From Isoetes taiwanensis (lineage: Eukaryota > Streptophyta > Lycopodiopsida > Isoetales > Isoetaceae): a DNA stretch of 64,000 nt. This document shows, piece by piece, positions 1 to 64,000 of this stretch. The notes under the pieces were generated by a model. It did not search any database, was not told the origin of the DNA, and was given only the letters and a program-made list of their open reading frames with translations. The translations under genes were made by a program, and so were the position numbers. The stretch covers positions 15,614,283-15,678,282 of the forward strand of contig JAJEKV010000026.1 in the NCBI GenBank assembly GCA_021234155.1. Reading direction: 5' to 3'. How positions within the stretch are numbered: the first letter of the stretch is position 1; each line of letters starts with the position of its first letter.

Positions 1-1640
1 CGGATGCTCTCCCTTACTGCTCGAACCATTTTGTATTTAGCCCAAGCCTGGATAATCACATTCTTATACTCAAGGGTTGGACTGATAGTTAAAAGGTTAA
101 AAAGGTCGCGGAGTGCGTAGTACAATTCCCAAAGGGGGTCGTCGGCATCCTCAAAGGCTTCTTGTTTGGTGCAATCCCAATATGACCAAGTTCGGCGGAG
201 CTTGAGTTTGAGATCCCAGAAATTGTAACAATTTCGAAGCCCTTGGTGGGATCGTATGGCTCTTCCTCTCCTGCAACAAGCTGAGAATAGATATACAATT
301 CATAAGTCATTCCTTATACTTCAAAGTCCTTAGAAAGAGGACAAGTAATATAGGAAAAACACATTTTTGTAGTAAAAAGGGCATCAATAATGTTGATGCA
401 ATAATACATATATTCGAGTGGCCAAAGGCCGTACTCTATAATGCCTCCTATGTATATCTAGGAGCTAGGCCTCGCGTCCTGATCCATCGGTGTAGGGGGT
501 GATGGTGGCAGCCGATGGTGTAGTATAGTAACCCCTGGATCAACTGTAGTGGCTACAAGAGAAGCAACCTCTGGTGGATCGGCAATAGCCAATGGGGCTG
601 CCACAAGGAGCATGCTCATCCGCGGTTGTATGTCCTGGCCCAAGGCAGTAAGGGCGAAGTCCCGACGCACTAACACATAAGTGAAAATGCGATAGGGGAG
701 CTTCTTATGGCCCACCAGGGTGGACAACGCATGAAGGTTCCACCACGATGCTTCGGCTTCTGGGGCTAGGTCTCGGGCTACAAAAAGGACCTGTCCTTGC
801 CGAAAAGTCGATAGGAAGAAGCATGTGAGGTGGTTCCCCAACGCTTTAACCTCTGGTGTAACCGAGGTAGCCACTTCCTTATCGAGATCTATGGTGACCT
901 CTTCCTCCTTAAGCTCTTGCTTTTCCTCCCTTAGATGGCTGGGGTTTTGGTAAAGATTTTCCCCTTCTTCATCCGACTCAGAAGGAATGTCGACCATATT
1001 AATATTTGGGACGTGAGGTCCCATGGCCACAAAGGCTTCTTAAGGAGGCTGAGATGGAGGATCCTGGAGTACAAGATCCCTTAGCCTAGGGAGAGTATCG
1101 GCCGTCTCGATGGTTTCTTGATGAAATTGTAGCAGCTGCTGTACCTCTGGAGGGAGCTCAACTGGCGTAAAGTCAATAAAATCATCCGTGCAATACTCGG
1201 CAAGCTCATAAAGCACTTGCGCTTTGGTTCAGCCCTTCATGCCAGCCACTACATGGTATGTCCATATAATATCCTCCAATAGGAGGAACTTCTGCCCTTC
1301 GTGATAGATAACTGGGAGGGCATCCAATCCGGTCAGCCGTGCCCCCTGATCTCGGTGTGGCGGCATCTGTTCTGCCAACTGCTTCCACCGGACAAAGTCA
1401 TCCACTCGGATGTACTCGTCTTCTTCCTCCTCTGAGGACTCAGGTACCTTGCCCTTCTCTGCTGGCAGGGTGTCATCCTCCACATACTGGTCCATAAGAA
1501 TGGCCAATGCAAAGGCCACTTCAAGGTATTGTTGGCCCTCATGTGTGACCATGGGTGGACTACCCCCATCGAAGTTTGCCCTTGGGCACATCGTATGCAT
1601 GTATGTCTCCTCCCAGCATTTCCCTCACTACAGCTTGTTC
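1..1640 (-). other. Unrecognised coding remnants, probably transposon-derived
   Basis: Several minus-strand open stretches follow one another in different frames: 1229-1600, 458-1030 (190 codons, with an acidic Glu/Lys-rich N-terminal third and a Pro-rich end) and an open frame running from about 230 to the window edge (contains WDLKLKLRRTWSYWDC). They lie on one strand and have normal amino-acid composition, so they are probably pieces of one interrupted or spliced gene. I do not recognise the family and see no catalytic motif. A retrotransposon-associated protein is possible but unproven. The stretch from 1640 to 1990 holds no recognisable gene. Confidence 0.35.
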
Positions 1641-1989
1641 TATGTAGAGCTGGGGCGGATCTCCCAAAGGAATGCAAAGAGGGAGCATCTCTTGAGTATA
1701 GAACTCAAGGAAGCCCGCATAGTCAGGATGACTCTATATGTTGGCTATGAGGTCTATCTTCTGGAGTAAAAAGGGTTGTAAAAGATCAAAGTGGACTTGG
1801 GGAGTCCCAGTGCTCTCCGTCTTGATACCATTGAAGCAGGGTTGGGGTTGTCACTGGCGTCTCCGTTTGGTTCGGGCGACGCTGGGTCTCTTGCTCCATG
1901 TTCAGCTGTTGCTGCTGCCCCTGCTGTTGCTACTGCTAGGCCCTCTCGGCCTCTTCTCGAGCATGAATAAGAAGCTTTTCAATCCCTAA

Positions 1990-2700
1990 TCTATAAGAAA
2001 TGCCATGTTACATTCGCCAGCATGCTATACAAAGCAGCCTTTCCAACTGACAATCTTCTATTCATGCAAATTTTTCAACTATAATTAGATGCAATATCTA
2101 TCCCAAGATATTTATAATTATCAACATTTTCCAGAACTTGCCCTTTGTATATAAATGCCAGCCTATCTCTGTTGTCGAATATCATGACTTTCGATTTGGA
2201 TAGATTCATACTCATCTTTTTGCTTCATAGAATGTCTCCAAGCTGTTCAAATGGTCCTGTAGTATTTTTCGTTTACTTGCTAGCAGTACTTTATCGTCTG
2301 CATATAGAAGAAGCTTACGTGCCCAATTTTATGCCTGCTAATGATCTTGCTCTCAACCAGTCAGCCAATTCATCTATGAAAATTCCGAATAATGTTGGGG
2401 ATAAAGGGCATCCTTAGCGTACACCAATGGTGTTCTTAATTTCTGTGCCAAGATCCCATGAAACTTTTATCAAAACTTCTGCATATAATTGTGAGACTGT
2501 CTCTCTGATATTTTGTGGGACACCAATCTGTATCATTTTATCACTGAGTCTTTGCGTGGTACTGTATCAAATGCTTTTGTAATGTCTATGCACACCACAT
2601 AGATGCATTTGGGGCTTTGGCCTTTTCTATAAGAGTTCTAATAGTAAGCACATGATCCAACGTGTTATCATCTAGAAATGAAGTGCGAGAAATGTAGAAG
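1990..2700 (-). pseudogene. Non-LTR retrotransposon reverse transcriptase fragment
   Basis: Translated on the minus strand with frameshifts, this stretch gives the ordered motifs of a LINE reverse transcriptase: FLDDNTLDHVLTIRTLI near 2670, ITKAFDTVP near 2580, GCPLSPTLFGIFIDELADWL near 2400, the catalytic YADD box (KLLLYADDKVLLASK) at about 2270-2310, and the thumb-like NYKYLGIDI near 2110. Stops and frame changes occur between the motifs, and neither endonuclease nor ORF1 is present, so it is a dead fragment. It looks unlike the L1-type elements at 34-42 kb and may belong to another LINE clade. Confidence 0.8.
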
Positions 2701-2714
2701 ATATTAAAATGCAA

Positions 2715-2860
2715 AAAAGCGCCACTTAGGCAAGGCAAACGACGTGGCTGCCCCGTTTGCTTTAATATAACGACAGAGCAATTAGCGCAGACGCGCTATT
2801 TGCTTTAACGTAAAGACCAAGAAATAGTGCAACTGCGCTATTTTCTTGAAGATAACATCA
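2715..2860. repeat. Short GCGCTATTT-type repeat cluster
   Basis: Copies of gcgctattt-like words and their complements, with shared spacers (ttgctttaa, aaagacc), recur here. The same vocabulary returns at 4290-4465. From 2861 to 3354 I see no gene. Confidence 0.4.
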
Positions 2861-3359
2861 TTTTGACAAAAGACCATGTAGTCATATATCAATACAAGGT
2901 AGATACAATGCCTTTTAATAGGCATCACCAAAGTGTTCATCATCGACTTTCTCATAGTATGCTGGGTTAACTTTATTGCGTTCAAATGTTTGTTCTTCAT
3001 GCTCAGCTCCTAAGTTACCACCTTGGCCCGATGTTTCTTCGGTCTCTTTACGAGAACCTGATTCGTGGTCTCATTTTCTTCCCTGGCTAATGAGGTGCCT
3101 GCTCCACCATCTTTCAGAGTCAAAAGTTGGTGTTTGCCAGTGGCCACTAGAGCAAGCAAGGGCTATAGGATGTTCTCGACCCTAACCCCAGAATGCCCGC
3201 TATGCATTTAAGCTTTCCGAAGTCATGCTCGTACGTGACACTCTGCCTACATGAATTGGTGCCCTAGAAAAGGCTCCAGAAGAGAAGAAATCTAGGACCG
3301 AGCTTATCAACGAGGTAGGACGCAGTTGCAGGACTAATCTGTTTATCACCAGATATTCA

Positions 3360-3660
3360 CCTTCCATACCCTGCCAAATTTGCATGCCCACAAAATTTTG
3401 AAATTTGCCCGCCCGTCCGTCTCTCCAAATTTTTAAGTTTTGAATTTGCCCGCATGTTCGCCTCTCCATATTTTTGAATTTTGAATTTGCCAACCCCTCT
3501 GCCTCTCCAAATTTTTCAAATTTGAATTTTCCCGTTTGTCCGCCACTCCCCAAATATTTTGAAATTTGAATTTCCCCGCTTGCCGCCTGCCAGTTTTGAA
3601 AAGTGCCCTCCGCCACGCCACAAATATTTTGAAATTTGAATTTGCCCGCCTGCCGACTTG
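3360..3660. repeat. Degenerate minisatellite
   Basis: Six to seven imperfect copies of a 40-60 bp unit built around caaattttgaaatttgaa followed by a C-rich tttgcccgcctg. The minus-strand ORFs covering it (GKFKFQN-type repeats) are a by-product of the repetition, not a gene. Confidence 0.7.
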
Positions 3661-3879
3661 CCTTTATAATGAAGGCCTTTCACTGTCTTGAGTCAGAAGG
3701 TACAGATGGTCAATAGAAGACGCGTTCGTCCTCGACTCCACAGGTTACGATTTTATGCTCCACATCTTTGCTTCAGTATTCGTACTTGCGTCTGAGAGCA
3801 CTTGGAAGAGAAAGCAGGTCGTTCATCCGATGTCTATTTCGTCTTAAACGTTGGTTCTTTAGACGATAGTAGCAGGCGC

Positions 3880-4090
3880 TTGCTTGGCCACTTCCGTTTC
3901 TTCGATGGCGCTTCACTTGTTTTTGCAGCACTTCACTTGGTTCTGCATGTGCATCACCCCTTTCCGCAGGGGCTTCTCTTTGTTTGCAGGTGCTTCTTCA
4001 ACAGTTACCTGGCGCTTCACTTGGTTCTGCAGGTGCATCACCTTCTTTGTTTGCACTTCTTCAACAGTTACCAGGTGCTTCTTTGATTCT
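3880..4090. repeat. Imperfect tandem repeat, cttcacttggttctgca unit
   Basis: The words cttcacttggttctgcaggtgcatcacc and cttcaacagttaccaggtgcttc recur two to three times each in this block. Both plus-strand ORFs through it simply read the repeat. No gene is recognised between 3661 and 4290. Confidence 0.5.
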
Positions 4091-4289
4091 TGGCGATTTT
4101 CACTAAATAGCAGATGCTTCGATCAATTTCTCTGATGGCAGATCTTGAATCTACAATAACCTCCAAGTTAGAGGCTATTTTGTTTGAATATATTAATTCT
4201 AAACAACTAAAGGTTCTAAAGGGCAGAAAGAATCCATAATCTGTAATTATAGATCAAAATGCCTTCTGTTTTTGTTCTTGTCAAATTAG

Positions 4290-4465
4290 GTTTACAGCAA
4301 ATGGCGTCAGCGCGCTATTTTTGAAATGGCGTCCCCCGCCATTATAAAATAGAGCAAGTCGCGCCATTTACCTGTAAATGATGCAGCCGTGCCATGGCGT
4401 GCCATTTATGAAATAGAGCAGCCGCGCCATTTACCTATAAATGGCGCAACCACGCGACGCCATTT
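4290..4465. repeat. Array of ATGGCG/CGCCAT inverted words
   Basis: At least eight copies of aaatggcg or its complement cgccattta occur in about 175 bp, in both orientations, so the segment could fold into many alternative hairpins (for example aaatggcg...cgccattt at 4439-4465). The last copies form the left edge of the 1.7-kb duplicated segment. Confidence 0.55.
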
Positions 4466-4534
4466 GGTCAGTGGCAAGCATTTTTGTCTCAATTTTTGCG
4501 CTATTCTTTACTAAGTATATGTCATCGAGGGTTG

Positions 4535-4648
<114 letters not shown>

Positions 4649-5129
4649 GAATTTTAAACAAGGTTGCAAATTAAACGGGAGTGTTGCAGAACTCCCCTTT
4701 CAAAGATCCCCTTTAAGAAAACACCATGCTCTTAAAATTGGCATTTTTTAGATAAACTTGAGAATTTTAAAAGGTTCAGTCCTCCCCTCCCCCCCTCATT
4801 TTGGCTCCTTATTAAGTGACAAGTTTATTTTTTGCAAAGAAACACCCTTGAAAATGACAAAATATAGACATGGATACATAATTTCTCAAAGTGAGATATC
4901 AAAAACATCAAAATGGAGAAGAAAAAATAATAATTATTTCTGTAAATTTTTTCAGTACATTAATTTGGCACCCTAACAATACACTCATCAGCCATTGCAA
5001 CTGGGTATCTGTCCCAAGTCTCCACGTTTAGTTATTCCATCAAACATGTTTGACGTTCTAGTGGCTGAATAAAAAACAAGAAAATAATCAAGTAAATAAA
5101 TGGACACTAGGACACATAAAATAAAAAAT

Positions 5130-5330
5130 ATAAAAACAAAAGTGTATTTTGGAATACACTACAAACGTGTATTCCAGAATACACTATGGATTTTTAGAAA
5201 AAGCAAAAGTGTATTCCAGAATACACTTTTGCTTTCCTGAGAAAAGCAAAGGTGTATTCTTCTGGAATATACCTTTGCTTTCTAAGAAATCAAGCATGTA
5301 TTCCGGAATCAAACGTGTATCATGTTAATA
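5130..5330. repeat. Array of GTGTATTCCAGAATACAC palindromes, copy A
   Basis: Five or more copies of an imperfect palindrome centred on gtattccagaatac occur at about 25-60 bp spacing. One is extended to a near-perfect 36-bp palindrome by flanking aaagcaaaa/ttttgcttt arms (about 5202-5237); the next has agcaaaggt/acctttgct arms. The array is repeated in copy B (about 9310-9500) and single copies occur at 10398, 10615 and 10665-10705. Confidence 0.85.
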
Positions 5331-6157
5331 CCTTTAGATACGCTCAATTAAAAATGAAGAACTAAAATGAAAATAACTTGAGCTGAGCATGCTTCCACCA
5401 ATCAGTTACACTTGAGCTGGAGATATTTGATCTAGGACTTCAAAATCATGTTCTAAACATTGCATATTTTGAGTTACCCACAGAGATGCCATCCAAAGTA
5501 CGTTTTTTTATGCAGTTTATGATATGGGGTAGATATGGTTCCTCTTGTTGATTAGCAAAGAGAAAATGATGTGCATATGAATAACTAACAATGCAAGTTT
5601 ATTACCAGTGCTAATCCGATGAGCTTCTAACGAAAATTCAAAATGTATTGTAATGTTTTGCGAAATTCAAATCCTAAGACGATTTGAATGAAAATAAAAC
5701 TTTGTAAAAGCTTTCTTAGGAAGGGTAAGCTTGGACAAGTGAAATTCATGGTGATGCAGTAGAACAATTTAGCCATGCCTCTTGTTTGAAGGAATACAAT
5801 GTCTACTGACACTCTTCTTATTTTCTCCAATGCACCGCCCAGATGTGCAGTTCGTTTTTCTAGCCAGACAAACGTGCAATTGAATCCATGCTTAACAATA
5901 GAGATGGCCAAGAATCAAATCAATGGATAAAGAGAGGAGAGAACTCCGAATTTGGTTGTATCTTAAATAACATTGAAATGCTTAAATGCCAAACAGAACC
6001 AAATGAAAAGGTAGACACCAGTATCTTATATAATATTGGATACTTAAATGTCAAACAACCAAACGAAATGACTGCAAACTTTTTACTTTAATATTAAGGA
6101 ATGGTCATGCTCATTGATAATAGTTTCTCCAACGTATAATTGATTTCAGCCCATGGC

Positions 6158-7285
6158 TCCCTTTAGTTTCTATAAAATTGAGCATGTATATCTAAAGCCT
6201 CTACAACTTGGGTTCCATCTTGTAAGCTCTGTTCGATTAAAGTAGTTTCTGTAAGGCGCTACCTTGGCATTACTGGAGAAAGAATGTAACATGTGATGGG
6301 GAGTGTCAAAATATGAATTTAGGTCATTTAGGATGATGTGGTAGGCAGCCATTCAATCAGACTGTCTAAGTAATAGATCTAGAGTCCTAAAACGGGACTG
6401 GCATGTAATAAAACGGGCCTGGCATGTACTGGTCCAGATTCTCCAATGCACAGCTGTAGGGCAATAAACTCTTCGACATATTCACGTTTTTTTCTAGCTA
6501 GACAGATGTGCATATTGATTCATTTGCCCAAATGTGCAGTTCTTTTCTATGTAGATCTGCTCCTTAGGTGGGACTGAAGATGCACCATAATATAAAAATT
6601 CTACAACATCTACATCACATCACACTCCTCCAGGATCCTGTATAATCAAGATCTAGGTAATTGAAAAGTAAAAGTTCAGGATACTCAAGGACCTAGAACA
6701 TTGGATAGCACAACAGAATATACTGGCACTCTATGGTACAACATAATTTTTTATGAAAACATCATTCACATAATGTTGGTTTTAGCAAAGACTTTTTTAC
6801 AAAGAAACAAGCTGGATGCATGCCTTACTCTCTGAAGAGAAAAACATACATGTATTGCAGTTGGAAGCTTCTGAGCATCAAGAAGCCATTGCCTATGAAC
6901 CTTTTTAGCAACAAAGGCAATGATTGCAGGTATATTTGTAAGAACACCGTGTCTTGTACGAAAAACAGGGGTAGTTCCAAGGCTATATCTCCGAAGAACT
7001 TTGCCATGAAAAGCTCTGATGTCATTAAGTCCACTAAAGTTGAGTCTGGTACCACTGAGCGTGGCAATCTTGCGGCAAGTTCTTGATGAATATTGTCTTC
7101 AATCAAAAGGGGCCAAGTTGGAATGAGATATTGGTGGAGCATGTAATGAAATAGTACCTAAAAATGTGCTTGATGACTAGCCTGCATGATATATACATGA
7201 ACGTAAATTCTAGCTTTGGGCAAAGTGTGAAATTTCCTGACATGCCAAGATAAATATTGTTCGAACAGTAAAGAGATTTCTGTCT
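6158..7285. other. No recognised gene; one conserved-looking open frame
   Basis: Sequence between the duplication and the DET2-like gene. The only notable open frame is 6825-7142 on the minus strand (105 codons, no recognised motif); its plus-strand counterpart 6820-7086 is equally open, so neither is secure. Confidence 0.3.
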
Positions 7286-7289
7286 CTTT

Positions 7290-7371
7290 AAAGACGTGGA
7301 TTAGATATACAAGATGCTGTCTCAGAACTAGAAAGGATAGAAAGAGAACTTGCTTTTACTGCCTTTGAAGT
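7290..7371 (+). other. Possible orphan exon with GTGAGT donor
   Basis: An open stretch reading LDIQDAVSELERIERELAF ends at gaa followed by a canonical gtgagt splice donor at about 7371. The Leu/Glu-rich heptad-like pattern suggests coiled coil. I cannot connect it to other exons; it lies about 115 bp upstream of the DET2-like start in the same orientation. Confidence 0.3.
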
Positions 7372-7485
7372 GAGTCTTATGATCATTTTTGTTTCTAAAT
7401 GTAGGAAGTTGAGATAGCCACATCAACTTCAACTTATTTCAAAAGAAATTGTTTTGTATTTATAGATTTGCTCCAACACATATTG

Positions 7486-8169
7486 ATGGAAGCAAGCGTC
7501 TACAAGACTTTGGTATGGATCCAGTTCTTGCGGGCACTCCTGACCATGAGGACGCCACGAGGAATCACAACATATGGACGCCATGTAAATCCAAACCTCA
7601 GTGGAGTGTCAACACTACCTGCTAGAGTTGCTTGGATTGCTATGGAACTTCCTGCTGTTCTCATGCCTCTCTTCATCTTTTCTCTGGGCGAACATAGAAA
7701 AGACATGATTGCCAAAGTCCTTCTCATTGTTTTTGAGATGCATTATGTGCAAAGAACATTTATCTATCCTCTGAGGTTGAATTCATCGCCGCCTTCAAGA
7801 ATGCCGTCTCTGACAGTTGCTCTTGGTGCAATATTCAACATACTAAATGCATACATACAAACACGTTGGATTTCTCATTTTGGTACATACCCTGATTGGT
7901 GGTGGAAAACTCCACAGTTTATGATAGGAGCTGCAATACTTGTGGTTGGCATGATCATCAATATCTGGACTGATGGGGTTCTAATTTCTTTGGGCAAAAA
8001 TTCTAAAGATAAGAGTTATAAGGCGCCTAGAGGAGGCATGTTTGAATATGTACCCTGCCCAACTTACCTCGGAGAGGCAATCGAGTGTTCTGCTTCAATA
8101 TCTGCTTCCTTCTGTAGACCATTACTTATGTTTCTGGTATGGAGATCCCACCCATCCTTAAGTAGCTAG
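7486..8169 (+). CDS. DET2-like steroid 5-alpha-reductase with abnormal C-terminus
   Basis: Family role: NADPH-dependent reduction of the delta-4 bond of 3-oxo steroids, an early brassinosteroid step in the ER membrane. I start at the ATG (MEASVYKTLVWI); the frame is open a little upstream without ATG. Family hallmarks occur in order: YGRHVNPN near residue 25, HYVQRTFIYPLRL near 86-98, FNILNAYIQTRWISHF near 116, GMIINIWTDGVLISL near 154 and GGMFEYVPCPTYLGEAIE near 182, with hydrophobic membrane segments between. The usual WLGWA...W after GEAIE is absent and a stop comes at about codon 228 (family about 260). Past that stop the same frame reads FFLTTFAELL, resembling the family's FFLYTCANL, so the C-terminus is probably broken. 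The gene sits between the two 1.7-kb repeats. A hidden terminal intron is the alternative. Confidence 0.72.
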   Translation: MEASVYKTLVWIQFLRALLTMRTPRGITTYGRHVNPNLSGVSTLPARVAWIAMELPAVLMPLFIFSLGEHRKDMIAKVLLIVFEMHYVQRTFIYPLRLNSSPPSRMPSLTVALGAIFNILNAYIQTRWISHFGTYPDWWWKTPQFMIGAAILVVGMIINIWTDGVLISLGKNSKDKSYKAPRGGMFEYVPCPTYLGEAIECSASISASFCRPLLMFLVWRSHPSLSS

Positions 8170-8589
8170 TTGTTCTATTTCTTTCTCACAACATTTGCCG
8201 AGCTTTTAAGAAAGCTTCAAAATAAATGAGAGGTATAATAATGGTAGAACGTCTGGGCTACTGCATGTCCAATAAAAGCACAAAATTGGGTTCTCACAGA
8301 ATAGGGGTTCTGGGTTCTCACAGAACAGGGGCGGCAAGGGCTTGGACGGATAGGTCAGAATGGCAGCAGATATCGTTTCCAAAAATGGTTTTCATATGAG
8401 CAGGTGCAAAAGAAAAGCTCTGCATGATTATTTCTGCAGCAAGAGCTGTCGATTTAGGAATGGGGAATGCGTAGATCCAAGCAATAGCTTCTATTGGCAT
8501 AGCCCTATAGGCGATATCAAGAGGGGATCTCACCTACGCCCTCACCTTCAAAGTATCAGAGCCTGAATTACAGAAAATACCTCACCTTT
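8170..8589. other. Spacer, no gene recognised
   Basis: Contains the in-frame relic of the DET2 C-terminus up to about 8228 and a short duplication of gggttctcacagaa (8288-8325). Two overlapping ORFs of about 70 codons on opposite strands are not recognised. Confidence 0.4.
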
Positions 8590-10354
<1,765 letters not shown>

Positions 10355-11190
10355 GCTAAGTCCCCAGAGAAAGATTGCCCTGAAAAAACAAAAATGCCAG
10401 TGTATTCCAGAATAAGATTCCCTCTATCATTTGGAACCCAGATCCTGTATCCCTGGTTCCCAAAAAAAAAAAAAAAAAAAAACTCCTTTTATTAATTATA
10501 ACCTTATTCTTGTATCCCCACAAAACAAATAAAAAAAAAAAATCCAAGGTGATTGGAAAATTAAAAATGACCTAGTTGCTGCTTTGTTTTTCCTCTGGCT
10601 CTTCCTGAACAGGATGTGTATTCCAGAATATAAAAATGGTTTGATATTTTTTTTTGTCCGTCTCGTTATTCTGGAATAGCAAGTGTATTCCCGAATACAA
10701 AAAGGGTTTCACATGTTCGAACACAGTATCCTTTTTTCGCTACTATCTCCGCTCTTTAAACAAGAGAAATTTGCTAATTTCTAAGATACACGAAAAACCG
10801 AATATTTGTTAGCCCTTTTGAATCAACAAGCTCTAATCGTTGTTTTTTATGCTCGATCCTTCTCTCATCACTCTTCACGCTTTTGCACATAACTGAGTAT
10901 TTTAAAAATACTGTCAATTTTGCATGTTAATATCAAGATTTTATCTTCAGTTTTTTAATATACTACAATGCCAGTTACTACACTTCTATTTTCGGTTAAA
11001 AGTTTTGTTCTCTTAATATAGGAGTTCTCTCAAAAAACATACTTGGAAAAAATTCTAATTGGTTGAAAAGTGTCACTTTGACACGGTCAATTCTCTCTTC
11101 GCACAAAAAAAAGGCTTTTTTGGGGGTGTCAAAATATAATTTTATGCCTTTTTGATTTTTAACCTCATTTTAGCCCTTTTTTTTTAGAAA
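10355..11190. other. AT-rich spacer with scattered palindrome half-sites
   Basis: No gene is recognised. Homopolymer A runs occur at 10460-10480 and 10531-10541. Words related to the gtattccagaatac palindrome recur at 10398, 10615 and 10665-10705 outside the duplicated segment, so the motif is more widespread than the duplication. Confidence 0.6.
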
Positions 11191-11200
11191 AAATTAATCT

Positions 11201-11881
11201 TTGAGGAATATTCCTTTTGCTCTTGTTTCAGTGATTTGCTCTCGTTTCATACGCAACCTTGTTTTTATAGGAAAAAGGCCTTGCGTAACCTTCTCCATGG
11301 GGTTGGTTGTTGCCAGGGGACATGAATTGCATAGAGGCCACCTGCATGGCAGGAACATTGCATTTAGCAATGTGGTCATGGAGGTCACTAAAGCCATAGT
11401 GCCCTCCCATGTGTTTCCCGTTCCGTGTGCGGGCGCAGATAATATTGCTGAAGCCATGGGGAAATTTATCGAATGGCCACGAAATGACGTGAGAATCTGT
11501 GGAACTGCTTCACCTGTGTCATCTGGAACGTCTGATACTGAAACCCCCGACTTGTCTACTAGTACCTCTACATCATCATCAGACTCGGTATCGATTTCTG
11601 CTCTGGTTCAGACAATAAGCAGCATAGAGAATATGGTGAACCTAGTCAGTGATAATGTTGTGGTTGGTAGAGGTCACTGGCTGAATAGAAGTTGCATCCA
11701 TGGGAAAACTGTTGATGCACTGAACGTAGCAGTGCAAGTTATCGAGGCTATAATGCCTACCCACATCCTTCCGATTGCATGTGCAGGTGCAGACAACGTT
11801 GCAGAGGTTGTGGGCACATTTATCGAATGGCCTCTGCAGGATATAAGATATCATGCCACTGATATAGCTTCAATTAATTGA
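11201..11881 (+). CDS. Protein with two tandem DUF8039-like (transposase-associated) domains
   Basis: The frame is open from 11201; the first ATG is at 11297 (194 aa). Two divergent copies of one domain of about 63 residues are visible: the first begins VVARGHELHRGHLHGRNI and ends IEWPRNDVR, the second begins VVGRGHWLNRSCIHGKTV and ends IEWPLQDIR, each with a central PxHxxPxxCAGADN segment. They are joined by a Ser/Thr-rich linker of about 55 residues. The pattern (V-x-G/A-x-G, HG, valine-rich strand, LPIP-like turn, IGTF-x-EWP) resembles the domain that I believe Pfam calls DUF8039, found in plant proteins linked to DNA transposons. No transposase catalytic part is nearby. It may be a spliced exon, since ttttttttag precedes it, or a relic. 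Family assignment is from memory and needs a profile search. Confidence 0.6.
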   Translation: MRNIPFALVSVICSRFIRNLVFIGKRPCVTFSMGLVVARGHELHRGHLHGRNIAFSNVVMEVTKAIVPSHVFPVPCAGADNIAEAMGKFIEWPRNDVRICGTASPVSSGTSDTETPDLSTSTSTSSSDSVSISALVQTISSIENMVNLVSDNVVVGRGHWLNRSCIHGKTVDALNVAVQVIEAIMPTHILPIACAGADNVAEVVGTFIEWPLQDIRYHATDIASIN

Positions 11882-12520
11882 TACACAGAAACCATATGCG
11901 TTAAACCAAACAATATCAAATTCATGCACCCTGTACACATTCTTGGGCAAATATACAGTTCTGCCATGGGTAGGGTGGTCGAATTGGTGCATCGCAGATG
12001 TCTGCACACAGAAATATAAAATAACTTAACAATTAGATCGACATATAAGGGATCAATGAGAACAAGATTGCGCTTATATAGGCAGTATAAATATATGACC
12101 TAAAGAACAAAGGATGTTGGAAGCTGTGCTCACACTTCAAACAAACTAGTCCAATGGCCACCTAAGGAATAAAGGGACTTCTAAACATCTTTTCTACTTT
12201 TCTACTTTTCTAAATGATATTCATAGCACCTTCCAAAGATGTCCTCCTTCTGCATAAATCAGACTATCCATCAAAAGTTGCATTAAGACTGAAAAATACT
12301 CAATCATGTTTGTCTTCCTCATTCAGCAGAATATCTTGGAAAAAACAACTTACTTTCTGGGCATTGACATTGCTAGAAACAACTATTGTTACTTTAACAC
12401 ATGTCAAGAAATATAAATTCCATTTGAGATCTTCTTGCGATTATCGATAGCTTGCTTTTGTTTTTTTTTTTTTTTTTTTAAATATCAACATGCCTGTCAT
12501 CATGAGTAGCATAAGGAGAG
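11882..12520. other. No gene recognised
   Basis: Ordinary AT-rich sequence ending in a run of more than 20 T (about 12457-12479). Confidence 0.5.
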
Positions 12521-12524
12521 CGGG

Positions 12525-12910
12525 TGAAGATAAAGTTACCTCGGCTTTGGTGATTCTGTCGCGGTGACTACTCTCCCGCAGAATTACTAACCCTCCTGCC
12601 CATTATCCGTACCTGATTGGCCCCGTTATACGTACTTGCCCCGTTATCCGTACCTGACAGGCTCCATTTTATACCTTCCGGCGGAATCACGTTTGCAAAA
12701 TACCGTTGGACGGAATCACCACCCTTTTATTCTACGCGACGGAATCACATAGAATTGATCCTGCTGGGTGGAATCACATACCATAATATTCTACCCCATG
12801 GAATCACCATATACCGTAATATTCTCCCCCATGGAATCACCACGTACGATAATATTCTCCCTCGTGGAATAACCACGCATATATTCCTCGGGAAGGAATC
12901 ACCTCGAGAC
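12525..12910 (+). repeat. Left arm of a long inverted repeat with GGAATCAC subrepeats
   Basis: Begins tgaagataaagttacc and runs through a G/C-richer stretch (ccgttatccgtacc, three copies) into tandem units of about 33 bp each containing ggaatcac (12678-12905). Most of it matches the reverse complement of 22400-22644 in the same order: gataaagttacc, attatccgtacc, ataccttccggcggaatcac, ttggacggaatcac, tctacgcgacggaatcac, aattgatcctgctgggtggaat. The left arm has about four extra ggaatcac units. This may be the terminal inverted repeat of a large element enclosing the CRINKLY4-like pseudogene. Confidence 0.75.
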
Positions 12911-13375
12911 CTTTGAATCTGTAATAACTGCAGGCAAGGAGGAAAAATTGGCAGATGGTTCAATCCCAGCAGAAGTTTATGCCCGATTCCATAAAAAATG
13001 GTTGATAGTTTAAGCGAAACCTAAGTTACTTGAAGATCATGAATGAAATTAATACTAAACCAATGGTCCAATCGGCTACTCGATTTTGTATGTGCATGTC
13101 CATTGTTATGCTCTGCACTGCCCAGAATTTTTCTAGTTGGGGATTTGAATCCCTTGTCAATATCGGCAATGCTATGGCTGCTTTAAAGCAAAAACAAGAA
13201 ACAAGAAACATGCCCGTTTTAAAGCAAAACATGCCAAAAACTGGAAGTTTTAAAGCAAAACATGCCAAAAAATGGAATAGAAACTCCATTTCTTACCGAT
13301 AGCCCAAGCTTTACCTGCACAAGTCTCCTGATGCAGAGATTCTCAGATAGATGCAATGAATCCTCCTAAAAGCAT
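12911..13375. other. Spacer with a small tandem repeat
   Basis: No gene recognised. A word ttttaaagcaaaacatgcc occurs three times in imperfect form between 13184 and 13270. Confidence 0.5.
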
Positions 13376-13881
13376 TTAGGCTGGAATACAACAGGAACTG
13401 CAACTGCAAACGAACGACCTGCCATGTTGCAGATGCCTGACTTCAATCAGATGATCCGGAAAAGGCCATTTCTTACATCCAGCAAATCGAATTGGGGTCT
13501 TATCACCATGGCCAGGGCTGTGTAGAGCAAAAATCCACAGGCTTTGTGCCTTTTTCTTACTATTTTTTGCCCTTATGGTCATCTTTTGGTCTAGCCTTGT
13601 ATGTACACAGGCCTCCTGCAGCAATAGTTGAGAATGGAACATTTTCTGGGTGCTCTGTTTGCTATGAACTATTATCTCCCCAGCAGAATACGTGATGGTT
13701 CTCCTGCAGCAAGCCACAACAATGGCTAAGCCCACATGCTAAAACAGAAAACTTGTCCCCAGAAGGGACGTTAAACTGAGTGAAATCGTTGTTTCCCCAA
13801 CAGAATACTTCTCTGTTGTTCAAAACTATCCCGCAGACATGACGGCGGCCAGCATAGATACTCTCAAACTGTTTATTATTA
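13376..13881 (-). pseudogene. CRINKLY4-like receptor extracellular domain, downstream part
   Basis: The minus strand reads an intact run of crinkly-type repeats from 13881 to about 13663, including IYAGRRHVCGIVLNNREVFC, WGNNDFTQFNVPSGDKFSV and LACGLSHCCGLLQENHHVFC followed by WGDNSS. The repeating A/CG-x-x-H/F-x-CG-[IL]-x(n)-V-x-CWG pattern is that of the seven-bladed CRINKLY4/ACR4 extracellular domain. An in-frame TAG follows WGDNSS; the same frame continues with a further repeat (VPFSTIAAGGLCTY) and then decays. No cysteine-rich, transmembrane or kinase part is present. The upstream half of the same ORF lies at 22056-22380 on the far side of an 8.2-kb transposon. Family role: receptor-like kinase of epidermal cell-fate signalling. 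Confidence 0.78.
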
Positions 13882-13902
13882 AGGGAGGGTGCCCCACTTT
13901 GG
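13882..13902 (+). repeat. Left terminal inverted repeat of the pogo-type element
   Basis: The 21-base inverted repeat starts AGGGAGGGTGCC directly after TA at 13880-13881 and is the exact reverse complement of 22033-22053. Confidence 0.93.
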
Positions 13903-14780
13903 CACACTTAGAAAAGAGCATCCATTTGGAGACCTTTCCCTAACCCAAATGACCTGCTAAAAACATCAACAGATACATTAGAAAGTTAGCTTTAATATGA
14001 TAACAAAAAAATGGAATAAAAATTAGAAACAGATGCTCAATTTTGGCCTTGAAATAGGTAGGTTCATGACCCCTTATGACACAGGGGGGCCTATGATGGC
14101 TCAACAGATTGTGGCACACATGCAACTCGTACATGGTTCATACAGGAACCCTTTTGGCACACCATCTATTCCACTATGGCACACCAACAAACCCGAAATG
14201 GTTCATTGTCTTTTACCTAATGGATCAGTTCCATGAATGTTTCTCCTCACACGAGAACTTAAATGGCAATCAATTTAAACCTGTTTAAGCTGCAGAGGAA
14301 GAAGGAATTGAACCTTCTTAACCAAATGAATTTGGTTGGACCACCAACCCCCACCTGCAATACACCATGCACACAAGATTAGCAAGAGATTGGACTAGAT
14401 TAATAATGGTAGCTATTGCTGCCACTATTAATCAAGTCCATGGAATAATTTGCAAGATATGAGCTAGTTACCTTGATTACAATAGTCCAAACAATATATC
14501 TTCAACTAAATTCAGATCTGAAATTTCAAATAGAAAGCTAGTATTGCATCACAAATGATATACATCCATAAAAGGAGTGCAAGTAGACTTTAAGCCAAAT
14601 TTGCAATCATTGTGCAAGCTACAGCAGAATCATGTGATCCATGCTTGTAAACACCAAATGACCAGCAACCAAGTTGGCTGGCCCCAAAAAGAAATTCTGC
14701 ACAAAGGGTTACATAATTCCAAGTGACATTTGCCTCCAAAAAAATAAAACAAACAACAAATGGCAAAAAGGTGTCATTCC

Positions 14781-15068
14781 CTAAATCCCCAATAGCTTCA
14801 GATGCTCATAGGCCTCAGCCCTATAAACATCATCAAGGCACTTAATCTTTTTGCAAGGTGGCTCAGAATCATCACTGGTAGCCTGATTCTCCAAGTCCAA
14901 GCCATGGCATACATTCATATCAACTTCCCGACCATGGTATCCATCAGGTTCAGACCAGTAGTCTGCTGCCCTCTCTTCCCAAGGGTTATCTCCTTCACAT
15001 GCATCCTTACTTACATTTTTCAGCCTACGTGCATTTCTATGATCCCATGAGTGTGATCCCATGAACAC
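14781..15068 (-). CDS. Small acidic ORF downstream of the pogo transposase
   Basis: A 95-codon ORF starts 43 bp after the transposase stop, on the same strand inside the same element. It is acidic and ends in a Leu-rich tail (YEHLKLLGI). It could be a second ORF of the transposon or a spliced C-terminal exon of the transposase. No known domain is recognised. Confidence 0.35.
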   Translation of the reverse strand: MFMGSHSWDHRNARRLKNVSKDACEGDNPWEERAADYWSEPDGYHGREVDMNVCHGLDLENQATSDDSEPPCKKIKCLDDVYRAEAYEHLKLLGI

Positions 15069-15110
15069 TCATGGGTATCCTCCAAACTGCAAGGGAAGCA
15101 AGTTTCGTCA

Positions 15111-16360
15111 CTAGAGTAATGGTCCATATAAAAATGCAGGATCAGGGATATTAATATGATCGACAACAGGTATATCAGGATTAGTTGCAGCAGCATATTC
15201 TTCTTGTACATTTTCATAATGAAAACCTGTTATGACATTGATAGCAGCAACATTGGTATTCCTTCCCCTAATTTTGGACAATTTTGCTTTGGCCCTTTCC
15301 CTAGCCTTGACTTGCTCAAAATTCAGATCTTTTTTCTCTCCAAATAATTCATGAACAGTAAACCTACACTTACCTGCACCATGGTCTTGAAAGTATGCAG
15401 ATCTGAACCTTGTGCTCCCCTCCTCGTACACTTGATCAGCTTTCTTCCGGGCTGCCTTAGTTGCCTTAGCAGCAGCCTTCTCTAAAGCCTCTAGCTCTTT
15501 GGCCTTCTTTCTAGCAGCCTGCAATGCCTTCTTCTCTTCCATCTTCTCTTGCCTAACCCTGGCAGCTTCTTTGTTGAGTCTATCTTGCTCAATTCTAGCA
15601 GCTATCATCTCATGGGAGGTAACAAACAACCTCCCTTGCAATGCCTCAGGTAGTTTAGACCTTTTGGCCCTTGGCAATGCACCATGTTGTGCATTAGTAT
15701 TCTGCCTAGCAACAGTAGGAGGTGCAATAGGAGGTGAAACAACAGTAGGAGGAGCAGTAGGAGGTGCAACATTAGGTGGAAGTGGATGCTCAATGGGAAC
15801 ATTAATAACATGTTCAGCAAGGTCACATTGTTCTACCAAAGGAGCAGCCAATTCATGCAAGATTTGAGCAGCCAATTCATCATTTTTATTACCTTCTTCT
15901 GCCTCCTCTTCGGAATCAGTAACCACCACATCATTGGCAAGTGGATCAGGAAAGACTGCCCTATCATTGAAAGGCCATATTCCAGTCTTTGCAAAACCTG
16001 CCAAAATATTAGATTGGGTTAAAGATTCACGAATAGCTTGGGAGACAATTGCAGCCAAATCCTCTTTAGAGGGCTCTTTAAGTCTGTTTGTGTGCATGTA
16101 CCTTCCCCTCAATTTCTTGAAGGTAGTTTTGAATGGGGAAAAACAAGCAACGTCAAGTGATTTCAACTTGTGTGATGTATGTGGAGGCAAAAGTAGGATA
16201 TGCAAGCTAATGTCTCTTGCATGTTGAATTGCACTCAATGATACATGAGAGCCATGCCCATCACATATCAATAAATGTGGCTTATCAGGACTAATACCCC
16301 CTGGTACATTCATTGCAAAGTGATCCAGCCATGCATCCCACAAAGGATTAGTTATCCAAG
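15111..16360 (-). pseudogene. Pogo-type transposase, C-terminal half (DDE domain)
   Basis: This half resumes at the nested insertion (ITNPLWDAWLDHFA) and ends FLYGPLL. It carries the second catalytic Asp in LLICDGHGSH and the third in SLDVACFSPFK, the D...D spacing of DDE_1/pogo enzymes. A Lys/Ala/Glu-rich coiled-coil stretch (around EEKKALQAARKKAKELEALE) and a long C-terminal tail follow. The first catalytic Asp is in the N-terminal half at 20518-21403. Joined across the nested element the ORF would be about 711 residues with no stop, so the transposase was intact when interrupted. Confidence 0.92.
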
Positions 16361-16442
16361 AAGTCGTATTTAATTAAAGTGGGACAAATCTCGAATTTTG
16401 GGACTCGGACTGAAAATGGGACAAAATTTTTTTCATTGAATC

Positions 16443-16795
16443 ATTGTTAGATCAGGGGGAGGGGAAGGGTAAGGGGAGAAGCCTGTTGATCAGGGGAAAG
16501 GGAAGGGAAAGGGGAAAGGGAAGGGAAAGGGGAAGGGAAAGGGGAGATGGAAGGGAGGGACTGAGGGAGGGAGGCAAAGGAGCAAGGGAGAGGAAGGAGG
16601 CAGGGGAGAGGTAGGAGAGGCAAGGGATAAGTTGGAAGAAGGGGAAGGGAAGGGGCGGGGCATGGAGGAGGGGAAGGAGGGAGGGGGGGAGGAGAGAGAG
16701 AAGGAGGGAGGGAGGAGGAGGGGGGGGGGAGGGTAGAGAAGAGCAAAGGAGCAAAGGAGGAGAGGGAGGGGCAAAGTGGGGCAAGGTCTCCGCCC
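16443..16795 (+). repeat. 350-bp polypurine tract, GGGAAGGGAAAGG minisatellite
   Basis: Almost pure G/A on the plus strand, made of gggaaggg, ggaggg and gagagg words. Pro/Leu/Ser-rich minus-strand ORFs across it are compositional artefacts. The G-run spacing could support G-quadruplex or triplex structures (inference). Confidence 0.9.
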
Positions 16796-19299
16796 TCCCC
16801 CCAAGTATTAATTATTAATGTATAATTAATAATTAATTAAACTAACTAAATAATTAATTAAATAATAAATTAAATTAATTTAATGACTAAGTTAAATAAT
16901 AATCCTTAACATGGTAGTCACGGATGCATACAATCACAAGCATAGAGCCCAAATACCCAACCAAGCACCACAACTACCTAGGGCCGAAATACAACACAAA
17001 CACACAACACAACTGCCTCCATTCTCGACTCGGTAGTCGAGAATGAAGCATCTTTTCTAAAGCCTGCGCCTAAGCATCCTTTGATACTTCATTAAAACTT
17101 CATTAAATCTTCGCTCAAAACTCTGGTGCAAGGCAACATGATCCTCCTTTCTTCTTTCTTGGCCTGCTCCTATTAACAAGATGCAGCCCATATAAGGCGA
17201 TCAGGAGGACACAACGAAGGCATACATGAGGCGAATACAGGTTGGATCGGACTGGAAAGGGCTGATAAATGACCCAGATAAGATCGGATTTGCAGATGGC
17301 ATAAGCCAGGGGAGCTGCTCGAATCCTGTCCAGATTTGCTCAAACTCTGTTGTAATTGCTCTGTGGTTCTGCCAGCCACAGGAAAATCTCCAGCAAGAAA
17401 CTCTGACGTCAACCAGCCGAAGACCACAAGCTTACATACTGCCGCCGAAAACTGCTTCACACTCTTGTACTGCCGAAAAATCTACGCTGCAAAAAACCTG
17501 GCTTCTATACCTTTTTTTGAATCCTAAATTTGAATTTGTGCTTCTCGTTTGTGCTTCGTCTTGCTTCGTCTTGGTCGATCCCTGCTTTCCCCTTTCATCC
17601 TTTCGTCTTGCAAATATGCTCTTTAGATTCGTCATGATTAGATTCGTCATGCCTGCCCTCTGCGCAGCAAAGATTTTCCAGCCTTATAGGATCAAGGTTG
17701 CAGGATCTTATAGGAGTAGGTCATACCTCAGACGAGGAAGAGAAACAAAGCTTCGGCATCTCCAGCTCAGGCGAAATATGGAGCATCGCCATCGCCGAGC
17801 CCAAGAATAGCTAGAAAATCCTTTGGGCGGTATGTGCTGTAGATCTGCTGCCATTTTTCACCGCCCTACTTCCAAGGTTCTTAGCTATCGTTCTTAGCTA
17901 TCGGCTTCTTGCCATGGCTCTGTAATCTGCAAATAAGCCTGTGAAGAATAATCTGTGAAGAATGATCAGCTATCGAGTTTACAATGGCAACAATCTTTGT
18001 TTAGGATTCAATCTTTCTTACAATGGCAGTGTGCCGGAAATCAAGATCAAGAAAAGGAATGTGTCAGAGTATAGTAGATATAGAACCGGCTATGGCGCCA
18101 TTGGGAAAAGATTTTGGGCTGGTTCTTATGAAGGCAAGAAGTGAGGCAGCTCATCTATCTAGGGAAGCAGAAAAGAGCAAGAAAAATAACGAAGGTATGG
18201 CAAAGAACGGCAATAGGGAGAGAGATTCCCGTAGTAAGGCAGCGGCATGGGCATGTCAGCATGGCGGAGGAGGAGCCGCTACTACAAGCCCAGGGCCAGA
18301 GTACTTGCGAAACAGGGCTTCAATTCCTTGAGTCTAGATTCAAAGCCGAAGCTCAGAAAAGCCATAGCTTCTCCGGCAATCTTTCTGAACCTGGTATTTC
18401 TTGGAATCCTTCTAGTGCCCTAACCTCGGATTTCTGTGCTGAGAAGCCTGTTGATCTGTTTGGGCAGGTCCGACGATTTGGCACCCATTAGTAGCCAGAT
18501 TGTGCAGATTTAAAACCATTTTTCTCCTGAAAATCTTTCCCCTTTTCCGTTTTGATCAGAAAACTTCAGATTTAGATGCCATTTCTTCTCCCGATCAATG
18601 GATGGCTATAGGAGCTTCTCCCGGATGGCTATGGGAGCTTCTTCCCAAAACAAAAGAGTCCAAGTGGTACAAAAGATCTTCGTCTCAAAGGTATGTACCA
18701 AATTTTAAATTTCAAGCATGGGCGGGAAAAAATGGCGGGGTATAGAAAAAAAGCGGGGTAAAAAAATACGTTGAAAAAACAAGTATAAAATAAATGTTAA
18801 TATAATATTTTAATTTGACAATTATACATACACCTCCAATTTCTCTTTTTATGCGTGTGCAGGAGGTGCTTCTACATATTCTATCACTTGGGGCCCTGTG
18901 GGTATTGGAGCAGCTCGGCCAGCCAGCCAGATGATATAGTTTGAATCTTTAGGACATTGTCCTAAATTTCTTCTTTTTTAAAAGGTATGTACTAAATCCC
19001 CCCCCGTCTTCCTTTTTAATTTCAAATTTCGAATTTATCTGAGGCCAATGGATATGGATTTAAATGTTATATATAAATTTGAATGCCATATGTTTTATAT
19101 TATTTTAGATCATATTATATTGTTTAGCTCATCTATTATTAAAATCCCATTTTTTTCAAGCAGATTTGTGCTCCATAATATTAGAGATATTAAAATCCCA
19201 TTAGTCATGATTTGTGCTCCATAATATTGGAGATAGAAACTATGTTTGTAGACAACTAGGTTTGTGACATTTGTTTAATGTTTGATTACATGTTTGAGT

Positions 19300-19760
19300 C
19301 GAGAATGACCCTCAGACTTAAGTTTTTTACTCTAAGCTGCCTTTCTCGACTTGCGAGTCGAGAAAGTTCCTCAGACCTGCCTCTTCCACAGAATTGGCCC
19401 ACAAACCAGCGTTTTTCACTCTGAGTTGCCTTTCTCGACTTGCGAGTCGAGAAAGGCCTTCTGATCCCTAAAAAACCTGCGTTTTTTCGCTTTGAGCTGC
19501 CTTTCTCGACTTCAGAAGTCGAAAGGCCTTCACCCCCTAAACCTGCGTTTACGGCCTTGACGCCTTTCGACTCGCGAAGTCGAAAAGGCTTTCTCGATCA
19601 CTAAAACACCGTTTTTTTTGGTACGCCTTTCTCGACTCGCGAGTCGAAAAAGGCCTTCCTCGACCCCTAAAACTTGTGTTTTTAAACTTTGAGTCGCCTT
19701 TCTCGACTTCATGAAGTCGAGAAAGGCCTTCTCGACTGTGTTTTTCCCTCGGAAATGCCT
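19300..19760. repeat. Tandem array of CTCGACT...AGTCGAG palindromes
   Basis: Six or more units of about 60-110 bp each carry a hairpin of the form cctttctcgact-ngcg-agtcgagaaagg, linked by similar spacers (aaacctgcgtttt, ctttgagctgcc). Stem sequences are strongly conserved while loops differ (tgcg, tcgcg, tcatga, tcaga). A related single palindrome, attctcgactcggtagtcgagaat, occurs at about 17032-17055. Confidence 0.88.
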
Positions 19761-20517
19761 TTCTCATGCCTCATATTTTCCAAAATGGCCCTAAGAACTG
19801 TGTTTTATTTTATTTTTTTGCATGTAGCATCACTTGACTAATTTGATTTTGTCTCTTGCAGGTCCTTATCTCGACCCGGATAGTACATGCTTGGGAGCAA
19901 TGAAAAGATCGGGTTCATTGAAGAAAGGTGCCGAAGAAGGGGTGGTGACATCGATTGGACATACAAGCACGTGGCCCATAAAGGAACTCCTCATACAAAT
20001 TTCTATCGTCTTGCAGTAAGTTGCTCGTGACTAGGAGAGAGCTCCACGCCGCCCTTTGCACTAGGTGGTTCATGTGTGAAGAGGGTGTAATGATTGTGCC
20101 CATACGACCACTATGGTCTCTTCACTCACTGTAATATATATTGTAATGAGCCCATTTATAAATATAAGGTATCTCGAAACTAGTATTTTTGGGTGATTAA
20201 GTAAACGATTTGCATAATTTTTGTTGGAATTTGTGAACTATTGTCTACCCACCTAAGAAAATAGAGCCAAAATGTTCAACTAAGAATCTTTTTCAATTAG
20301 AACTTGATAGGTCTAATGGATGTTTGCGTTGCATTGTTCTTGTTCTCGACACGCTATCCAAGAAAACTGGAAGAAAAGCTTGGATGCACAGTTTCAGACA
20401 AAATTTCGAATTAAGGACAGTTTTCGGGTCGGGGTGCTTCTTTTTGTGTAAATTAACAGGGTTCCGAAAAAAAATGGGAATGGAATGAGTCCCACTTTAA
20501 TTAAATACGACTTCAAG

Positions 20518-21403
20518 CCTTTTTTTGGAAAGCCATAGCTGCCCCTGGCTCGCAACCAGCCATCAAGTCCCTATCCCTTAATCTGGTCCCTTTGAATACA
20601 TATAAACAAGGCATTCTATATCCGGATGCACTCACACATGATAAAACAGTAAGCCATTCTCGACTTTTGGGGATGGTCTCGTGGACATTCCTTATACCTT
20701 TCTTCACTAAAATTCTGATTCCTGTCCTGGCACCAGCTTGCACGCCACTTTCATCACAGTTCCAAATTGTATTTGGCTGGAACTGGAATTTTGCATACAA
20801 TTCCTTTAGGGTAGAGTAGAACTCATTAAGGTTAGTGGAGGACATAGCCTTCACTCTTTGGACCTCTACACACTCAGCAGACCTTAGGCTCAAATCGGGA
20901 TGTCTCTCTTTGAATTTCCTCCACCATATTTTACCAGGCAAGCCATCCTTGAAGCAAGTAATCCTATTAATACACATTTCACTTACCCTTTCCCTTAGCA
21001 ACTCTAGAGTAACGCCTCTTCCCTCCTTAGCCATCTCCATGCACCAATTGACAACATCCTCCTCTTCCTCCTTTGTTAAACCTTTAGGCTTGACACCAAA
21101 TTTCACTTCGGTCTGCCCATTTAGCCACCTTCTAAGAGTAGTCAATGGGATTCCATAATGGGCTGAAGCTTTTCTCATACTAAGGATTCCATTATCTATG
21201 GCATCTATAGCTTCATTCATGGCATCCATGGTCCAACTACCCCTTTCCATTGATCTGATCCTCTTCCCTCCCAATGCATTACTCTCTGATTGGCTATACA
21301 ATAAAGTGGACTTGCCTCTACTATTCGTGACTGGAGGCAATGGAGGATCAGGCAATGGAGGCACAGGATTAGGGACTGGAATCTTTCTACCCCTCAGTTG
21401 CAT
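20518..21403 (-). pseudogene. Pogo-type transposase, N-terminal half
   Basis: Starts at the ATG giving MQLRGRKIPVPN. After a Pro-rich leader come an HTH of psq type (WTMDAMNEAIDAIDNGILS through LTTLRRWLNG, residues about 57-95) and a CENP-B-like second HTH (LTKEEEEDVVNWCMEMAKEG, about 108-165). The DDE domain begins with the first catalytic Asp in TIWNCDESGV (about residue 220) and continues through VLSCVSASGYRMPCLYVFKG. The frame runs into the nested element at FQKKA and stops there; the original frame continues at 16356 as WITNPLWDAW. The protein would bind the element's termini and catalyse cut-and-paste transposition. Confidence 0.92.
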
Positions 21404-22032
21404 TGCAATGGCAGCAGGTAGGAAATGATCTTGAATGCTTTTTCAAGAAAAGCCTGGAAGGAACAGATACAGGGTAATTGGCTTGATTGATAGAACTGAG
21501 CAAGAGAATGCAATTGCTTGCCCTCTTATGTGCACAATTGGAGGGAATACACATTACCTTGGCGGGAATCAAAGAAGCCAGCAAAGAATCGATTTGCAAT
21601 TGGAAGAGCATGTCCCGTGCAAGTAAATGGCGCCAAAAAGAAGATGTTTCTGGAAAAATATGGGCAAAAAGATCTTCAGATCTGCATGATTTTGCCGCCA
21701 ATCTTAGAAGAGCTTACATGCAAAAAGGGCAAAAAGTTACCAGTAATATCTCTTCCAAATCTCCCAGCCACGAGCCAAATGTAGGTCAAATGCTGTGCCA
21801 GATAGGTCTTCGTTTGTGTGGCTGCAGTCCTTGTGTGATCCATGGAGGAGGCCATGCCGAATACAAAGGGATTGATGCTGTGCCGTCCACCCTAAGAAAA
21901 GGGACCGTGGAAGAACAAAACCTAATCCATTATGGTAATGCCTTTTGTGCCTATTAGGTAATAGAGGAGTGCCAAAAGAGGCACACCTGGGCCACAGTCG
22001 TCCCCATGTGGCGTCAAAAAAGGGGCCCTATT

Positions 22033-22053
22033 CCAAAGTGGGGCACCCTCCCT
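22033..22053 (-). repeat. Right terminal inverted repeat of the pogo-type element
   Basis: Exact reverse complement of 13882-13902, followed by the TA target duplication at 22054-22055. Confidence 0.93.
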
Positions 22054-22055
22054 TA

Positions 22056-22380
22056 GGTGGAGCTTCAGACAACTGATCCCAACAAACTGCATTGTGGTTG
22101 CTTTGAAGCAACCCACATGTGAAATTTTCGCCTGCGGTGACAGAAATCATGGCCTGCTGTGGAGGAGAACAAGTGAAAAAAATGGTAGCCAAATATGGTT
22201 ATTGCCGTTGTATGTGCTTTTCCTCCAGGCGATTCCTCTGGCGTGTCCAGGGTCTTTTACCTCTGGCCCAATGCACATGCCGAACCCCAGCCTGTCCTAA
22301 TGCCATCTATGGATGGAGCAAGCCCTCCTTACTTCCGCCATAGCCGCAGCAGCTGCAAAACCTCCCGAAGAACATGACGT
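22056..22380 (-). pseudogene. CRINKLY4-like receptor extracellular domain, upstream part
   Basis: The minus strand reads AMISVTAGENFTCGLLQSN and then NAVCWDQLSEAPP, one crinkly-type repeat, and continues in frame into 13881 once the pogo-type element is removed. Upstream of about 22200 the frame meets a TAA and further crinkly sequence is not readable, so the gene was truncated or decayed before or after the transposon arrived. The fragment stops at the right arm of the long inverted repeat (22385 onward), as expected if a larger element had captured it. Confidence 0.75.
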
Positions 22381-22384
22381 AAAT

Positions 22385-22644
22385 GTAACAAATTTGAATT
22401 TTTACTGGGGATATTCCACCAGGCAGAATCAATTCCGGATGGTGATTTCGTCGCGTGGAATAAAAGTGGAATAAAAGGGCCGTGATTCCGTCCGGCGGGA
22501 TTTGGTGGCTGTGATTCCGCTGGAAGGTATTAAACGAAGGTGTCAAGGTATGGATAATGGGGCCTCCAGAATGGACCCCGTTCCAGGCACGGGAGAGAAT
22601 TTTCTATGATGGAATCACCATAAGTGGGGTAACTTTATCTTCAT
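22385..22644 (-). repeat. Right arm of the long inverted repeat
   Basis: Reverse complement of much of 12525-12790: outer edge ggtaactttatcttca (22629-22644), then the variants of the gtgattcc (ggaatcac) motif in the reverse order. Identity is clearly imperfect, so the arms are old or evolved separately. No convincing target duplication is visible outside the two arms. Confidence 0.72.
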
Positions 22645-22789
22645 CGAGGAAGGAGTTGGCATGCAGCATTTTCACGAGAACTCTGCATCGTGTCTTTGAC
22701 TCTCCTCTCACCGTGTCTTTTGTTTTTCGAAGTTAGTTTTTTGCTTTGGAAGATGATGGATCCCATGGAGACGAATTACCACACGGGCA

Positions 22790-23480
22790 ACTAATAAAAT
22801 TAGTAAGCTCACCAAATGAGTAGGTCATAGCATGCATGTTAAGTCCAAAAGAGATCCATGGCTCGGTCGGATAGACACAAACCAGTGCCATCCCTCATTT
22901 ACAAAGCCAGCATGGCTACATGCATATTGAATCTGAATAAATATCACATCGTTTGGCAGAAATCCTGCTTAACACATTTGTTCATATGCCTGAATGGCAT
23001 TTTCAGCATGGAAATGCTGGGCACATACTAAAATCATTGCATTATATGATATGAATTTGAGCAGATTATAAAATGCCCTCTCTGCATCTTCTAGTCCCCC
23101 AAACTTAACATACATATTGAGAATGGCAGTTCCTACAACCACATCTTTATGCAAACCACTAGCTATTATCTGTGCATGTACCTGTTTTCCTTGCGTTATT
23201 GCTGTCTGGCTAAGTAATGCATTCAAAATACTGACAAAGGTTAGCATTGAGCCTTCATGCTGCATCTGTTGAAAGAGTTTACGGGCTTCACATGTCCAAG
23301 AAGAACATATGCAGCAATCATGGAATTCCAAGAATCAAGATCCTGAAAATTTTCTCAAAAGCATTGCAAGCATCTGCAGCAGTTCCACAGCTGCCATACA
23401 TGCTGATTAACACCACATTAAAACCAAACCCACTCATTATTATATGCGCATGCATCCACTTGTAATACAATCTTCCAACT
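22790..23480 (-). pseudogene. PLS-type PPR pseudogene
   Basis: The minus strand shows PPR motifs in order with frame changes: NVVLISMYGSCGTAADACNA near 23400, LDSWNSMIAAYVLLGHVK near 23320, ARKLFQQMQHEGSMLTFVSI near 23270, VHAQIIASGLHKDVVVGTAI near 23160, NAIQAYEQMC near 22990, an in-frame TAA, then LPNDVIFIQIQYACSHAGFV near 22920. At least two frameshifts and one nonsense codon make it non-functional. PPR proteins normally act in organelle RNA editing and processing. Confidence 0.8.
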
Positions 23481-23839
23481 TTGGCATGCCAAAAATATAA
23501 AAGAACTCATCTATCAATCTCTACTTTAAGAACCATTGCCAACCAGATCATACCATAACTAAGGAATGAGAGACAATGGTTTTCCTGTCGTCGGCCTTTA
23601 ATTTCTGGATTGTAATGCGATGTCAAGTAGACAGTTTACTTTGTGACAAAGCAAAATCAGCAAACTGGTACACATAGGTGCCACACCTTCATGCCATATA
23701 AGTGACGGGGAAATGCAATGCCCCAGGCATTCATAAGAGCACTCTGTGCTTAATGAAATAATTTGCTCCAAGTAACTCACTCTTTTCGTCCAACGTACAT
23801 ACAATCTACTGTTTAATGCAAAGGGATGGTTGAATGGTT

Positions 23840-24230
23840 CAAGAAGTTGCACTCGATGGCAAAAGAATTCCTATTTTTAAGAGAATCAAGACCTTGGGCA
23901 GTCTGGGATCAATTCTTTGGCCTTCTTGATCTTGTTAACTTTGAAAAATACTTCAATAAGAAAATTATATGTGATGAAATCAGGCATGCAACCAAATTCC
24001 TCCATTTGCCTGCCAATTTCATCAGCCTCATTTTACTTGAAAGCTTTGCAGAACCCATCAATCATTATATTGAAACTCACATATCTCCACAAACGTTCTC
24101 AATCATTTGCTGGAAAGCTCCTGAGCAGGATTTGTATCTCCCATTTTAAAAAATCCATCTATACATGTGTTATAGCTGATAACATCAGGAGCATATACTG
24201 AACATCCATCTAGGCCATGAGGAGCTGGAA
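23840..24230 (-). pseudogene. P-type PPR pseudogene fragment
   Basis: Minus-strand frames include DVISYNTCIDGFFKMGDTNP near 24180 and VSFNIMIDGFCKAFK near 24070, the classic P-class PPR consensus (xSFNIMIDGFCKxGK), interrupted by stops. It differs from the PLS-type remnant at 22.8-23.5 kb, so two different PPR genes decayed side by side. 23481-23839 holds nothing recognised. Confidence 0.65.
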
Positions 24231-24488
24231 ATGAAGCGGGAAACATAGCTCTACGGCTTTTTTAAGCTTGGAAGTTGCAGACCCATCGGAGAAGAAGACG
24301 GATTCCTAAATCCTATTTTATGCCACTTCAGCTCCCGTAGATCCAACACATTTAAGAAAAGGTAAAAAAAAATGCTCAAAAAGCCGGATACAGACAACAA
24401 AAAAGGGCTAAAAAAAAGGTACAGAAAACCCAAAAAGGTCCAAATCGGGAAAAAAAAGAGTATAAATCGGCAACCATAAAGCATTTTG

Positions 24489-24932
24489 ATGGCGACGAGC
24501 ATGGATTCGGGTTCTGATTATGGATACATAAGGGCGAGGCAAAAATTGGAGCCTCTACCCGTTCCTTGTGGGCTATGCAACGGGATGATCTATGGAACGG
24601 TAGATCAAATTGCACCTGACGTAGTGGCTGTGCTGGATTGTGGCCACGCTTACCATGCAACTTGTTTGGAGAGTAATACCCATCCTATGCATATCCACGA
24701 TCCTCTTTGTCCTCTTTGCACACATCCGTTTGTTCTAAATTCAATTGAAATGCAACCACTTTACTCATCCTCTCAAGCACCCCCAATCCCAACTCCACAA
24801 CCAGTTTTTCCATCCACAATCACTCCCCAATCTGCAACCCACAGTTCACAAAATATGTCAACTTCACAAAATATGTCTAACCTTGGCCCCCAGGCTTTTG
24901 ATTTTGGCAAAAAGATTTCTAATGGTTCTTGA
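24489..24932 (+). CDS. Small RING-H2 zinc-finger protein
   Basis: 147 residues from the ATG at 24489 (MATSMDSGSDYGY). The RING-H2 ligands are C27-x2-C30, C51-x-H53-x2-H56-x2-C59 and C74-x2-C77 (PCGLCNG, LDCGHAYHATCLE, LCPLC), giving a C3H2C3 finger, the E2-binding module of E3 ubiquitin ligases. The finger fills the N-terminal half; the rest is a low-complexity Pro/Ser/Gln/Asn tail with a repeated SQNMS. No transmembrane segment is seen. Stop is TGA. The ORF is compact and intact, so it may be a functional gene, though it could be one exon of a longer one. The finger spacing between the second and third pairs is long for a typical RING-H2, so substrate class is unknown. Confidence 0.65.
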   Translation: MATSMDSGSDYGYIRARQKLEPLPVPCGLCNGMIYGTVDQIAPDVVAVLDCGHAYHATCLESNTHPMHIHDPLCPLCTHPFVLNSIEMQPLYSSSQAPPIPTPQPVFPSTITPQSATHSSQNMSTSQNMSNLGPQAFDFGKKISNGS

Positions 24933-25869
24933 CAAAATTGTAATCTTGTTATCAACCATATCGTTGGCAATTAGCCCGATCTATTGCTTAAAACCATCCA
25001 CTAGAAGTTCCAGCACAGTCCAGGTAGTGTGGTTAATTGTTTCGGCATCAATTAACCACGTAAAAAGAAGAACTTACCGAGGTGTTCTTTGTAGGTCCTT
25101 ATGAAAGCTATATTCCAAGTTCAAAACTCTCGATGCTTAGAACTGATAACTCAAGATTGTGGTTATATCGAAGTACATACTTATGGCGATTGTAATTCCA
25201 CTATTTTTTTCCCGGTTAAATAAAATGGAGGCCATCTTTTAGCATTGTTTTTGTTAACGATGTTTTTGTTTTCACAACGTCGTATTTTTTATGAATCAAT
25301 TGCATCTCAAAAGAAAAGCAAAGGAAAAAGCATAAAGATATAAAAAAGCAATTGTCTATAATGGAGTGTAGCAAAAGTAAATCTTCTTAGGGAGCATGTA
25401 ATTGTGCATTGATGCACAAGTTCGTTCCAACTTAAAGTTATGAAGATGTTATGGACGACAATTACTTGTTTAAACCTACAGACGTTTTCTGAGCCCGAAC
25501 TTTGCCCATACTCGAGTGACTCCAAACTGGTTGCCGGGATAACTATCAGTGCTCATATCCAGCTACAAATTGGTTCTTCCAAGGGCACTCACAACCAGGA
25601 AATTTGCTCATTGCCAAATTAGGTTTCTAATTGTAGTGTCAAATTGGCATTGGGTTTTCAAAAATATAAAGCTTTTTTAAGTTGCAAATTTCATCATTCC
25701 TTTTTTTTCATCACCCATCAATCCAGCATTCCATTCTCATATCAAAAACACGTACAATATATCAGTATACAAATCTCCATGTCCAAAAATGCAGGTGTAC
25801 ATTAAGCTGGAAGCATGAGATTATCCCATTAGATAAGTATCCTAAGGATCACAGTATATTCCTTGCCAA
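24933..25869. other. No gene recognised
   Basis: Likely 3' region of the RING gene and spacer up to the Helitron. Only short ORFs with no recognisable motif. Confidence 0.5.
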
Positions 25870-25885
25870 TCTACTTATTTAAATT

Positions 25886-26020
25886 GTAACTTTCCGGCAG
25901 TGCTAACGCCGGCGCTTACGCTTTTTCCGACAAATGTTACGCCGCTTCTTGAGTTTCCGGGCAAAAAATGTTTTTTTCCGGCAATGTAACGCCGGCGCTA
26001 ACGCTTTTCCCGGCGAAAAG
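25886..26020. repeat. GCCGGCGCTAACGC repeats near the Helitron 5' end
   Basis: Two copies of a roughly 90-bp unit: tttccggcagtgctaacgcc at 25890 and tttccggcaatgtaacgccg at 25975, each followed by cttttcc and cgg. GC-rich self-complementary words are also found near the 5' end of the Helitron at 61055-61090. Confidence 0.6.
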
Positions 26021-26949
26021 CGTGAGTTTTGGAATCCAAAAATATTTCCGACGTTCGCTCTGCGAAACTTTCTCTCTCCGTCCCAAAAAAAAATGGGTTA
26101 CGTTTTCTTGAAGGGAAGGAGCGTTTTTTCCGTCCTCTCCGCTCCATCATTCTTCTGCCATAAGCCGAGATTCAAGATGTTTTTGTGATAGCAAGAATGT
26201 CTGAGCTCTGAGCGGCTGGTTACCAAAATGCAGAGGCGGCTGGGGAGCTGGGAGCCGATTGCATGCTGGAGGTACTATTCTACTGGAGCATCTTGGTAAA
26301 TCGGTTGCATTCTACTGGTACTTTTCTTTGCATTTTGGATGTTAGTCGGTTGTGACATTCTAAATCTGAAGCTGTTTCTGCTGAAGCAGAGGTCGCTGAA
26401 GCAGAGGAGCCACTGGGCCACTGATGCAAAGGAAACAGAGGAGTCGGTGAAGATTAAGGAGCTAACTATTGGAATCGATATACCTATCTCTGACAATCTG
26501 GCATGTAGGTTTCCATCTACTGCTTTTCTTATGTTTTTGTGCTTTTTTCTTTTGCTTGCAGACGATTGTTGAAGCAAGCCAGCCAAGCTTAAAAGCATCC
26601 GACTGCTTGGATTTTCGTGCTGCACTCCTACGACCTGCAAATAATAACCTCTACATTTCTTGGGGTTTTGACAAACATTTCATCCTTCGATTCAATCATG
26701 GGTTCTTATCCTAGCCTCTTTGCACAGGCCGGCTTGCAACTGCTTCATGCTCTACAGATTTAACAGATTTTCTACACTAAGAGCAAAGCATTTTTTGGAT
26801 TATGGGCTCGCATCCTAGAATGTTTTTTCCTACTTGCACAGGGCGGCTTGCCTGATTGGTTTGTACTGACTAATCCTATTCCTTTTCTGAATATATGGAG
26901 TGCAAAATGCCTGATGTTACTTATCTCATTCATTTTTTCAGCTTGAAGT

Positions 26950-27270
26950 ACATTTGATTATGAAAAAAAACGTCCAGGTAATTTTTTTTTAAGCCTTATC
27001 CTTCTTGATAGGGGCTTGATGGATTTTTAACAGGGACTCTTATCATGTTAGATTGAAGCATGGCAGATCCTGGTGATAAAAAGACTTCCAGGTAATCTTT
27101 TCTTCAAACTGTATCCTTCATAAGATAGGGCTTGACAAATTTTTAACAGGGACTCTTATCATGTTAGATTGAAGCATGGCAGACCCTGGTGACAAAAAGA
27201 CTTCCAGGTAATCTTTTCTTCAAACCGTATCCTTCATAAGATATGGCTTGACAAATTTTTAACAGGGGAA
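26950..27270 (+). repeat. About 118-bp tandem repeat, nearly three copies
   Basis: The unit contains gattgaagcatggcagatcc, gacttccaggtaatcttttc and cttgacaaatttttaacagg; the first copy (about 26950-27040) is the most divergent. Confidence 0.85.
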
Positions 27271-27282
27271 GCATGGAAGATC

Positions 27283-27785
27283 ATGCTGTCATCCCTTCAT
27301 CTCTTAGTCTTTAGTCTTATCATATATTTTGAGGCCCCACAACGTGCATGCAAATACAGATTTTTGAGTTTATTGTCGTAATCACGCAAATACAGATTTT
27401 TAATTTTGTTGTGGCAATCATTGCACAAATTCCTATCAGATTATTGTAGAATAGATCTGCATGTTCCATTGTGAGTTTGCATTCGTTTTTCTAAAATGTT
27501 CTGATTTTATAGGGTTGCTACCTTCACATTTTTACTAAATGGGTGTTTTTCTCTGAAGAGAGAGGATTGTTATTGCCAGCAAGTGCGGAAAAAACATGGT
27601 ATTCATTCATTCATTTGTGCTGGGCACTCATTCTTCTTCTGAGATTCCTATACGGAAGATCATGCTGTCATCCTTTCATCTCTTAATCTTTGGTCTTATC
27701 ATATATTTTGAGGCCCCATAACATGCATGCAAATACAGATTTTTGAGTTTATTGTTGTAACCACGCAAATACATATTGTTTATTT
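27283..27785 (+). repeat. Direct repeat of about 125 bp within Helitron 1
   Basis: Two copies starting gatcatgctgtcat (27278 and 27658) run through tcatatattttgaggcccca and gcaaatacagatttttgag. They are separated by about 250 bp. The rest of the element, to 29090, contains nothing recognised. Confidence 0.8.
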
Positions 27786-29699
27786 AACGCAGTCATTTAT
27801 TTAAACATTTTTGTTTCGAATGCCTGAAATCAGTGACAAGGATGGATGTTCCACGTTCAAGATTAAAGAAGGAGAAGAAAAGAAAAGAATTTGGGGTACT
27901 TGAAAGCTTCCAGGTTATTTTTAGACTGTCTGCCATACTAATTGAGTCCATAAAGCTTACGCCATATGTAAAAAAGGGTGATGGCATGTTGTAGGACTGA
28001 TTGTTGCCAATTGCTTATTACCTTATTTACCTAGAAATATTATCCATCCAGTCGTGTTTCATATTCTGACTACTATATTGATTATGATATTATGCGGTAT
28101 AAGGTGCTGACGTTATTGAACTTTAGCTATGAATTTACCTATACCAGAGGCCTTGCATAAATGGCAGACAAAGACCACTTCCCCTCTCGACCTAGATATT
28201 GGAATTGTTGTGCAAAGAGCACATTGATTTATTATGTAAGAACAAAAGTTTGTAACGTATGCTAACTCATTCCAGCTGTTCTACATGGTGATTTTTTGCA
28301 TAAATGGGAGTTTCATTCAAGGTCCATTTGAAACCTTGAAACTCCAAGGAGATAAGGCATCACACAATTTAAATTCTTTCAAGACAATCACACATTTGCT
28401 TGCATTAATTCAATAGATACCATTTTTAGATAGATTCAAAATGCAAGTTCTCTTGCTGATTAAGTTGAAATGGTTTTTGAATTGCACATTAAGCGCTACT
28501 ACTATGTTACTTACCATTGCAATTTTCTACCTAACGGGGAAGAGCTATTGTAATGTACCTTTTCTTTTTCAATTATTATCAAATTTGAAACATCTCTAGA
28601 TATGGTAGTTTGATACATCAGTGGCTTGATGCATTGAAGACTTAAGAGTTTGTGTGGCACTATTCTTATATGGAGCATGACCTTTGATAGATAGCGTAGG
28701 TCATCTTCCAAATTTACACAAGGAACCATTTATGGCATTATCATGGATTTTGCCTAAGGATTATTATATCATCCTACATGTTGTTCATTCTGCTACAAGT
28801 ATGAGGATGATATTTTGAGCATAAGTTTTTGGTCTCTTTTCAAATTTTCGTTTTTAGAGGTAGATTTAACTGCTTGCCATATTCCTTATAAAACATTGTT
28901 TTCTCTTCTAAAATCTATATACGCAAAGTTAATACATCGATGATACTGTTATTAGACAATTTCAATAACAAAAATAATTACAAAAGCAAATAATGTCTAT
29001 TCTTGCCAATATCAATATCAATATGTGCAGTTATCGAAGTTGTACATATGGACGTTAAAGGCCGAGTAAAAACAGATGTGCCACGACATTAGCCCGGCAA
29101 CGCCGGGCACACGTTTACTAGTCTTCCTTAAAGAGAAGGATCTTTGCAAAAGAATGTACACTTTGTAAAACTTCGCCACTAGACATTTTGAAACAAAACA
29201 ATAATACTCAGTCGATTTCTCCTTAGTTATTCTCCCCTTTCACGAGGTCAACATAGATACTGAAAAGGCCGACCCTTAGTTAGCTCCTGTTTGAATCCCA
29301 AGGCACAGCTTGGCTTCCCATTCTTGCAACCCAATAGACACCATTCAAAATACTGGACACTAATTCATTACTTAATTCAAGCAAAACGGCCCTTCCACAG
29401 TGCAAGCTTTTGCCAAACCTGAAAATGACTTTAGGGATAACTCAGATCATGGGAATTTTACTAGCAGCTTAACCATGCGCAGTTACAATGCTTAGGATAT
29501 GCTTCCGTGCGCAGTTACAATGCTTAGGATATGCTTCCGAGCAACTAACAGGAATTCAGCATGACTTTTGGTAATAAATTGTAATTACCAGATATCCTAG
29601 GTTTGTCCTTGGATTCCAATTCTAGAAGCGATATTTAGAATGTAATTTCATAAAGGGCATCCAAGAAAACACCAAAAAGGCCAAATTACCTGGCAGATG

Positions 29700-30110
29700 T
29701 ATTTTCCTAAGCAGCCAATGCATGACCATACCGATGTCCATTTTTTGCAAGACATGGTAGCTCTTGGCTACATGCACCTAACAATGCCACAAGACACCGA
29801 AACATGTGACCTTGCTAGGTTTTATCCCAGGATCCTGCATGTTCTGAAAATATTTTTGAGCATTGCGACTTTCATTATACTCGGCACATGCAGTTATCAT
29901 TTCATCCCAGGTCACAGTACATTTCAATTTGTCGTTCTATGAAATAACCTGCTTGTCTCATCTTATCTCCTATATTTTGCATACATGTCCACAAGTATCC
30001 ATGTTTAGTTTGACTGCATTGCTACATGTTTCCAGCATGCCTAGAAATGTGAACTTACTAGGTTTTATCCTCGTTCTTTCAAAATTGTTTCTTCTTCTTT
30101 TTCAAAACAG
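29700..30110 (-). pseudogene. PPR pseudogene fragment
   Basis: Minus-strand frames read LVDMYAKYRR followed by a stop (near 29975) and EMITACAEYNESRNAQKYFQ with NMQDPGIKPSKVTCFGVLWHC and a stop (near 29900-29780), typical L and P motifs of PLS PPR proteins. It lies just downstream of, and may be a decayed partial copy of, a gene like the one at 30330-32093. The stretch 29122-29700 shows a 45-bp tandem duplication (gcgcagttacaatgcttagg at 29475 and 29517). Confidence 0.65.
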
Positions 30111-30329
30111 ATTTACACCCCTCGGTTTATTCCTCCACAAACAATCTCCAACCTTAAACGGATTGCCTCCCAAGGACAGCCCAAACAGAAACCAAGGGCA
30201 AACTAGAAAGATCCCATATTGGTTGATAAGCGGATTCCCCTCTGCACAAAATATTTTTGGTTCTATTAACATTAAGCTTCCGTGCTGGCCATGAGAGCAT
30301 TAACAAACGTGTTGGCTTAGAAGGCAGTC

Positions 30330-32093
30330 TCAAGCATCAGCATAAATGTTTGACATAACAACATAACCAGCAGAGAAGCTTGAATCTAGATGGATGAGAT
30401 ACTCAAAACATCGTTTTCCTATCTCTTTGTTGCCATGGACTCTGCAAGCACTGAGCAAACACATCCATCCTCTAATATATGTTGGATTAGTTGACCAAAG
30501 CAAAATTTCAGCCTGGTGTAAGCATCCTGCATGGCCTAGAAGATCGACCATACAAGTACAATGAGAAGTTGTTGGTCCAATGCCTTGAGCGAATTTCATA
30601 CTCATGAAGTACCAGTATCCTTCATCTACTAGGCCTGCACGGCTACATAAGGTAAGCAGGCTTGTAAAAGACAATTCATCAGGCATCATGCACTCTTGCT
30701 GCATCATATCGAAGCATTCAAGAGCAAGACATCCCTCTCCATGTTGTGCATATCCTGCAATCATTGCATTCCAAGAAACCACATCCCGTCTAGGCAAAGC
30801 ACAAAAAGCATTGTGAGCTTCCCCTAGGCTGCCACATTTGGCATACATATCGACAATAGTATTTCCTACAACATCATCTAATTCAATGTTGCATTGAGTA
30901 ATCTGTTTATGAATAACTCTGCCATGCTCTATTGCTCCTATACTTGCACATGCTTTTAGAACACTCAGAAAAGTGACCCCATCTGGTTTGATGCACTCCA
31001 AGTGCATTTGCTTATAACATTGAAGAGCCTCAACGCCTTCACCATGATGCACAAATCCTGCAATCATCACATTCCATGACACCAAATTCTTATTGGGCAA
31101 ATTATCAAATACTTCAAATGCCTTCATTAAGTTTCCACATTTTGTATACATATCAACTAGCGCACTCCCCACAACAGCATCAATGTGATATCCACAACAA
31201 ATAATAGATTGATGAATGAGGGTGCCCTTTTCTATTGCTCCCAGGATAGCACATGCTTTCAATATGCTAGAAAAAATTACTTCGTTTGGCTCTATACCTT
31301 GCTCTTGCATCTGTTCAAAACATCGCAGAGCAATATGAGAATCTCCATGTTGGATATGTCCAGTGATAACTGCACCCCAAGCCACCACGTCTGCTCTCAT
31401 CCCTTCATCTTGCATGTTCTTAAAGCATTCTATAGCGAGATGGGATTGGCCACTCTGGGCATAGCCGCCAATCATTGCACCCCATGATACAAGATTTTTA
31501 TCTTGTAATCTATCAAAGACTCTCCGCGCTTCCAGTAGGCATTCACACTTGGCATACATGTCAATTAAACTGCTTCCTAATACGACATCCAGTTTCTTAT
31601 TACTTTTTAAAACGTAACCATGCATGATCCTTCCCTGTAATGGAGCTCTTAGCATAGTACAGGTTTTTAAGACTGCAGTATAAGTGAACTCGTCAGTTAC
31701 AGTTCCAAAAAGCTGCATCCTCTCATACAATTGAAGTGCCAGTTCCCCTTGCCCAAGGTTTCCATTTGCCAGCATTATTGTAGCCCATGTATACACACTT
31801 GGTTTCACAATCTTATTGAATACCTGGTTTGCCTGAAATAAACTTCCATGGTAGGCAAGTAACCGAATAAGATGGTCACCTAAAACAGAAACAGTGTCAA
31901 GTCCATTGTGAGTAATGAGATGCTGCAATTGCCTGACACGTTGAAAATCCTTGGTTCTGTCACACTCCTGCAGAAGACAGTATGCAGTGTTCCTGGTTAC
32001 AACACGGTGTTTCTTCTCGGCAACCTCAAGCACTCGCAGAACCATCGATACAGCATCTCTTCTGACCATCAGAAGAGCTAATGCTGGGAACAT
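30330..32093 (-). CDS. PLS-class pentatricopeptide repeat protein, C-terminally truncated
   Basis: 587 codons without interruption from the ATG at 32093. About a dozen tandem motifs of 31-36 residues alternate in PLS fashion: L-type motifs such as VVLGSSLIDMYAKCECLLEA and VVGNTIVDMYAKCGSLGEAH, and P/S types such as LVSWGAMIGGYAQSGQSHLA and VVSWNAMIAGYAQHGEGCLA. The architecture is that of land-plant organelle RNA-editing factors, which bind RNA one base per repeat in mitochondria or plastids. The N-terminus (MFPALALLMVRRDAVSMVLR) is Arg-containing and acid-poor, compatible with an organelle presequence. The protein stops at SNIYADA, just where the E1/E2/DYW extension would begin, so it lacks the editing domain. 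Either it works with a partner DYW protein or a premature stop has removed the tail. The style resembles fern PPR proteins. Confidence 0.85.
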   Translation of the reverse strand: MFPALALLMVRRDAVSMVLRVLEVAEKKHRVVTRNTAYCLLQECDRTKDFQRVRQLQHLITHNGLDTVSVLGDHLIRLLAYHGSLFQANQVFNKIVKPSVYTWATIMLANGNLGQGELALQLYERMQLFGTVTDEFTYTAVLKTCTMLRAPLQGRIMHGYVLKSNKKLDVVLGSSLIDMYAKCECLLEARRVFDRLQDKNLVSWGAMIGGYAQSGQSHLAIECFKNMQDEGMRADVVAWGAVITGHIQHGDSHIALRCFEQMQEQGIEPNEVIFSSILKACAILGAIEKGTLIHQSIICCGYHIDAVVGSALVDMYTKCGNLMKAFEVFDNLPNKNLVSWNVMIAGFVHHGEGVEALQCYKQMHLECIKPDGVTFLSVLKACASIGAIEHGRVIHKQITQCNIELDDVVGNTIVDMYAKCGSLGEAHNAFCALPRRDVVSWNAMIAGYAQHGEGCLALECFDMMQQECMMPDELSFTSLLTLCSRAGLVDEGYWYFMSMKFAQGIGPTTSHCTCMVDLLGHAGCLHQAEILLWSTNPTYIRGWMCLLSACRVHGNKEIGKRCFEYLIHLDSSFSAGYVVMSNIYADA

Positions 32094-33700
32094 TAATTAT
32101 GTCAGTAAAAGAGTCCTTGCTCTCCTTGCATATGTGGAAATTGTGTAGATACTCAATAGAAGCCCAGACTTCATTTTATCATAGCGCACATCCATCACTA
32201 CAAACCATTGCTCTTTTCTAAGCACCACCTCCATTTTATTTTCCATCTTTGGCAATACTATCACTAGACTTGTCAACTTAAACTTCACTGTCATAACCTT
32301 GATTGGATAATGACTACATAAAGTATTGCATAGGCTAATTGGATCCATTAACCTAGAAACCAGCTTGCGATAGCTAAACAGCCAGACATTCATCAATACT
32401 CTAGCGCAGAAGATCACACCACAATACTCATTACATTACCAGATGCAAACTCCTGCACATCATGGTAATATCACGCCAAACTGAAGACAGACCATAGCTT
32501 GAGGAAAACATAGTAGAATTCTTTCAGGCTTCATGAATGTGAAAGTTGTCAGCTAATACCATGAAAATCGTAATGAAATTTGACGGATGAAATTTGACGG
32601 ATCTCAGTTTCCAGTTCCAATGCATCTTTACCAGGTGCGATAATTTCCCAAACAAACATGATATAAAACAAGTGCAGCAAAGTTCACAAATGAGATGCGA
32701 ATAAATAGTCATAAGCCCATAATCTTCATCAATGGTAATTTCCTTTGCGAGTGACAAAAAAATGTGTTTGATTTGATGCTCTGATAACAAGAGGGCCCCT
32801 TCAACCATATCTGGCTAATAGATTTATAAACATCATGCAACTGCTGTGGCCTTTAAACGCATAAGTATGACAAGTCCGCATTTCGGCCTGCAGGCTTGAA
32901 ACTGCACTGCATCAACATCAAGCAAAAGCGTATACGTTTACTTGTCCAGTTCAAATTTAGCCTCCTGCTCCTTTTCTATGATTTTTAATGGTTTATGAAA
33001 CCCTTGAGAGATAGGGCGATATGTGGGTTTTTCGTTTGGACGGTGCAGATTACTTTGGAGGTCTGCTTGGACGGCTCATGTTGATTTGTGGAGCTGCCTT
33101 AGTCAGCACGAGGTCAATAGCGTTAGGGGTCGTTAGGATTCAATCTAGCCGTGCACTGCAGGCAGCTTTAGATCGCATTTGGTTAGAACGAAACTGCTTT
33201 AGGATTTGAAATTGCAATTGGTTCGTCTTCAAGTGTCTTTAGATTGCTTTTGATTCTACCAATGGGCTGCATCAGCATTAGTAGCAAGATTTAACACCAA
33301 GTCGTAACCTTCGTCACCTCCCGATTACTTAAGATTATTGGGGGTTTTCCTTTTAAGTAATTTTTGGCTTCTTGGTCTGGCGGCGATCTGGTGGCGCCGC
33401 CAACAGAGTGTTCTCTTGGCAACTATGGCCGGCTCATCCCATTCCTATGGCATTTCCCATTCCCTATTGCAAGGATTCCAGGTTGCCATAGCCTACTATC
33501 TCGCATAGCCCAGCATCTCCATGTCGTCACAGCCTCGCCGGAAAGCAAGAATGCATAGCCTAGAAGAATGCATAGCTTTGCTGAAAACACAGACCGTCAA
33601 TCTCTGTCATGTGCACAGACTGCCAATCTTTGTCATGGGCGGCCATAGACCGAGGTCTTTATAAGCTTACTTCTCATAAACACTCGTCGGACTTCAAAAA
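32094..33700. other. No gene recognised
   Basis: Upstream region of the PPR gene followed by spacer. Short ORFs on both strands show no recognisable motif. Confidence 0.5.
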
Positions 33701-33779
33701 TGATGCAAGATTAATTTTCATTACATTTCTGTGTTTCTGTGACAGCGATTGCGGGCGATTTCTGTGTTTCTTTGGCTCC

Positions 33780-36600
33780 AGCGATGCTGATGCAGATTAC
33801 TCTTTTTCTTAGCCTAAGATCCTTGATTCTGTTCTCATGGCCAGCTTTGTTAAGGGCCATGACAATAAGGAAGAGGAATGGGGCAAGAGGACAGCCTTGC
33901 TTCACTCCTCTTTTGATATTGAAGAAAGGGCTACATTCTCCATTAATCAAGACTGAGGATCTAGAGTTCTTAGGGATGGCAAGAAAAATGCTTGTCACCT
34001 CACCCATCTTATGCCAGCACTTAATGAGGAAGTTCCAACTTCCAACAAACTGTATCAAAGGCCTTAGTGATATCCAATTTAAGAAGACCAATGTTTTGCT
34101 TAGATTCTTTGGCCCAGTGCATCCTAAGAGTAGCAGTAGCAACATTGTCCAAGATGAATCTATCCTTGAGATAGGCACACTGAGTATTGGAAATGGCATG
34201 ATTAAGGATAGGCTTCAATTTGGAAGCAATGGTAGCAGAGATAATCTTGTATATAACATTGGTAAGGGAGATGGTTCTGTAATCAGAAAAGGTAACTGGC
34301 TCATCAATCTTAGGAATGAGGGCAACGAAGCTGGTGTTAATTCTGTGGTCAAGAGTCCTGAGCAATAAAAACTCATTACACACATTAGTAACATCTGAGC
34401 CAATAATACCCCAAGTTTTTTTTTTTAAATTCAGCAGGCAGACCATCAGGGCCAAGAGTCTTACCATTTTCCATACCTGAGACACTCTTCAAAAGTTTCT
34501 CATTGGTGAAAGGAGCTTTCATGGTGACATTATGAACATCCTGGATAGATCTCTGGACGTGAATGAAATTATCCATGTCTTCCTCTAAAGCATTTGGAGA
34601 ATCCCCCATAATCTTCATAAAGTGATCAGATGTTGCCTCCTTAAGATGCTTGTCTTCAGAAATGATATTACCATCCACCATGACACTATAAATATGATTT
34701 TTCGTAGTTCTGCTCTTGGCTTTAATGAAGAAGTATTTAGAGTTTCTTCTCTCATCATCCTTGAGCTCCCTGATCTTGGCTTTAAGCTGCCATCCTTTTG
34801 CAATCTTGATCTCCTGTCTTTGAATTTGAATTTTAATATCATCCTGCTGATCAAAGGGGGAAGATTGAAGCTGGGATCTCAGATCATCTAAGTGATGCTT
34901 CTCCTGTATATGAATTTGTTTGCCCCAAATTTTGAGCCAATTCTTAATGCTCTTGGAGGTGTGCACCCACCAATCCATCCATCCAAATGACAACTTGGTT
35001 TGGGGATATTACTATAAATCTGCCCAAACTCATGCAGAAAGTTATTCTGCTCAAGAATAGAGACAGGATACATGGGAGACTTCCCTTTGTCTGGAATATC
35101 TTTAGTTTGTCTTTTATGAGCAGAGCCAGGAATCGTGGAATACTTGATATTCACATCCAGAAAGGCATCTTTCTCAATTCTGGTACCCAATATAATTTTC
35201 CCAATTGGAGTCAATCTCTTTAACTATACAAATAGAGGAAAAATTAGTTTGAGGAATAGAGATATGAATAACTTCCCCAAGATAGCTGCCAATAGCTTTA
35301 AGATGGTTGTGAGTCCAGAACTTAGGAGGTAGATTCAGACAAGAGACCCATGTGGTAGTAGCAATACCAGAAAAATCACCTGGGATATAAAGAGGATTCC
35401 AGTTCATAATGTAAGCAGGGCAATTAGCAATAGCGGAAATTCTCCTTGTAAGCATAGTTCTCCTATGATTGCTGTCTTTGCAAATAATTTGATAGGCCAT
35501 GGAATCCATTTTTAAAATAGAGAGGATAGGAATTTTAAAGGTTCTGTTAAGCCAAAACTTGACCTCATTAATCTGAGGGCATTTCAAAGGAAAATGGACA
35601 AGGACCCCATTGGAGGAATATTTTACATAGCTTCCTTGTCCTTTATAGCATAGAGATCCACCATAGATTCCCATACATATTTACTATATATACTATCCTC
35701 AAAAGAATTTAAAAGAATATTTTTAGAGGGGGACGTACCATTAATCTTATCATACTTGCCCATAGTTGAAATTTTGGAGCAGAGCTTTGAGTCAGAACTT
35801 TTTGTCGACAGCTTATCCAAATTGAGGCTAATGACCTTTGTACAGTTAGGACAGGGACACTTGCTTGCTTCTCGAGGGTTAAAGTATCCTTTGGTGTCAC
35901 AGATCGAGCATTCTTTGGTAGGGACAAGCTTCTGAACAACTGTATCATGATCAACTTCCACATTTCTAAGCTTTGTTGCAGCCAATAAAGAAAGATCATC
36001 CTTAAATTTCTCTTTGAATTTGATTATCTCATGGTCATCTGCACTCTCCCAAACTCGAACAAGACAAGCTTTAGATTTCCATTCCATAAGCTCGAGCTCT
36101 TCTGCCAAATCTTTTGTTGTAAGGAATGACTCTGTCATGCTCTTGTTAAAAGCTTGATTCTTCAAGCTACAACAATCTTCCTTAGAGTGCCCGAATTTGA
36201 TCCTAATCATTTGATAAAGTAGTAGATCGAGTTCTTGGAGTCTTTTGATCATATTCCAGACCAGATCTCTCTCACCAGCTTTTCCTTCCGCATATTGCCT
36301 TTCCAACCTAGAGATCTCCTCCTGACATGCAACAATCTGGCCTTCTTTCTTGATTCCCATGCATTCAATAGCTGCCTTTTGCTCTTCTCTGATGATATCG
36401 AAGGCCACTGTGAGCTCTTTCATCTTTATCCAGGCTAAGTCTCCATTTTGTTCCAGTTTAAGAATAATTCTCCAGTCTTTGCTTTCCTGGCCAATTGTTT
36501 TGTGATCCTCCATTTCCTCCAAGAATCTTTGGCCGGAACAGTCTCCTTTAAAGGTGGTCATTTTGGGCCTCATCTTGAAGCACAAGAATGTTGACTCCTG
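33780..36600 (-). pseudogene. L1-type LINE: ORF1 and partial reverse transcriptase, endonuclease missing
   Basis: Reading down the minus strand: ORF1 begins near 36585 with a coiled-coil region, then a zinc-ribbon-like CSICDTKGYFN...CPCPNC (about 35860-35910). After a frameshift near 35640 comes a DUF4283-like stretch (LPPKFWTHNHLKAIGSYLGE, about 35300) ending at 35174. Reverse transcriptase follows directly: linker (34993-34500), TLGPDGLPAEF near 34440, FVALIPKIDEPVTFSDYRTI near 34290, LKLDITKAFDTVCWK near 34060 and GVKQGCPLAPFLFLIVMAL near 33880. The whole AP endonuclease is missing, and the copy ends before the YADD box. Several frameshifts. Dead element. Confidence 0.85.
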
Positions 36601-37400
36601 GACCCAAGCTTAAATCTTGACGAGAGTAAAGACCAAGAATCAGACAACACAGCCTGATAACAAATGGTTCCGACTCAAGAACCAGCAAACTACCCAAGAA
36701 GGCGTGATTCCTTTGAACCGTCTCAAGGAAATCCCGAAGAATTGAGTTTACAGATAAGAAGCCTTCCTTCTTCAGAAAAAGAAAGCACGCACAAAATATA
36801 TATGCCTCATCCATCGAAGCCGTCCCTGTCCCGAGGCGCCAAGTCGAGCGCCTAGTCATCCTTCCTCTATGCACACTTATGAGCTTTTGATTCTTCTTCA
36901 CATTGTTTAGATGTTGCATTTTGATGGGGTGGATTTTCTCTAGTGGACGTTTCTCCATTGACATTCTGGACAGGAAAATATTATTCCCCGTCAGTCTATT
37001 TTTGGCAACTTTGAAGAAAAACTTGGAATTGCCATAGTCCATGTGGTTGTGATACTTAAACTTGCATTTTATTGCAGCTCCTTTAGCTTCAATCTCTTCA
37101 ATGTTTTTAATAGTTCTCTCTAGATCACTCTCTTTACGATGAAGGCTGATATTTAAGGGATCAGTCTACAAACCAATTTTTACCCTTATTTCCTGCAAGG
37201 AAGAGTTTTTCTTCACATTCCTTTGCTAATATTTATTCTTTGACCAGGCTTTTGTCAAATTTTTAGAGGCTTTGATATTAGCATAGAACTTGGCCATAGA
37301 ATTCATATTGTTAGCTCTGGGTAGACTGTTAAAGAAGTGATTGGAGTTTAGCAAGGCACAATTAAATCTAAAAGAAGTGTTTCCACTTCATTTCGGACAA
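36600..37400 (-). pseudogene. LINE 5' region and separate LINE linker fragment
   Basis: 36600-36850 looks like the untranslated leader before ORF1 at 36585. From about 36870 to 37330 the minus strand instead reads the pre-RT linker of another L1 copy: NSMAKFYANIKASKNLTKAW, ERTIKNIEEIEAKGAAIKCK, NHMDYGNSKFFFKVAKNR, with stops. Two LINE pieces are therefore abutted head to tail. Confidence 0.6.
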
Positions 37401-37666
37401 AGCACCTGAGACTGATGGTCAGATATGGATGTTGAATTACCAAAGAATTATTCCAGAAGATACTAAGTGGATTGGAAATATAGAATATTCTAAAGTGCAG
37501 AAGACACTATTTTGACCTTGTTGCTTGTTTGATTAAGTATATTTAGAGTTTGAGGATGGAATGTAATCCAGCAAATGATTATCTAGCAAAGGATCCCAAT
37601 TTTTTCCTCTTAATAGTAGACATATTTAATTGCTTGCCAATTTTAAGGTCCCAAGAGGGTGTATTA

Positions 37667-37925
37667 TTCACACGGGGGGTGACTCCGGGCATCGAGAGCT
37701 ATTGGATGGGCATATTCATGAGTTATGCTTTGATTTGGACCGTAGATAGCGATCCTCGTTTGTGGGGTATGCTTGTACAAGTTTTTTTATACTGTATAGC
37801 AAGACTTGTGAAATACTATAAGGTTTGGTGCAATATACTTAATGGTGTTGATTTCAAACATGTATTATACCATTTTAGGCAGTATAAAAAGGGCTCTCGC
37901 TACCCTATGTCACCCCCCGTGTGAA
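37667..37925. mobile_element. MITE-like element with TA target duplication
   Basis: A 17-bp perfect inverted repeat, TTCACACGGGGGGTGAC (37667-37683) and its complement (37909-37925), flanked by TA on both sides (37665-37666, 37926-37927). Size 259 bp, no coding capacity. Consistent with a Tc1/mariner-type MITE. The interior ORF 37550-37924 has no recognised motif. Confidence 0.65.
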
Positions 37926-38170
37926 TATGCACCCAAACCACAGGGGGTTTTAGGGGGGATTTAATTTTTATATGTTGGATGTTAATGGTTTGTGTTGCAA
38001 AAAAAAATTTTTGGCCCCTTCGGGGCCTTAGGGACGTCAACCCCCCTCCCCCCTCCCGTGTGAATATGCACCCAAACCATAGGGGGTTTTAGGGGGATTT
38101 TAATTTAAAAGTGTTTTATGTAATGGTTTGTGTTGTCTAAAAATTTTTTTTGCCCCTTCGGGGCCTTGGA
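37910..38170 (+). repeat. Two tandem copies of a roughly 135-bp unit with GGCCCCTTCGGGGCC hairpin
   Basis: Each unit has ccccgtgtgaatatgcaccc, agggggttttagggg, ttaatggtttgtgttg and ends in a poly-A/T stretch plus tgccccttcggggcctt, a 6-bp stem with TTCG loop. The second copy (38050-38170) carries the right edge of the neighbouring MITE with its flank, so the duplication postdates that insertion. 38171-39300 holds nothing recognised. Confidence 0.75.
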
Positions 38171-39304
38171 GATGAACAACATAATAACAAAAAATGATAT
38201 ATAGCAATTGTGGAGCCTCAAAAAAGGTCAACAGGTTATTAAAGTAATTTAGAAGAGTTATCAATGGAATAAAGAACATTTGTTAAGAAGATGACCGTTA
38301 GGTCATGTCATGGGGATTGAACCCAGCATATCCTTGTGCTTTATTTTAACACTAACAACTTTGAATCAAACAATTTAAACTTAATGACATGAAGTTTCAA
38401 TAGTGCAAATGTGTTTTGCTTTAGCACTAAGGCCTTTGAGTCCAATCATTTAAACTCAATGAATGTGAAGCTACATAAAACTAAGCATTTGCTTGATAAT
38501 AAGAATTTAATTTGAAACAGCTTTAAGCAAAGTGTGAACCTGCTCATTGCAACACGCCAAATTATATACGTTTCAAGCTTTCTTGCCAATTCTAGTCCCT
38601 AAACATTAGGCGGCCAACAGATAAGTCATGACTAAGATCCAAATGCGAGATGCATTAGTGAAAGGACATAAAATAAAGAGGCACAAACAAAAATTTTAGA
38701 ATTCAAACCAGAAAAAAACTAGAATTCATTTGAGGCTTTCATCACCTGTATCTTTTGAATTTGATCACAATAAAACAAATAGAACATAAGTAAAAGTTAC
38801 CATAAAGATAGAGCAGATTGATCCCATTATTCTGAAAGTCATAAAGTTTGCAACACCCACACACAAACATTTTTCAACTGGAATTTAACAGCAGCCTTTG
38901 GCCTCCATGGATTCTTGTGGTGAGAAACCAAAGTGGGAAACTTTTCTGCTTGTTAGCACAAGGATCTAGAAGCCTTGGAATTTGCTTAATAACTGCCTCA
39001 AAATCTAAAAATGCATGGTAATTTTTTGCAAGCTTCATTCAGAATGAGCCATAAAACAATATCCAATAGTGCAATCCTGTATTAATCAGCTGGTAGGATG
39101 TGAAAGCCTACCAAACCCGGCCGAAAAATTGCTGTTTTACCATAGATAACTTAACCAAACATATCCATATCATACACTATCAAAAAGATCTCGGAGAGAG
39201 CTTTCCAATGCAATAAAAATCATCTCAAACAGAGCTCTAGATCAAAAGTTATGATAAGAAATGTGTTGCCGGCGGGGAAACTGCACTACATGCGCCCTTC
39301 AAGC

Positions 39305-39508
39305 CCTTCATCATGTGCCCATTATGCACCATACACACAAAAAGAGGGCTTTTGTTGTGAGCCATTGGTTGTTGACCATTGAAAAAAAAAAGGCTAAAAT
39401 CAATGGCCCTTCATGTGCCCATTATGCACCACACGCACAAAAAAAGGGCTTTTGTTGTGAGCCATTGGTTGTTGACCATTAAAAAAAAAAGGCTAAAATC
39501 AATGGCTC
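39305..39508 (+). repeat. Tandem duplication of about 103 bp
   Basis: Two almost identical copies of catgtgcccattatgcacca through gttgttgacc, a poly-A run and ggctaaaatcaatgg. The plus-strand ORF 39261-39482 just reads through it. Confidence 0.9.
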
Positions 39509-39519
39509 AGAAATGGTGC

Positions 39520-42060
39520 ACTCTAGATGTACGCATTAGTACATCCATTTGAATACATCACGAAATCATAGGAAAACCTTAGTGAAAAGCGTACAAAAAC
39601 ACAAAAAAAACCCCCTGTTATTGTGCTAGATATTAAAGTCAACCCCCATAATCCAAGCTTCAATTGTTTGAGAAGAATCCCAATTATTGATCTCAGGCTA
39701 GATTCCCTCTCTAATTTTAGGATTAGTCGAGGCATAGACATTAATGACACTAAAGGAGGTATCATCTTTCTTTAAGATAACAGCTTGCCAATTCTTGGAA
39801 GGGTTATTAAAATAGTAGCAATGGCTTATATTGTTCCAGATAATGCACAAGCCACTAGAAGTGCCAATTGCCTCAATCCAAATAGAGGATGTCCCTAGGG
39901 TGATCCAATCTACCAAATGAGAGCACTCAAAGTTTGGAAGTCTGAGTTCTTGCAAAAGAAGGATGTCAGCGTGATAAGTTGAGAAATTGAACGCTTTCTC
40001 TTGGGAGGATCTTTTATTCCTCTTAAATTCCAAGATAGGATCTTCATGATCACTAAAAAGAGCAAAGTAGAGATAGGGAAGCTTAGAATTGACTTTATGT
40101 CGTCCTCTCGGAACTATGCCTAGTGTTAACAGTAGGAGTATTTCCTATCTGCAAGGCTTTTTTAACCTTCTTTCTAGACTTAGAAGAAGCCTTGGCTTGG
40201 ATACTGGAAGAAGGAGTAGCATCTGAGCTACTATTAGGCACGAGAAAAATGTCATCCCAAGTTTTATTGAGATCAAACATATTAGTGGCATCTTAATTTT
40301 TTTTACCAGATTCATAATTAGATTGAGGACAATCCCAAAATTTAGAGTCACAACAAATGTTTTTATCATGAAGAACAACATCCAAATTTATTTGTGAGAT
40401 ATTTTGATCATGAAAATCAATTGGACTAAGAACTTGCCTGAATTTAGAAGAATCCTTGTAAATTGTGTGCTTGTCATGACCTTGGAATTCTGGACCGATT
40501 TTTTAACACATTTTATAGAAAAGTTGGCTAAAGTAAATGGGAGAAATTGGAGAAATAGCTTAATTTTTTTCGCACCCACAACAACCTTCGAGTTCTTTAG
40601 CCAAACTCTAGAAAATAAGTGTGAAAATTTGTAATGTTTAGCTAAAGTAATTCTAGGTAATAAAAAGCGTATGGTTGGTAATTTGTTTTCTAATATCGGC
40701 AAATAGCTAAGTTTAGCCCTTAAATTATTCCATTTATTGACTTTGCCTATAGAATTGACTTAGCAGGTTGATCTTTATCTAATTTATTTTTGCCCCCTAG
40801 CTTCTTGAAAAATTCTTCACAACTAATGTTTTTGCCATGTCTCAAATTGCATAGATGACAAATATATGGGAAACCAATCCATCTCAAATGTAGAACAGAC
40901 TCAGAGACAAAAAAAAAGTCTATAAATGGAATGGAGGTTTGTATAATTTGGGCAAAATCAACTTGGGCAAAGCATTTACGTGGCTTGTAAGGAGAGTATT
41001 CAGAAGCATTGTAAGTCCCAGAGAATTAAAAATTGTTAGAAAACAGTCTTCATTCAAGTAGATGGGGCTAAGCTTGCTAATGGACATAGAAGCAATACAG
41101 AGATTGTCAAAATCTGAAAGTGGTAAATTACGCCACTTTTAGAAAGCGAGATCAAAGGTGTTGCATGCGAAATTTCCAAACTTTAGGAGAAATAAGGCAG
41201 TTCTTGAGTTAGTACTTTCAACCATAAGATAAGGGTAATTTAGCTAGTAGATAGAGCTTATGGAAACCTTTGTGCATTTTAAACGGTTGGTCCCAAAGTC
41301 TGTCAATTTTTAACCCTACCGAGTCGATCCTCATCGTAACAATAAGATTTGACAAAGATTGAATTTTAGAAGCAATTGAGGGTGAGTTTAAGGTAATACC
41401 TTTGAAAAGAACAGTGGGAGGAGGGATCGTTGACTTGAAGTTGTCAAGTTTATTAGCCAAGTCACGGTTTGACCATAAAAAATCTCTGGGTCATTGCGGG
41501 CCAGTTTGAATTTTGATTCCATTGGCATCAAGGGCTGGGATGACATGATCTGGGCCTGGATCTTTGGTTAAGTTGTCCCAAACTAGAGGATAGCTTGAAA
41601 AATGGAACATTTCTTTTGGCAAAACTGAACTATCAGTAAAATCATCAAATTTGAGTACATGAGAAGGATTTTTAAGGAAAGAACTTAACTGAGGAAGTAG
41701 AGTGCCTGGTTGGGATGAAGATAAGCTCATGAACTGATGAAGTTTTAGAGACTCAACTTTTGGGTTTGGCGAATGATTTTGGGGTACAGAATTGGCTATA
41801 ATAAAAAAGCTCGGGTGGAAGCAATAAGGAAAAAAAACAAGGGGAGAGGGGAAGGCAAAAGGATGCAAAGCAAGGAAATGAAGAAAATTAAGCGGGAGGA
41901 GGAAAAGATGAGACAAGGAGGTCTGCCAACAGAAGAAATAATTGGAATGCCATTTATTTAACATCGAATTACAATCAAGACGTAACAGAATCAAATCAAA
42001 TTCAAGTTTCAAAAAATCAAGGAGAATTCCCATCATTTGAACCCAAATATTGCTCGGTGG
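39520..42060 (-). pseudogene. Second L1-type LINE: ORF1 and truncated endonuclease
   Basis: On the minus strand a decayed ORF1 (about 42036-40095; Pro/Ser-rich leader, CHLCNLRHG zinc-knuckle-like stretch near 40850) is followed by the start of an AP endonuclease at about 40050 (MKILSWNLRGIKDPPKRKRS, then frameshift into ADILLLQELRLPNFECSHLV and SVINVYASTNP). The copy ends inside the endonuclease near 39520; no reverse transcriptase follows. Losing the 3' side of a LINE is unusual for simple 5' truncation, so it was deleted or rearranged after insertion. Confidence 0.75.
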
Positions 42061-42790
42061 ACGTTAAAAAAACTATTCTATTCTATTCTATTCTATTCTA
42101 TACTTTCACAAAATTTGGAGTCTGACCACTCACAATCCGATGCAGAAAATGCTTGAAGCAGCAATGTTTTTAGAATCAACGAATTTTTCAAGCCAAGAAA
42201 CAATGATTTATGTCTTAAATTCAACAGTGCTAGGGACAAAGATGTATTCGGGAGTGAAGAGATTGTCAAGAAAACTTGCATGGGGACTATTGTCAGGAAA
42301 ACTTGTGTGGAGACTAAGTGTATTCGGGAAAAACTTGTTTGGAGACTAAGCAGTTCCAAAGGTCAGATGAAGAATCTTGCAAAAAACCACAAGTTAATCT
42401 TGTCTTCTGTCCGAGAATTGTAAAGATTTTGGTATCCATTTAGAGCTCGTATTGTCGGCTGATTTGGAAGCGGCGGCGGTTGTGTATCTTTCAGGGGATT
42501 CAGCAGCCTGCAGCCTCTCTGATTCCTCGACTTAGGTACAAGCTATTTCAAAGCTTTCTGGTGTTCCCGGGATTGGTAGAGCGGAAGTTGTAGATGGTGA
42601 TGGTCGGTTTGTACAGCAGTAGAGTTGCAGTTTTTCTGTGAGTTTGTTGTGGAGTGTCGATGGAGTGTCGAGGTATCGTTGTCTCTTTGGGGCAGTTCTC
42701 CTTCCTCCTTACTTGCTTTGTAATATTACCATTCTTTTAATATATTGACGACACAGTTCTTCAAAAAAAAAAAAAAAAAAAAAAAACTCA
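42061..42790 (+). other. Possible retroposed sequence ending in poly-A; TTCTA microsatellite
   Basis: A (TTCTA)n run lies at 42072-42099 next to the 5' end of the LINE above. The + strand then has about 650 bp without a recognised gene, ending ttcttc followed by a run of at least 20 A (42763-42786), as expected for the 3' end of a retroposon. Which element it belongs to is unclear. Confidence 0.4.
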
Positions 42791-43084
42791 ATCAGTCAAA
42801 GCTTAGATTGAATGTGAACAATGAACTAAACCATGCAATGAATGAAGCAATCAAACAGCATAAGCTACACATGCAAGAGACTTAATGACCACCTCCAGCT
42901 CATTCTTCAGTAATGTCTGATGCTATATCGAGAAGCTGTTGAAAAACAACCAAACGAAAATGTAGGAAATGTTAAATACATTGTTCGCACCAAGGTTTTG
43001 CTTACAACATCAGAGGAATATACTAAACAAAATATTGGAACATTGGGCAAAACATATCAAGATAAGTGTTAGTGGCTCTACAGT

Positions 43085-43315
43085 TTAGCCATAGCCGTTT
43101 CTCAGCCCGCAGCAGGACCCTAACTTTTCCCAGGGAATCATATTCTTTGACAGTTCTGCTAATGCCGTAATGGCATGTTTACAAGAATGTTTACAGGGAA
43201 TCATATTCTTTGACAGTTCTGCTAATGCCGTAATGGCATGTTTACAAGAATGTTCGAATTTTGATGATCTTCTAGTGAAAGAGGCAGTTCGAATTTTTGC
43301 CTTAACCTTTTCCAT
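43085..43315 (-). CDS. Hypothetical ORF with in-frame 63-bp tandem duplication
   Basis: 76 codons, ending LGSCCGLRNGYG. The 21-residue unit CKHAITALAELSKNMIP plus linker is duplicated exactly in frame. The ORF lies 0.6 kb downstream of the RPAP3-like gene on the same strand. No family recognised; could be a displaced exon. The rest of 42840-43900 shows no gene. Confidence 0.35.
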   Translation of the reverse strand: MEKVKAKIRTASFTRRSSKFEHSCKHAITALAELSKNMIPCKHSCKHAITALAELSKNMIPWEKLGSCCGLRNGYG

Positions 43316-43909
43316 TCTAATTCGTTAAGTCTTTTCCATTCTCATTCATTAAGTATTTTTGTATATTGTTAAATTTGTGATATATAGCTTTGATTACAAG
43401 CACAAAGGTGGTAAACTCTATGCTTAAGCTTTGTTGCATATGCTTTTTCATAGGTGTGTACATTTGTATATAGAAAAAAATAGAAAAAACATGGCATGTT
43501 GAAAACAATTGTCTATACTTAATGCCTTCATAATTAAGAAAGCAATAGCATTCTACGTTGTCTTTAATCGAAACTACATTTATAAGTGAAAAAATGACAA
43601 TGTCGATTTCTGTCATTTGCAATAATATATAATGGTGCAAAGTTGTGGACCCATCAAAGGGAAAGGGTCTTCCAACGGGCAAACAAAGGGTCTTCCAACG
43701 GGCAACCCATTGATGCATTAACATCTTGTTTTCTTCGTTGATCTGATTTAAAACCATCATAATATGAGTGCGTTCAAACTTTTTGTCTTGCCACGTTCAT
43801 GATATTTACATATACCAGCTTATATAATGGAAGCACAACTTGGTACACTACCTACGTTGCACAAAATTAGACCAATGTGCCCAAACACCAATTTTCCACT
43901 ATTTAATCA

Positions 43910-46900
43910 CTAGACACAAAATTGTTTCCGCAATTCTTTCAGGTGTTCAAAATATTCTTCCACTTCTTGCTTGCCCATGAAAACACTATCCCAAAGCTGG
44001 CGAAGAGCTGCACCAACCTCAAGTCAGTACATGTTGGGAGTGAAACAAAGCTTTCTAAATTTGACAATAACAGTATCATTAAATGGGAGAGACAAAAAAG
44101 ATAAAGCACATCATACCAGCTTTGTCTTTTGGCGTCAACAACATCACAGTCATCTTAAAGCGTCCAACCTTTGTTAAATTGTCTAAGTATTGAATAGCAA
44201 GACCGGCGTCATCACTGCAGGAGAAAAATTAGTTGCTATACCCACTTTATTACTCAAATTATAGTGTTTTCATATGTGCTTACGGGAAAAATGATCCCAA
44301 TGCCAACATGATGTCCAGTAAAAGACCAGCACTTAATGACTCCTTGAATAGCTTTGGAATAGTTAACGGATCCATAATCTACAAGCCAATGCAGTAAATG
44401 AGAAAGATTTAGCAACTAGACATAAACAAAGCCCAAATTAAAACTTTAGCAAAGAAATTGACAACTACACACCTTTAGCAAACGAATTTGAGAAGAGCGA
44501 TCACTATGGAAGCCTCTCCACAAGGTTTCGAATTCATATGATGTTTTTGGTGCAACCATGTTACGAGCTACAGCTGACATAGCACTCGCAGCAGCACGTG
44601 AAGCGGCTAGAGTTATTCCATTGCTTTCTTTTGTAACTTTATCATGCTTTTGCTTGTCATCCAAAACTTTCTGCAATTGAAAAGGTGCTCACAAATAGAT
44701 CCACATCATATATTGTTAATTATAGCCTTTGACATGACACACCTTTTTTGCTTCAGGAATCGATCTATGTTGCAAATTTTTGCGAATATCGATATCCATT
44801 GGAGTTGCTGAATTAAATAATGTGCTAGATTCCTGGCCCTTTACACCTTTTTTGTCCACCTCCTTTATCACAAGTTTCATTTTTTCTTCCGATGGCTTAA
44901 CCCCCCCTTGCTGTCAAGGTCAATGAACAGTATTAATTTTAGTACCCTTTAAGTAATGTGATTCACAACCAGATACCTTTAAAAACAGTTCTTTAGCTTC
45001 CTGATATTGTTTCTGAAGTTCCTTGTTTTGAGGTTCCAACCGCAGTGCAAACTCGAAGTCTGCCAAGGATAATGCCAACATGAGCACATAATGAGACTGA
45101 CTTTCAAACTTCACAGACTAAATAATTACCCTCGATTGCATCAAGATATTGTTTGAGCTCTTTCCTGGCTGTTCCACGTCTTGAATAAGCCTTTGTATAC
45201 CTATCATCCAAGCCTATAGCCTCTGTGCAATCAAACTCAGCATCTTCAAATCTGAAATTGGTGACCACGAATCAGGGCTCGTGTCTATAGCTTGAAAATA
45301 TTTTTTGGCCCAACTCTTACAAGCAGCATACAGTAATAATTTCAAATTCGATTAATAGCTTTCAGAATTCAAATATATTTCCGTTAATTACAGCACACTG
45401 TATGAACAAGAGAAGAGGCAAACACAGCACTGTCATCTATATAGCGTATATCAAATGTTACAAACATGGTAAATGGAACCACAGGCAAATGCAAGTTGGA
45501 GCATTTACCTCCTGATTTTGATAAATGCCATGGCACGATTAGCATATGCTACAGCTGTTGGTTGCAATGCTATGCTCCTGCTATAGCACTCAATTGCTTG
45601 CACAAACTTCTTCTCCTTAAAGTAATCATTTCCCTGAAGAATAACATTTCAAGGAATAAACCCGAGTACTCACAATTAAAGCACAGAGGATTTTATATTC
45701 TTCCACTCAATCGCCTAAAACATGCACTTCACCTGTTCCTTTTCAGATGCAGCATCAGCAGATGCTTTAAATGAAGTAGCAACTGTCGGCACGCCCATGC
45801 TATGACTACTCCCTGAACCAGCATCAATTGAAAGATCCGAACGCTTTGTGTCAAGAGTGTTAGAAGGTTTATCACCATTAACAAATGAAGTGCCTCTCTC
45901 TTCTTTGTCTACAGTCTCCAAGGCCGCATCCTACTGAACATTTTATTGCAGGAACAGGAATTAGTCATGTAAAATTTAAACAGATGATATAAAATACATA
46001 GCAGCTGCACGAAAAAATACCACGTCAAACTTGTCCCATTTATCTCGATAATAGTCATAAGTATGTTTGGATGCATTTGATGTTGCAGTCATCTTGCCTT
46101 CATCATTGTAATTCTTCCTAGTAGAAGCAGTTGACAACACCTGTTGCGAAGGTGGTTGCTGTTGCGACTTTGAAGAAATAGCAGAATCCTGTGATTTCTG
46201 AGTGAAACCCCTTACTGGGGGCAAATCCTAAAAACAAATGAAGAACAAGATATAAGACGCAACATACACCATGCATATTGCATCAGTTGAGTAAGCTATT
46301 ACCTAAGCCTATGCATAAGAAAGCTTATTCACTTATTTCTATCCCCTGTGCTTCCTATGTGCACTATGGAAGAAGTAGAGGACATGGCTAAAATGCACAA
46401 CTATTGCCAAAGAAAAAATTCGCACTTTTAAATCAACAACGGCCACTGTCAAAACATGCTGGCAACATATTGTACAGAAAGTCCCGTTCTTCAAATCTTG
46501 GTCAACCCTTCAGAAAATTCTTTACTTCTTTCTAATATATCTAAAACTGCAGATGAGGTGGAATTGAGGATTATTGCTGGCAGTTTATGGAGCAAAAACA
46601 ATTTTGCATGGGCGCAAAAAACTGCTGCAATATGCCTCATCAGTTTCAGAAATGGATTTGGCATATCACTGTCAGGAAGATTACAGTCTCGTATATGCTA
46701 ACTTACGAAAACCTCGTTTTCTTGCGTTCTAATGATAAATAAAAATTGGCTAAGTGATAGCATACAGTATCTTTCTGCTGCAGTTGGTTCTTCAACTTCT
46801 TATCTTTTTGCTTTACCGTCTGCTCCCAATCCTTCAAATCCTTTAAAAAATCTTGAAGCTCCTGACAAAAGAAACAAAAAAGACAATGGAAATAGACACT

Positions 46901-47052
46901 AAATACGAAACAAATCTCAGAAAATCCAAAAACACCATGAGTATTTTCATGAAGCATGTGCCTATATGAATATTGTTCTAGAGAAATGAAAGATGACATG
47001 AGCTGCAAACCTGTGTGTTGTCACGAATTTGCTTCTGAACGTTGAACGCCAT
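43910..47052 (-). CDS. RPAP3-like TPR co-chaperone (R2TP complex), complete 12-exon gene
   Basis: Exons read on the minus strand: 47011-47052, 46766-46861, 46021-46227, 45733-45930, 45509-45633, 45130-45251, 44977-45059, 44743-44910, 44473-44670, 44284-44378, 44117-44214, 43910-44007. All introns are GT-AG and all phases match, giving 1,530 bp and 509 aa with an ATG (MAFNVQKQIRDNTQ) and TAG. Order: coiled-coil N-terminus (ELQDFLKDLKDWEQ), low-complexity linker with YDYYRDKWDKFDV, three TPR motifs (GNDYFKEKKFVQAIECYSRS; YANRAMAFIKIRRFEDAEFD; YSRRGTARKELKQYLDAIED) with the Asn/Arg positions of HSP90-binding clamps, then the RPAP3 C-terminal domain (PKTSYEFETLWRGFHSD through KAALRQLWDSVF). Known role of the family: bridges HSP90 to RUVBL1/2 and PIH1D1 in assembly of RNA polymerase II, snoRNPs and PIKK kinases. 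It is the only clearly intact multi-exon gene here. No overlapping divergent gene was seen. Confidence 0.93.
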
Positions 47053-48470
47053 GGCAATGGACGTGTAGCTGTTTTAGGGCGAGCAACAGGCCGAGAGCAT
47101 AAGAAAATGCCTATATGAAAGAACTTCCCGAAGGTTCATAATTTCGCTCCTAAAAGTGTCGCCGCCAACAATTTTCCTGAGCGAAAACCAAACGGCCAGG
47201 ATTTACCTTACATAAAAGTAACGGCCGTCAAATTTCCAAGTATCAAAAAGAACAAGGTGCTGCGCACGACGGGTTGCCCTCCGATGGCCCAAAAGTGTGT
47301 TTTCATGTTTCTTGTTGTCATTTCGTTTTCATGGTTCTTGTTAGATCATTTCATGTGTCAGGGCTTATTAATGGTTTGAATGGGGATTCTGTTTTGTGTT
47401 TTGTTTTTCTTTTGTTTATGAATTGTATATGGACCAAGAAGAGGCTTGCGAAGCTCAGTGCCTAGACCAATTGGGATTGACGTGATTATGTTCTTTGTCT
47501 AAAACACATTAGCCATTCAGAATTATTCTGAAACTTATTTTCAATAGTGCAATTTCTTACAACCACATCGACGGTAACAAAAAGCATTATTCTGCATCAT
47601 AAGCATCATCAGAGATCAGAAAGCAGACAAAGGTAAGTGATGAAAGGAAGGTAGAGTAACCCCATTGTGGGCAATCCCCTAGCCACATAACCACCAAAAG
47701 GGTTCCAAATAAAAATAAAAGCATTGTTCACTGAAAAACGGGTCAAAGAAAAAACATGTGCGGATGGCCAAGTTCCTAGTGGAACCGAAACCTAATTACA
47801 AGATTAACTAACTATGTCCAACTCCCTAGGTGTTTTTTTCCCGCGCATGAGTAGATTTTGCAAACATGCCAAAAGACAAAACCATAGGCATTCTTTCAAT
47901 ATACTAAGGATATGTCAAAACATACCAAAACCCACCCTTCCCTAAGGTATTGCCCTTTAGAAAAGGCAATCCAAAAACCAAATTGACCAACTCTTACTCC
48001 TTAAGACACCCTCAATCAACTCTTAATCCTTTAGACGCCCTCAATCACTAAATTTAACAACTTCTATTCTTTTAGACGTCTCAATCATTGCTTCTGGCCC
48101 CTTATCAACCTTATTCCTTTAGATGCCCTCAGCCATTGTTTCTGTCCCTTTGTCAAGTGCATGCAAGGAGAAAATGAAGGCCTGTTACGTTTAAGGAAAC
48201 AAAAAGCCTAGCATACTTCGTTAAAAAAAACGACATGCTATTTTATGGACTGGGACCACACAAGCGCTAACAGGCCCTATTCTCCACATTCAATTGGGTC
48301 CTGCGTTCTTGCTTAATATGTGAAAAACATTTGAAATCTCTAAGGCATGCTTTTGTTTCATCACCGTATGTTATGTTGTATCATTTGCATCCTAATAGGG
48401 TACCTATTTGTGTGATGAAGGAAAAACTCCCTCACAAAAGCCTGCTGCAGGTAATAGCAGAATAAAAAAC
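47053..48470. other. No gene recognised (upstream region of RPAP3-like gene)
   Basis: Includes the putative promoter of the RPAP3-like gene; no clear TATA box could be fixed. A degenerate short repeat (tttagaygccctcaatca) occurs three to four times at 48000-48150. Confidence 0.5.
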
Positions 48471-48477
48471 TGCCAGT

Positions 48478-49250
48478 AAAATGTCAACAGCACTGATCTG
48501 GAACATAATTTGCAGCAATCATCTTCTCAAATACTTCCTCCATCTTATTGGAGAAATCAAGCTTACCATAGGCATCAATTAGCATATTAAAAGTAAGAAA
48601 AGAAAGCTTCACCTTTAAAGCGTGTACCTCTAACAAAAGCATTTCCAATTTATTGAAAAGCTTGGCCTTGATATATGCACGGATTATAATATCATAGACC
48701 AAAGGGTCAGGTTTAGATGTGCACTCCCTTTTCATTCTAGTAAACATATCATCCACCTTATCTTATATATCACTCCTCGCATAAGCAGCAATAAGAGCAC
48801 AGAAAGCTTGTTGATTTGGGTGGAACCCTCTTGCTTCCACTTCCTTAAACAACAAGTCTGCCCAGCGTGGCTGCTTCGCTTTAGCCATGACCCTCATTAG
48901 TAATGTATAGGATTCTATGTTTAACTCACATCCTGCCCTGCTTTTCACATCAGTGTATATCTGCAGATAACATAAATCTATCACTATAAGGGTATCTTTA
49001 CAGTCACCAAAGGGATTATTTCGAAAATATGTTAATCATCATTGTGGTCGTATAACCAACGAGGCAAAGAACCTGATATTAACTCAAGGGTGCTATTCCT
49101 AAACTGAAAAATTGCCTCTACGTTTCGATCACATGCCCAAAACTACTCACACTCAAATAACCCTGATATTTAAGCAGATATACAACTCCATTGCTTCAGG
49201 TTTGTGAAAGTATTGATAAAACTCAGACTTTGGCACAAACCTGCAATGAA
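48478..49250 (-). pseudogene. P-class PPR gene remnant with an in-frame stop
   Basis: Minus strand: a short open exon (VPKSEFYQYFHKPEAMELYI, about 49165-49242) preceded by a cag acceptor, then SYTLLMRVMAKAKQPRWADL and FKEVEARGFHPNQQAFCALI to AYARSDI (48984-48765). After a TAA the same frame continues with DKVDDMFTRMKREC, LVYDIIIRAYIKAKLFNKLE and LTFNMLIDAYGKLDFSNKME, ending at a TAA near 48484. These are P-type PPR motifs. The stop makes it a probable pseudogene, or the codon could be removed by an unseen intron or RNA editing. Confidence 0.65.
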
Positions 49251-49433
49251 TTAGAAACCAAGATGTCATGTTAAAAGAACCGTAATGAGAAAATAAAGTT
49301 ACTTTAGGAGTGTGAACATAAATTCTAAACTTTTGATGGTGTCTAAATTACAGGAGGCTACCATGAATAAATGTCAAAATACCTTAGGAACAGAAATTAA
49401 AGAACACCAAGTCATATAATGAAGCACGATTAA

Positions 49434-49701
49434 TCAGCGAGCTGTACTTCTTCTAATGTGAGCCATGTGCCCACGTCCATAGGCTCCTCCAGAGACATGC
49501 AGTCTTGAATTCACAAAGGCCTGTCACCAAGCAGTTAATCTCATAAAGTGCATAAAGTTGAAGTGGTGAACAAAATGAAATGTTATTTTTGGCACTTACA
49601 GCTGCATGCTGATATCGAGGAGCAGGTGATATACCAGTTGCAGTTGCCCATTCCCAGCTTCCATCATCTTTTCTACCAAGTGCATGAGCAGAAGATAGGG
49701 G
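49434..49701 (-). pseudogene. BSL (BSU1-like phosphatase) Kelch-domain fragment, two exons
   Basis: Exon 49600-49701 reads PLSSAHALGRKDDGSWEWAT followed by ATGISPAPRYQHAA and ends at a gtaagt donor; exon 49434-49520 continues AFVNSRLHVSGGAYGRGHMA and then diverges to a TGA. Together they match one Kelch blade of plant BSL-type Ser/Thr phosphatases of brassinosteroid signalling (GxWEWxxAxGxxPxPRYQHAAVFVxxRLHVSGGxxxGG). Neither the preceding Kelch repeats nor the phosphatase domain is present, so it is a captured or leftover fragment. Confidence 0.72.
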
Positions 49702-50254
49702 CTACACACAAGTTTCAAGGTTCAAAATCACCAATTAAGCCACATATTTGCATATATACAGCAATGTAAAAAGAAAAGATTATAATGCATAAACCCAATA
49801 CTCAGGGAAATATTTGTCAAGAAAGATTGAAGACATTATCAGGACACACTGTCTAGGGCTTTGCTGCAGTATCCAAAGCCCAATTCCTGCATGATATTTT
49901 TCTTTAAAATGCTTTCTACATAACAAAAACCAATGATAGAAACAGAGAGAGTCCTGATCTAGGTCTCTTCAATGCTGGTGACTGGAATCTATGAACGAAA
50001 TTGTCAAGAAGACGGTGGCATTTGTTGCCCTATGCATTGAACTATCGCTGACTGTAGTGGAAGCTGGCCTTCACATACTTGTAAAGCCTTATTGTTGTCT
50101 TGACTCCTACGAACCTTAATTAATCGATATACCTTAGACCCTAAAAGTGTTAGTATAACAAGCTGCTAATAATGGGCACAAGAAAAATAAATCACTACAC
50201 TTCAGATAATGCAGAGAATGCTACATAATGCAGCCACATGCTTGCAAAGCATAC

Positions 50255-50331
50255 AAAATCTAGGAAGCAGCATACTGCCCTGAGATAACAATTGGACGGA
50301 CAAAATCTAGGAAGCAGCATACTGCCCTGAG
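50255..50331 (+). repeat. 43-bp tandem duplication
   Basis: The sequence acaaaatctaggaagcagca through ctgccctgagat occurs at 50255 and again at 50298; the second copy overlaps the splice donor region of the neighbouring ORF. Confidence 0.85.
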
Positions 50332-50338
50332 ATCTTAC

Positions 50339-50522
50339 CTGGAAGTGTCATCCGAGAATGAGGTGCCATAGCTGGAATTGGGGTCTGGAAGAAAAGCTTG
50401 GATGGGGAGATCACGTCCTGCCATCTGCTGAGAGACCATAACTTTCCTTCAGCTAGAAATATAGAATGTGTGCCAACGGTGTGCTCCGCAATGCCGGGAA
50501 TTACCAGTTGCTGTTTGAACAC
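50339..50522 (-). other. Orphan exon-like ORF with GTAAG donor
   Basis: The open frame reads IPGIAEHTVGTHSIFLAEGK through PIPAMAPHSRMTLP and meets a gtaag splice donor at about 50338. It has no ATG start in frame and no recognised family. It is on the same strand as the Kelch and PPR remnants downstream. 49702-50254 otherwise contains nothing recognised. Confidence 0.35.
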
Positions 50523-50834
50523 AAAGGAGACTTGCTTTCTTATCAGAACCCTGACGGAAGGCGCGGAAGGGAGGGAAGCTGGATGACCGAGGATTTACAG
50601 GCAGCAGCCAGTTTTTAGCAGTCATCAGTATATGCTAGGTATATGCCAGCATATACTTGAATATGCCCACATACCCACATAAACGAGGGTTTGCCCCCCT
50701 AGGGGCAACCCAAAAATTGATGTTATTGTGGTTGTTTATGGGAGAAGAGGTTTTTTTTTGTTTTGGTCAAAAATAAACAAGGTGCTCTCGCCCAAACGGT
50801 TGCCCTCGTCTTGACTAGCAAAGGTTTTTGGCCT

Positions 50835-51090
50835 AGTAGCAAGAGCTTGAAGAAATCTATCCAAAAAATATTTGGTTTGAAGCGCAAAAGCCTGGATGAG
50901 CTGGAGATGATCAGCTAAATTGAATACAACAGGGTAGAAGCTTGAAGAAATCTATCAAAAAATATTTGGTTTCAAAGCACACACACTTGAATGAGCTGGA
51001 GACGATCCGCCAGATTGAACATAGCAGTGCAAAAGCTTCAAGAAATCTCTCAAAAAAATGTTGGTTTGAAGCACGCGCAAGAGATGCAGA
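50835..51090 (+). repeat. About 95-bp tandem repeat, three degenerate copies
   Basis: Each copy contains aagcttgaagaaatctatc, aaaaatatttggttt, gaagcgcaaaagcc or a variant, and gagctggagatgatc. From 51091 to 51550 no gene is recognised. Confidence 0.75.
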
Positions 51091-51556
51091 ACGACGTTTT
51101 TTATGACCCAAAAGCGCAACCAGAGCCAAAGAAATCAAACTGTTAGGAAGAGCTGAGACCTAGCACATTATTTTTTGCGTTGAAAAAGGAGATCAGCTCG
51201 ACCGAATTTATGCAATCCGTTACTTCAGAGGATATTTGTTGTAACTCAGTATAGAAACTAATGCAAAAACTAAATTTTTTTCCCCTTAGCTAAATGGCTC
51301 CTATCTCCACTGTCTATTTATATCTTTCTAAATCACATATTCAAGAAAAATGGGACTTATTCAATATTTTGAAACTATAATATTCCAACATGTGGCTCTA
51401 TTTCCATTTTTTATTTAGAAAAGTTGGAGCAAAATAATACGTAATGATGAAGATAAGTTATAACGCTCACAAAAATAAACAAAAATCCTTTGAAAATGAA
51501 CATGACACATGCTATTGCATTATTGCAACATGAGCTTACATTGAACCCTTCAATGA

Positions 51557-52450
51557 CTACATAATTCGAGACGGTCTTGTACAATTTTGACTATGTTTTT
51601 TGGAATTTGCTGAAGGCACTTCATTGTCACAGCAGACTTTTTGGGTTTCAAGAATGAATGGCTGACAGAACATCCAACCATTGTTGTGCATCTTATGATT
51701 TACATTTCCGCCTTTTGGTCCAACATTCACGATACTGAGCTTGAATTGTTTTCGCACCATTGAACATGAACATATAAACCTTTTGTAATCCCATCTGGAT
51801 GTCTTATTGGATTTGTTAATGCTACACCCAACCAAAAAGGTGTCTCATTTACATTTTCAGGCCTCATAATAAGAAACATTCCCTGTGAAATATGTTTCTC
51901 AGGCCTAAAAGCTTCCTTAGGTCGACCACTAGCAGGACCACAATAATGTTCTTCTTCTTCTTCTTCTTCTAAGTTGTTTGCCTCTTCCTGTACTTCTTGA
52001 ACGTTTGGTTCTTCAGCGTTCCATTGGGAACGAGGCCAAAACCCCTCATGTAGCATGTTGCATCTCATAGGGCTTTGTTTAAGTTCTTTCAAAACATTAT
52101 CTCAATATTCAATAACAGGTCTCATTAGATCATCATAACTAGAAGTTCGTCCAAAACGGCCCAGACCAATTTTCCAGAAGTCTAAGTATTTAGAAATGCC
52201 TGATACAATGTTATCATATTCTCTCATGCGTTCAACTAGAGGTATGGTTCTGGCTCACCCATTGGCAACAATACTTGTCCATCTTTGTCTTTTTTAAATA
52301 GTTCACACCCTTCTTTTGGCTTCCAATTAGTTTCCTTTGGATGAACTTTGTACTGAAACTTTGGAACATTCCCATCCATCAGCATCATCGTTCGTGCTCT
52401 GCCATGGCCAGGTGCTTGATTCTCAACAAAAATAATCGAAAACCAGGATC
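51557..52450 (-). pseudogene. Transposon-associated protein remnant
   Basis: Minus-strand frames give IPLVERMREYDNIVSGISKY near 52230, then LKELKQSPMRCNMLHEGFWP, an acidic run (LEEEEEEEHY), and MRPENVNETPFWLGVALTNP with KGLYVHVQW (52092-51727). After a frameshift, SIVNVGPKGG and MHNNGWMFCQPFILETQKV follow. Stops and frame changes interrupt it. The FWLGVAL...VHVQW pattern is reminiscent of the C-terminal ends of plant transposon-encoded proteins, but I cannot name the family. It abuts, on the same strand, the repeat array that begins near 52490. Confidence 0.45.
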
Positions 52451-53054
52451 AACCAAAACAACATAATACCATTGGGACTTACATCAATATCACAATATCT
52501 CTAATGGAATGCACTTGTCCGCTCCATATGTTTCCATGAATGTGCGTCTGATCTTCTTTCGAAGCTGGATGACATATTTAACAAAATTTGGACTTATTCA
52601 AATCTAATAGATATTCTTCAAGCATGTCATGATAAGATTATATGTATTTTTAACTCTTGTTAATTTTAATTTTCAGTTTATCTTTAGATAAAAAGTATGG
52701 TAGTTATCAAAGTTTAGAATTGCTTTCAAGACAAATTTTTACTTTTATCTATTTAGAATTAAATTTTTATCTAAGATGAACTATATATCATTATAATGTT
52801 ATTTTTCCAGAACGTTGAAAGAAAGTTTAGATGAAATGAATCAAATGATTACGTTCATATTTTAATTAAAAAAATTTGAGTAGTTTATTTTTAATTAATT
52901 TTCAATATATATTTATTTTATATATAATAAACTATTTAATATTTGTTATTCAAACATAAACTTTATCTTTTAATTAATTTTAATCTAACACTTTTTAGAA
53001 GTATGTTTAAAGTGCTAAGAGTTTGTAAATTATAAAATTCTAATATAGTTTTAA

Positions 53055-53333
53055 GGGTGAAAGCATGTTACGGCCTACATAAAAAAAAAAATTACCAAAA
53101 AGGTACTTTTCTGTGTACTTTTGTGCAAGTACATAATTGTATTTTAAAGTACCTAGACTACAAGATTGACTAAAATAAATTGTGTTATGTTCAAGAGTAG
53201 TAGTACATATATGTTGTAAGGTACTTTGTGATTCAAGAAGATGTTAAGAACTCAAATATATCATCATCTTTGACTTCCCAGAGTATTTTCCAGGTAGTTT
53301 CCAAAACATGTAGGCTCTAACATGCTCTTACCC
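53055..53333. mobile_element. MITE in unit 1 of the array (TTAA or TA target)
   Basis: 279 bp with imperfect inverted termini of about 25 bp (GGGTGAAAGCATGTTACGGC at the left; GGGTAAGAGCATGTTAGAGC read inward from the right). Both ends abut TTAA (53051-53054, 53334-53337), whereas the other units have a single ttttaagtcaatc here, so the empty site is known. TTAA or TA cannot be separated because the ends are ambiguous by one base. Non-coding. Confidence 0.85.
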
Positions 53334-53640
53334 TTAAGTCAATCACTTATCAAACCATCATATTTCATTTACAAAATATCCTGATTGCAAAATTTTAAAT
53401 TTGTTGATAAATCACTGAAAAATAAAATTTTATATTTTTGAAATGTCTAACTCTAAATAGATTCACGTGAAAATTAGTTTGGAACGCAATTTTTATGCTT
53501 TTATAACAATTATACTTTAATTTAAAGATAAAGTTATATAATTAGAACTAGAATCAAGAAGAAATAAATATGACATATAATCTTAAAGTGATATCTATGT
53601 CTATTATATCTAAATAAGTCAAGGTTTTGTTGAATATGGC

Positions 53641-53950
53641 CTGTTGTTAAGTGATCCAGTGCAGCTAAGGCAACTTGTGTTGAAGCATCTACCGCTGCCG
53701 CTATAACTGTTACAGAACGTTGAAGGACTGCTAAATGATTCTTCCATGATTCCCTTTCCATTTCTAATTCTTCTGCTGACTCACCATCTGCTTCTGTCTC
53801 TGTCCTTGCTAATTCTTCTGCAATTTTTTCCCTGGCTGCTACTACATTCTTCCAAGCTTCTATTTCCCTTTCCCTTCCAGAAATCTCCAATAGAATGCAC
53901 TTATCCGCTCCATATGTTTCCATGAATGTGCGTCTGATCTTCTTCCGAAG
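53641..53950 (-). pseudogene. Exon X, unit 1
   Basis: Starts after a gtcatag acceptor and reads LRKKIRRTFMETYGADKCIL, REREIEAWKNVVAAREKIAE and MERESWKNHLAVLQRSVTVI, ending AAAVDASTQVALAALD. A one-base deletion near 53660 changes the last residues compared with unit 2, and the splice donor is lost. The charged helical pattern ending in an Ala/Val-rich helix resembles C-terminal parts of plant Myb/SANT-type transposon proteins (inference). 310 bp, the same length as in unit 2. Confidence 0.6.
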
Positions 53951-54349
53951 CTATGACATATTTAACAAAATTTAGACTTATTCAAATCTAATAGATATCC
54001 TTCAAGCATGTCATGATAAGATTATATGTATTTTTAAGTCTTGTTGATTTTTATAAAATTTTCATTTTATCTTTAGATAAAAAGTATAGTAGTTATCAAA
54101 GTTAAATTTAAGATAAACTTAAATTTTTATCTAAGATGAACTCTATATCATTCTAATATTATTTTTCCAGAATGTTGAAAGAAAGTTTAGATGAAATAAG
54201 TCAAATAATTACGTTCATATTTTAATTAAAAAAATTTGAATAGTTTTTTTTTAATTAATTTTTAAATATATTTATTTCATATATAATAAACTATTTAATA
54301 TTTGTTATTCAAACATAAACTTTATCTTTTAATTAATTTTAATCTAACA

Positions 54350-54650
54350 CTCACCTTCGTCTCCATTGTTATCAAAATCCTTCTACCTTTGCTCTAGCTT
54401 CTCTCCTATAACTTTACCAAAACTTCGAGGTTTTCCATAATCCTCCTCTTCTCCTCTAGCAGCCGCATTCTTATTCTTAACAGAAAGATCCCTTGTTTTA
54501 ACCTTTTGTTTAACCACATGCTTAGATTGTATAATCTTTTCAGCCTCCTCAATGCTGCACAACTCAGATGCTAAGCTTTCAGCTTCAATCTCTGCTTTGA
54601 TCGTACGTTCTTCTTGCCTTAGTCTCCTTTCTTTTTCCTACTCCTGCGAC
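54350..54650 (-). pseudogene. Exon Y, Lys/Glu-rich, present only in unit 2
   Basis: The minus strand reads RQEERTIKAEIEAESLASEL, EEAEKIIQSKHVVKQKVKTR and EEEDYGKPRSFGKVIGEKLE before a TAG; the segment ends at a gtgagt donor near 54349 and follows a tgtaag acceptor near 54651. The neighbouring sequence matches the other units on both sides, so this block was inserted in unit 2 or lost from the others. A stop precedes the conserved-looking frame, so it is probably dead. Confidence 0.5.
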
Positions 54651-54972
54651 TTACATATTAGTATGTTTAAAGTGCTAAGAGTTTGTAAATTATAAAATTC
54701 TAATATAGTTTTATGCCAATCACTTATCAAACCATAATATTTCATTTACAAAATATCATGATTGCCAAATTTTAAATTTGTTGATAAATCACTGAAAATT
54801 AAAATTATATATTTTTGAAATATCTAATTCTAAATAGATTCACGTGAAAATTAGTTTGGAACGCAATTTTTATTCTTTTATAACAATTATACTTTAATTT
54901 AAAGATAAAGTTATATAGTTAGAACTACAATCAAGAAGGAATAAATATGACATATAATCTTAAAGTGATAAT

Positions 54973-55667
54973 TGATATGGAGCAAGCACGGGGGAGAGGT
55001 CCACGGCAAATGGGTTATTGGAATTATGGCAAATACTATGTAAATATTAGTCCTAATGTATCCCTAAGTGTATAGAAAGAAGGGGCATAGAATAACATAG
55101 CATGTGGGTGTGAAGAACCATTGATATTTATGGAAGGGGTCGAGGCACTATCATTGGGATGATTATTGGTTGAGAAAAAGATCATAGATAATGTCCCATA
55201 TGATAAGTCATATAATTTAATTAAAGGCAAGGAGATATTTTGAGAAAAAATGCAATTGCCTGCTAAAAAAGGCTAAAGTCGCACAGAGATCTATAAATAG
55301 AACTGAAACTTTAGTTGGACATATCTCCGCAATCAGAGCTCGGATTGAGGCCACCTTTAGCTCCTTGGAACTGGCTCGGAGTCTAGTTTCGGAATTGGGA
55401 TGGCACATCCCGCAATTGTTTTTATGATATGTGACTACTTGAAGTAGCTAGATTAGTCTGGAAGGCCAATAAGCCAGATGCCAGAGCTTTTTGTTTGCTG
55501 TAGCACTTGTGTTTTGCCGTAACCCAGTGGATCCGGTTGGGTGGTTAATGGTGTTGCCATATCACTTGTGCATGAATAAAGTTTCTCTAATCCAGTGTTC
55601 TATTATTTTATTGTGGTTCTATGATTCTGTGTTGTTATAACTTCCCAAATATACATGAATTGTATCA
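54973..55667 (+). mobile_element. Solo LTR of an LTR retrotransposon
   Basis: 695 bp starting TGATATGGAGCAAGC and ending TTGTATCA, so the ends form the short inverted repeat TGATA/TATCA with 5'-TG and CA-3'. Inside are a TATA box (ctataaatag, about 55291) and a polyadenylation-type aataaa (about 55575). It interrupts the array sequence taaagtgatatc..atgtctatt found intact in the other units; flanks are gataat and gatatc, an imperfect 5-bp target duplication. No internal retrotransposon domain accompanies it, as expected after LTR-LTR recombination. Copia or Gypsy type cannot be told. Confidence 0.82.
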
Positions 55668-55725
55668 GATATCAATGTCTATTATATCTAAATAAGTCCA
55701 GGTTTTGTTGAATATGTTGCAATAC

Positions 55726-56035
55726 CTGTTGTTAAGTGATCCCAGTGCAGCTAAGGCAACTTGTGTCGAAGCATCTACCCCTGCCGCTATAACTGTTACA
55801 GAACGTTGAAGGACTGCTAAATGATTCTTCCACGATTCCCTTTCCATTTTGAATTCTTCTGCTGATTCACCATCTGCTTCTGCCTCGGTCCTTGCTAATT
55901 CTTTTGCAAATTTTTCCCTGCTGCTACTACATTCTTCCAAGCTTCTATTACCCTTTCCCTTTTAGAAATCTCCAATAGAATGCACTTATCCGCTCCATAT
56001 GTTTCCATGAATGTGCGTCTGATCTTCTTCCGAAG
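55726..56035 (-). pseudogene. Exon X, unit 2
   Basis: Begins after a cattcag acceptor and ends at GSLNNR with a gtattg donor. It contains WKNHLAVLQRSVTVIAAGVD and STQVALAALGSLNNR. Small indels near 55920-55960 shift the frame relative to unit 1. Confidence 0.6.
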
Positions 56036-56113
56036 CTGAATGACCTATTTAACAAAATTTGGACTTATTCAAATCTAATAGATATCCTTCAAGTATGTCA
56101 TGATAAGATTACA

Positions 56114-59100
56114 CTAGGAACGTGTGCCCGGCGATGCCGGGCATTTCTCGAGAGCGTGGGGAATGGCTTTAGGGTATTAGATTTTGTGGCCACAATATAA
56201 TTTATAGAGTCTATGTAGGTGAAATGGGCAGAACGACTGTTTGAGAAATGTCGCTTTCTCAAACAGTTATACGATATTTTCGAGCAAATAATAATTTGCC
56301 ATATAATTTCTCAATGGGCTATACAATGCTTTTGGAGGACTTAGTGAACAATGGTGCTACTGATTTTATGTATTACCAAAAGAGGAAAAACTTACATTAT
56401 TAACAACGATCTTATTGTTGCGTGGCAAGAGACAAATAGGTCAACTTATTAGAAACCTAAAAAGTCATTACGAAGGCTTATAATTTCAAATAGACATTTT
56501 TGTCACGCCAAACTTGAAAAGCATTTTTTGGGTTCTAACACTTGGGACTTGTAATTGTGTTTCTTTATTGTTGTCAATGTGATGTTAGTAAATACTAAAT
56601 TTCATGTTAATTGAATCCTTTACGAATAGAAGTTGTGTTAGAAGTTCCATATTTTTACGTCTTTCAAGTAGGTAAAATTGCAAGTTCTATATGATTCTAA
56701 ATGAATCCAAGAACCCTAGGATTGTAAAGTACAAAATTACTTTTGTTTCACCCTCTAGTGTAAGAGAGGAGCTAGAGACGCAGAAGCAATGATTTTTTTG
56801 TTTCTTTGTTGATGGCAAGGTTCATAAAATGAAAATAGGAGTGAATGGTGCACCTAAGGGAAAGAGTCCCTCCAAAAATACTCTTTTTACAATGACACAC
56901 ATGCATCAATCAAAACATCTAATAACAATTCATAATAGCAGACAAAAAATTCAATCGTAAAAATTTTCAGCCAAGAATTCTCGGACCATATAGAACGCAA
57001 AACTGATATTGCATGACTCCTCGGTTGCTCTGAAGCAAGGCATCTACATCGCTAATAAAGTTCGAAAATCTCCTCGCTCAAAGCAAGCTCTCTGAAGCAT
57101 TTCATTTTACTTATTAAAAACTTGCCCCAAAACATAAATATTATCTAGTGAACAATGAGGCTACAAATAGAAAGTTTTCGAGATTGAGTGAAAGACCTGA
57201 GTACGGCCTGCTTGCAGAACACGGCACCCATAAGTTCGTTGTCAATGCACTATGTGCCCCTATTCTGTAATCCTCAACATCTTAAGCATCCCGACGAACA
57301 GAGTGAACGCGCAACCTGTTATTGTATTTCTTTCTATACTTCCTGCTTTGTCATCTCCTTCTGGAATAGAATCTTAGATGCTCGTACCCTTTTTATGCAT
57401 GTGAAAGGCTTATGTATCACTTTTGTGGCTTTTCCCATTGGTATCCAGGGCTCCAACTTGTGTCAGATAAATATTAGCCAAATAAGATAACTTTTGTCCC
57501 TTTAATTAGCAAATTGTAATGAGCTATTACATGAACTATTAAGCAGTCATGTTAGATGTAAGAAGATAAACTTCAGGATTTAAATGTGACATGCTTTGTT
57601 TCAAAATCCACAACAGTTATAAATTGCAGAAACATGTTTAAAGTAGGGCCAAAGATAGTTCATGTCATGATCTCATGTATTCCAATGTAGTGCAAAAACT
57701 TTATTCTGGCCATTCCATCCCTAGTAATTGATGCCTGCAGGCAAATTATTTCAAGAAAATCAAATCATTACCTAGAGGGAACTATAAAAATGACATCTCC
57801 TATGGCTGGAAGGCATGTATCGATAAGAATCCCTCTGCACCACATTCATATACTATAACTCATCTATAACTGCAAAAAAATGCAACAATTAAAAGAAAAA
57901 CAATGCACTTAAATATAGAAACTTCATTGCGGGGGATTATGGAGCACGATACTACCGAAGTTATGCATCGGAATCTCTGCCTTCTTAGCGTAAATACTTG
58001 ACATGGTCCTTTAGCATACTCTCTACCTCCTTGCCTTCAAAAAATGCAACCGAAAGAGAAAGGATACAAAATTCTTGGTGTTAAATCTCTCTATAAACAT
58101 AAAATACTTAGAGGATCGGCGGAAGATACTTATGCATGAACCTAATCTTTGCTTAGAATATCACCTTGTAGATTCATTTGCAAAAAATTGGAACCTTCAA
58201 AGTTCGTGATGTTTTATCTTTGCGACAACATATCTTTAGTGGATTAGAAAGATAAAAGACATCGAGAAATCGGGATGAAATGAAATGTACAAAGTACCTC
58301 TAGAAACGAAATGCACAACCTCCCTCTGCAAATCTGCTTGCATTGGAACCTCAAAATCTTTTTACTTTGAATTTGCCAAAATGCAGGCTAGAAACTGATT
58401 GCTTATTAAACATGCACTTTGGAGTAGTAAACCTAAAGCCTGGGTTTTGGGCTGCCATGTCTGTTACAAAAAGAACCTCAAATGCACAAAAAAGAACCTC
58501 AATCTGTTATACTTGCAAAGAAAGAAAGAAATTAGATGGTTAACCAGGTGATAAATATAACTATGCTAAAATAATAACCATGCCCCTAAACTCTAAACTC
58601 AAGCTCAAAAATCTGTACAAAAAGGGAAGCAATCATCTGGAAGAAAAATCACCTCTGCAAATCTATCTGAAGTGATGGGCCGATATTACAATAATGCCCA
58701 ATCTCCCACTGCAAAATCGAAATGAAAAATGGTTCCCACTGCAAAACCAAAATAAAAAGATGAAGGATAAGGGAAATCATTCTGCAAGAAGATAGAAATG
58801 TTTTGGCCTACCTTACAGACGCTCCTTTGAGGCAGAATTTGTTTACATTACATAAATTCTGGTACAATTTTCATAATCATTGTTGAAGATGTGTCTCTTA
58901 CACATAGAACATGCAGGTCAGGATTCCTCTGCATTACAACAGTTTGAGCACATGAGTTTGATAAGTCCTCGCAAATTCATTCCAAGGGCAACTCATCTGG
59001 CAAACATGCTCCACTTCATTGTTTCGCAAAAATTCCTTCTTCCCCACATGCTCATCCACACATTACATGTGCATTCTGGTTGAAAGGCATGCTCATATTA

Positions 59101-61130
59101 ATAATACGCAAGCTGCTTGATAGAGACACTACATATATAGACTGTATAAGTTAATGGGTTACATGGTAAAAGAAACAACAGTCTACTCAGAGAAGTTTTT
59201 AAATTATTGGAGATGAAGGAGATGCAGCAACTCTGTGTGTAGATTTGTTGCTTACAGAATTTTAGTGATCGATAAAAAATGACAACTGCATCTTGGCACC
59301 TTTTGCATCGCAGTAACATTCTTTCAATTTGTTCCTCTTGTAAAACCGATGTTGAGTGTACCTGGGACTGAAAACGTGGCTAACATATTCAACACGCTCA
59401 AACGATTGCCCAACATGCTCCAATGCCTATAGGCCCTACAGAGTAAAAGTTGCTAAAACTGGTAAAACAAAAGCAGATCTAGCAAATAAAAAACTCAAAA
59501 CCCAACACCATGAGAGACCACTGCTAGTTATATTGTCAAAGATACGAAAATACCTTCAGAACACCAGAATGGTGGATTAACAAAATGGTTTGGCTGATGA
59601 ATGTTCTTTAATCCTTACGAACTGCGGTGTGCAATGGATCCACTCACCCGCGAGGTTGAAATGGTAATAGAGCTTGAGCATTAAGAATAAATCAGACTAC
59701 AATCTGGCCATGTACCTGCTTCAACTCAGAAAAAAACACCTACCTAATCACTCAAAATGCAGCAAAGCCTCCAAGCTGGCGCCCAGTTCGTTGCTCGACA
59801 GAGGTAAGATCAGAGAACCTCCAACTTCCACTGTAAAACCTGCGAAAAAAATCAGACTGCATTAAGTCAGACCTGAGAAAAAGAATAACGAACTCATTCT
59901 TTATGCAAGATCGATCCCACACAAAAAAAAACACCTCTTGATCAATGAGAATGGCCCAGCAACCGTGATGAGCAGCAAGGCTCCAAACCAACGCCCAGCT
60001 CCTTCCTCGGCTACAGAGATACGAAATGTATCTGCAACTTCGATTATGAAACCTGAAAAAAAAGAATAAGAACTCATTTTTTATGCAAGATCGATCCACC
60101 TGCAGCAGCTGCACTCACCTTAAGCATCTGATCGAGCTTAGTGCGCCCTTGAGCAGGACAAGGTAAAAATTAAGGACGATTAATCGCAAACGGGCTATTT
60201 TATTTTAAATTTTTTAATTAAGATTTGACAGATTAGTAGGATCAATTTCCCATTTTTTAGAGATACAATCGCCCATATAAAATTCTTTTTTATCATGTGA
60301 AAAGGGGAAATCGCCCAAGTCATGATTCCTTTACGGGCATTGTAAAAAGGGATTAGCCCATGTTTGATTTTTTGAACGTATAAGTTAAATGGGAATAGCC
60401 CAAAATTACTTACATTCATGGGTGATAACCTACCCCGTTATCACCATTATCTGAAATTCGATTAAGGGCATTTCAAATTAGGGTTCGAATCAGGTATTTT
60501 CGTGGCACAATTACTTCTGAGTTAGGTCTTCTGAAGATGGGAAGTAAATTGTATGTTGCATTTGGTATGAATATAAATTAAGTTTTGGTAATGACAATTA
60601 ACATTTAAATGGTGTGAGAAACGACAATTTGTTATTTTAAATGGTTACATCAATGCCTTATATTTGTGTATTGGAGTCGTGGGAAAACAGAAGAAAATAA
60701 AATATTATGAAAATTAAATAGCCCATCAAAATAAATATAATATTATCATAAAAAAATCGCCCAAATATTAATTAATAAAAATAAAATTATACTAAAAAAT
60801 CGCCCATGGTTAATTACTTACAAAATAATGGGTGATCATAATTTTTACCCTGGAGCAGGTCACGGATCTGCTTGAGGCGCAACAAAAATGAACTGAGAAA
60901 TATTTTGGGAAAAACCATCCCACCGAAATGCTCCTTCACTCCAAGTTTCGTCATTGAATGTTGGCGGGCATGTTCAAAACGAAAACTTTAATTTCGTCAA
61001 CTGGATCTCCCGCAAGGGGGAAGTTAGATGCCGGAGGGGGGGCTGCAGGTTGAAGGGAACGCCGCATGCGGCGTTACATGCGGCGTTCCCTGGCACAAAG
61101 TCCAAAGCCCTACCAAAATAAGAAAGAAGA
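56114..61130 (-). mobile_element. Helitron 2 (5.0 kb, non-autonomous), both ends defined
   Basis: On the minus strand it begins TCTTCTTTCTTATTTTGG (61130) and ends with hairpin gcccggcatcgccgggc, spacer acacgtt and CTAG (56114). It lies between A and T, the standard Helitron target. The sequence joined by its removal (gataagatta to tatttttaagtcttgttg) matches the uninterrupted unit at 54014-54060, confirming both ends. A GC-rich palindrome (gggaacgccgcat...atgcggcgttccc, 61055-61090) lies near the 5' end. No Rep/helicase or recognisable captured gene was found; ORFs at 57188-57490 and 59752-60114 have no known motif. Confidence 0.92.
60161..60852. mobile_element. Possible MITE nested in Helitron 2
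   Basis: Ends are the short inverted repeat GGTAAAAATTA / TAATTTTTACC, and the flanks gagcaggaca (60151-60160) and gagcaggtca (60853-60862) look like a 10-bp target duplication with one mismatch. Inside, words aaaatcgccca and gggcgat recur at least five times in both orientations. Size and long duplication would fit a Mutator-like non-autonomous element. Confidence 0.5.
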
Positions 61131-61841
61131 TATATTTTTAAGTCTTGTTGATTTTTATAAAATTTTCAGTTTATCTTTAGATAAAAAGTATGGTAGTTAT
61201 CAAAATTTAAAATTGCTTTCAAGACAAATTTTTACTTTTATCTATTTAGAATTAAATTTTTATCTAAGATGAACTATATATCATTATAATGTTATTTTTC
61301 CAGAATGTTGAAAGAAAGTTTAGATGAAATGAATCAAATGATTACGTTCATATTTTAATTAAAAAAATTTGAATAGTTTATTTTTAATTAATTTTCAATA
61401 TATATTTATTTCAGATATAATGAACAATTTAATATTTATTATTCAAACATAAACTTTATCTTTTAATTAATTTAAATTTAACACTTTTTAGAAGTATGTT
61501 TAAAGTGCTAAGAGTTTGTAAATTATAAAATTCTAATATAGTTTTAAGTCAATCACTTATCAAACCATCATATTTCATTACAAAATATCCTGATTGCAAA
61601 ATTTTAAATTTGTTGATAAATCACTGAAAATTAAATTTTATATTTTTAAAATGTCTAACTCTAAATAGATTCATGTGAAAATTAGTTTGGAATGCAATTT
61701 TTATGTTTTTATAACAATTATACTTTAATTTAAAGATAAAGTTATATAATTAGAACTAGAATCAAGAAGAAATAAACATGACATATAACCTTAAAGTGAT
61801 ATCCATGCCTATTATATCTAAATAAGTCCAGGTTTTGTTGC

Positions 61842-62095
61842 CTGTTGTTAAGTGATCCCAGTGCAGCTAAGGCAACCTGTGTCGAAGCATCTACTGCTGC
61901 CGCCATAACTGTTACAGAATATTGAAGGACTGCTAAATGATTCTTCCATGACTCCCTTTCCATCTCTAATTCTTCTGCTGACTCACCATCTGCTTCTGCC
62001 CCTGTCCTTGCTAATTCTTCTGCATTTGTTTCCCTGGCTGCTACTACATTCTTTCAGGCTTCTATTTCCCTTTCCCTTTCAGAAATCTCCAATAC
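61842..62095 (-). pseudogene. Exon X, unit 3 (5'-truncated)
   Basis: Reads MERESWKNHLAVLQYSVTVM and AAAVDASTQVALAALGSLNNR. Upstream sequence joins the AT-rich part of unit 4 directly at about 62095, so the first third of the exon is missing. Confidence 0.6.
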
Positions 62096-62624
62096 TCTTC
62101 TTGATTTTTATAAAATTTTCAGTTTATTTTTAGATTAAAAGTATGGTAATTATTATAGTTTAAAATTGCTTTCAAGACAAAATTTTGATTTCATCTGTTT
62201 AAAATTAATTTTTTATCTAAGATGAACTCTATATATCATTAAAAGATTATTTTTTTCAGAATGTTGAAAGAAAGTTTATATGAAATGAATCAAATGATTA
62301 GTTTCATGTTTTAATTAAAAAACTTTGAATAGTTTATTTTTACTTAATTTTCAATATATATTTATTTCATATACAATAAACTATTTAATATTTGTAATTA
62401 AAATATAATCTCTATTTTTAATCAATTTTGATCTAACACTTTTTAAAAGTATGCTTAAAGTGCTAAGTCAATCACTTATCAAATCGTCATATTTCATTTA
62501 CAAATTATCCAGATTGCCAAATTTTAAAATTGTTAATAAATCACTGAAAATTAAAATTTCATGTTTTTGAAATGTCTAATTCTAAATAGATTCACGTGAA
62601 AATTAGTTTGGAACGCAATTTTTA

Positions 62625-64000
62625 TCGAGTTTTGGAATCTAAAAAGCATTTCCAGCGCCATTTTAGCCCCCTTCCTCCCGTTACTTTTTTTCTGTGGGGG
62701 CTATGGCGCGCATTAATCTGGCCCGTTACAGACGCCGATTCTCCTCCCTGGCCCATTACAGATGGCGGGATTCTCCTCTGTATTCCATGATTTTTTGAGT
62801 TAAAAAATGGGAGATGGCTTGGTTTCTCGGTTTAGGGTTTAGGGTTTGTAGCCAGTGCAAGGAAGCATAAACGGAAAGCAAAATGTGGAAGACAACAAGC
62901 AAGCAGATTCTGGCAGCTGGATTTTCTTAAAGCAGCCGGATTTCGATAGAAGATTGGAGCAAATTCCACCATTTTGTTGTAGGTGACGTTTTTGCTTTTC
63001 CTAATTGCTGAACCTGCTGTGACAAAGCAGAGGACGCTGAAGTATTATTTCTGGATTTACTTAATCGGCTATAGCAGAGGTGGGCGATGGGAAATGCAGC
63101 CATTACATGGATAATGCTTAAAGAATTATGTTCCCAGCTCTTCGAATCCATTTTCAGGTTGAGTTCCTGACAAATTCCAATCGTCTTCTGCACAATGGAG
63201 GCTCTGAACAAGACTGCAACGGATTTGCACTGGATCTCCAGGTGCTGCGATGGATGTGCATGGCTAATCTGCTTTGGCCCGCTCTGATCTTTGTTTTTTG
63301 GATATTGCATGTGCTTTTATTATAGAATCCATCCAAATCCAGCACAGTTGCTTTAATCTTCTGTAGCTAAAACTGATTTTAACTTGCAGGGGCAAGCTTA
63401 TGTCAAGCTTGCAGAGTCAAGCTTATACAAAGCTTGCAAATTTTGCTTCCAAATAGATAGGATAGCAAACAAAATGGATGGCTTTCATTGCCTCTTTTCA
63501 AATATCTTTGCAAAACTCTTATGGAAGGTTTACTTTTATGCAGGTCAACCGTTTGCAAGATTTTTTAATCAATTTTAGGACAAAAGCTGCAGGGTCGTTT
63601 AAGTAAGCTGCTCAAATCCTGAGAATTTTAAGGTGAATGGCATGCGGGAAATTTTACCTATTCCGGAATTAGGAAACATGTGTGCATCCGCATTTGAAAG
63701 ATAGAGTGCATGTTTTCTTCTTCCCTGGGAGGTGGATCATTGTATGGGTATAAGTAGTTATATTTTTTCAATTGAACAGAGTCTGTTTGAAGTATGTCCT
63801 TTTCAGTGACACTATGCTGATGATATGTTAGGAATAGGTCTTGCAATGCTAATGTCTGCTCACATGCCAGGTCCAAATGCCAGTAGATATGCCTGTTTAC
63901 TGGATTCCGGTACTTATTGTTCAACCACAAGAATTTTTTGTAGGTATATACCATATGCTGAATCCCAGTGGCTTATGCAGGTTTATGTTTATATTGGGAA
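62625..64000 (+). mobile_element. Helitron 3, 5' end; element continues past the window
   Basis: The array sequence gaacgcaatttttat (intact in three other units, followed there by cttttataac) is broken after A62624 and continues TCGAGTTTTGGAATC. The new sequence resembles the interior of Helitron 1 at 26014-26050 (gagttttggaatccaaaaat, tttcc) and later shares gcagaggacgctgaag-like words (63030; compare 26393). A 5' TC after host A is the Helitron signature. The 3' end would lie beyond 64000. No gene was recognised in the 1.4 kb present. Confidence 0.6.

What the first reader, a model, noticed from the sequence alone, without database searches (positions are those of the whole stretch)
12525..22644. 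Nested transposons in which each removal restores the frame beneath
A CRINKLY4-like ORF is split by a pogo-type element (TA duplication, 21-bp inverted ends) whose transposase is itself split by a second element (CAAG duplication, 25-bp inverted ends). Deleting the inner element rejoins QKK to AWITNPLWDAW; deleting the outer one rejoins SEAPP to NNKQFES. Two independent in-frame restorations fix all four boundaries to the base. The pogo transposase was an intact ORF of about 711 codons when it was hit, so the inner element moved recently relative to the outer one.
Basis: seen in the sequence. Interest (0 to 1): 0.85.

Follow-up and report, generated by a model that had tools for sequence, protein, structure and literature searches.

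The report
Three nested transposons, two carrying genes
A stretch of plant DNA holds three jumping genes, one inside another, confirmed by uninterrupted copies elsewhere in the same genome; the nest itself is ordinary, but the innermost belongs to a large, little-described family that picks up pieces of host genes.

Summary
The pogo element has perfect 21-bp inverted ends and a TA duplication; the inner element has perfect 25-bp ends and CAAG. Removing the inserts gives a 724-residue frame with HTH_psq, Tc5-type HTH and DDE_1, and a 120-residue CRINKLY4-ectodomain-like frame. The host genome (1.66 Gb; size fits Isoetes taiwanensis) holds the predicted uninterrupted sites: 3 loci for the outer junction and 38 of 40 listed matches for the inner one.

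(2) The 711-codon transposase frame is C-terminally truncated by a private 23-bp deletion. (3) Frame restoration fixes boundaries only modulo 3.

More interesting: the inner element belongs to a high-copy family (16 of 20 fetched copies have both ends and matching 4-bp duplications) whose interiors vary. Some copies hold a chalcone-synthase exon piece, 98% identical to a host gene. In five loci a DUF7869 coding stretch lies at the same spacing inside the same end; it is probably the transposase. This looks like gene capture by a Sola-like superfamily, which I did not find reported.

The parts
12522..22646 (.). Outermost layer: MULE-type non-autonomous element (about 1.95 kb once the pogo nest is removed; ends within about 3 bases) with diverged inverted ends, carrying the CRINKLY4-like fragment
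   Evidence: Inverted repeats 12525-12578/22590-22643 (74%) and 12638-12735/22466-22563 (76%); end-to-end local score 71 against at most 21 in 200 single-base shuffles; independent insertion L030 has homology that stops at these ends and a 9-bp direct repeat
12513..12521 (+). Probable left 9-bp target duplication of the outermost element (AAGGAGAGC)
   Evidence: Right-hand copy partly lost in the window; paralogue L029 keeps it as GCTCTTCCT/GCTCTCCTT, 7 of 9 (read from the alignments)
22056..22199 (-). CRINKLY4-like fragment, first part (coding order)
   Evidence: outer coordinate derived from the frame length
13666..13881 (-). CRINKLY4-like fragment, second part; ends at a stop where L029 and L031 have a glutamine
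   Evidence: outer coordinate derived from the frame length
13882..22053 (-). Middle layer: pogo-superfamily element (4015 bp without the inner insert), TA duplication, 21-bp ends
   Evidence: uninterrupted site in L029, L030, L031
20514..21403 (-). Pogo transposase residues 1-295: HTH_psq, HTH_Tnp_Tc5, first catalytic Asp (D217); includes one CAAG copy
15108..16360 (-). Pogo transposase residues 296-711 with D329 and D365 (D35D) and stop; private 23-bp deletion near 15125 truncates the C-terminus
16361..20513 (.). Innermost layer: 4153-bp element, perfect 25-bp ends, CAAG duplication, member of a high-copy gene-capturing family
16357..16360 (+). CAAG target duplication, left copy
20514..20517 (+). 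CAAG target duplication, right copy
17096..18622 (+). Interior of the inner element not shared with the 16 other two-ended copies: a mosaic whose segments match separate places in the genome at about 94-97% (17186-17334, 17432-17758, 18003-18419, 18431-18864)
   Evidence: two more distant copies (C908 95%, C1028 93%) share most of the mosaic
19297..19732 (+). Subterminal array of palindromes built on CTCGACT..AGTCGAG, shared with the coding copies of the family

Best explanation
A three-layer nest of DNA transposons in a lycophyte-like plant genome. First, a MULE-type element that had captured a piece of a CRINKLY4-like gene landed here. The surrounding block was later duplicated (copy on contig C911). 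A pogo-superfamily element then jumped into the captured piece in the window copy. Finally a member of a 4-bp-duplication family jumped into the pogo transposase gene between the first and second catalytic aspartates and so disrupted it. Each step is cut-and-paste insertion with target duplication, so the sequence underneath is kept exactly. That is why each removal restores the frame beneath. The innermost family is non-autonomous and Pack-type: conserved ends, interiors replaced by pieces of host sequence. It is most likely moved by a DUF7869 protein encoded by long relatives with the same end. Shown: ends, duplications, uninterrupted paralogues, layer order, one captured exon piece with a matching host gene, fixed DUF7869-to-end spacing in five loci. 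Inferred: that DUF7869 is the transposase, that the family is Sola-like, that the outermost family is moved by a MULE transposase.
For: Ends and duplications. Three uninterrupted sites for the outer junction at 97, 91 and 90%. L029 shares flanks on both sides of the outermost element (window 10399-13881 and, with gaps, 22053-23205; K2P 0.036 over the larger block), so it is the same locus without pogo. For the inner junction, 38 of 40 matches listed run across it uninterrupted, 11 of them over query 1-598 to 1-600, best 98%; the other two are the window's own halves. L030 is an independent insertion of the outermost element with its own 9-bp repeat. Window pogo against the C1094 copy, which has both perfect ends and TA: K2P 0.016. 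Inner family: 17 of 20 fetched copies have both 25-bp ends, 16 of those 17 with identical 4-bp flanks.
Against: The outermost duplication is imperfect (7 of 9 in L029; one side partly deleted in the window), and L030 has a doubled left end, so its exact repeat has a choice of partner. No MULE transposase was sought. An uncollapsed allele rather than a duplicate is not strictly excluded for C911, though homology ends on both sides inside the 15 kb fetched. The right end of the DUF7869-coding copy was not found within 21 kb. The closest relative of the inner element fetched is about 92% identical over 3.3 kb, so the insertion is not demonstrably recent in absolute terms.
Confidence: 0.92

Rival explanations
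1. One reading: a host CRINKLY4 gene was disrupted by pogo, which was disrupted by a second element; only two layers.
For: The joined piece reads 120 codons and matches the ACR4 ectodomain.
Against: Inverted ends at 12525 and 22643 enclose the piece; an independent insertion L030 carries the same ends and piece with its own 9-bp repeat; the recognisable coding part is only 120 codons, and all four copies examined have a stop or frameshift.
Confidence: 0.05
2. The inner family is not Sola-like but another superfamily with 4-bp duplications (Ginger-type or undescribed), and DUF7869 elements merely lie near the same ends.
For: No Sola reference sequence was available; the right end of the coding copy was not found in 21 kb; the DUF7869 regions of L018 and L028 are split over several frames.
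Against: Ginger ends are 40-270 bp and start TG..CA (PMC10741241 passages), whereas these are 25 bp and start AAGT. In 5 loci the DUF7869 match lies about 1.08-1.83 kb inside the same end, always oriented towards it. Homology between two coding copies starts at the first base of the end.
Confidence: 0.3
3. Assembly artefact or chimera joining unrelated sequences.
For: None found; the assembly appears to be the Nanopore-based one of PMC8566536 (passages).
Against: Base-exact inverted ends and duplications at both levels, with matching paralogues.
Confidence: 0.01

Closest known systems
pogo superfamily (IS630-Tc1-mariner group; Lemi in eudicots, clade 38 in Selaginella)
   Same: TA duplication, ends of at most 40 bp, HTH_psq/CENP-B-type DNA-binding domains, DDE_1, D35D spacing (PMC7386202 and PMC7325037 passages)
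   Different: Host is a lycophyte-like genome; in the passages seen, PMC7386202 reports land-plant pogo only from 23 eudicots and PMC7325037 two Selaginella sequences. No tree was built, so the family within pogo is unassigned.
Pack-MULE elements
   Same: Long inverted ends, 9-bp repeat in L030, captured host-gene fragment
   Different: Ends only about 75% alike; window duplication partly lost; no MULE transposase looked for; parent gene not identified
Pack-TYPE elements of CACTA, hAT, PIF and Mariner (PMC8903248 passages)
   Same: Conserved ends, captured genic interior, non-autonomous
   Different: 4-bp duplications and DUF7869-linked ends, not one of the superfamilies named there
Sola superfamily
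   Same: 4-bp duplications, end length within 11-1124 bp, long coding elements, known from the moss Physcomitrella (PMC10741241 and PMC9033089 passages)
   Different: No sequence comparison with a Sola transposase could be made; gene capture by Sola was not found in the searches named in the report

Membership tests
pogo superfamily | TA target duplication | tested here: met
   window and C1094 copy
pogo superfamily | HTH_psq / CENP-B-type plus DDE_1 transposase | tested here: met
   all on the joined frame; the two HTH on the first half, DDE_1 on the second
pogo superfamily | DDxD catalytic triad | tested here: met
   D217, D329, D365, 35 residues between the last two; residues picked by motif from recall, not by structure
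pogo superfamily | Placement in a pogo phylogeny | not tested
   no tree built
Pack-MULE | Long terminal inverted repeats | tested here: met
   two blocks within about 210 bp of each end, 74-76%
Pack-MULE | 9-bp target duplication | tested here: inconclusive
   exact 9-mer in L030, 7 of 9 in L029, partly deleted in the window
Pack-MULE | Captured fragment of a host gene | tested here: met
   CRINKLY4-ectodomain match; three other copies; intact parent gene not identified
Pack-MULE | Mobilised by a MULE transposase | not tested
   no search made
Pack-type (gene-capturing) element, inner family | Conserved ends with exchanged interiors | tested here: met
   17 elements compared, the window copy and 16 others
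Pack-type (gene-capturing) element, inner family | Captured host exon with a parent gene elsewhere | tested here: met
   547 bp of chalcone synthase in L026, 98.0% to L051, a gene with no such ends in 3.1 kb; shown for L026, not for the window copy
Sola | 4-bp target duplication | tested here: met
   16 of 17 two-ended copies (of 20 fetched) plus the window copy
Sola | DDD transposase homologous to Sola transposases | not testable with these tools
   coding copies carry DUF7869; no Sola reference sequence available; no PDB relative
Ginger | 5'-TG...CA-3' ends of 40-270 bp and integrase-type transposase | tested here: not met
   ends are 25 bp starting AAGT; DUF7869 was the only Pfam family above its cut-off in the 10 ORFs scanned

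The most novel reading that the evidence does not exclude
DUF7869 is the catalytic domain of a Sola-like transposase, and in this lycophyte genome its non-autonomous relatives form a large gene-capturing (Pack-type) population that copies and shuffles host exons. That would be gene capture by a superfamily for which I found no report, and a function for a domain of unknown function.
Probability: 0.5. Interest if true: 0.65.

Novelty: new variant of a known kind. Interest (0 to 1): 0.5.

Why it matters
The nest is a base-resolved relative chronology with paralogous controls for both junctions. More widely, two different gene-capturing families sit in one nest in a seed-free plant. If the 4-bp family and DUF7869 belong together, gene capture extends to a superfamily outside MULE, CACTA, hAT, PIF, Mariner and Helitron, and captured exons may inflate gene counts. 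The published I. taiwanensis repeat library dropped repeats with plant-protein homology (PMC8566536 passages), which would tend to hide such elements.

Tried and rejected
Rfam scan of the window at gathering threshold: 0 families. PDB sequence search with the joined pogo transposase: nothing meaningful (best E 0.1); with the DUF7869 ORF of L028: nothing meaningful (best 0.64). Pfam on interior ORFs of the inner family: of 20 ORFs gave a family over its cut-off (L026 and L021 chalcone synthase, L013 LRR_6); the 5 window interior ORFs among them gave none. Of 6 ORFs from places that match window segments, none gave a family over its cut-off. The idea that the C911 block is a fourth mobile layer was rejected: no inverted ends at 10399/23205. 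Recent movement of the CHS-bearing element judged from C189 is not established: the 630-base CHS stretch is identical, but the elements as a whole are 93-98% alike. Structure prediction was not used: by its stated rule the tool takes window proteins and loci from certain other tools, so the DUF7869 protein and the joined transposase did not qualify. DUF7869 in print: 0 papers in the held library. One search (Sola with 4-bp TSD and Physcomitrella) gave 0, but it was badly posed: one of its terms could not match as a whole word.
Full report
Setting. The window lies in a 1,658,258,908-base genome of 1110 contigs. This fits the published Isoetes taiwanensis assembly: 1658.30 Mb, 204 scaffolds plus 909 contigs (PMC8566536, passages). 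The species is an inference from size.

Observation. Both elements are as described. Pogo: perfect 21-bp inverted ends at 13882 and 22053 with a TA duplication. Inner element: perfect 25-bp ends at 16361 and 20513 with CAAG. Removal joins QKK to AWITN in a 724-codon frame (711 from the first ATG), and SEAPP to NNKQFES in a 120-codon frame. Sliding the deletion points from -4 to +4 keeps the long frames only at multiples of three, so frame alone fixes boundaries modulo 3. The joined transposase has HTH_psq, HTH_Tnp_Tc5 and DDE_1, and D217, D329, D365 (D35D). The inner element sits after residue 295, between the first and second aspartate.

Uninterrupted sites. The joined outer junction is found uninterrupted at three places: C911 97%, C778 91%, C1028 90%. 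C911 (L029) also matches the window on both sides of the outermost element: 10399-13881 and, with gaps, 22053-23205; K2P 0.036 over the larger block and 0.020 over 22844-23205. It is therefore the same locus, duplicated, without pogo. For the inner junction, 38 of the 40 matches listed (228 first-look candidates) run across it uninterrupted, 11 of them over the whole query or all but two bases, the best at 98%; the remaining two rows are the window's own halves. The C1094 copy has both perfect pogo ends, TA on both sides and K2P 0.016 to the window copy. A second copy fetched, C1069, shows the first end only and K2P 0.036.

Third layer. The end-to-end alignment score is 71 against at most 21 in 200 single-base shuffles. 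C1028 (L030) is an independent insertion: its homology stops at these ends, and it has a 9-bp direct repeat, though its left end is doubled. L029 keeps a 7-of-9 duplication; the window has lost part of one side. The CRINKLY4 piece is thus cargo of a MULE-type element. It matches the solved ectodomains 7a0k and 7a0j, but each of the four copies examined has a stop or frameshift, and the window frame ends at a stop where L029 and L031 have a glutamine codon. L031 shows no element ends in the 1.3 kb fetched; the intact parent gene was not found.

The transposase was not demonstrably intact. Of six relatives examined around codon 711, four (L032, L040, L041, L044) keep, with substitutions, a 23-bp stretch missing from the window, L043 has a deletion of its own, and L042 did not align. 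In the C1094 copy the frame continues to ...HLKLLGI; in the window it stops early. The C1094 copy has other breaks upstream, so no intact full-length copy was shown.

The inner family. Of 20 copies fetched from 40 scored matches (1386 first-look candidates), 17 have both perfect ends and 16 of these have identical 4-bp flanks. One (L009) has differing flanks, and three (L010, L015, L028) have no second end within the fetched stretch. Lengths of the 16 are 3.4-6.4 kb. Roughly the first 121 and last 193 bases are shared widely; interiors are shared with only some of the others, and 4 of the 17 compared have stretches found in no other (window 1660 bp, L016 2522, L024 1012, L011 370). Three of 20 interior ORFs scanned gave a Pfam family over its cut-off: chalcone synthase in L026 and L021, LRR_6 in L013. 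The chalcone synthase piece is 547 bp, 11 mismatches from a C1029 gene whose main exon gives both chalcone synthase domains and which has no such ends within 3.1 kb; a second, upstream exon is likely by eye. The first 46 bases of that query are element sequence, found in 9 further places of which two are fetched element copies (L022, L027); they overlap the gene match by 8 bases. The window copy's own interior (17096-18622) is a mosaic: separate segments match separate places at about 94-97%, and two further copies (C908, C1028) share most of the mosaic at 95 and 93%. At least one of those places (C949) is another element copy rather than a donor, and no window segment was assigned to a named gene.

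Probable mobiliser. At least two of the 20 fetched loci (L028, and a second end in L018) have ORFs with DUF7869 (3.7e-40, 2.2e-38). Their homology starts at the first base of the shared end, 94% over 3.2 kb. Comparing the lists by eye, the DUF7869 match lies about 1.08-1.83 kb inside the end, in the same orientation, in 4 of the 40 scored ends (C1100, C1082, C279, C426), plus the second end in L018. This is a lower bound: only 150 of 12121 candidates were scored. The coding copies share the palindromes of the small ones. DUF7869 has 9902 first-look candidates here; all 150 scored exceed the cut-off, and 0 of 14 control genomes ring. The right end of the coding copy was not found in 21 kb, so a complete autonomous element is not shown. 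Another copy (C1082) is homologous as far as about 10.2 kb from the end.

Known or new. Nested transposons and Pack-type capture are known. Pack-TYPE elements are reported for MULE, CACTA, hAT, PIF and Mariner (PMC8903248, passages). Sola has 4-bp duplications and a DDD transposase, is present in a moss and seems uncommon in flowering plants (PMC10741241, passages). A 2026 review of gene capture in plants has no occurrence of Sola in its main text (PMC13317346, find). DUF7869 gave no paper. Two searches combining Sola with gene capture showed no such report among the titles listed (15 of 145, 10 of 96; listings only). The I. sinensis paper has no occurrence of Sola, MULE or DNA transposon in its main text (PMC10541799, find).

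Verdict. The finding is real and well supported, ordinary in kind as a nest, but with three layers, not two. The more notable part is the innermost family: gene capture with 4-bp duplications, linked to a DUF7869 protein.

Noticed in passing
window 10399-23205: The nest sits in a block whose other copy is on contig C911 (K2P 0.036), with no inverted ends at the block's edges; the mechanism of duplication is open.
   Followed up: partly
window 22969-23334 (- strand): PPR-like fragment right beside the outermost element; the C911 homology ends inside it.
   Followed up: partly
window 11198-11881 (+ strand): 227-residue frame with two diverged copies of one motif (..CAGADN.AE..G.FIEWP..D.R.) and no Pfam match.
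   Followed up: partly
L018 4425-4501: Two inner-family ends lie 27 bp apart, a geometry that could favour capture by joint excision.
   Followed up: no
L016 504-6861: A 6.36-kb inner-family copy holds a third, internal inverted end, suggesting nesting or fusion inside the family.
   Followed up: no
G000 genome-wide: DUF7869 is amplified: 150 of 150 scored matches over cut-off, 9902 first-look candidates, none in 14 control genomes.
   Followed up: partly
window 12683-12902 and 22482-22618: GGAATCAC (either strand) occurs 7 and 3 times near the two ends of the outermost element, mostly about every 30 bases, a possible transposase-binding array.
   Followed up: no
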